Origin: Treponema sp. | Lineage (GTDB): Bacteria; Spirochaetota; Spirochaetia; Treponematales; Treponemataceae | Direction of reading: 5' to 3' | Assembly: GCA_016282835.1 (NCBI GenBank) | Contig: JAEELR010000217.1 | Coordinates: forward strand, 1 to 34,116 | DNA: 34,116 bases | Part shown: positions 1 through 34,116 of the stretch, piece by piece | Position numbering within the stretch: the stretch's first letter is position 1 | Layout of the letters: each line of letters begins with the position of its first letter | The notes under the pieces: generated by a model | Told to the model about the DNA's origin: nothing | Seen by the model: only the letters and a program-made list of their open reading frames with translations | The model's database searches: none | Made by a program: the position numbers and the translations under genes

Positions 1-1563
1 ACTGCCGGCACGGTTTACAGCTTTCAATTCATAATCACCGAATTTTCCGTAAGCAGGAATAACAATGTCATCAATTTCATCAGCCATAATAAGAACTTCA
101 AGTCCCTTCTTTTTATAAGCCTCAAGCAAAGGTGACGCTCTCAAATTCTTTTCATCACTTCCGGTAATATAGTAAATTGCTTTCTGGTCTGCCTGCATTC
201 TCTTTACATAATCTTCGAAACTGGTCCAGTTTTCATCACCGGTTCCTTCAGGAGCAGTTGACTTAAAGCGCAGGATTTTTGCAATTTCATCACGATTGGC
301 AAAATCAGAATACAAGCCTTCTTTTAACGGACGGTTGTAATTCTTTAAGAAAGTATGCCACTTAGTAACCTTAGCTTTTTCTTCATCAGTTGCATCTTCT
401 TTTTTAGCAAGAGCCTCTGCATCTTCTCCAAGCTTTTTAAACTCGCTCAAAAGTTTTTTAACAGACTGAGTCTTTATAGTTTCAAGAATTCTATTCTGCT
501 GTAAAATTTCACGGCTCACATTTAAAGGCAAATCTTCACTGTCAATTACACCGCGAACGAAACGCAGATAACTTGGCAAAAGCTCCCTGTCATCATCAGT
601 AATGAAAACTCTCTTTACATAAAGCTTAACGCCGCTCTTATAATCAGCCTGATACATATCGAATGGAGCTGCTTCCGGAACATAGAATAAAGTTGTGTAT
701 TCCTGAGTTCCTTCTGCATGTGTGTGAACATACATCAATGGATCTGTAGCATCATGTGCAATTGATTTGTAAAAGTTATTGTAATCTTCTTTCTTTAACT
801 CTGACTTAGACTTTTTCCACAAAGCACTTGCACTGTTTACCTGCTCAACCTTCTGTTCGCTTCCATCAGGCTTTCCGTCTTTATTATATTTAGTCTGTGT
901 GTAATGAAGGAAAATCGGGAACGCAATATGATTAGAATATTTTTTAACAAGCTCATCAATTTTCCAGTGACTTGCATAATCTTTAGAATCATCATTTAAA
1001 TGAATTTCAATTGCAGAACCAACAGTCTCAGCCTTATCGAAATGATAGAGACAGTATTCAATAGAAGAAGAAGTGAGCTCTTCAACATCATAAGAATTTG
1101 TTCCGTCAGAAGACCAGTGCCAGACCTTACCGTCACCGCCGGCTTTACGGGTATAAACATCAATTTTAGTTGCTGCCATAAATGCACTGTAAAAACCAAC
1201 ACCAAACTGTCCTATTAAATCAGAATTATTGTTACCGCTTTCCGAAAGTTTTTCTATAAATGCTTTTGTACCAGAACGGGCAATTGTTCCAAGATTATCA
1301 TTTAAATCTTTCTCGTCCATACCGATACCGCAGTCCTGTATAGTAAGAATCTGTTTTTCTTCATCAAAGGTAATATCAATTCTTGGGTTAAAAGTCAGGG
1401 CTTTAAAAGCGTCATTTGAAACTGTCAGATACTTTAACTTGTCCAGCGCATCCGAAGCATTAGAAATAATCTCTCTTAAAAAAATGTCCTTATTAGAATA
1501 CATCGAGTGAATAATCAATTTTAAAAGTTGATTCACTTCTGTCTGAAACTGATACTTTGCCAT
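1..1563 (-). CDS. htpG: Chaperone HtpG (Hsp90), 5' part, cut by window edge
   Basis: Bacterial Hsp90, a cytoplasmic ATP-dependent homodimeric chaperone. The 521 codons present begin MAKYQFQTEV and show the GHKL ATPase signatures: E31-x3-N35 (EIISNASDAL), D77-x-G79-x-G81 (DCGIGM) and the lid motif GQFGVGFYSAF. The middle-domain motif VRGVIDSEDLPLNVSRE follows. About the last 120 residues (dimerisation domain) lie outside the window, judging from the usual family length of 620-640. The start is the ATG at 1561-1563, with GAGG 7 nt upstream. A TTGTTT-N17-TATATT promoter sits just upstream. No CIRCE operator is visible, so HrcA control is not supported here. The identification is secure. Confidence 0.97.
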   Translation of the reverse strand, partial: MAKYQFQTEVNQLLKLIIHSMYSNKDIFLREIISNASDALDKLKYLTVSNDAFKALTFNPRIDITFDEEKQILTIQDCGIGMDEKDLNDNLGTIARSGTKAFIEKLSESGNNNSDLIGQFGVGFYSAFMAATKIDVYTRKAGGDGKVWHWSSDGTNSYDVEELTSSSIEYCLYHFDKAETVGSAIEIHLNDDSKDYASHWKIDELVKKYSNHIAFPIFLHYTQTKYNKDGKPDGSEQKVEQVNSASALWKKSKSELKKEDYNNFYKSIAHDATDPLMYVHTHAEGTQEYTTLFYVPEAAPFDMYQADYKSGVKLYVKRVFITDDDRELLPSYLRFVRGVIDSEDLPLNVSREILQQNRILETIKTQSVKKLLSEFKKLGEDAEALAKKEDATDEEKAKVTKWHTFLKNYNRPLKEGLYSDFANRDEIAKILRFKSTAPEGTGDENWTSFEDYVKRMQADQKAIYYITGSDEKNLRASPLLEAYKKKGLEVLIMADEIDDIVIPAYGKFGDYELKAVNRAGS

Positions 1564-1593
1564 AATAAACCTCGTCTAAATTTATGATATACA

Positions 1594-1622
1594 AATATAA
1601 TAAATTTCTGCAAAGTAAACAA
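1594..1622 (-). promoter_or_regulatory. Sigma70-type promoter for htpG
   Basis: On the minus strand TTGTTT (1617-1622) and TATATT (1594-1599) are separated by exactly 17 bp. The predicted start near 1587 gives a leader of about 24 nt containing the GAGG site. It lies in the short gap after the upstream ligase gene. This is inferred from spacing and consensus only. Confidence 0.6.
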
Positions 1623-1630
1623 ATTTATTT

Positions 1631-3190
1631 TTAGTCGCGGATTTTTTTTCCGGTAGCATTCAGGGCGATTTTTTCAACAAAGTATATATGGCGGGGACGC
1701 TTGTATTTAGAAAGATTTTTTACATCATTACAAAAGGCTTTCAATTCTTCTTCCGTAAGAGATTCATCTTTTTTTTCTACATATAGCGCAATTGATTTTC
1801 CGCGCAGGGAATCGTTTTCGCTTTTTACAAGGCAGTCTTTAACTTTTGGGTGAGTACAGATTACAGCTTCAATCTGCTCAGGATAAATATTTTCGCCGCT
1901 GACAACAAACATATTATCTTTTCTTCCGCAAATAGAAAAATTTTTATCCTTGTCCCAGACTGCTAAGTCACCGGTATAAAACCAGCCGTTATAGAATTTC
2001 TGCTTTTCAATTTCTTTATTCTGAAAATAGCAAAAACTTGATTTCGAAACGCTTTTAATTATTATTTCACCGCAAGTTTGATTATCAAAAGGAACTAAAT
2101 CATCCGGCGAAGAAAAAGAAGATTCATTCAGTTTTACAATCCTTACATCATCTTCAATACAGGCCTTAAAGGAATTTTTCTCGCCCAGAACATTCCAGAA
2201 AGTTTCAGTTGTGCCGTAGCCGTTTATAACTTTGCAGCTAAAAGTGTTTTCCAGAAAATCTATATCTGAATTTGAGAGGACATTTCCCATGCTTACAAGA
2301 TTTTTCAAGCAGTTGTTTTTTAAATCAAAATGCTTTTTTGCTCCGGCCAGAATTTTTAATGTAGAAGGAGAACCAATTACATAAGTCACTTTGTAATCCG
2401 AAATCCACTTAATTGAATTCTGCGGAGAAAAACTTCTTACCACGACACAAGCTGCACCTGAATACAATACCGGGCATAAGCCTGCTGAATGTAAACCGCC
2501 CCTGTGAAACCACGGAGTTAAATTCATTGTAGTATCTGTAGAATCCATTTTTAAATGCATTAAAACATCGTGAACGGAAAGCACTTCATTTAGCTGTGTC
2601 AGAGGAATGCATTTTGGAAGTGAAGTTGTTCCGCTTGTGCAAAGCCTTACGGTTTCATCATAAACGGATACTTTATTTTTTTGCTTTAATTCTTTTCGCT
2701 TGTTTATAGAAAACAATTCATAGTGATTTGCAGGACATTTTATGTTTTCAAAATTATCCGCGAGAATGTATTTTGTGTTTTTAGATTTTTCATTCACTTT
2801 ATTTATTTGTGCCGAACAGCAGGGAGAATAAATGACAACTTTTGGTTTATTCTTTTTTATAAGCAGAGAAATTTCTTCTTCGGATAATTTAAAATTTGCA
2901 GGAAGAAAAACTGAATCTAAAATTTTTGAAGCAATATAAACACAGGCAAAGTCTATTGAGTTTCTTAAAAGACAAAAAACTACAGAGCCTTTTTTTACGC
3001 CGAGAGCATAAAAATTTTCACTTAAAGAATAAGCTTTTTCATACAGCTGTGAATAGGTAAGCGAAATATTTTTCTGCGCATCAATAATCGCAGTTTTTCC
3101 TGGAGTCTTAAATACGTTTCGCTTAAAGCCTTCCAGAAAATTATATTCACTTTCAAAAATCTTTTTAAACTCTTTGCTTTTACTTCTCAT
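1631..3190 (-). CDS. AMP-forming acyl-CoA ligase-like protein (ANL superfamily)
   Basis: A 519-residue adenylate-forming enzyme, expected to activate a carboxylate as acyl-AMP and transfer it to CoA or another thiol. Family motifs appear in order: TSGTTSLPK (185-193, phosphate loop), GYGTTE (324-329), YTGD (405-408), GRKDNMFVVSGENIYP (422-437) and the C-terminal NATGKK with the expected catalytic lysine K515. The phosphate loop is slightly degenerate, with S and C where the family usually has G. The substrate cannot be read; the size and the motif set resemble OSB-CoA ligase and medium or long-chain acyl-CoA ligases. The ATG overlaps the aroA stop as TAATG, so the gene is translationally coupled to aroA. 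It has no signal peptide and should be cytoplasmic. Confidence 0.88.
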   Translation of the reverse strand: MRSKSKEFKKIFESEYNFLEGFKRNVFKTPGKTAIIDAQKNISLTYSQLYEKAYSLSENFYALGVKKGSVVFCLLRNSIDFACVYIASKILDSVFLPANFKLSEEEISLLIKKNKPKVVIYSPCCSAQINKVNEKSKNTKYILADNFENIKCPANHYELFSINKRKELKQKNKVSVYDETVRLCTSGTTSLPKCIPLTQLNEVLSVHDVLMHLKMDSTDTTMNLTPWFHRGGLHSAGLCPVLYSGAACVVVRSFSPQNSIKWISDYKVTYVIGSPSTLKILAGAKKHFDLKNNCLKNLVSMGNVLSNSDIDFLENTFSCKVINGYGTTETFWNVLGEKNSFKACIEDDVRIVKLNESSFSSPDDLVPFDNQTCGEIIIKSVSKSSFCYFQNKEIEKQKFYNGWFYTGDLAVWDKDKNFSICGRKDNMFVVSGENIYPEQIEAVICTHPKVKDCLVKSENDSLRGKSIALYVEKKDESLTEEELKAFCNDVKNLSKYKRPRHIYFVEKIALNATGKKIRD

Positions 3191-4518
3191 TAAACTTCCT
3201 TGAAATCAGCTCCTATTTGTTTCATCACATTATAAAAGTTCGGGAAACTTACAGAGCAGCATTCTGCATCTTTAATTTCAACGCTCTCATTTTCGTTTAA
3301 CGCCAGGCCTAAAACTGCAAGGCTCATAGCAACTCTGTGGTCGTCATAGCTTTCAACGAGTCCGCCATGAAGTACACTTCCCTTCACAATCAGTTTGTCG
3401 TTTGCATCAGTTATATCAGCACCAAGTTTTTTAAGCTCGCTTGTCATTACTTTGATTCGGTCGGTTTCCTTTTTTCTGCAGCCGTCAATATCGGTAAACA
3501 CAACAGTGCCCTTTGTAAAGCATGCAGCCACGGCTAAAGCACAGATTGCATCCGGGAAATCACTTATTTTTATTTCATAAGTTGAAGACGGAAATTTTTC
3601 AGCCGAAAGAACAAATTCTTTTTCTTCAGTTTTATTTACGGTAAGAAGATTTTTTTCTTTGTCCCATAAAATTGAAGCACCCAAATCGCAAAGGACCTGT
3701 ACGATTTTATCATCGCCCTGGCTTCCTGAGCTGTCTACATTTTCAATTGTTATCTGTGAATTAGTTAAAATTGCAGCAACCAGTGGAAATGCAACGGCTT
3801 CCCAGTCACTTGGAATCGTTACATCCTGTGCCTTTAAAGAAGTACCGCCCTTAACTTTTATGTTTTTGAAATCCGGTGAAATAAAACAGTCAACACCAAA
3901 TTTCTCAAGCCAGAGTTTAGTCATTGTAAGGTATGGAGTTTCTTTTGGATTTGAAAGCTTTATTTTCATCGTTCCATTTAATCTTGTTGCAGCGAGCATA
4001 AGACCCGTAATGTACTGGCTTGAAACAGAACCTTCTGTCTTTACGGTTTTATTTGGTTTTGCTTTTCCCTGAACAACCAGCGGGCAGGTTTTACCGTTTG
4101 GATTTGCAACAAAGCTTTTTGCTCCAAGCTGATTGATTACATCTGCTACATGACTGACAGGGCGGCTTCGGATACTTTTATCTCCTGTAAAAATAGTTAC
4201 AGCATCAAGAGTTGCTGCAACCGGTGAAAGAAAATATAAAAGCGAACCGGAGTTTCCTACGTTTACGACATCATCGCTGGCATGGAAATTTTTACCGGCA
4301 CCCTTTACAGTCCAGTAGTCTTTTTCAAATTCTATTTGTGCTCCAAACTGCGGAATTACATTTGCTGTAGAAAGGCAGTCGGCACTTGCAAGCGGATTAT
4401 AGATTTTACTTTCTCCTTCACAAAGACAGGCAATTATTAAAGCCCTGATTGTATGCGATTTTGAAGGAGGAACATTGATTACACCAGAAAGAGAAGACTT
4501 TTTAGAAATTATATTCAT
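3190..4518 (-). CDS. aroA: 3-phosphoshikimate 1-carboxyvinyltransferase (EPSP synthase)
   Basis: Sixth step of the shikimate pathway: shikimate-3-phosphate plus PEP gives EPSP. The 442 residues match the family length. Visible active-site residues are K20, S21 and R25 (PPSKSHTIR), the SSQ triplet 166-168 (S3P binding), D323 (FPDA), K350-E351 and R354 (KKETDR) and R395 (YDDHR). The PEP-loop motif is unusual: GNSGSLLYF (88-96) replaces the common GNAGTxxRP, with Y and F where R and P are typical. No Shine-Dalgarno sequence precedes the ATG; the -10 box TATAAT ends 10 nt upstream, so a nearly leaderless mRNA is likely. It forms a two-gene coupled unit with the downstream ligase. Confidence 0.95.
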   Translation of the reverse strand: MNIISKKSSLSGVINVPPSKSHTIRALIIACLCEGESKIYNPLASADCLSTANVIPQFGAQIEFEKDYWTVKGAGKNFHASDDVVNVGNSGSLLYFLSPVAATLDAVTIFTGDKSIRSRPVSHVADVINQLGAKSFVANPNGKTCPLVVQGKAKPNKTVKTEGSVSSQYITGLMLAATRLNGTMKIKLSNPKETPYLTMTKLWLEKFGVDCFISPDFKNIKVKGGTSLKAQDVTIPSDWEAVAFPLVAAILTNSQITIENVDSSGSQGDDKIVQVLCDLGASILWDKEKNLLTVNKTEEKEFVLSAEKFPSSTYEIKISDFPDAICALAVAACFTKGTVVFTDIDGCRKKETDRIKVMTSELKKLGADITDANDKLIVKGSVLHGGLVESYDDHRVAMSLAVLGLALNENESVEIKDAECCSVSFPNFYNVMKQIGADFKEV

Positions 4519-4528
4519 AATGGGAAAA

Positions 4529-4557
4529 ATTATAATGTATCAAAATGTTAAAGTCGA
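4529..4557 (-). promoter_or_regulatory. Promoter of aroA giving a nearly leaderless transcript
   Basis: Minus strand TCGACT (4552-4557) and a perfect TATAAT (4529-4534) with a 17-bp spacer. The start is predicted at about 4522, four bases before the ATG. The sequence between the -10 box and the ATG (TTTTCCCATT) cannot act as a ribosome-binding site. Confidence 0.6.
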
Positions 4558-4574
4558 GATTGTAAAAGTGATTC

Positions 4575-4684
4575 ATTCAAAAATGTGTCCGCGCTAGAAA
4601 TGTGGTGGTTGAGTTTAATCGAAACCACCAGGAAGGGATTTGTGAAAGCGCCTGTCTTTTCTGGGAGCAGATACATTTTTGAAT
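4575..4684. repeat. Palindromic intergenic element, copy 1 (110 bp)
   Basis: The ends are inverted repeats of 18 bp with two mismatches: ATTCAAAAATGTGTCCGC (4575-4592) and the complement of GCAGATACATTTTTGAAT (4667-4684). Nested inside are GCGCT/AGCGC and an 8-bp stem TGGTGGTT (4603-4610) / AACCACCA (4623-4630). It shares the end sequence and the block TGTCTTTTCTGGGAGC with a second element at 14501-14652. It lies between the acyl-CoA synthetase stop and the aroA promoter and may terminate transcription entering from either side. Confidence 0.75.
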
Positions 4685-4690
4685 CTTTCG

Positions 4691-6673
4691 CTATGCATAC
4701 ATTTTATCAATTTCGTTTTTATATTTTTGTATAATCTTGTATCGCATCATTTCCTGCTTTGCACTTAATTCCTCGCCAACTTTAAAGCTTTCAGTCAGCA
4801 GATGGAATTTATAAATCTTTTCGCAGGTTCTAAAATCCTTTGAGTTATTTACTAATGAATCCAGAAGGTGTGAGAATAAATCTTCTATTTCAGGAAGCTT
4901 TACGAGTTCTTCAATATTCTCAAAATCAATATTATGTTCTTCAGCATATTTTACTAAATTGTCTTTCGAAGGAACTATCAGGGTTGAAAGATATTTTTTG
5001 TCCTGCCCCAGGACAATCGAGCTTTCGATTAAACTGCTTGAACACAAAGCACTTTCAATTACCTGTGGTTCAATGTTTTCTCCGCCAAGCAGAACGATTG
5101 TATCTTTGGCACGGCCAGTAATTTTAAGTTCACCGTCATAAGTTATAAGTCCTATATCGCCGGTATTAAGCCATCCGTCTTCATCAATTACAGTTTTTGT
5201 AATTTCATCCTGTTTGTAGTAGCCCTTCATTACCTGTGGTCCGCGAACTAAAATCAAGCCCTTAACGCCCCTGCCTAAATCAGCTGTGCCTGCAGGTTTT
5301 CCGTTTTTTTCTTCAACGATTTTAATTTCAAAAGTCGGCATAACGCGTCCTACACAATTTGGTCTGTTCTTTTTGTACCAGTTGAAAGCGATTAATGGAG
5401 AAGCTTCTGTTAAGCCGTATCCTTCCAGGAGCCTGAATCCGATTGCCCTGAAAAAGTCTTCGGTTGATTTTTGCAAAGCACCGCCTCCACTTATTGCAAT
5501 GCAAATTTTTCCGCCGAATTTATTTTTTATATTATTATAAACCAAGAGTTCTCCCAAAAGCTTTAACGGTAAGAGTAAAATAAAAGGAACTATTGCCTGC
5601 ACAAATTCTTTGATGCGTGAAGTTTTAACAACTCTGCAGGTTCTTCCTTTTACTTTATCTTTTAACGAAGCCCATTTGATTCCAACATTAATAAAGAAAT
5701 CAAATAAAACTTTTGTTGCACCGCCTTTCTTTGCAACAGCTCTTTTAACACCGTTTTCCAATGCTTCCCATAAGCGCGGAACACCACAAATCCATGCAGG
5801 TTTTACATTTGCTAAATCTTTTAACAAAACAGATGCAACTGGTTTTGAATATGCAATTCCTGAATCGGTATAAAAAACTGTGTACTGAATGAAGCGCTCG
5901 AAACTATGCCATACAGGAAGAACAGAAAGCCACATTGAGCCTTTTTTATATGGTAAGAAATTCATTAAAGGAGAAAGCTCTGTAATGAAATTCTTATGGG
6001 TGAGCATTACACCTTTTGGAGTGCCGGTTGTTCCCGATGTAAAAATAATTGTAGCAACATCATCACCTTTTGTTTTTTCCATTTCACTTTCAATTTGCTT
6101 TGTAAAGAATTCTTCGTTGCCTTCAAAAATTCTTATGCACCTTTCATAAAAATTTTTATAGCAGATGATTTGTACGCCTTTTGATTTAGCTTCGAGAATT
6201 TGAGAGGAATTTACATCATCAAAAATAATTGCTCTTTCAAGCAAAGGAACTTCTTCTTTTTTTTCAAGCACTTTATTCAACTGCGCAAAGTTTTCAAAAA
6301 TTCCTGTTTTACATTCAGAGTAAGAAATTATAAAACGAATTTCATTTCCCATTGAATCGCAGCCACGAGGAACATCAACTGCGCCAATACTCAGCAAGGC
6401 TAAATCGCACAAAAGCCATTCCCTTCTGTTATCAGAAATAAAAGCAACATTTTCGCCCCTTGAAATTCCAAGGACTTTAAAACCTGCAGCAAGAGCAAGG
6501 ACTGATTTATAGGAATCAGCATAACTGTAATTTATAAAATTTCCTTTCTCATCTTTTGAAGCCTGGAATGTTAAAGACTGTAATTCATTTGCTTTCTTCT
6601 TAAATAAAAGCGGAATATTCTCTGGTAAACTTGTATCAATTTTCAGTTCATCTTTTCTGTTTAATTCTTTCAT
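4691..6673 (-). CDS. Long-chain acyl-CoA synthetase (AMP-forming)
   Basis: Activates fatty acids to acyl-CoA for lipid synthesis or turnover. The 660 residues have the complete ANL motif set: FTSGTTGTPKG (near 211-221), the GGGAL region, GYGLTE (418-423), NTGD (503-506) and GRAKDTIVLLGGENIEP (from 520). A hydrophobic stretch (IVPFILLLPLKLLGELLV, about 361-378) suggests membrane association, as in related bacterial synthetases. I chose the ATG at 6671-6673 because GGAGG lies 7 nt upstream and a strong promoter starts RNA near 6737; the longer reading frame up to 6754 would begin upstream of that start site. This is the second ANL enzyme within 5 kb. The substrate range is inferred from the family. 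Confidence 0.92.
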   Translation of the reverse strand: MKELNRKDELKIDTSLPENIPLLFKKKANELQSLTFQASKDEKGNFINYSYADSYKSVLALAAGFKVLGISRGENVAFISDNRREWLLCDLALLSIGAVDVPRGCDSMGNEIRFIISYSECKTGIFENFAQLNKVLEKKEEVPLLERAIIFDDVNSSQILEAKSKGVQIICYKNFYERCIRIFEGNEEFFTKQIESEMEKTKGDDVATIIFTSGTTGTPKGVMLTHKNFITELSPLMNFLPYKKGSMWLSVLPVWHSFERFIQYTVFYTDSGIAYSKPVASVLLKDLANVKPAWICGVPRLWEALENGVKRAVAKKGGATKVLFDFFINVGIKWASLKDKVKGRTCRVVKTSRIKEFVQAIVPFILLLPLKLLGELLVYNNIKNKFGGKICIAISGGGALQKSTEDFFRAIGFRLLEGYGLTEASPLIAFNWYKKNRPNCVGRVMPTFEIKIVEEKNGKPAGTADLGRGVKGLILVRGPQVMKGYYKQDEITKTVIDEDGWLNTGDIGLITYDGELKITGRAKDTIVLLGGENIEPQVIESALCSSSLIESSIVLGQDKKYLSTLIVPSKDNLVKYAEEHNIDFENIEELVKLPEIEDLFSHLLDSLVNNSKDFRTCEKIYKFHLLTESFKVGEELSAKQEMMRYKIIQKYKNEIDKMYA

Positions 6674-6743
6674 CGTATACCTCCAGTAAATGCAGCTATA
6701 AAAATTTGCATTGCAAGTTTTTATAGATTTATTACTTAATCTT

Positions 6744-6772
6744 TTTATAGACACTTTAACAATTTATGTCAA
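6744..6772 (-). promoter_or_regulatory. Strong sigma70-type promoter for the acyl-CoA synthetase
   Basis: Minus strand consensus TTGACA (6767-6772), a 17-bp spacer and TATAAA (6744-6749). The predicted start near 6737 leaves a leader of about 64 nt. This is the closest match to consensus in the window. Confidence 0.75.
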
Positions 6773-6790
6773 TATGTATTTTTCAGCATC

Positions 6791-6818
6791 TTTACAAAGT
6801 AAAAATATTAACTACACT
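6791..6818 (+). promoter_or_regulatory. Possible promoter for the AEC-family carrier
   Basis: TTTACA (6791-6796), 16 bp, TACACT (6813-6818). The start near 6825 would leave only about 10 nt before the ATG, with the GGAG at the very 5' end. It is weaker than the divergent promoter and tentative. Confidence 0.35.
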
Positions 6819-6834
6819 AACAGTGGAGAAAAAA

Positions 6835-7797
6835 ATGTATCTTCTGGTAATAAAACAACTTTCAATAATGACATTAATTGCTTTGGCTTCATGGCTCTTT
6901 GCAAAACTCACAAAAGTAAATGAAGGCGAACAAAAATTTATAAGCCGCCTGCTTTTATTCTTTATTAATCCCTGCCTTATAATTGATTCATTCAACATAG
7001 ATTTTTCAGCACAGAAAATTAAAGAGTTAGGAATAGTGTTTTTGATTTCTCTCGGACTTCACTTGATTATGATTGCACTGTCTGCCATTTTCATCCGCAA
7101 AAAAAATAATGAAGATTTTGCTGACCTGGAAAAGATTGCCTGCATTTTTACAAACTGCGGATTTATTGGAATTCCTTTGATAAGAGGAGTCTTTGGAAAT
7201 GAAGGTGTTTTTTATTTGATGGGATACCTTACAGTTTTCAATTTAACACTCTGGACTTACGGCTATTATGTTTTGAGCGGTTCAATCAACTTGAAAAAAA
7301 TAATTACAAATCCAAACATAATTGCAGTAATTTTAGGTTTAATAATTTTCTGCATTCCGTCCAGGCTTCCAAATTTTATAGCAGAACCAGTTCATATAAT
7401 TGGAAGCACAAACTCCTGTGTTGCAATGATTTTGCTGGGACTATTTTTTGCAACCTTTAAGCTTTCTCCTAAAACCGAAGAAAACAAAGGGACAATTTTC
7501 AGGCTCATAAAATTTATTGTTCTGCGTTTAGTGATTTGTTCCTTAGTAAACTTAGTCTATATTTTTACACTCTACAAAATCTTACCACAGGGCATAAACA
7601 CAACGATGATGCTTTTCGTTCCTTACATTTGCTCCATGTGCCCGAGTGCAACAAGTGTTCCCGGAATGGCGTGCATTTTCAACAAAGACTCTTCTTATGC
7701 AAGTTTGATGGTTTCCCTGACAAGTCTTTTCTGCCTGCTGACAATACCGTCTTTTGTAGCGCTGGGAAATTTTATCATTGAAAAATTCCAGCAGTGA
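6835..7797 (+). CDS. AEC-family (auxin efflux carrier type) membrane transporter
   Basis: A 320-residue integral membrane protein with about ten hydrophobic segments in two halves. It has family-typical blocks near the N-terminus (LLLFFINPCLIIDSF) and before the centre (IFTNCGFIGIPLIRGVFG). Bacterial members export or exchange small carboxylates such as malate; the substrate cannot be read here. The C-terminal half holds CSMCPSATSVPGMACIF, the conserved crossover-type stretch of the second repeat. The start at 6835 was chosen because GGAG lies 7 nt upstream; an in-frame ATG at 6766 lies within the promoter of the divergent gene. It is followed after 93 bp by the glycosyltransferase fusion and could be cotranscribed with it. 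Confidence 0.85.
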   Translation: MYLLVIKQLSIMTLIALASWLFAKLTKVNEGEQKFISRLLLFFINPCLIIDSFNIDFSAQKIKELGIVFLISLGLHLIMIALSAIFIRKKNNEDFADLEKIACIFTNCGFIGIPLIRGVFGNEGVFYLMGYLTVFNLTLWTYGYYVLSGSINLKKIITNPNIIAVILGLIIFCIPSRLPNFIAEPVHIIGSTNSCVAMILLGLFFATFKLSPKTEENKGTIFRLIKFIVLRLVICSLVNLVYIFTLYKILPQGINTTMMLFVPYICSMCPSATSVPGMACIFNKDSSYASLMVSLTSLFCLLTIPSFVALGNFIIEKFQQ

Positions 7798-7890
7798 TTT
7801 TTGCAGTTACATTAATTTAATTCAATCATTAGAATGCAAGAATACATTAGAATACAAAGTGAATTTATAAAATAGTAAAAGAGTGTATTT

Positions 7891-8955
7891 ATGGAACAAA
7901 ACATATTTATTCTAATTCCAGCTTATAATCCTGATGAAAAACTTATTAAACTTGTAAACGAATTAAAGGAAAGCGGTTTTTCACATATTTTAGTAATTGA
8001 TGACGGAAGCAAAGCTGAATGCAAACCAATATTTAAGGAAGTAGAAAATTCCGGCTGCACACTTGTAGTTCACGAAGTTAATAAAGGAAAAGGACAGGCA
8101 ATTAAAACAGGAATACAAAGTGCCAGTGAAATAATTAAAGAAAGCGGAAAAGAATTTATCGGATATATTACAGCAGACGCAGACGGACAGCACTTAACGA
8201 AAGACATTATGGGTGTTGCAAACTGCATGAGTGAAAACAAGGACTGTCTTGTTATCGGTACAAGAAATTTTAATGAGAAAGACATACCGCTTAGAAGCCG
8301 CTTCGGAAATAAATTCTCATCAGCATTTTTTAAAATTGTTACAGGCGTAAAGTGCACTGACACACAAACAGGCTTAAGGGGAATTCCTTACATCTTAACA
8401 AACCTTGCTTTAGAAGAAGATGGAAGCAGATACGAATATGAAATGAATTTTTTAATGGACGCAGTGAAGTTTACAAAAATGATTTCAATTCCAATTACTG
8501 TAATCTATGAAAATAATAATGAAGGCTCTCACTTCAGGCCAATCAGGGATTCGCTCAGAATATACGGACGATTTCTAAAATATATTTCCTGTTCATTAAT
8601 CAGCTGTGCCTGTGATTTAATTTTTTTCCACCTGATATCACTTTTCTTTGATACAAAAGAACTGGCAGCAACTTCTGCAATATTTATCTCGACAGCAATC
8701 GCAAGAGTTCTTTCGGGCACAATAAACTTTACATTGAATAAACTGTGGTGCTTCAAGAATAACCGCAAGAGTGTAAAACAAGTAATTAAATACATGACTG
8801 TCTTTTTTTCAAATATGATTTTAAGTGCTTCGTTTGTCCGACTGCTTACATTTATTCCCGTACCACGGCTTTTAATCAAATGTATAGTTGATACGATTTT
8901 ATTTTTTGTTTCCTACAGACTGCAGCAGAACTGGGTTTTCAGGAAAAAGCTATAA
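7891..8955 (+). CDS. Glycosyltransferase family 2 fused to a GtrA-like membrane domain
   Basis: The N-terminal 225 residues are a DPM1-like GT2 domain: IPAYNPDEKL, IDDGS (36-40), NKGKGQAIKTG (64-74), the DADGQH metal-binding motif (96-101) and DTQTGLRG (157-164). The C-terminal 125 residues contain four hydrophobic helices and the GtrA-type ending NKLWCFK and YRLQQNWVFRKK. Such proteins probably transfer a sugar from a nucleotide donor to polyprenyl phosphate and help flip it across the inner membrane for envelope glycosylation. The two activities are often separate genes (GtrB and GtrA); here they form one chain. The ribosome-binding site is weak (AAGAG). Confidence 0.9.
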   Translation: MEQNIFILIPAYNPDEKLIKLVNELKESGFSHILVIDDGSKAECKPIFKEVENSGCTLVVHEVNKGKGQAIKTGIQSASEIIKESGKEFIGYITADADGQHLTKDIMGVANCMSENKDCLVIGTRNFNEKDIPLRSRFGNKFSSAFFKIVTGVKCTDTQTGLRGIPYILTNLALEEDGSRYEYEMNFLMDAVKFTKMISIPITVIYENNNEGSHFRPIRDSLRIYGRFLKYISCSLISCACDLIFFHLISLFFDTKELAATSAIFISTAIARVLSGTINFTLNKLWCFKNNRKSVKQVIKYMTVFFSNMILSASFVRLLTFIPVPRLLIKCIVDTILFFVSYRLQQNWVFRKKL

Positions 8956-8987
8956 CCCGCTATAGAAAAATTATATTTCCTCAATAA

Positions 8988-9016
8988 TTGTTTATGTTAA
9001 AGATTTGTATTAAAGT
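8988..9016 (+). promoter_or_regulatory. Probable promoter of the outer-membrane protein gene
   Basis: TTGTTT (8988-8993), 17 bp, TAAAGT (9011-9016). The predicted start is at about 9023, exactly where a 10-bp inverted repeat begins. The -10 box is weak. Confidence 0.4.
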
Positions 9017-9022
9017 TAGAAA

Positions 9023-9061
9023 CATACATTGAACTTATTAACAAAATAAAATCAATGTATG
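9023..9061 (+). promoter_or_regulatory. 5'-terminal stem-loop in the OMP leader
   Basis: CATACATTGA (9023-9032) and TCAATGTATG (9052-9061) are perfect inverted repeats around a 19-nt loop. The last base of the stem is the first G of the ribosome-binding site GAGGAG (9061-9066). It could be a 5' stabilising hairpin, a translational switch or an operator. Confidence 0.55.
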
Positions 9062-9071
9062 AGGAGTATTT

Positions 9072-10202
9072 ATGAAAAAAAGACTTTCAGCGCTAATTAT
9101 GTTATTTACAGCTCTTACTGTAACTAATGTATTTGCACAAACTTCATCAACAAAAACTGCTACTGCCGGAAACTTTACAACTGATGTAGATTTATTTTCA
9201 AGCGTAACAGACTGGTCTGCTGTAAAACTTGATAAGCATTTTGAAGAAACAGAATTGAGTACCACAGCAATTAATTTTGGTGCAGCTCAGAAATTAGATT
9301 CGCTTTATTTAGCAGAATATATTGATTACTCATTCCCAGGTACTGTATCTGGATCAACAAATAGTGATAATTATTATTTAAAATCAGAAAATATAAATGC
9401 AGGAGGCTCTTTTACAACTGCTGTATTATTAGGCTCATACATGGATTTTGTTCCTGCTATAAAATTTATATTTACACAGGCTCCAGAAAAAACATATACA
9501 GAAACAACAATTCTTGATGTAACAACAATAGTTTCAACAGACAACACAGAAACAACTTTTGGCGTTGAAGCAGGCATTAATGTTAAAGCCGACAAATTAA
9601 TGATTAAACCCTATGTAAACTTCTACACTTATAACACCCGTAACAACACACAAGACGATAAGAATGAACAGACTCACTTCTGCTTAACAGCGGGTTCAAA
9701 ATTCATTACAGCTAAAAAGAATAATTTACAGCATGTATTTATTGTAAACGGAAATTTCTATTTTGGAGACGGGGATCCAAATCCAAATGGAATTATTAAT
9801 GCAGCTTATAAAATTGCATATGATTTAAGTGATAAAGCTTCACTTGCAGCAAGATTAAACATTCCATTTACTTATTCAAATCTTGATAATAATAATACAA
9901 GCGCAACATTAGGAGAAGTTGTAAGTTTAGGAGCTCAATTAAAACCTACTCAAAAACTTAACTTAAATTTTGGTGCTGCAATAACTCTTCCTGGCGTTAC
10001 ATTTACAACAAATATAAATCCTGACACAAATACTAAAACACAAACAACAACTACAACAGGAAACTCAGCACGCTTCTTTGCGGGATTAAGTTATAAAGTA
10101 ATTGAAAACTTTTTAATTGATACAAGCTTTAGTTTAACACCTCATAATAACCTGGGTAATGCACTCGGAAATTTAAACATTGTATTCTCATATAAAAAAT
10201 AA
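9072..10202 (+). CDS. Putative outer-membrane beta-barrel protein, signal peptide
   Basis: 376 residues. A Sec signal peptide (MKKRLSALIM to VFA, residues 1-22) is predicted to be cleaved before QTSS. The mature part alternates polar and hydrophobic residues in repeated short strands rich in N, T, S and aromatics, without internal membrane helices. It ends LNIVFSYKK, like a closing barrel strand, and contains threonine-rich loops (TTTTT). I do not recognise a specific family; it resembles treponemal porin-like or hypothetical OMPs. GAGGAG lies 5 nt upstream of the ATG. The leader has a hairpin starting at the predicted transcription start. Downstream lie palindromic repeats before the convergent EamA gene. 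A periplasmic beta-rich protein is the main alternative. Confidence 0.7.
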   Translation: MKKRLSALIMLFTALTVTNVFAQTSSTKTATAGNFTTDVDLFSSVTDWSAVKLDKHFEETELSTTAINFGAAQKLDSLYLAEYIDYSFPGTVSGSTNSDNYYLKSENINAGGSFTTAVLLGSYMDFVPAIKFIFTQAPEKTYTETTILDVTTIVSTDNTETTFGVEAGINVKADKLMIKPYVNFYTYNTRNNTQDDKNEQTHFCLTAGSKFITAKKNNLQHVFIVNGNFYFGDGDPNPNGIINAAYKIAYDLSDKASLAARLNIPFTYSNLDNNNTSATLGEVVSLGAQLKPTQKLNLNFGAAITLPGVTFTTNINPDTNTKTQTTTTTGNSARFFAGLSYKVIENFLIDTSFSLTPHNNLGNALGNLNIVFSYKK

Positions 10203-10214
10203 TAGTTTTTGAAG

Positions 10215-10367
10215 GGATGACAGCCGCTGGTTAAAAAGCGTCTGTCATTCCGAACGCGTTTCAGAATCTTCTAGTACAGATGCTGAATCAAGTTCAGCAT
10301 GACAGATGTCTTGTCATTCCGAACTGGTTTCGGAATCTGTATTCACAGATAATAAATTCAGCATGAC
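10215..10367. repeat. Tandem palindromic repeats (TGTCATTCCGAA type) between convergent genes
   Basis: Two imperfect palindromic units, 10243-10304 and 10312-10367. Each opens with TGTCATTCCGAAC and closes with the diverged complement TTCAGCATGAC. A further arm, GGATGACAG (10215-10223), pairs with the first unit's CTGTCATTCC with one bulge. A related unit lies at 16213-16304. The position between two convergent stop codons suggests a bidirectional terminator or RNA-stability element. Confidence 0.8.
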
Positions 10368-10375
10368 GGTACTTA

Positions 10376-11338
10376 TTATCTTTCTTTCCTTTCACTAATT
10401 CCTGCCGAAAGCTTTTCACTAAACTGAGATAAAATAATAGCACAGAACATAATCACACAACCGGTTAATTCACGCACAGAAAGTTTTTCATGAATTATAA
10501 GAGCCCCGGATATTGCTGCAAAAACAGATTCCATACACATAAGTAAAGACGCAATAGATGCCTCACAATATTTCTGTCCTACAACCTGCATTGTGTACGC
10601 AAAGCCGCAGCTCATTATTCCTGAATACAGAATCGGAAAGAGCGCTTTTTTTATTCCGCTGATTTCAGGCTTCTCAAAAATGAACATCAGAATTGTAGAA
10701 ATAAGACCTGCAGTAAAGAACTGTACACAGGAAAGCTTTATTCCGTCACATTCAGGAGCAAATTTTTCTATAAATAAAATCTGGAAGGAAAAAAAGATTG
10801 AACAGATAAATGCAAGAATGTCACCCGAATTTATTTTTCCAAATTGATTACTTTTAAAGCACAAAAAATACAAACCAACGAATCCAATAAAGATACAAAT
10901 CCAGGTCAGCAAAGAAATTCTTTTTCTAAAAAATAAAAGTCCAAACAGAGGAACAAAAAACATATACATTGCAGTAATAAATGCAATTTTCCCGGAAGTT
11001 GCTCCCGGCCTGTAAAATGCAAATTGCTGAAAGTTTGTTGCAATACACAAAAGGACTCCAATCAATACACCACATTTTACAGTTTTCAAGTCCATCTTTT
11101 TTCTTAAGGCTAACTGGCTGTCAGTCATTTTTCTGGCAGTAATTTTATCTTTAATAAAAATAAACGGCATCAAAAAGAATGAACCGATTAGAGTTCTGAT
11201 TCCCATAAAAGTAAACGCTTCTACAGATTCACTTCCAACACTTTGAGAAACAAATGAGGTTCCCCAGATTATTGCCGTAAGCAAAAGCATTATTACGCCC
11301 TTGAATTGAGTTTTTGTTTTTCCATTAGTTTCAGTCAT
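10376..11338 (-). CDS. EamA/DMT-superfamily permease
   Basis: A 320-residue inner-membrane protein with about ten transmembrane helices arranged as two EamA repeats. The first repeat opens GVIMLLLTAIIWGTSFVSQS, and the second starts around GDILAFICSIFFSFQILF and contains ISGALIIHEKLSVRELTG, typical of the family. Members export metabolites such as amino acids or nucleobases; the substrate is not predictable. No Shine-Dalgarno sequence precedes the ATG. Instead TTGAAC-N17-TATTAT ends six bases from it, placing the expected transcription start on the A of the start codon, so the mRNA is predicted to be leaderless. It converges on the OMP gene and diverges from the pnt operon. Confidence 0.88.
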   Translation of the reverse strand: MTETNGKTKTQFKGVIMLLLTAIIWGTSFVSQSVGSESVEAFTFMGIRTLIGSFFLMPFIFIKDKITARKMTDSQLALRKKMDLKTVKCGVLIGVLLCIATNFQQFAFYRPGATSGKIAFITAMYMFFVPLFGLLFFRKRISLLTWICIFIGFVGLYFLCFKSNQFGKINSGDILAFICSIFFSFQILFIEKFAPECDGIKLSCVQFFTAGLISTILMFIFEKPEISGIKKALFPILYSGIMSCGFAYTMQVVGQKYCEASIASLLMCMESVFAAISGALIIHEKLSVRELTGCVIMFCAIILSQFSEKLSAGISERKER

Positions 11339-11344
11339 GGCTAG

Positions 11345-11373
11345 ATAATATGACTTTTACATTTACAGTTCAA
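11345..11373 (-). promoter_or_regulatory. Leaderless promoter of the EamA gene
   Basis: Minus strand TTGAAC (11368-11373), 17 bp, TATTAT (11345-11350), then CTAGCC and ATG. With the usual seven-base distance the RNA starts at 11338, the first base of the start codon. The rest of the 288-bp gap up to pntAA holds the pnt promoter and operator; 11375-11545 shows a T9 run and a GGAGGGGGG tract but no gene. Confidence 0.6.
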
Positions 11374-11547
11374 CTATGCTTTTTTTTTGGAGGGGGGATT
11401 TATTTCATAATTTCTTTAATTAAACTCCCTATAAACATGCTTGAATTTCCCGCTGACTTTATTCGCTGTTCGAGTTAAAAATTGAACCGCCATTTAATCA
11501 ACTTCACATCCCTCTAACTAATCTTCTACACAGACCAAGTAAATCCA

Positions 11548-11576
11548 TTGAGAATTTCAGAGATATCATATACAAT
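11548..11576 (+). promoter_or_regulatory. Promoter of the pnt operon
   Basis: TTGAGA (11548-11553), 17 bp, TACAAT (11571-11576). The predicted start is near 11583, giving a leader of about 44 nt with GGAGG before pntAA. An inverted repeat begins at the start site. Confidence 0.6.
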
Positions 11577-11582
11577 TCATTC

Positions 11583-11600
11583 TGTTAGTTAATGCTAACA
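11583..11600 (+). promoter_or_regulatory. Candidate operator over the pnt transcription start
   Basis: TGTTAG (11583-11588) and CTAACA (11595-11600) form a perfect 6-bp dyad with a 6-bp spacer, placed at about +1 to +18. The half-sites recall the TGTTA/TAACA of Rex sites, but the spacing is 2 bp too long for the classical Rex box, so the regulator is unknown. Confidence 0.45.
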
Positions 11601-11626
11601 CTTTCTTGATTTTTATGGAGGAATAT

Positions 11627-12748
11627 ATGAAAAAGGTTTTAGTCTGTAAAGAAAAAGACAAATTAGAAACCCGTGTTGCACTTATTCCAGATGATATAAA
11701 AAAATTATCTGCCTTAGGATTTAGTTTTAAAGTTGTTTCTGGCGCAGGTCTTAAAAGCGGATTCACTGATGAAGCTTACAAGGCATGTGGTGCTGAAATC
11801 GTTGCAACAGAAAAAGCAGGATACAGTGACAGTGAAATTGTTGTACGCATTATGAAACCAGAAAGTGCTTCCGGCTTAAAGGAAGGAACTTTGCATGTCA
11901 GTTACTTAGACCCGTTTAACGAAAAAGAACTTCTCAATGATTTTGCTTCAAGCGGTGTACAGGCAGTTTCTCTTGAAATGATTCCCCGCACGACTTTAGC
12001 ACAGAAAATGGATGTTCAATCTTCACAAACATCTCTTGCGGGTTATGTTGCAGTATTAAACGCAGCAGCTCATCTTCCAAAGATTTTGCCTATGATGGTA
12101 ACTCCTGCGGGAACAATTAATCCTGCACGCGTTTTCATTATTGGAGTCGGAGTTGCTGGTCTTCAGGCAATTGCTACTGCCAAGCGTTTAGGTGCGCGCG
12201 TTGACGCTTTTGACACACGACCAGTTGTAGAAGAGCAGGTTAAATCTTTAGGCGCTAACTTTGTAAAAATTGATCTTGGTGAAATGGGACAAACTTCTCA
12301 GGGTTATGCAAAGGAACTTACACCGGAACAGATTGCCAAACAGAAAGAAGCACAGGCAAAAGTTTGTGAAAAAGCAAATATTGTTATTACAACAGCAAAA
12401 GTTTTTGGCCGTAAAGCTCCCCGTCTTATAGAAAAAAATGTTCTCGACAGAATGATGCCTGGTTCAGTTGTTGTTGACATGGCAGTCTCTACAGGCGGAA
12501 ATGTTGAAGGTTCTAAATTCGGTGAAAATGTCGTTACAGAAAACGGCGTTACAATTATGAGCGGCGACTTGCTTGAAAGACAGGTTCCTTATGATGCATC
12601 AAAAATGCTTTCAGGAAACATCAGTGCTTTCCTGCAGCATTTTTATAACAAGGAATCAAAAGAGTTTGAAGTAAATCTCGAAGATGAAATTATGAAGGGC
12701 TGTCTTTTAACTCAGGGCGGAAAAATCATCCACGAAAAGTTTCAATAA
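11627..12748 (+). CDS. pntAA: NAD(P) transhydrogenase, NAD(H)-binding subunit alpha-1
   Basis: Soluble domain I of the proton-translocating transhydrogenase, which moves hydride between NADH and NADP+ using the membrane potential. It has 373 residues. Visible landmarks are R121, MDVQSSQ (128-134), GVGVAG (173-178) within the NAD-binding Rossmann fold, the acidic D196 after the second strand (DAFDTR) and a mobile-loop region near residues 222-240. The start at 11627 has GGAGG 6 nt upstream; an in-frame ATG at 11606 lies upstream of that site and is rejected. It is the first gene of a three-gene operon of the split, Rhodospirillum rubrum-like type rather than the fused E. coli pntA. Confidence 0.94.
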   Translation: MKKVLVCKEKDKLETRVALIPDDIKKLSALGFSFKVVSGAGLKSGFTDEAYKACGAEIVATEKAGYSDSEIVVRIMKPESASGLKEGTLHVSYLDPFNEKELLNDFASSGVQAVSLEMIPRTTLAQKMDVQSSQTSLAGYVAVLNAAAHLPKILPMMVTPAGTINPARVFIIGVGVAGLQAIATAKRLGARVDAFDTRPVVEEQVKSLGANFVKIDLGEMGQTSQGYAKELTPEQIAKQKEAQAKVCEKANIVITTAKVFGRKAPRLIEKNVLDRMMPGSVVVDMAVSTGGNVEGSKFGENVVTENGVTIMSGDLLERQVPYDASKMLSGNISAFLQHFYNKESKEFEVNLEDEIMKGCLLTQGGKIIHEKFQ

Positions 12749-12763
12749 GAGTGAGGTATCAAT

Positions 12764-13057
12764 ATGGATATAATGTTAATTTTTGTTTTTGTCATTGCAG
12801 CATTTTTAGGCGTAGAACTTATTTCTAAAGTTCCTTCTCAGCTTCATACACCGCTTATGTCCGGCACAAATGCAATTTCTGGTATCACTGTAGTTGGTGC
12901 AATTTCAATTACAGCAATGGCAGTTTCTGTTGGCGGCACACTGGGAAAAATCTTAGGCTTTCTTTCTATTGTATTTGCAACAATAAATGTTATCGGCGGA
13001 TATATGGTTACGGACAGAATGCTTGGTATGTTCAAGAAAAAGGGAGATAAGAAATAA
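12764..13057 (+). CDS. pntAB: NAD(P) transhydrogenase membrane subunit alpha-2
   Basis: A 97-residue integral membrane protein with about three helices. It carries the family motif KVPSQLHTPLMSGTNAISG and a second helix region VVGAISITAMAV. It contributes domain II of the proton channel together with PntB. It starts 15 bp after the pntAA stop, with GTGAGG-like pairing 8-10 nt before the ATG. Its stop overlaps the pntB start as TAATG, so the two membrane subunits are translationally coupled. Confidence 0.93.
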   Translation: MDIMLIFVFVIAAFLGVELISKVPSQLHTPLMSGTNAISGITVVGAISITAMAVSVGGTLGKILGFLSIVFATINVIGGYMVTDRMLGMFKKKGDKK

Positions 13058-14484
13058 TGAATCAGATTATTATAGATATTCTTTACATGGTTTCCTGTAT
13101 CTTCTTTATCCGGGGAATCAAGCTTTTAGGTAAAACAGATACTGCAAGAAAGGGAAATTTATATTCTTCAGTTGGTATGCTGATTGCAATAGTTACAGTG
13201 TTATGCCAGAAAAATGTATTTGGTTCATGGAGTTCGAATATTCTGGAAAACGGATATGCATGGATTGCAGCTGCAATTATCATCGGTTCAATCATTGGTG
13301 CAATCTGGTCTAAAAAAGTTCAGATGACAGGGATGCCGGAACTTGTTGCCCTGTTCAACGGATTTGGCGGCTTGTCTTCACTCCTGGTTGCTTTGACACA
13401 ATATTTTGTTGATAAAAAAGGTGATTACTTTACCTCAGTTTCTTTAGGGCTCACCATTGCGATTGGTGCAATTGCTTTTACGGGTTCTCTTGTAGCCTGG
13501 GGAAAACTTTCGGGCAAGGCATTTAAAAAGATTAACAGCATTCCGGGTAAAAATGTAATCAATGCAATTCTATGCATACTTGGTGCAGCTTCCATTGTTT
13601 TGTATGCGTTCTTTACGGAAGAAAATCCTTTCGGTCTTGCAAACATTGAATTTATTGGCGTAATTGCAACCACTGTAATTTTCCTCGTATTAGGCTTTAC
13701 AATGGTGCTTCCAATTGGCGGCGGTGATATGCCGGTAATCATTTCTTTCCTGAATGCACTCTCTGGTCTTGCAGCAGCATTTGCAGGCTTTGCAATCAAC
13801 AACACTGTTCTTGTAGTTTCAGGCTGTTTAGTTGGAGCTTCTGGACTTATCCTTACACTGATTATGTGTAAAGCAATGAACCGCAAATTTGCTAACCTTT
13901 TATTCAAGAGTTTTGGAGGACAGAAAAAGAAAGGCGCTTCCGGCCCTGCAAAAGAACCAAAGGCAATGTCTGTAGAAGATGCTTACATGATTCTGGAAGC
14001 AGCACGAAATGTTGTATTTATACCTGGATACGGAATGGCAGTAGCTCAGGCTCAGCACGCAGTAAAAGAACTCTGCGATAAACTTGAAGCAAATGGTGCA
14101 GAAGTAAACTTTGCAATTCACCCGGTTGCAGGCCGTATGCCGGGACACATGAATGTATTGCTTGCAGAAGCTAATGTGCCTTACGAGCAGTTAAAGACAG
14201 CAGACGAAATGAATCCGCAAATGAGCAATGTTGATGTTGCAATCGTAATCGGTGCGAACGATGTCGTTAACCCTGCAGCAATTGATGATGAAACTTCTCC
14301 ACTTTACGGAATGCCAATAATCAACGCCTTCGAAGCAAAAACAGTATTTGTATTAAAACGAGGACAGGGAACTGGTTTCTCTGGAATTGAAAATCCTTTA
14401 TTTACAAACGACAACACTATAATGATTTACGGAGATGCAAAACAGACAGTTTCAAGTTTAGTAAGTGAATTTGAAGAGCAGTAA
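13057..14484 (+). CDS. pntB: NAD(P) transhydrogenase subunit beta, NADP(H)-binding
   Basis: 475 residues: about nine transmembrane helices (1-280), then the NADP(H)-binding domain III. Landmarks are the channel-lining block MPELVALFNGFGG, the PGYGMAVAQAQ NADP loop (323-333), HPVAGRMPGHMNVLLAEA, IGANDVVNPAA and KRGQGTGFSG. With PntAA and PntAB it forms the inner-membrane enzyme that couples proton influx to NADPH formation for biosynthesis and redox defence. It is fused to neither partner. The operon ends at a 152-bp palindromic element that faces the convergent flavoprotein gene. Confidence 0.95.
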   Translation: MNQIIIDILYMVSCIFFIRGIKLLGKTDTARKGNLYSSVGMLIAIVTVLCQKNVFGSWSSNILENGYAWIAAAIIIGSIIGAIWSKKVQMTGMPELVALFNGFGGLSSLLVALTQYFVDKKGDYFTSVSLGLTIAIGAIAFTGSLVAWGKLSGKAFKKINSIPGKNVINAILCILGAASIVLYAFFTEENPFGLANIEFIGVIATTVIFLVLGFTMVLPIGGGDMPVIISFLNALSGLAAAFAGFAINNTVLVVSGCLVGASGLILTLIMCKAMNRKFANLLFKSFGGQKKKGASGPAKEPKAMSVEDAYMILEAARNVVFIPGYGMAVAQAQHAVKELCDKLEANGAEVNFAIHPVAGRMPGHMNVLLAEANVPYEQLKTADEMNPQMSNVDVAIVIGANDVVNPAAIDDETSPLYGMPIINAFEAKTVFVLKRGQGTGFSGIENPLFTNDNTIMIYGDAKQTVSSLVSEFEEQ

Positions 14485-14500
14485 CTTCTGTGATAGCTAG

Positions 14501-14652
14501 TGATTCAAAAATATGGGAGCGCGAAGAAAAGCAGAAGACTGCTGAACACTTTGAAGGGGCGAACGAGCGCAAGCGAGTGAGTCAAATTCCATATACCCTT
14601 CAACCGTGTGAAGCAGTCTGTCTTTTCTGGGAGCGGACATATTTTTGAATCA
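14501..14652. repeat. Palindromic intergenic element, copy 2 (152 bp)
   Basis: Perfect 15-bp terminal inverted repeats TGATTCAAAAATATG (14501-14515) and CATATTTTTGAATCA (14638-14652). Pairing continues inward imperfectly through AGAAAAG, ACTGCT and TTGAAGGG blocks to a GC-rich loop around CGAGCGCAAGCGAG. It shares its ends and TGTCTTTTCTGGGAGC with copy 1 at 4575-4684. It lies between convergent genes (pntB and the Nim-like gene). It is MITE-like in form, with no transposase gene nearby. Confidence 0.8.
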
Positions 14653-14672
14653 AAAGTCAATGTTCTTTTCTT

Positions 14673-15167
14673 TTAATCGGCTCCACTATTTTTTTTATTC
14701 CATTTAGCTGTTACATCAAAAAGAGTAAGCTCCCAGACTGCAACATATTTTACTGCATCCCTGTCCCACTCAAACCCCCTGCATTCAGGAAGTCTTTCAA
14801 CACAGCATTCAATTCCCTTCACAAGTTCATCGCCCTCTAAAAGCCTGACTTTTGCTTTTGCCATTACGCATCTGTACCGCTCTGTAATATCTTTATGAGA
14901 AGGAACAAGCTCTACTCCATCATCAATATCAATCTCTACAGAACAGGAATCAGTCTGCTGAAAAAGGTTCCATCTTCTTCCCGCACGCGCACCATGCATA
15001 TAAAGCTTAATCTCGCCGCCGATAATTTTATATGCAAAATTCATTGGCACAATATAAGGAAAATCCAGATCATTTTTATCGCATATACCAAGCCTCATAA
15101 TTCTGGCTTCATCAAGCATTCCCACAATTGTATTAAAATCCGTAACTTCTCTCTCTTTTCTTCGCAT
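14673..15167 (-). CDS. Nim-like pyridoxamine 5'-phosphate oxidase-family flavoprotein
   Basis: A 164-residue single-domain protein with the FMN-binding split-barrel pattern: a short N-terminal helix, the IMRLGICDKNDLDFPYIVPMNFAY strands, YMHGARAGRRWNLF and VEIDIDD. This resembles proteins annotated as 5-nitroimidazole resistance (NimA-type) or general PPOX-like flavoproteins in anaerobes. The true substrate is unknown; a role in nitro-compound reduction or heme or flavin handling is inference only. The start at 15167 has GAGG 8 nt upstream. It converges on pntB across a palindromic element and diverges from the CmpB-type gene with 100 bp between the starts. Confidence 0.8.
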   Translation of the reverse strand: MRRKEREVTDFNTIVGMLDEARIMRLGICDKNDLDFPYIVPMNFAYKIIGGEIKLYMHGARAGRRWNLFQQTDSCSVEIDIDDGVELVPSHKDITERYRCVMAKAKVRLLEGDELVKGIECCVERLPECRGFEWDRDAVKYVAVWELTLFDVTAKWNKKNSGAD

Positions 15168-15267
15168 AGTTCTAACCTCAATATTATTTTACAACAAGTG
15201 TCAGAAAACACAAAATATGATATTATAGCAGTCACACTGCTTAATCACATTATAAAAAGGATGAGAT

Positions 15268-16137
15268 ATGATTTTTGGAATGAATTTTTATCAGATATGC
15301 TGGTTTTTCATTATATATAGTTTTCTCGGCTGGGTAATTGAAGTTGCTTATCACGCAGTAACTTTAGGAAAGGTTGAGAACAGAGGATTTTTGAATGGCC
15401 CTATATGTCCTGTATACGGATTCGGCATGCTGGCAGTTTTAATCATCACTTATTTTATTCCAGTGAATCCGCAGACACAGCAGGTAAATGCAGCACTTGT
15501 TTTTCTAGTCGGAATGATTTTCACCACTTTAATTGAATTGATTGCAGGCTGGGTACTAGACAAATTATTTCACGCCCGCTGGTGGAATTACAGTTCAATG
15601 CCTTTGAATTTAAACGGATATATCTGCTTAGCCTTCAGTATAATCTGGGGCTTGTCTGTTATGATTGCAGTAAAATTAGTTCACCCTTTAATCGCAAAAT
15701 TTTCACTTGCAGCAATTCCTCCAAAAGTGGGCTGGTGGCTTTTAGGCATTTTATACATTTCAATTTTTATAGATTTAGGTGTTACAATTGCAACAGTTCA
15801 GGGCCTTAACAAAAAGCTGAAACAAATTGATTTACTCAGGGAAGCACTAAGAAAACCTTCTGACAAAATGAGTGAAACAATTACTGAAAGCACTATAAAA
15901 ATTACAAACAAAGTTGAAAAAGCACAGATACAGGTTGCATTAGGAAAAGCAGAATTAAAGGATTCACTTGAAGATTATGGAAAGCAGCTTGAGAAAAAAT
16001 ATCAGGAGCTTATGGCAAAAAAGAACTTTGGCTTAAGGCGTTTATTAAAGGCATTCCCGGAAATCATTCACCACAAATACGAAGACGCTTTGCTTGAACT
16101 GCAAAAGTATTTTAATGAACACAAAAAAGACAAATAG
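15268..16137 (+). CDS. Membrane protein of the putative type IV ABC-transporter (CmpB) family
   Basis: 289 residues. Five or so transmembrane helices occupy residues 1-180, with the family blocks YSFLGWVIEVAYHAV, ENRGFLNGPICPVYGFG and HARWWNYS. A charged, coiled-coil-rich cytoplasmic tail follows (about 185-289, many K, E and L). Although the family is named after ABC transporters, no ATP-binding partner is near and transport is not demonstrated; the same family name covers many uncharacterised membrane proteins. GGATGAG lies just before the ATG. The gene is followed by a palindromic repeat at a convergent junction. Confidence 0.78.
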   Translation: MIFGMNFYQICWFFIIYSFLGWVIEVAYHAVTLGKVENRGFLNGPICPVYGFGMLAVLIITYFIPVNPQTQQVNAALVFLVGMIFTTLIELIAGWVLDKLFHARWWNYSSMPLNLNGYICLAFSIIWGLSVMIAVKLVHPLIAKFSLAAIPPKVGWWLLGILYISIFIDLGVTIATVQGLNKKLKQIDLLREALRKPSDKMSETITESTIKITNKVEKAQIQVALGKAELKDSLEDYGKQLEKKYQELMAKKNFGLRRLLKAFPEIIHHKYEDALLELQKYFNEHKKDK

Positions 16138-16212
16138 ATCGAAGCTTCGAGTTTCAACACATACAAAATAAAAAACTATTCACGCTGCCAGAGATAATAC
16201 AGATAATTTTGC

Positions 16213-16304
16213 GTCATGCTGAATTTGCAGCTCGTTATTTCGAGCTTGCTTCAGCATCTGTCATTTTATGGACGTACAGATTCTGAACCAAGTTCAGAAT
16301 GACA
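16213..16304. repeat. Palindromic repeat unit (TGTCATGCTGAA type)
   Basis: Starts GTCATGCTGAA, contains a nested stem TGCAGCTCG / CGAGCTTGC with a TTATTT loop, and ends TTCTGAACCAAGTTCAGAATGACA, itself an inverted repeat. It belongs to the same family as 10243-10367 and again lies between convergent genes. 16138-16212 shows nothing else. Confidence 0.75.
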
Positions 16305-16323
16305 AGATATCTAATGCACTCAC

Positions 16324-16905
16324 TTACATTCTCTTCCATGCGTGGCCGTCGAAAGTAAAAATGTCGGCCTCGCAGTTATTCTGTAAACCCTTTCCCCAGT
16401 AATTCTCCAGGCGGTTTCCTTCGAGTGTACACATAAGGCCTTTATTTAAAGCCCCGTGAGCTACAATCATAATTCTTTCACAATCCTTTTGAGGTTCTAT
16501 AACTGATTTCAAAAAGTCTCTGGTGCGTTCGATTACGCTTTGAAAAGATTCACCTTTTTCCGGGGGATTATATTTTTCAGGGGCAGTAAAAAAATAGCGG
16601 TATTCAGAAGTGTCATTAAACCAGTCAGTATATAAAGCACCTTCTGCAACACCAAAAGAAATTTCTTTAAGACGGTTATCAGTCACAATCTCAATGTTTC
16701 TTTCCCCGCGGATAAGTTCAGCAGTATGAAAAGCACGTTTTAGAGGCGACGAATAAATCTTATCAAAGAAAACATCCTTAACGCTTTCTCCGAATTTTCT
16801 CGCAGCCTCAATTCCTTTTTCATTCAGTTCAATATCAATATTACCCTGTAATTTTCCGCAAGCATTCCAAACAGTTTGACCGTGCCTGATAACGTATAGT
16901 TCCAT
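16324..16905 (-). CDS. Histidine phosphatase-family protein (phosphoglycerate mutase-like) 1
   Basis: 193 residues with the N-terminal catalytic RHG (R7-H8-G9 in VIRHGQTVWN), the SSPLKRAFHTA motif, the acidic region LKEISFGVAEG and a second catalytic histidine in VAHGALN (near 150). This branch includes small phosphatases acting on sugar phosphates, alpha-ribazole phosphate or phosphoglycerate; the substrate is not readable. It begins 15 bp after the MFS transporter stop with no clear Shine-Dalgarno sequence, which suggests cotranscription and re-initiation. It differs clearly in sequence from the second phosphatase on the other side of the transporter. Confidence 0.87.
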   Translation of the reverse strand: MELYVIRHGQTVWNACGKLQGNIDIELNEKGIEAARKFGESVKDVFFDKIYSSPLKRAFHTAELIRGERNIEIVTDNRLKEISFGVAEGALYTDWFNDTSEYRYFFTAPEKYNPPEKGESFQSVIERTRDFLKSVIEPQKDCERIMIVAHGALNKGLMCTLEGNRLENYWGKGLQNNCEADIFTFDGHAWKRM

Positions 16906-16920
16906 AATTTATTTTTGTAT

Positions 16921-18228
16921 TTATTTTTGTTCTAAAGCTTTGCCGCTTTTTCTAACAAGGAACATACTCAAGGCCAAAGCAACACAATACAAAATCATTG
17001 TAACAATTAAAACATTCTGATAACCAATAGGATTTACCATAACCCCGTGTGAGTTCTCAAAAGCTTCTCCTGTATGTTTAACAATGAATGTTGCCATTTG
17101 ATTTCCTGTAAGGCCTGCAAAAGCCCATGCCGAAAGTGTAATTCCGTGAATTGCAGAAATATTTCCCATTCCGTAATGGTCGTGCAGTAAAGTTGGAACA
17201 TTAGAGAATCCGCCGCCATAGCCTGCATTTACAACAAAAATCAAAGTGAGAACTAAAATTACAAGGAATATATTTCCGTCTCCGTTTTGAATTCCTTTTG
17301 TACACAAAACTAAAACAGTAGAAACAATTGAAAGAATAAAAATCAATTTATAGATTGTATTTCTGTCCTTAAGTTTATCAGCCCAGGCAGAAAATCCCAA
17401 GCGTCCGCCGGCATTAAAAATTGCAGAAATTGTAGAAACAAGACCTACTACGCCAGCAAGTCCTATACATTTTACAATCATTTTTTCCTGAGAAATAATT
17501 GCAAGACCGCAAGTAATATTTATATAGAACATCAGCCAGATGCCAATGTAATTTGAAAGTGGTTTAGATTTTAATGTAGCCCAGATGCCTTCTTCCTTAG
17601 ATTTAGTCTGAGGCTCAACCCAGTCAGCAGGTTTTGCCAGAAGTAAATGACCCACAAACATCATTATAAAATAAATTGCAGCGAGGATGTAGAACATTTT
17701 ATAGATTTCGCCGTTTTGATTTTCACCCAAAAGCTTCTGCATAATCGGACTGGCCAATGCCTTAGCAGCACCAAAGCCCGCAACCGCAAGCCCTGTAGCA
17801 AGCCCCTTCTTGTCCTTAAACCAAAGCATCAGTGTTTTAACCGGTGAAAGATATCCTGTTCCTAAGCCGACACCCATTACAAAACCATACGAAACATAAA
17901 TTCCGCACAGAGCAAGAACGCTGTGATTATGTACACCACCGTACCAGATAAAAAATCCTGTTCCAACCATTCCTAATGTAAAACAGATAGTTGCAATCAG
18001 TGACGATTTATGAATATTCTTTTCTACAAGATTACCCAAAAAAGCTGCAGACATTCCTAAAAAGAAAATCGCAAAACTAAAAGCCCATTCAACAGCGCCC
18101 TTAGAAAAACCAATGTAATCAGCAATTTCCTGACTAAAGATTGACCAGCAATAAACAGTACCAATACTACAATGGAGAAGCAATGCAGGAATAGCACCTC
18201 TAAGCCATTTGTTTTGAATATTTTTCAT
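16921..18228 (-). CDS. OFA-family MFS transporter (oxalate/formate antiporter-like)
   Basis: A 435-residue, twelve-helix inner-membrane carrier. OFA signatures are visible: LLLHCSIGTVYCWSIF in helix 1, GVGLGTGYLSPVKTLMLWF near residue 120, then DKKGLATGLAVAGFGAAK. The second half contains NAGGRLGFSAWADKLKDR, the MFS A-like motif between helices 8 and 9, and YGGGFSNVPTLLHDHYG. The family exchanges small mono- or dicarboxylates such as oxalate, formate or lactate; the substrate is not determined. AAGG lies about 9 nt before the start. Its neighbours on both sides are histidine phosphatases in the same orientation, a probable transcription unit. Confidence 0.9.
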   Translation of the reverse strand: MKNIQNKWLRGAIPALLLHCSIGTVYCWSIFSQEIADYIGFSKGAVEWAFSFAIFFLGMSAAFLGNLVEKNIHKSSLIATICFTLGMVGTGFFIWYGGVHNHSVLALCGIYVSYGFVMGVGLGTGYLSPVKTLMLWFKDKKGLATGLAVAGFGAAKALASPIMQKLLGENQNGEIYKMFYILAAIYFIMMFVGHLLLAKPADWVEPQTKSKEEGIWATLKSKPLSNYIGIWLMFYINITCGLAIISQEKMIVKCIGLAGVVGLVSTISAIFNAGGRLGFSAWADKLKDRNTIYKLIFILSIVSTVLVLCTKGIQNGDGNIFLVILVLTLIFVVNAGYGGGFSNVPTLLHDHYGMGNISAIHGITLSAWAFAGLTGNQMATFIVKHTGEAFENSHGVMVNPIGYQNVLIVTMILYCVALALSMFLVRKSGKALEQK

Positions 18229-18298
18229 TATAAAACCTTCTTATAAGAACAAAAGTATAATATAGATTATCGACATTTTAACTAAAGGTCTATATAGC

Positions 18299-18958
18299 TT
18301 ATTTTAAATGCGTATAGTCATTCTGGAAAACGCACTTTGGAAGTGTATATGAACCAATCTGAGCTTTTTCAAATTCAATTAAAGTGATTGAAGTAAGTTC
18401 AAACAGGAAGTGTGTACAGGAAACCGGGAACGGAATATTCATCAGGTGCCCGAACAAAGCACAGGTAAAACCGCCGTGACAGAATAAAGCTATACTGTCT
18501 TCATTATTTCTTTCTACTTTAAATGAACCCCTGTCATATACATAGCCTTCCTTCGCAAGGAATTTATCTATTTCTTTAATGCGCATTTCAACATCAGTTA
18601 CTACCCTGTCATTTGCAAACAGAGGATCATTTTTCCAGTCATCAAATGACGGGATGCGATGCTGTTCAAACATCAGCTGCTCGGAAGAATCCCACGGATT
18701 GCCGTCTGCATAAGGATCACCCTTAAAGTTTCCCCACTCAAGTTCTTTTGCAAATGGTAAAATCTCAAAACTTTTGTTCACCAAATCACAGTAGTAAGAG
18801 CAAGTTTGTTTTGCCCTGCCAAGAGGAGAAGAATAAACCCTGTCAATTTTAAATTTCTTCAAATGTTCTGCAGCAAGCTTTGCCTGTTCATGACCTTCTG
18901 GAGTTAGACAGTCTAAGTCGTAATCTGGAGCACCGTGTCGCACAATGTATAATTTCAT
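18299..18958 (-). CDS. Histidine phosphatase-family protein 2
   Basis: 219 residues with RHGAP (7-11), CLTPEGHEQA, YSSPLGRAKQT, ELEWGNFKGD (acidic region) and a second active-site histidine in FCHGGF. The insert PWDSSEQLMFEQHRIPSFDDW between the core motifs is longer than in phosphatase 1, so the two probably have different substrates. GAGG lies 7 nt before the ATG. The 70-bp gap to the MFS start has no terminator, so the gene may begin a unit that continues through the transporter and phosphatase 1. The 147-bp gap upstream is AT-rich and holds no gene. Confidence 0.88.
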   Translation of the reverse strand: MKLYIVRHGAPDYDLDCLTPEGHEQAKLAAEHLKKFKIDRVYSSPLGRAKQTCSYYCDLVNKSFEILPFAKELEWGNFKGDPYADGNPWDSSEQLMFEQHRIPSFDDWKNDPLFANDRVVTDVEMRIKEIDKFLAKEGYVYDRGSFKVERNNEDSIALFCHGGFTCALFGHLMNIPFPVSCTHFLFELTSITLIEFEKAQIGSYTLPKCVFQNDYTHLK

Positions 18959-19105
18959 AATAACCTCACAATAATAAGATGAGTTTTACACTTTATTGAA
19001 TTTTTTACAAGCAATTTTTTTTGATGATGAAGATAGAATTTATCCATTGATTCCTATCTCTTTTTCGAATTTTTATCAATTAAAAAATATTAGCCTTATA
19101 AGTAA

Positions 19106-20611
19106 TCATATTTTCAATGATAATCTTACTTCACTAAAAACATCAGGATTTTCCAAATTCTCCCATGAATATGATTTTATTTTTTCAAACAAAAAACTAT
19201 CTTTTGAAAAGGAAATCCATATACCTTCTTTTGAAACTAATCCAAACCCATCAGATTGTAAGCGCATCGCATATGATTTTGCCTGAATGTAGGCTTCATA
19301 CAACTGTTTTTTATTAGGGATAGTAAATTTTGCTTCCCACAAGAATTTTGCAGTCTCTTCCCCTTTTTTTCCTTTTGGAAAAAGTGCATAATCTGGATAG
19401 TTTCGTTCTCCCCGCCCCATACGAACAGGAAGTTGTCTAACCCAGTTTTTATCAGTATAACCAAGTTTTCTTAACAGTGGTTCAAGCAGTTTTTCCTCAA
19501 CATCTTTTTCAATAAAAAGTTCAACATTGTTTGGCAGACCTGTAAATTGTAGTTTTGGTAAAACAGAAATATCAAATTTTTTCTTTTTAAGCATTTTCAA
19601 AAAAGAGTCATATTCATCCTTTGTACAAGGTGTTCCAGAACATCCCTGCATATGAGCCTTAATAAGACCTTTTTCTTTCCAAACAGAATCCTTTTTTAAG
19701 TCGTCAAGTGTGATGGGGTTTATGCGAATCATTTTGCTTATCCAGACTCTATCAGAAAAATATTCAAAAGGATCTGTAAATCCAATTGAAGTACATCGCC
19801 AGACGGATTGAATTGCAGCTATTGGTTTTACCTCATATAGCAACATAATATCGCCAGGAAGCATATTAGTATTTCCTGCCCAACAGGTAATTGTATTTTC
19901 ATTAGCTGATTTCAACCATTCTGAATCACCTATACTAGCACCGCAAATATAAACTTTAGACGGCTCAGGCAAATTTTCTATAAAAGAAATTGGTTCCGTA
20001 CAATGAGGTGCAAAATAATACAAGAAAACACAGAATTCTTCGGGTGTTAAATTGAACTGCAGACGAAAATCATAAAATGCCTTACAAATTTCGAAATAGT
20101 AAAAAAGATGCTTTTTATAATCTCTCTTTGGTGGTAGAGGTGGCAGCGTAATATCAAATTCTTTACAAATGTTTTCTAACTTTGGAAATTGTGCTTCAAA
20201 GTAATAAGGAAAAAATAATTGGGGGAATGAAAAATAAAAAAATAAGGAATATAAACGAATATATGTCATAAAATCGCGTTCTGTCAAATCTGAAACAGAT
20301 TCTATCTCATCATCAATAATTTTTTTTTTGTTATCAATTACACCTTCAATTCCTTTTTTCGCAAATATCTTTTCATCATCAAAACGAATCTGTTCAAAAT
20401 CAAAATCTAAAAAAAGTGTTGAATATCTTTTTATCTCATCATCACTTTCATCTTTCAAAACTGGTAAAATTGCAATATGCTGAAGAAAATCATAATAAGG
20501 AGCATTCTTTTTATTTTTGATTATTTTTTCAAAATCAGAAAAAAAAGAAAATGCTTCTTTACCTTCAGTTGTTGTAAGGTAGTTATCAAAAATAAATCTA
20601 TTGAACTGCAA
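19106..20611 (-). CDS. EVE/PUA-like domain plus HsdR-N-type PD-(D/E)xK nuclease, putative restriction protein
   Basis: 501 residues, no membrane segments. Residues 1-205 are helical and rich in F, Y and D/E, with no family I recognise. Residues 218-342 resemble an EVE (PUA-like) modified-base reader: CWAGN, LPGDIMLLYE (251-260), IAAIQSVW, TDPFEYFSDRVW and PITLDDLKKD. Residues 367-470 match the HsdR N-terminal nuclease pattern: EKLLEPLLRKLGY, NYPDY (D407), WEAK (E426, K428), QAKSYA (Q443) and GIWISF, giving D-x18-E-x-K. I infer modification-dependent DNA restriction; RNA cleavage or regulation is possible. The start is TTG with GGAGGTG 4-6 nt upstream. It has no methyltransferase or motor partner nearby and diverges from a small toxin locus. 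Confidence 0.68.
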   Translation of the reverse strand: MQFNRFIFDNYLTTTEGKEAFSFFSDFEKIIKNKKNAPYYDFLQHIAILPVLKDESDDEIKRYSTLFLDFDFEQIRFDDEKIFAKKGIEGVIDNKKKIIDDEIESVSDLTERDFMTYIRLYSLFFYFSFPQLFFPYYFEAQFPKLENICKEFDITLPPLPPKRDYKKHLFYYFEICKAFYDFRLQFNLTPEEFCVFLYYFAPHCTEPISFIENLPEPSKVYICGASIGDSEWLKSANENTITCWAGNTNMLPGDIMLLYEVKPIAAIQSVWRCTSIGFTDPFEYFSDRVWISKMIRINPITLDDLKKDSVWKEKGLIKAHMQGCSGTPCTKDEYDSFLKMLKKKKFDISVLPKLQFTGLPNNVELFIEKDVEEKLLEPLLRKLGYTDKNWVRQLPVRMGRGERNYPDYALFPKGKKGEETAKFLWEAKFTIPNKKQLYEAYIQAKSYAMRLQSDGFGLVSKEGIWISFSKDSFLFEKIKSYSWENLENPDVFSEVRLSLKI

Positions 20612-20657
20612 ATTTCACCTCCAGCATCTTATACGATATTACCTGTTATTAAAAATG

Positions 20658-20686
20658 TTGTCTTTTATAAAAGATTTAACTATATT
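20658..20686 (+). promoter_or_regulatory. Promoter of the small toxin mRNA
   Basis: TTGTCT (20658-20663), 17 bp, TATATT (20681-20686). The predicted start near 20693 puts the motif GGAACACCG at the 5' end of the RNA. It lies 46 bp from the divergent nuclease gene start. Confidence 0.6.
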
Positions 20687-20756
20687 ATTTCTATTGGAAC
20701 ACCGTGGTATAGGGTGGCTGTCTCCTAATCTTAATGAAAGGGAGATTCGTGCAGAT

Positions 20757-20834
20757 ATGACAAAATACGAAAAAGCAATGCTTGTCGTTGCAATTTTGGC
20801 TTTGCTTATAGACGCACTCGCTCTCTTCAAGTAA
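20757..20834 (+). CDS. Small hydrophobic peptide, putative type I (holin-like/Fst-like) toxin
   Basis: 25 residues starting MTKYEKAMLV, followed by a single membrane helix (LVVAILALLIDALALF) and a terminal lysine. The M-T-x-Y-E opening, length and charge layout match the putative holin-like toxin peptides of type I toxin-antitoxin loci; this is pattern recognition, not a search result. AGGGAG (20739-20744) lies 12 nt before the ATG, longer than optimal. An eight-codon out-of-frame leader (20734-20760) ends TGA across the toxin ATG (ATGA). The mRNA should run from about 20693 to 20894, with a long structured 5' leader. A convergent antisense RNA overlaps its 3' end. Ectopic membrane damage would be the expected activity. 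Confidence 0.65.
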   Translation: MTKYEKAMLVVAILALLIDALALFK

Positions 20835-20847
20835 TTCTTGTAAGGGC

Positions 20848-20942
20848 AAAAAAATAAGCCTACCCCAAGTGTAGCGACTTCCGAGTAGGCTTTTCACAAT
20901 AGCTTAAAGGAGACAGCCACACCTCTGCGGTGTTCCTTTATT
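20848..20942 (-). ncRNA. Predicted antisense antitoxin RNA
   Basis: The promoter at 20949-20978 should start RNA at about 20942. The RNA would open AATAAAGGAACACCG, include GTGGCTGTCTCC (complement of 20909-20920) and end at the hairpin AAGCCTAC/GTAGGCTT followed by ATTTTTTT. That gives about 95 nt. It overlaps the 3' part of the toxin mRNA, so pairing can occur at the shared hairpin. No open reading frame is evident in it. The prediction rests on promoter, terminator and layout. Confidence 0.6.
20856..20892 (-). terminator. Bidirectional-type terminator in the toxin locus
   Basis: An 8-bp stem, AAGCCTAC (20856-20863) with GTAGGCTT (20885-20892), and an inner AAGT/ACTT pair. On the minus strand it is followed by ATTTTTTT (7 U), a good intrinsic terminator for the antisense RNA; on the plus strand by only TTTT, so read-through of the toxin mRNA is plausible. 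Confidence 0.7.
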
Positions 20943-20948
20943 TATTTA

Positions 20949-20978
20949 AATATACTCTGTTTTTTTCTTTCCCGTCAA
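20949..20978 (-). promoter_or_regulatory. Promoter of the antisense RNA
   Basis: Minus strand TTGACG (20973-20978), 18 bp, TATATT (20949-20954); a better -35 box than the toxin promoter, as expected if the antitoxin RNA is made in excess. 20979-21053 holds nothing recognisable. Confidence 0.65.
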
Positions 20979-21053
20979 GTATTTTTAATTAGTAGCTTAC
21001 TGGCTATCTATTGCATATTTCAGAAAATCACATAACTTAATTACAATAACACT

Positions 21054-22067
21054 TTATTTCAAAACAGTTTTCAGTTCATTCGTTAAAGAGGATTTTATTT
21101 CACTTTCCAATGAATCATAAATTTTTTTATCAACAAAATTTTCTGCATCTTTAAAGCCTGTTATTCGCTGGCAGGATTTTTCATAAGAGAAAATATTTTT
21201 ACTGTTTCCAGAAATAATTACTGAAACAGAAGGATTTGCTGTAATTGAATCTGAGTAATAAGACTTTCCTGTATCAATTTCAACCTGAACAAGGTATGCA
21301 GCATTCTGCTTTACAACTTTATATCCGCATTCGTTTATTGAATTGGAAACCAAAGAAGAAATTTTATTTGAGCTGTCATTAACTGTTTTTATCTGAAAAG
21401 AAATTTTATTTTTCTCTTCTGTAATTTTACTTTCAAGTGATGCAATTTTATTTTTATCTTCTTCATAAAAGCTATCTGCATCAGGATAAAGTATATGAGA
21501 AAAATCCAGCGCGTTTTCATATTCAGCTGATTTTTCCTGCAGTTGAGTTAAAAGAGAAATTTTAGTAAACAAATCTTTTTCACTGACTGCATTTTTATAT
21601 GACAGATTAAATTCTTTCTGTAATAAACCTATTTTTGATTTATAAATATTCCATGCCTGTTCACGCTCTATATAGGCACAGTTTATATACTGCTTCTTTT
21701 TTTTGTTATACCAGGACTGAGTATGCTTTACCGCAATCAAATCAATCTCAGATTTTATTAAAACAGATTTTGTAAGCTCTTTTTCTGAAGTTTCTTTTTC
21801 ATTCATTTTTTCACTTGCAAAAGTCTTAGACTCTACAGAATGTGAAAAATACTTTGCTAATTCACCTTCTGCATAAACGCGGGCAGCAGAATCTGTAGAA
21901 GCATAACCTAACCTGCTGATATATTTTTGAGAGGGATAAACTTCTTCAATATTTTCTTCATTTGCCCATAAAGGAATTTCATTTTCCGGCGTTGAAGCAC
22001 AGCTCAGCAAAAGCAAATTTATTACTATAAACATTAACGGTATGCAAAAACTTTTTTTTAATTTCAT
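21054..22067 (-). CDS. LPP20-family lipoprotein
   Basis: 337 residues. A signal peptide ends in LLLLSC, so lipidation on the cysteine is expected. The LPP20-type module follows at once: IPLWANEE, YPSQKYISRLGYAST, then an A-rich amphipathic helix DSAARVYAEGELAKYF. The middle has YIEREQAW and a coiled-coil-like stretch around DKNKIASLESKITEEKNK. The C-terminal part (CGYKVVKQNAAYLVQVEID) looks like a CsgG- or LpoB-like alpha/beta domain. The start at 22067 has GAGGG 6 nt upstream; upstream in-frame ATGs overlap that site. It is the last gene of a three-gene envelope operon. The function is unknown; outer-membrane attachment facing the periplasm is inferred. Confidence 0.78.
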   Translation of the reverse strand: MKLKKSFCIPLMFIVINLLLLSCASTPENEIPLWANEENIEEVYPSQKYISRLGYASTDSAARVYAEGELAKYFSHSVESKTFASEKMNEKETSEKELTKSVLIKSEIDLIAVKHTQSWYNKKKKQYINCAYIEREQAWNIYKSKIGLLQKEFNLSYKNAVSEKDLFTKISLLTQLQEKSAEYENALDFSHILYPDADSFYEEDKNKIASLESKITEEKNKISFQIKTVNDSSNKISSLVSNSINECGYKVVKQNAAYLVQVEIDTGKSYYSDSITANPSVSVIISGNSKNIFSYEKSCQRITGFKDAENFVDKKIYDSLESEIKSSLTNELKTVLK

Positions 22068-22163
22068 ATTATCCCTCATATAAAAAAGGCCATTCCAAAA
22101 GAACATAATAACATGAACTTATTGGACTGGCCCGTTACCTGTTTAACTAAAACAATACGTCTG

Positions 22164-22193
22164 GTCAAGGCACGCTTCGCTTAAAGCCTTGAC
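22164..22193 (-). promoter_or_regulatory. Intercistronic hairpin 2
   Basis: GTCAAGGC (22164-22171) and GCCTTGAC (22186-22193) form a perfect 8-bp stem between the two lipoprotein genes, with no T-tract. It may be a processing or stability element. Confidence 0.5.
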
Positions 22194-22202
22194 TCAGCCG
22201 TT

Positions 22203-22234
22203 TTCCGAACCGCTAAATTATTATCGGTTCGGAA
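22203..22234 (-). terminator. Hairpin immediately after the 252-residue lipoprotein gene
   Basis: TTCCGAACCG (22203-22212) and CGGTTCGGAA (22225-22234), a perfect 10-bp stem that abuts the stop codon. On the minus strand it is followed by AACGG rather than T residues, so it is more likely an attenuating or 3'-protecting hairpin than a full terminator. Confidence 0.5.
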
Positions 22235-22993
22235 TTAGTCACCGTATACAACATAATCATCTGCAACATTATTAATTGCTACGTCGTTTGAAGAAACAAC
22301 AGAATCCATTAATTTGCTGCGGATCATATCTTTTAAAGCCTGACCTTCAGATGTATTGTCATCTACAGTTGCCATTGCTGCTTTAATCTGTTTGTCGAAA
22401 AGCTTTTTATCCATTGTCCATACTGCATAGTATTCGAAATAATCGTTTACGGCTTTCTTTCCTTCGTAGCGTACAGCTTCAATCCAGTAGCTTGCAGTTT
22501 TTTCAAGACCAGTCAATTCAACTAAAGAAACAGCAGCTTTATACATATCAAGTTTTTTCTGAACTTCAGCTTCTGTTAAAACTTTTCCTGTTTCGCTGGC
22601 CTTTGCATTCATGCTTGCCTGAACACCCTTTGTTACAACACGCTGGAATGTATCGCCAACCTGAACTTCAACATCAACTAAATCAGTCCAGTTTCTTACA
22701 AACTCTAAATTGTTTCCACGGCCAATTGTAACAAATACTTTCTTGCCTTCAATTCCAGGCATAGATTTAGACAGCACCTGTGAACTGTACTGTCCTTCAG
22801 AAAGTAATGTAACCCATTCAGGAATTTCTTTACCAAAAGTTGCACCCTGGTAATCTACAAGCTTTGTAGTCCATTTACCCATTTTTGCACCTTTTCCTTT
22901 AATGCCTGAACCTGCAGTTGTTGTTGTTTTACAGCCTGCAAAAACCATTGATAAAACTAACACTGTTCCAACTAAATTTAAAATCTTTTTCAT
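22235..22993 (-). CDS. LPP20-like lipoprotein
   Basis: 252 residues with a clear signal peptide and lipobox VFAGC. The mature N-terminus is TTT-rich, then KEIPEWVTLLSEGQY and GKKVFVTIGRGNNLEFVRNW, which resemble the P-x-W and A/N-rich helix of LPP20 modules in a diverged form. The C-terminal half is helical with YWIEAVRYEGKKAVNDYFEYYAVW-type segments, where a tyrosine-tryptophan-rich strand reports a conserved fold in treponemal lipoproteins I cannot name. GGAGG lies 6 nt before the ATG. It sits 47 bp after the barrel protein gene and is followed by two hairpins before the next lipoprotein. The function is unknown. Confidence 0.72.
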   Translation of the reverse strand: MKKILNLVGTVLVLSMVFAGCKTTTTAGSGIKGKGAKMGKWTTKLVDYQGATFGKEIPEWVTLLSEGQYSSQVLSKSMPGIEGKKVFVTIGRGNNLEFVRNWTDLVDVEVQVGDTFQRVVTKGVQASMNAKASETGKVLTEAEVQKKLDMYKAAVSLVELTGLEKTASYWIEAVRYEGKKAVNDYFEYYAVWTMDKKLFDKQIKAAMATVDDNTSEGQALKDMIRSKLMDSVVSSNDVAINNVADDYVVYGD

Positions 22994-23040
22994 TTAATCC
23001 TCCAAATGTATTTATATTTATTGAAATGAAATTCCATCAT

Positions 23041-25284
23041 TTAATCCCAACGAAGTCCAACATTAACTCCTAAAGAAACATATGGATCCAGTTCCTGAAG
23101 TATATTGTATCTGAATTCAAGACCAATCGTATAAGAATCAGAACTTATATAATCAATTCCTCCAATAAATTTTAATGTTAAAAATGAATGTAATGATTCA
23201 TCGGTTTCAACATCCTTAAGGGCCCCTACACCCAATCCAAGTCCTGCATAAGGCATGAAAGAATTAAATCTTGCAGAAAAACCTCCTAAAATGGCATAAT
23301 CCATATAAAAAATGTCATTAGCCATTAGAGAATAATTAGCTTCCAAACCCATCCAGCTATTGTTATTACAGCCACAACAAGCATACGGAGACTGAATATC
23401 AACCTGAATGTTTAACATACAGCCATTCAGCAAGCCGGCATTTTCACCAACACCATCAAACCCAGCAAGACCACAGAAAAGTCCCTGTCGGCCACCATGA
23501 CTCTTAGCATATAATTTCTTTTCTGCTGCAAGCTTTTGTTTTACATCACTATTACCTGTAGAACTATTTGAATTATTTTTTGTCTGAGATGCATTTGTAT
23601 TTTTATTATCAGTCTTAGAGAAGTCACTTAATCTGTATTCAAAAAGCATGCTTCTATCTTCAGTTTTATGAATTCTAAAATAAACCGGTGAAACATAATA
23701 TTTATCGAAGGTTTCTATGTATTTAACTTTTAAAGCAATTTCTGAATAAAGATATGGAACGCTTGTCCTGAAATATAAATCGGCAGCTTCAACAAGCTTT
23801 TGATACTCAGTATATTCTTCCAGAGTAGAAGCTTTTGTTGCTGGTAACTTACCTGTCATTTCTTTGTAAGTTATCAAAGCTTTTGGAAGTACAACAGCTG
23901 AGGTGTCAGTCTTAGGAATTGAGGACATATTAAGGCGTGAATTAACAGCCCAGCTGTTTTTTTCTCCATCGAATTCATCCACAATAAGACTTAAAAAATC
24001 ATCGTTTTTATCAATTGAACGGAAAACATAAGTTGTCTTTTCCATTTCGCTTACATTTGATTTGATTTGTGCTTTATATGAATCTAAATCACTTTTAACG
24101 CTTTCATTAAAATTTGTCTGGGCTTTTTTCTTTGCACTTTCATACTTTGACTTTACTGCATCAATTTTCTGCTGTCTGAAATGTAAGGCTGTCTGTGTAG
24201 GATTCCCATTTGCATCTGTGTCAGCCTTTGTCCAGCCCTGAGCCCTGATCTGCTTTATTTCTTCTTCACATTTTTGATCAAAATAAGAATTGCTTTCGTT
24301 TGTAATCTGATCCAGCTGTTTCTTTAACTGATTATAGTTTGAAAGATCATTTTCTATTAATTCAATTCGTTTTTTAAGTGACAGTTTATTTGTTGCTTCC
24401 TTAAGGATTTCCTGCTTCTTCTTTTCAAGCTCACCCATTTTATTCATGAGTTCTGCCTGACGGCTGGAAGCTAACTGTTCAAGCTCCTGTTTTTTCTTTG
24501 CTTCATTTGCTTCATCTTCTTTCTGTCGGCGCAAATTTTCTTCAGCCTGCTGCTTTCGTTTTTCAAGCATTTCAATTTTTAACTTTAAGGCCTGCGATTT
24601 ATTCTCTGATTCAATTTTATCATCTAAGGACTGTGAGCTTTTCTTAATGCTGTTCAATTCTTTTTCAGCCTGGGCAATCTGCTTAGCATAATCCTGCACA
24701 TATTTTGTGTAGTTTTCAGAACTTGTTCCGCTGTGCAAAAGCTGATTTACGACATTAACCTCAAGCGGCTGTATATAACCTCTCTGCTGCAGGCTGAGTA
24801 AAACTTCATAAGCTAAAGAGTCAATTACTTCATCGCTGAAATTATTTATCTGTAAAGAAGAAGTTGCCTTTTTTGAAATCAAATTCATCTTTTCTATTTC
24901 AGAAACTTCACAGCTAAACTGATACAAACCATTCTTTACCGAAAGCATTTTTAACAGCATAGAAAGCTTAGCCTGACTTCCTTTATCGCTGGCGTAAGCT
25001 GCACTGTCACTTCCCATTCCGCTTCCTGCATCAATCTGAGACTGCTTCTGAATTGCACGCAAGGTTGAATCAACACTGGAATTTCTAACACTTATTTGAT
25101 TTACAATAAGCATATCCTGTAAAAAGCGGTTATATGCAGTTGATGTATAACTTTTAGCATTACTATCCAATGAAGCTGTTGAAACAGAGTCCAGTTCTAC
25201 TTTTATGATTAATTCTTCTGCAAAAGTGAATGCGCTGAATATTAATAAAAGTATGCAAAATAATACTCTTTTAAGGTTGAACAT
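23041..25284 (-). CDS. Envelope protein: CsgG/LpoB-like domain, coiled coil, C-terminal beta-barrel
   Basis: 747 residues from the ATG at 25284 (GGAG 7 nt upstream). A signal peptide (1-22, ending FTFA) is followed by a periplasmic domain to about 195 that resembles CsgG or LpoB-type assembly lipoproteins without the lipid cysteine. A highly charged coiled coil (about 200-330, KLKIEMLEKRKQQAEENLRR) and a second helical region lead to a linker rich in N, S, T and K (around 565-590). Residues about 590-747 look like an OmpA-sized barrel, with alternating strands such as AILGGFSARFN and the ending GVNVGLRWD. I infer an outer-membrane protein with a long periplasmic arm. An in-frame ATG at 25305 coincides with the predicted transcription start and is an alternative start. 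Confidence 0.75.
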   Translation of the reverse strand: MFNLKRVLFCILLLIFSAFTFAEELIIKVELDSVSTASLDSNAKSYTSTAYNRFLQDMLIVNQISVRNSSVDSTLRAIQKQSQIDAGSGMGSDSAAYASDKGSQAKLSMLLKMLSVKNGLYQFSCEVSEIEKMNLISKKATSSLQINNFSDEVIDSLAYEVLLSLQQRGYIQPLEVNVVNQLLHSGTSSENYTKYVQDYAKQIAQAEKELNSIKKSSQSLDDKIESENKSQALKLKIEMLEKRKQQAEENLRRQKEDEANEAKKKQELEQLASSRQAELMNKMGELEKKKQEILKEATNKLSLKKRIELIENDLSNYNQLKKQLDQITNESNSYFDQKCEEEIKQIRAQGWTKADTDANGNPTQTALHFRQQKIDAVKSKYESAKKKAQTNFNESVKSDLDSYKAQIKSNVSEMEKTTYVFRSIDKNDDFLSLIVDEFDGEKNSWAVNSRLNMSSIPKTDTSAVVLPKALITYKEMTGKLPATKASTLEEYTEYQKLVEAADLYFRTSVPYLYSEIALKVKYIETFDKYYVSPVYFRIHKTEDRSMLFEYRLSDFSKTDNKNTNASQTKNNSNSSTGNSDVKQKLAAEKKLYAKSHGGRQGLFCGLAGFDGVGENAGLLNGCMLNIQVDIQSPYACCGCNNNSWMGLEANYSLMANDIFYMDYAILGGFSARFNSFMPYAGLGLGVGALKDVETDESLHSFLTLKFIGGIDYISSDSYTIGLEFRYNILQELDPYVSLGVNVGLRWD

Positions 25285-25311
25285 AAACTCTCTCCTATCC
25301 TTCATTCTTTA

Positions 25312-25340
25312 AATATATAGCAAAAAACACAATTTTTCAA
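25312..25340 (-). promoter_or_regulatory. Promoter of the envelope operon
   Basis: Minus strand TTGAAA (25335-25340), 17 bp, TATATT (25312-25317). The start is predicted at 25305, leaving a 21-nt leader with AGGAGAGAG before the ATG at 25284. An ATG also lies exactly at the predicted +1. Confidence 0.65.
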
Positions 25341-25358
25341 AGAAATTTAAGATTATAG

Positions 25359-25374
25359 TTCTATTATAATAGAA
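25359..25374. promoter_or_regulatory. Perfect 16-bp palindrome upstream of the envelope-operon promoter
   Basis: TTCTATTATAATAGAA is fully self-complementary and lies 18 bp upstream of the -35 box. It could be a regulator site. It differs in spacing from the PerR (7-1-7) box, so no regulator is named. Confidence 0.4.
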
Positions 25375-25412
25375 TAAACATAAATCAAAGAAGTTACAAT
25401 GAAACACAAAAA

Positions 25413-26684
25413 TCAGACGAATTTTATTCTGACTGACTGAATGCGGCGGAGGCTTTGATCTTCAACTATAAATACAATTTTTTCGTACTTATATACACTG
25501 CCGGTTTTAGGAAGCTCGTCAAAACGTTCTAAGAGCCAGCCTGCAATTGTATCGTAATTCTCACTGTCGAGATTTAAGTTTAAGACTTCATTCAAATCAT
25601 CTAACTTCATATCGCCCGGAATCAGGAATTCATTTACGCCGCACACTTTCACTCTTGTTTCAGGAGGCACTTCTGAAGTTCCGTATTCATCAGTAATTCT
25701 TCCAAATACTTCGCGCAAAATATCATCCATAGTTACAATTCCAGAAAGGCTTCCGTATTCATTTACAGCAACGGCGAAATCACTCTTGTGCTTTTTAAAA
25801 TTATCCAGCAGTTCCAGGGCACTAAAGGTTTCCGGGACGAACATTACATCACGCATACAGATTCGCACAAAATCTTTGCTTTCCAGAATCGGCATTGAAG
25901 CAAACAGAACATTTTTATAATGAAGCACCCCAATAACATTTTCTTCCTGGCCGTCATAAACAGGCAGGCGCGAATAGCCAGACTTAGTAAAAGTTTCTAT
26001 AGCCTCACTGTAAGTTGCATTCACATTTAAATATTTTACCATTGAACGATGATGCATAATGTCGTGAACATTTAAATCGGTGAACTCAAAAATCCTGTCG
26101 AGCATTTTGCGGCTGTCCTGGTCTATAGTTCCTTCAGCTTCCCCTACTTCCAGCAAGGTCTTTAATTCATCATCAGTAATGAGCTGATTTTTCTGCTTAA
26201 AGAATTTTGACTCAAGCTTACTGATTAAATTTGTGAAAGAAGAAAACAGCCAGACGGCAGGGAAAAATACTTTTTGCAAAATATAGATTGGTCTTGAAGT
26301 GCCTATTGAAACTTTTTTTGGCTTTAAGCTTGCATAGGTTTTCGGGATAATCTCCAGAAACACAATTACCACAATACTTACCAAAGCTGTTACATAACTT
26401 ACATATTTTGAACCGAATACATTTAAGGCAAACGCTGTTGAAAGTGATGATATCAGTGTAGTTATAAAATTTGTCCCGATTAAAAGAAAGCAGATTAAAG
26501 TGTCCATATTGGATTTCAGCTTAAAGACTAAATCTGCATTCTTTATGTTTTTTCTCTGCAGCATGCGGATTTGAATTTTTGTTATAGAGGTATATGCAGT
26601 TTCTGATGACGTAAAAAACGCACCGCATAGGATGAGTAAAATTTCTGCTATCACATTACAAACTATATATATCACTTGATTCAT
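25413..26684 (-). CDS. CorC/HlyC-type (CNNM-like) membrane protein 2
   Basis: 423 residues. A DUF21-type membrane domain with four hydrophobic segments (1-190; FFTSSETAYTSITKIQIRML) is followed by paired CBS domains (about 195-320; VHDIMHHRSMVKYL, FAVAVNEYGSLSGIVTMDDILREVFG) and the CorC_HlyC domain (335-420; IAGWLLERFDELPKTG). The family is linked to magnesium or cobalt efflux and metal homeostasis. Older hemolysin annotations are not supported. The start overlaps the stop of the preceding paralogue as ATGA, so translation is coupled. It may form a heterodimer with that paralogue. Confidence 0.9.
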   Translation of the reverse strand: MNQVIYIVCNVIAEILLILCGAFFTSSETAYTSITKIQIRMLQRKNIKNADLVFKLKSNMDTLICFLLIGTNFITTLISSLSTAFALNVFGSKYVSYVTALVSIVVIVFLEIIPKTYASLKPKKVSIGTSRPIYILQKVFFPAVWLFSSFTNLISKLESKFFKQKNQLITDDELKTLLEVGEAEGTIDQDSRKMLDRIFEFTDLNVHDIMHHRSMVKYLNVNATYSEAIETFTKSGYSRLPVYDGQEENVIGVLHYKNVLFASMPILESKDFVRICMRDVMFVPETFSALELLDNFKKHKSDFAVAVNEYGSLSGIVTMDDILREVFGRITDEYGTSEVPPETRVKVCGVNEFLIPGDMKLDDLNEVLNLNLDSENYDTIAGWLLERFDELPKTGSVYKYEKIVFIVEDQSLRRIQSVRIKFV

Positions 26685-27958
26685 TTTTTCTTTTCCACGG
26701 GCCTAACTAAAACACGGGCAATTCTCTTGTCATCCATTTTTACTACAGTAAACTTGTATCCGTCGCAGGCAATAGTATCGCCAATAACAGGAATCTTACC
26801 GAGTGTTTCACAAATGTATCCGCCTAAAGTTTCGCACCTTTCACTTTGCATTTTTGTTTTCAGCTGTTCATTCAAATCCATTAAACGAACAAGGCCATCA
26901 ATTTCAGTATTTTTATATGTATTCACCTGGAAATTAATTCTTCGGGTATAAGGCTTGTATTCATCGGTAACGGAACCAAAGATTTCGCGCACAATATCTT
27001 CGCAGGTTAAAACGCCCTGGGTACCGGAGTATTCATCAATTACAACCGCCATGCTCTGATGATTTTCCTGAAGCGTCTGCTGAATGGAAGACATTTTTTT
27101 TGTTTCGAGAATGAACAAGGGAGAGCGCATGACATTTTCAATTTTAAAATCCTGCGAGTGAGTTTTATATGCAAGCAAATCCTTTACATATAAAATTCCT
27201 ACAATGTCATCAATATCTTTTTTATAGACAGGAAATCTTGAAAGCCTGTAGCGCTCACTGAATTCGATTATATTTGAATACGAAGCACCAATGCTGATTG
27301 CACGTATATTTTTTCTTGGAATCATTATGTCGTTTGCAGCAAGGTCATGAAACTTAAATACACGCTGCATCATCTGCTTACCGTCTTTTTCCAGAACGCC
27401 CTGTTCACTGGAAACATCAATTATAGTTTTTATATCTTCTTTCGTAAAAGTTACTTTTTTATCTTCTACATCAATTTTAAATATTTTCAAAAACAAAGAA
27501 CTGACTGAACTTAAAACGAAAACAACAGGAGTTAGTATTTTTACAAGGAATAAAATAAAACCGCTGAAGAAAAAAGCTACAGGTTCAGGATGATGCGTTG
27601 CAATTGTCTTAGGAGTAATCTCGCCAAAAATTAAAAGCAGAATTGTCGCACATAAAGTTGCAAGTCCCACACCGGCATTTCCAATCGCACGTACTGCAAG
27701 AATTGTAATAATGGCAGACAGAGCAATGTTTACGATATTATTTCCAACCAGAAGTGCGTTTATTAGTTTTTCCCTTGACTGTAATAATTTCCACACCCTG
27801 ATAGCCTTTTTATTTTTTTTATTACGAAGAAAGCGGACGCGGAGTTTGTTTATAGAAAGAAAAGCACTTTCTGCTGCGCTAAAAATCATTGAAAAAACAA
27901 TCAGGATAATTGCGACAACAGAAAGAATTATTGTAGAAGGCGACGGCGACAAATCCAT
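26681..27958 (-). CDS. CorC/HlyC-type (CNNM-like) membrane protein 1
   Basis: 425 residues with the same architecture as its downstream paralogue: a DUF21 domain (FSAAESAFLSINKLRVRFLR; EITPKTIATHHPEPVAFF), CBS pair (AANDIMIPRKNIRAI, MAVVIDEYSGTQGVLTCEDIVREIFGS) and CorC_HlyC domain (LGGYICETLGKIPVIGD). The E-x-x-P-K-T motif of the membrane domain is intact. It begins 9 bp after the thioredoxin-fold lipoprotein stop. GAGG is 14 nt upstream of the ATG, rather far, so coupling from the preceding gene is likely. The tandem pair has diverged strongly, which speaks for an old duplication and different roles. Confidence 0.9.
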   Translation of the reverse strand: MDLSPSPSTIILSVVAIILIVFSMIFSAAESAFLSINKLRVRFLRNKKNKKAIRVWKLLQSREKLINALLVGNNIVNIALSAIITILAVRAIGNAGVGLATLCATILLLIFGEITPKTIATHHPEPVAFFFSGFILFLVKILTPVVFVLSSVSSLFLKIFKIDVEDKKVTFTKEDIKTIIDVSSEQGVLEKDGKQMMQRVFKFHDLAANDIMIPRKNIRAISIGASYSNIIEFSERYRLSRFPVYKKDIDDIVGILYVKDLLAYKTHSQDFKIENVMRSPLFILETKKMSSIQQTLQENHQSMAVVIDEYSGTQGVLTCEDIVREIFGSVTDEYKPYTRRINFQVNTYKNTEIDGLVRLMDLNEQLKTKMQSERCETLGGYICETLGKIPVIGDTIACDGYKFTVVKMDDKRIARVLVRPVEKKK

Positions 27959-27967
27959 TGAATCTAA

Positions 27968-28993
27968 TTATTCCTCAGAATCTGCAGTCTCAGTTTCAGC
28001 TTCGGTTTCAGTAGTTTCAGCATTTAAGCTTTCTTTTTCTTCTGCAGCAAGTTTTGTTTTTTTAACAGATTCAATTGCATTTTTAATATTTGACTTATGC
28101 TTTGACTTTGCATCTATTTCATAAGAAAGATTTAGATACTCAAGCATTCTGTCAAAATTTTTAGGATCATACATTGAAACATAATATGCAGCCATATAAT
28201 AAGCTTCCTGCATCTGCTCATTTGACAGATGGCCTTTTTCAACAGCTTTAATAAAAGGAGAAGGCTCCTGCTCAGTTTTATTCATTGCAGCTTCAAGATA
28301 TGCCTGCTTTAATTCAAATGCTCCTGCAAGTTCTGACTCATTATCTGGATCTAATTTGTCAAACTGTGTAATTAAAGGATAAAGCGGCTGTGCAAAAATG
28401 TCCGGAGTAACAGACATTAAATTATAAATTGCATCAAGCTTTTCGCGGCCCTTAGTTGTTCTTACTTTATTTATAATATCCATTTTACTGAGAGAAGCTT
28501 TGCGGGCTTTTTCAACACTCTCTAAATAAGTATTTACTTCAAGATTCTGAGGTGGCATTACAGACATTAAGCTGTAGCCTTCATAAGTAATTAAATATGC
28601 TGTCGGTATTATTTTGCATCCTGTATAAACTGCAGCTTTGTCTTTTTCATCGTATTGCTTTTTTAACTGCTCATAAGCTTTTTTTTCTTCATCGCCTAAA
28701 GTTTTATAAAGCTTGTTTGCTTCTCTTTCAGCTTCTGTGAAATCGTAATGAACAAGAACATAATTCTGAAGCATTTCTTTTGTAAAAGCTTCACTTGTTA
28801 AAACAATCTCATTTAGATTTTTGCTGGACTCATTCCATTCAACACCGGTAAAAACAATATAAATCAATTTATTCTGTTTTTTTGCAGCAGACTGAGCTTT
28901 ACTCAAATCGCTATACCATACAGTTTTATTGCAGGAAAAAAATAAACAGAATACAACGCAAAGAATTGAATACAATTTAATTTTACTTCTCAT
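27968..28993 (-). CDS. Thioredoxin-fold lipoprotein lacking redox cysteines
   Basis: 341 residues with a signal peptide and a loose spirochaetal lipobox (FFSC, C21). Residues 28-150 read as a thioredoxin-like fold of the Thioredoxin_7/DUF255 kind: SKAQSAAKKQNKLIYIVFTG, then VEWNESSKNL where relatives have WCxxC, and a later cis-Pro strand KIIPTAYLITYEGY. Both catalytic cysteines are absent (N54 and S57), so it cannot be a disulfide reductase. The remainder is helical, TPR-like, ending in an acidic tail rich in E and T. GAGG lies 7 nt before the ATG. An intrinsic terminator sits directly upstream, and the gene starts a three-gene set with the two CorC-type proteins. A scaffold or metal-chaperone role is speculative. 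Confidence 0.75.
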   Translation of the reverse strand: MRSKIKLYSILCVVFCLFFSCNKTVWYSDLSKAQSAAKKQNKLIYIVFTGVEWNESSKNLNEIVLTSEAFTKEMLQNYVLVHYDFTEAEREANKLYKTLGDEEKKAYEQLKKQYDEKDKAAVYTGCKIIPTAYLITYEGYSLMSVMPPQNLEVNTYLESVEKARKASLSKMDIINKVRTTKGREKLDAIYNLMSVTPDIFAQPLYPLITQFDKLDPDNESELAGAFELKQAYLEAAMNKTEQEPSPFIKAVEKGHLSNEQMQEAYYMAAYYVSMYDPKNFDRMLEYLNLSYEIDAKSKHKSNIKNAIESVKKTKLAAEEKESLNAETTETEAETETADSEE

Positions 28994-29002
28994 ATAATCC
29001 TC

Positions 29003-29048
29003 AAAAAAAAAATTGATACCTCTAACAAAAAATTCATTAAAGGTATCA
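29003..29048 (-). terminator. Intrinsic terminator after purL
   Basis: Minus strand TGATACCT (complement of 29041-29048) and AGGTATCA (complement of 29014-29021) around a 19-nt loop, followed by A and ten T residues (29003-29012). The T-run ends directly at the GAGG ribosome-binding site of the next gene. Confidence 0.85.
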
Positions 29049-29065
29049 GTTAGAAAACATATTAA

Positions 29066-32000
29066 TTAAGCAAAGTAATTTACACCGGCTTTGAAAATAT
29101 TCTGGCAAGAGCTTTCATTTTTATCGAAGCAAATGTTCTTAATCAAATCAACACTCTTTCCGTTTCCATCAGTTCCAATTGTTCGCTCGTTGTGTCCCAT
29201 CTTACCCAAAACGTGACCGTCAGGACTTGTAAGACCTTCTATAGCAAACAAACTTCCATTAGGATTATCCGGTTCTGAAATCGAAGGAACTCCATTTTCA
29301 TCAACGTACTGTGTAAATACCTGACCCTTTTCAAAAAGCTTTTGTGCAAGCTCCTGGCTTATAACAATTCTGCCTTCACCGTGGCTGATTGGAATAAGAT
29401 GAACTTTAGAATCAAGCACAGAAGAAGACAATGCCCATGGACTCAAAGCACTTACCATTCTTGTCCTTACAACGCGGCTAATGTGTCTTCCGATTTTATT
29501 GAAGGTCAAAGTTGGTGTTTCACTTGTCATTGGTCTGATTTCACCATAAGGTACAAGACCCGTTTTAATAAGTGCCTGGAAGCCATTACAAATTCCCAAA
29601 ACCAAACCGTCGCGTTTTTTAAGGAGATTCATAATGCTGTCTGCAATTCTATTTTCACGGATTACATTTGCAATATATTTTCCAGAGCCGTCCGGTTCAT
29701 CGCCTGAACTGAAGCCGCCTGCAAATGCTAAAATCTGTGCGTTATCAATTTCACTCTTTAACTGATTCAATGAAGCTGTAAGTTCAGCCGCAGTTCTGTT
29801 TCTGAATACCATAACTTTTGTTTCTGCACCGTTTATGTTGAATGCACGGGCCATATCGTATTCGCAGTTAGTTCCAGGGAAAACAGGAATAATTACTTTT
29901 GGTTTAGCCTTGTTAACAATAGATTCAAACTTTCCTGTCTTGCTTTCTTCTCTTGCCTTTTGCAATGAGCTGTGTTCATTTAATGCATATTCTGGAAGAG
30001 CAGGCTGTTCTTTAGCACCAGAAACCGGAGGGAATACTTTTGAAAGCTTTTCTTCCCAAACTGAATCGATTTCACTCAAATCAATTTCTACATCTTCAAT
30101 TTTTATTTTTGCTTCATTAAGTGTTGTACCAATCTTTGAAACTGTGCCGCCTGCAAAATCACTTTCGCTTTCCAAATCAACTTTTGTTTCAACAATAATT
30201 GAACCGTAAAGAGGAGTAAATAAATCTTCTACACTAGCATCAAGTGAAAGAGCCTGCTTTGTTGCACTTACAGGAATATCTTCTATCTGCAAGCCGATTC
30301 TGTTTCCTAGTGCCATTTTACTTACAGCTTCAGCAATACCTCCTGCACAAACCGGATACATGCTGGAAATTTTTCCCGATGCATTTAATTTATACAAAGC
30401 CTTTGCATTCTTTTTGAAAACTTCAAAATCCGGAGCGAGTTCCTTTGTATATGGAACCTGAACAATATAAACTGAACTGCCGGCTTCCTTGAATGAACCA
30501 GAAGTAACATTCTTTACATCCTCAGTATCAACAGCAAAAGAAACCAATGTATGAGGAACATTTAAATTCTCGAAGGTACCAGACATAGAATCCTTACCGC
30601 CAATAGAACCTGTTCCCATAGAAAGCTGTGCATCAATAGAACCTAATAAAGCTGCTGCAGGATATCCCCATGCTTTTTCATTTACTGTGCGGCCAAAGAA
30701 TTCCTGGAAAGTAAGACGGGCATTTTCTGCCTTACCGCCGATACAAACCAGCTTTGTCAATGATGAAAGAACAGCAACCTGGCTTCCGTGCCATGCAGAC
30801 CATTGTGAAACTCGTGGATCAAAACCGAAAGTCATAAGGCTGACAGTAGAAGTTTCACGCGGACTTACAACAGGAATTTTTGCTGCCATACCTGCTTCTG
30901 GAGTTCCCTGATATTTTCCACCAAAAGGCATTAAAACAGAGCTGGCACCAATTGAGCCGTCAAATCTTTCTCCCAGACCACGCTGAGAACAGCAGGCTAA
31001 ATCGCTCATGTTTTCAAGCCATGCAGACTTTATATCAGAACCGCTTGATGAGTCTGAATCAGAATCGCTTAAAGCTTTTGCAACTGAATCCAGAGGCTTA
31101 ACTAATGGAGATTCAGATTGAGCAGAAGGAGATTCAATTAAAGCAACTGCATGATGTTCAGCACCGGCAGCATCAAGGAATGAACGGTCAAGGTTTACAA
31201 TTGTCTTACCGCGCCATTTCATTACAAGCTTATTAGTATTTGTAACTGTTGCAACAACAACAGCATTTAAATTTTCTTCATTACAGAGTTCAATAAATTT
31301 CTTCTCATCAGATGAACGGATTACAACAGCCATTCTTTCCTGACTTTCAGAAATTGCAAGCTCAGTACCGTCGAGGCCTTCATATTTTTTCGGTACATTA
31401 TCAAGATTAATATCAAGACCAGGAGCAAGTTCACCAACAGCAACACTCACACCACCAGCACCAAAGTCATTTGAACGGCGGATCATTTTACAAACTTCCT
31501 GATTCCTGAAGAGGCGCTGGATTTTTCTTTCTTCTACAGCATTTCCTTTTTGAACTTCAGCAGCAGCAGTTGTAACAGATTTAACATCATGAATTTTTGA
31601 AGAACCTGTAGCACCACCAATTCCGTCGCGGCCTGTTCCACCACCAATCAAAACTACGATATCACCTTCTTCCGGCTCTTCACGAACAACCTGCGAACAA
31701 GGAGCAGCTGCAATAACGGCACCAAGTTCCATGCGCTTTGCAACATAACCAGGATGATAGATTTCTGTAACCTGTCCTGTAGTTAAACCAATCTGATTAC
31801 CATAAGAACTGAATCCCTGTGCAGCTTCGCGGGTAAGCTTCATCTGAGGGAGTTTTCCTTTAAGAGTTTCGCTTAAAGGAACAGTAGGATCACTTGCTCC
31901 TGTAACACGCATTGCCTGATATACCCATGAGCGGCCGGAAAGAGGATCACGAATAGCGCGTCCTATCCAAGTAGCAGCACCACCAAAAGGTTCTATTTCT

Positions 32001-33034
32001 GTAGGGTGATTGTGTGTTTCATTCTTAAACTGCAAGAGCCAGCGTTCAGTTTCGTCCGAAGGATTTCCGTCTTTATCTGTAGTGTAATGAACATCAATAT
32101 AAATAGAGCAGGCATTTATTTCAGCACTCACTTCAAGGTCATCAAGCTTACCGTGCTTTCTCAAATACTTTGCACCGATACAAGCCATGTCCATTAAAGT
32201 TACGCGCTTATCTTTTCTTCCGGCATATAAATCAGTTCGTAAAGTTGTATAGTTTTCAAGAGACTTTTTGAACAGTGATGAATATGGACCGTCTTCAATT
32301 TTAATTTCATCGAGATTAGTAAGGAAAGTTGTGTGGCGGCAGTGGTCAGACCAATAGGTATCCAGAACACGAATCTCAGTTAAAGTTGGATCACGCTTAA
32401 TGGAAATAAAATAATCCTGCAGGAATTTAATGTCAGCGAAATCCATGGCAAGACCAAGCTGCTTTCTGTAGCTTTCAAGTTTTTCTTCATCGAGAGAAAT
32501 AAAACCTTCTACAGTCGGAATATCACCAGGCTGTACAACTTCCATTTGCAAAGTCTCTGGCATAGATGAATCTGTCAAACGCGAATCAACAGGATTAATA
32601 AGATAATTCTGAATCTTTAAAACATCATCAGAAGAAATTTTTCCGGAAAGAAGAACAATTTTTGCACATCGTACCTTTGGAGGCTCTGTTCCAACCTTAG
32701 CAAAAGAAGCCATTCCCTCTCGCAAAAGTGAAAGACACTGCTCTGCACTATCTGCTCTCTGATCATACTGTCCAGGCAAATACTCCCAAATAATTTGTGT
32801 AACATCTTCAGTTACTTCAAGCGAATCGTAAAAAACATAATCACTTTGAGGCTCAGAAAAAATTCTTGTAGCACTTTCTTTAAATACAGCCTCAGAAACA
32901 TTTTCCACATCGTAGCGATTTAAATATCTAACACCGCTAACTCCACCAATTCCTAAAAAACCTGTAATCTCGGAATAAATCCGTGCAGCTTCATTTTGAA
33001 AGCCGTCTTTTCTTTCTATATAGATACGATACAT
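29066..33034 (-). CDS. purL: Phosphoribosylformylglycinamidine synthase (FGAM synthase), single-chain
   Basis: Fourth step of de novo purine synthesis: FGAR, glutamine and ATP give FGAM. 1322 residues contain, in order, a PurS-like N-terminal region, a linker with TLTEIRVLDTYWSDHCRHTTF, two AIRS-like ATP-grasp halves (ETHNHPTEIEPFGGAATWIGR; DSMSGTFENLNVPHT region) and a class I glutaminase domain with PGTNCEYDMARAF, FAGGFSSGDEP, the nucleophile C1149 in LGICNGFQ and HGEGR. The length and motif order fit the long-chain type known in clostridia and treponemes. A low-complexity S/D run (DSDSDSSSGSD) joins the two halves. No ribosome-binding site is present and the -10 box ends six bases before the ATG, so the mRNA is probably leaderless. 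It is followed by a terminator. Confidence 0.96.
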   Translation of the reverse strand: MYRIYIERKDGFQNEAARIYSEITGFLGIGGVSGVRYLNRYDVENVSEAVFKESATRIFSEPQSDYVFYDSLEVTEDVTQIIWEYLPGQYDQRADSAEQCLSLLREGMASFAKVGTEPPKVRCAKIVLLSGKISSDDVLKIQNYLINPVDSRLTDSSMPETLQMEVVQPGDIPTVEGFISLDEEKLESYRKQLGLAMDFADIKFLQDYFISIKRDPTLTEIRVLDTYWSDHCRHTTFLTNLDEIKIEDGPYSSLFKKSLENYTTLRTDLYAGRKDKRVTLMDMACIGAKYLRKHGKLDDLEVSAEINACSIYIDVHYTTDKDGNPSDETERWLLQFKNETHNHPTEIEPFGGAATWIGRAIRDPLSGRSWVYQAMRVTGASDPTVPLSETLKGKLPQMKLTREAAQGFSSYGNQIGLTTGQVTEIYHPGYVAKRMELGAVIAAAPCSQVVREEPEEGDIVVLIGGGTGRDGIGGATGSSKIHDVKSVTTAAAEVQKGNAVEERKIQRLFRNQEVCKMIRRSNDFGAGGVSVAVGELAPGLDINLDNVPKKYEGLDGTELAISESQERMAVVIRSSDEKKFIELCNEENLNAVVVATVTNTNKLVMKWRGKTIVNLDRSFLDAAGAEHHAVALIESPSAQSESPLVKPLDSVAKALSDSDSDSSSGSDIKSAWLENMSDLACCSQRGLGERFDGSIGASSVLMPFGGKYQGTPEAGMAAKIPVVSPRETSTVSLMTFGFDPRVSQWSAWHGSQVAVLSSLTKLVCIGGKAENARLTFQEFFGRTVNEKAWGYPAAALLGSIDAQLSMGTGSIGGKDSMSGTFENLNVPHTLVSFAVDTEDVKNVTSGSFKEAGSSVYIVQVPYTKELAPDFEVFKKNAKALYKLNASGKISSMYPVCAGGIAEAVSKMALGNRIGLQIEDIPVSATKQALSLDASVEDLFTPLYGSIIVETKVDLESESDFAGGTVSKIGTTLNEAKIKIEDVEIDLSEIDSVWEEKLSKVFPPVSGAKEQPALPEYALNEHSSLQKAREESKTGKFESIVNKAKPKVIIPVFPGTNCEYDMARAFNINGAETKVMVFRNRTAAELTASLNQLKSEIDNAQILAFAGGFSSGDEPDGSGKYIANVIRENRIADSIMNLLKKRDGLVLGICNGFQALIKTGLVPYGEIRPMTSETPTLTFNKIGRHISRVVRTRMVSALSPWALSSSVLDSKVHLIPISHGEGRIVISQELAQKLFEKGQVFTQYVDENGVPSISEPDNPNGSLFAIEGLTSPDGHVLGKMGHNERTIGTDGNGKSVDLIKNICFDKNESSCQNIFKAGVNYFA

Positions 33035-33040
33035 AAGGAG

Positions 33041-33069
33041 ATTATAGAAAAAAAAAGATTGATTTTCAA
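33041..33069 (-). promoter_or_regulatory. Leaderless promoter of purL
   Basis: Minus strand TTGAAA (33064-33069), 17 bp, perfect TATAAT (33041-33046), then CTCCTT and ATG. The expected start is 33034, the A of the start codon. CTCC just before the ATG is the opposite of a ribosome-binding site. Confidence 0.7.
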
Positions 33070-33088
33070 TGTGATATTTTTTTATACT
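33059..33088 (+). promoter_or_regulatory. Nearly leaderless promoter of the TatD-family gene
   Basis: TTGATT (33059-33064), 18 bp, TATACT (33083-33088). The start is predicted near 33095, two bases before the ATG. Its -35 box touches that of the divergent purL promoter at base 33064, so the two may compete for polymerase. Confidence 0.55.
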
Positions 33089-33096
33089 TTCAAATT

Positions 33097-33987
33097 ATGT
33101 ACACAGATACGCATTTTCATTTTCACTTAATAGCAGAAGAAAAAGCAATAAACGAAGCTGCAAAAATCTTATGCCGGATGAAAGAAAACAAAACTTATTT
33201 TGGAATGGACATTGGAACTGAATGCAACGATTTATGCAGAAGGGCAAATCAATTTGAAAAGATTATAAACACAATCGAAGATGCACAAACTCAAAATGAT
33301 ATAAAAAGCTTTTTGTATTTCAGTGCAGGAATCTGGCCCTCAAAAGAAGCAATCATAAACAGATTTGAACAGATAAAAATCCTTAAGGCAGAAATTGACG
33401 CCTTTAGAAAAACTTCTGTCTTCAAAGAAAAGCTCTGTGCACTGGGTGAAGGCGGAATTGACAGGCACTGGAACACAAACGGCACAGACGAAAGAAATGA
33501 AAATGATTTTACAAAAAGCATCTGTGAACAGGAAGAAGAATTATTTTACCTGCAGCTTGAACTTGCAAAAGAGATGAAGCTCCCGTACATAGTTCATTCA
33601 AGGGACGGCTTTGAAGCAACTTATAATGTTATAAAGCAGTCAAATAACTCCAGCGGTGTCCTGCACTGCTTTTCATACGGAATAGAGGAAGCAAAAAAAA
33701 TCCTGGACCTTAACTGGTACATCAGTATTTCAGGAGCAATAACCTATACAAAAAAATCAAAACTTGAAGACACAAAGAAACTTTTGAAATACATACCGGC
33801 CGACAGACTTTTACTTGAAACTGACTCCCCTTATCTTTCGCCGGTTCCGCTACGGGGACAAATGAACAATCCGCTGAACGTTAAGCACACCTATGAATTT
33901 GTTTCTCAAATGAGGGAATGTACTTTAGAAGAATTAAATTTTATTGTTGATGAAAACTGCAGTGACTTATTTATAAACAGAAAGTAA
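33097..33987 (+). CDS. TatD-family metal-dependent hydrolase
   Basis: 296 residues with the metal ligands of the amidohydrolase fold: H6 and H8 (DTHFHFH), E118 (GEGGID), H167 (VHSRD), H190 (HCFS) and D243 (ETDSPYLSP). TatD proteins are 3'-5' exonucleases or D-aminoacyl-tRNA-deacylase-like enzymes involved in DNA repair or RNA turnover; the exact role here is unknown. Between residues 100 and 150 it has a longer insert (FRKTSVFKEK, NTNGTDERNENDF) than compact TatD enzymes. No ribosome-binding site precedes the ATG and a -10 box ends 8 nt upstream. It ends 1 bp from the stop of a convergent partial gene. Confidence 0.9.
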   Translation: MYTDTHFHFHLIAEEKAINEAAKILCRMKENKTYFGMDIGTECNDLCRRANQFEKIINTIEDAQTQNDIKSFLYFSAGIWPSKEAIINRFEQIKILKAEIDAFRKTSVFKEKLCALGEGGIDRHWNTNGTDERNENDFTKSICEQEEELFYLQLELAKEMKLPYIVHSRDGFEATYNVIKQSNNSSGVLHCFSYGIEEAKKILDLNWYISISGAITYTKKSKLEDTKKLLKYIPADRLLLETDSPYLSPVPLRGQMNNPLNVKHTYEFVSQMRECTLEELNFIVDENCSDLFINRK

Positions 33988-33988
33988 T

Positions 33989-34116
33989 TTACTTGGAGCC
34001 TTTATATTTAGAACCATATTGTGTTGTATAGTAATCAACCCTTTTATCCTGATTAAATACATCATTATAAATATTTTCATCAGGATTAATTCCTGCAAGT
34101 CTGCAAACTTCTTCAT
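33989..34116 (-). CDS. 3' end of an unidentified gene, cut by window edge
   Basis: An open frame of 41 codons runs from the window edge to a TAA at 33989-33991. It encodes EEVCRLAGINPDENIYNDVF, then a basic tail rich in K, Y and T. It is too short to assign. The stop lies only 1 bp from the convergent TatD-family stop, the tight packing expected of a real gene. There is no terminator between them. Confidence 0.55.
   Translation of the reverse strand, partial: EEVCRLAGINPDENIYNDVFNQDKRVDYYTTQYGSKYKGSK

Follow-up and report, generated by a model that had tools for sequence, protein, structure and literature searches.

Probable divergent promoters and predicted leaderless transcripts of purL and tatD in a gut-type Treponema

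The purL–tatD region

The stretch of DNA analyzed here, referred to in the following as the window, is 34,116 nt long and comes from a gut/rumen-type Treponema. It carries two divergent genes separated by a 62-bp gap: purL, encoding a single-chain phosphoribosylformylglycinamidine synthase, and a gene for a TatD-family metal-dependent hydrolase, here called tatD (Table 1). The product of the latter scored under the curated cut-off of TIGR00010, which makes "TatD-family" the safe name. No in-frame ATG, GTG or TTG lies upstream of the start given in Table 1 for either ORF. The N-terminus of PurL is kept among relatives, as seen in the locus comparison, and the TatD HxH motif begins only a few codons past the tatD ATG, making a start further downstream unlikely. 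An Rfam scan of the window gave no match, and the window thus has no known riboswitch leader.

Table 1. Genes and promoter elements at the purL–tatD locus (window coordinates).
Feature	Position	Strand	Remarks
purL, single-chain phosphoribosylformylglycinamidine synthase	29066..33034	-	ATG at 33034; TIGR01857 1647.7 bits (cut-off 1057)
purL -10 box TATAAT	33046-33041	-	6 nt before ATG; same position in 66/70 distinct upstreams
purL -35 box TTGAAA	33069-33064	-	conserved column block at -35..-30 from ATG
11-bp dyad TTGATTTTCAA	33059..33069		made by the two overlapping -35 boxes
tatD -35 box TTGATT	33059-33064	+	overlaps the purL -35 box at base 33064
tatD -10 box TATACT	33083-33088	+	8 nt before ATG; TANNNT at 6-8 nt in 28/45 orthologue upstreams
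tatD, TatD-family metal-dependent hydrolase	33097..33987	+	ATG at 33097; Pfam PF01026 (TatD_DNase) 176.6 bits

On the minus strand, TTGAAA is followed by a 17-nt spacer, TATAAT, 6 nt (CTCCTT) and the purL ATG, with the two boxes matching the consensus at 11 of 12 bases. The corresponding order on the plus strand is TTGATT, an 18-nt spacer, TATACT, 8 nt (TTCAAATT) and the tatD ATG, where the boxes match at only 9 of 12 bases. Both layouts had been put forward in an earlier, sequence-only reading of this DNA, and when the sequence was read again, all boxes and spacings were found to be exact. The same reading had claimed that neither gene has a Shine-Dalgarno sequence; indeed, no Shine-Dalgarno core precedes either ATG in the window, as is characteristic of bacterial leaderless genes. 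AAGGAG occurs on the plus strand at 33036-33041, where no start codon follows at Shine-Dalgarno spacing; complementary to the CTCCTT proximal to the predicted purL transcription start, it is probably there by chance.

In the 1.3 kb around this region, matching to the promoter consensus gave 5 promoter-like sites, compared with 4.7 expected from shuffled sequences. Given this result and their 9/12 match, the tatD boxes taken alone are at chance level. Once orthologues are compared, both promoters exceed chance, and purL does so by far.

Upstream sequences of purL and tatD in relatives

A search of the genome collection yielded numerous purL loci from Treponema, with identities of about 60-80%. 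Alignment of 40 purL upstreams revealed conserved columns at -35..-30 and -12..-7 from the ATG, corresponding to the -35 box and the -10 box, respectively; the stretch between them is T-rich. The set was then enlarged with more genomes to 70 distinct upstreams from the Treponema group, a count in which, as in that of the tatD orthologues below, related species enter as separate. TANNNT ends exactly 6 nt before the purL ATG in 66 of these and 6-8 nt before it in 69, and a Shine-Dalgarno core was found in none of the 70. The neighbors upstream of purL vary in strand, distance and identity among the relatives, so that the promoter is tied to the ATG in changing surroundings. When a rigid 36-nt model of the purL upstream was built from 38 other species, excluding the window, the purL ATG came first out of every position on the two strands of the window, scoring 17.3 against 12.9 for the runner-up.

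These data strongly support a leaderless purL mRNA, with its start predicted on A33034. The -10 box ends 6 nt before the start codon, within the distance of about 6-7 nt found in leaderless genes. The earlier proposal that +1 falls on the purL start codon thereby gains strong support from conservation. Within this Treponema group, the leaderless-type layout of purL is inherited. Clostridial purL orthologues mostly have Shine-Dalgarno-like sequences instead, and such sequences also precede purL in Brachyspira-like and several other outgroup spirochaetes. By-eye reading found -35/-10-like sequences near the purL start in a few outgroup spirochaetes; three loci from the same class (L147, L149 and L225) have an apparent TTGACA-17-AATNAT-5-ATG, which hints that leaderless purL may predate the genus. 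It is conceivable, if rather doubtful, that purL is under lasting selection for a leaderless mRNA in this group. As a speculative reason, transcription starting on the A of AUG might link purine synthesis with nucleotide pools or with the growth state; an equally tentative alternative is that 70S-type initiation would do so.

The rigid purL model placed tatD at rank 1607, because the spacer and gap of tatD differ by 1 and 2 nt, respectively, from those of purL. A spacing-flexible model was adopted for tatD after this failure, and ranked the window tatD as number 6 of 1100 ATGs. In a sample of the window's own genome, 25 of 355 gene starts reached the tatD score, while a 20-nt shift, used as a control, gave 5. 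Among 45 distinct tatD orthologue upstreams, TANNNT is present 6-8 nt before the ATG in 28 and absent there in 17, while 6 have a 4-nt Shine-Dalgarno core. A -10 box near the start codon of tatD thus appears to be common in the Treponema group.

These results support, more weakly than for purL, a tatD mRNA that would be leaderless or near-leaderless, with an expected leader of 0-3 nt. The sequence-only reading had proposed a leader of about 2 nt; its near-leaderless character was upheld with this weaker support (28/45; rank 6 of 1100), but the exact length was not, as the preference for purines points to A33094 (3-nt leader) or A33097 (no leader). Unlikely, though the strongest of the alternatives, is that purL is leaderless and tatD is not, the tatD boxes being a chance match and transcription starting elsewhere, such as at a site antisense to purL in its 5' part. 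The 9/12 consensus match, the TTGATT -35 box and the 8-nt gap, longer than the usual 6-7 nt, would fit such a scenario, as would the 17 orthologues lacking a box at 6-8 nt and the 6 with a Shine-Dalgarno core. However, the enrichment at 6-8 nt in orthologues and the rank of 6 among 1100 ATGs argue for a genuine promoter, and a leadered tatD transcript would have no Shine-Dalgarno sequence available to it.

A broader objection is that both genes have ordinary leaders, transcribed from promoters further upstream and translated by non-Shine-Dalgarno initiation (S1 protein, weak structure), and that the boxes near the start codons are AT-rich coincidences. The region is AT-rich, the tatD boxes alone do not exceed chance, and leadered genes without Shine-Dalgarno sequences do exist in bacteria (PMC5397173), but coincidence cannot account for purL -10 and -35 boxes held at a set distance from the start codon across 66 of 70 upstreams that have varied neighbors, and we consider this explanation improbable.

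The reading that we favor, and hold to be very probable, is that the 62-bp gap holds two back-to-back promoters of the sigma-70 type, which yield divergent leaderless or near-leaderless purL and tatD mRNAs. The -10 boxes are so near the start codons that transcription would begin on the ATG itself for purL (A33034) and 0-3 nt ahead of it for tatD, and ribosomes would presumably recognize the 5'-terminal AUG without a Shine-Dalgarno sequence.

The shared 62-bp region

Base 33064 belongs to both -35 boxes, reproducing an overlap pointed out in the sequence-only reading. The head-to-head joining of the purL and tatD promoters that produces this one-base overlap is, as far as seen, specific to this lineage. 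An FNR-type half-site was considered for the dyad TTGATTTTCAA and dropped: the dyad of an FNR-type site is 14 bp, whereas this one is 11 bp and is already explained by the two -35 boxes.

In the relatives' loci examined, some of them on contigs shorter than 2.5 kb, the 2.5 kb preceding purL contained no tatD, and none of the matches listed from 200 genus genomes spans the purL–tatD junction at the DNA level. In two loci, L015 and L032, purL forms divergent leaderless pairs with other partners. As far as seen, the purL–tatD pairing therefore appears lineage-specific, and since it is not conserved, nothing indicates selected joint control of the two genes.

The inferred purL and tatD starts are about 62 bp apart. 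From this geometry, with the -35 boxes overlapping, the region is unlikely to be occupied by two polymerases at once, in agreement with the earlier suggestion that only one can bind at a time; a putative effect of this on expression would probably depend on strong activity of one promoter or both. Five tested E. coli bidirectional promoters were reportedly too weak at the basal level for competition, and interference occurred once one direction was strongly activated (PMC12825309). That the -35 overlap is a selected switch, in which polymerase on one promoter silences the other and so couples purine synthesis to a TatD-family nuclease, is very hard to credit: the overlap and the short distance between the inferred starts would suit it, but the pairing is absent from the relatives examined, and the E. 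coli promoters reportedly show no competition at the basal level, only when one side is activated.

The bidirectional promoters of E. coli and Salmonella likewise have divergent starts on shared DNA, with one polymerase blocking the other (PMC12825309, PMC10268837). In that class, as described by Warman, starts are 7-25 bp apart and -10 elements overlap (PMC10268837), whereas purL and tatD overlap only at the -35 boxes and their inferred starts are much further apart, so that the likeness is an analogy only. The shared promoter region is a local arrangement, and it is the persistence of leaderless purL that may merit a second look, not the shared 62 bp.

Leaderless genes in Treponema and other bacteria

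Leaderless mRNAs are already known in spirochaetes, and purL/tatD is a well-supported further example. In bacterial leaderless genes, the -10 box lies about 12 bp before the start codon (PMC3160421; Deinococcus-Thermus -10 motif, PMC12340547), and TANNNT is likewise placed before purL, where transcription is predicted to start at the start codon as in those genes; a Shine-Dalgarno sequence is also lacking. Leaderless genes were predicted in 6 of 18 spirochaete genomes, with a mean of 3.9% where found (Zheng et al. 2011, PMC3160421). Compared with these minority predictions, purL keeps its layout through the whole Treponema group and has a clear -35 box. In another spirochaete, Leptospira interrogans, dRNA-seq revealed leaders shorter than 10 nt on about 440 mRNAs and placed many primary starts at a distance of 0-10 nt from the start codon; nucleotide metabolism was over-represented among leaderless mRNAs at 37 °C (PMC5243855). 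The starts were measured in that distant species, whereas those in Treponema are predicted. No paper on leaderless purL was found, judging from titles and abstracts.

When gene starts were first counted across the purL loci, purL itself supplied most of the 6-nt peak, and larger genome samples were therefore taken before making any genus-wide claim. The own-genome sample comprised about 534 kb as stretches, with genes called by a longest-ORF rule. Strong -10 boxes were found at 6 nt in 21 of 338 genes, against about 4 per offset elsewhere, and a Shine-Dalgarno core in 45% of genes; the relative G044 gave the same pattern for both. When a -35 box was also required, the count was 31 of 388 ORFs, compared with 5-11 at control offsets. 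We estimate that roughly 6% of the sampled genes look leaderless, a figure that is approximate because genes were called by the longest-ORF rule. Leaderless expression would thus be an ordinary minority mode in the window's genome, in line with the spirochaete predictions of 2011 and the Leptospira measurements, and the counts point to a steady one in gut Treponema. A biosynthetic gene such as purL can apparently keep a leaderless layout group-wide in genomes where Shine-Dalgarno initiation is common, and purL should be a good test gene for why leaderless mRNAs persist.

The exact leaderless-like layout is present in two further genes of the window, both on the minus strand. The gene at 23041-25305 has TTGAAA-17-TATATT-6-ATG, the window's second-best score under the purL model, and a probable membrane transporter gene at 10376-11338 has TTGAAC-17-TATTAT-6-ATG. 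In the relative G044, three tandem similar ORFs (MQEIRKMPIG...; L194:2070-6980, minus strand) each have, 6 nt ahead of their ATG, a TATAAAAT-type box.
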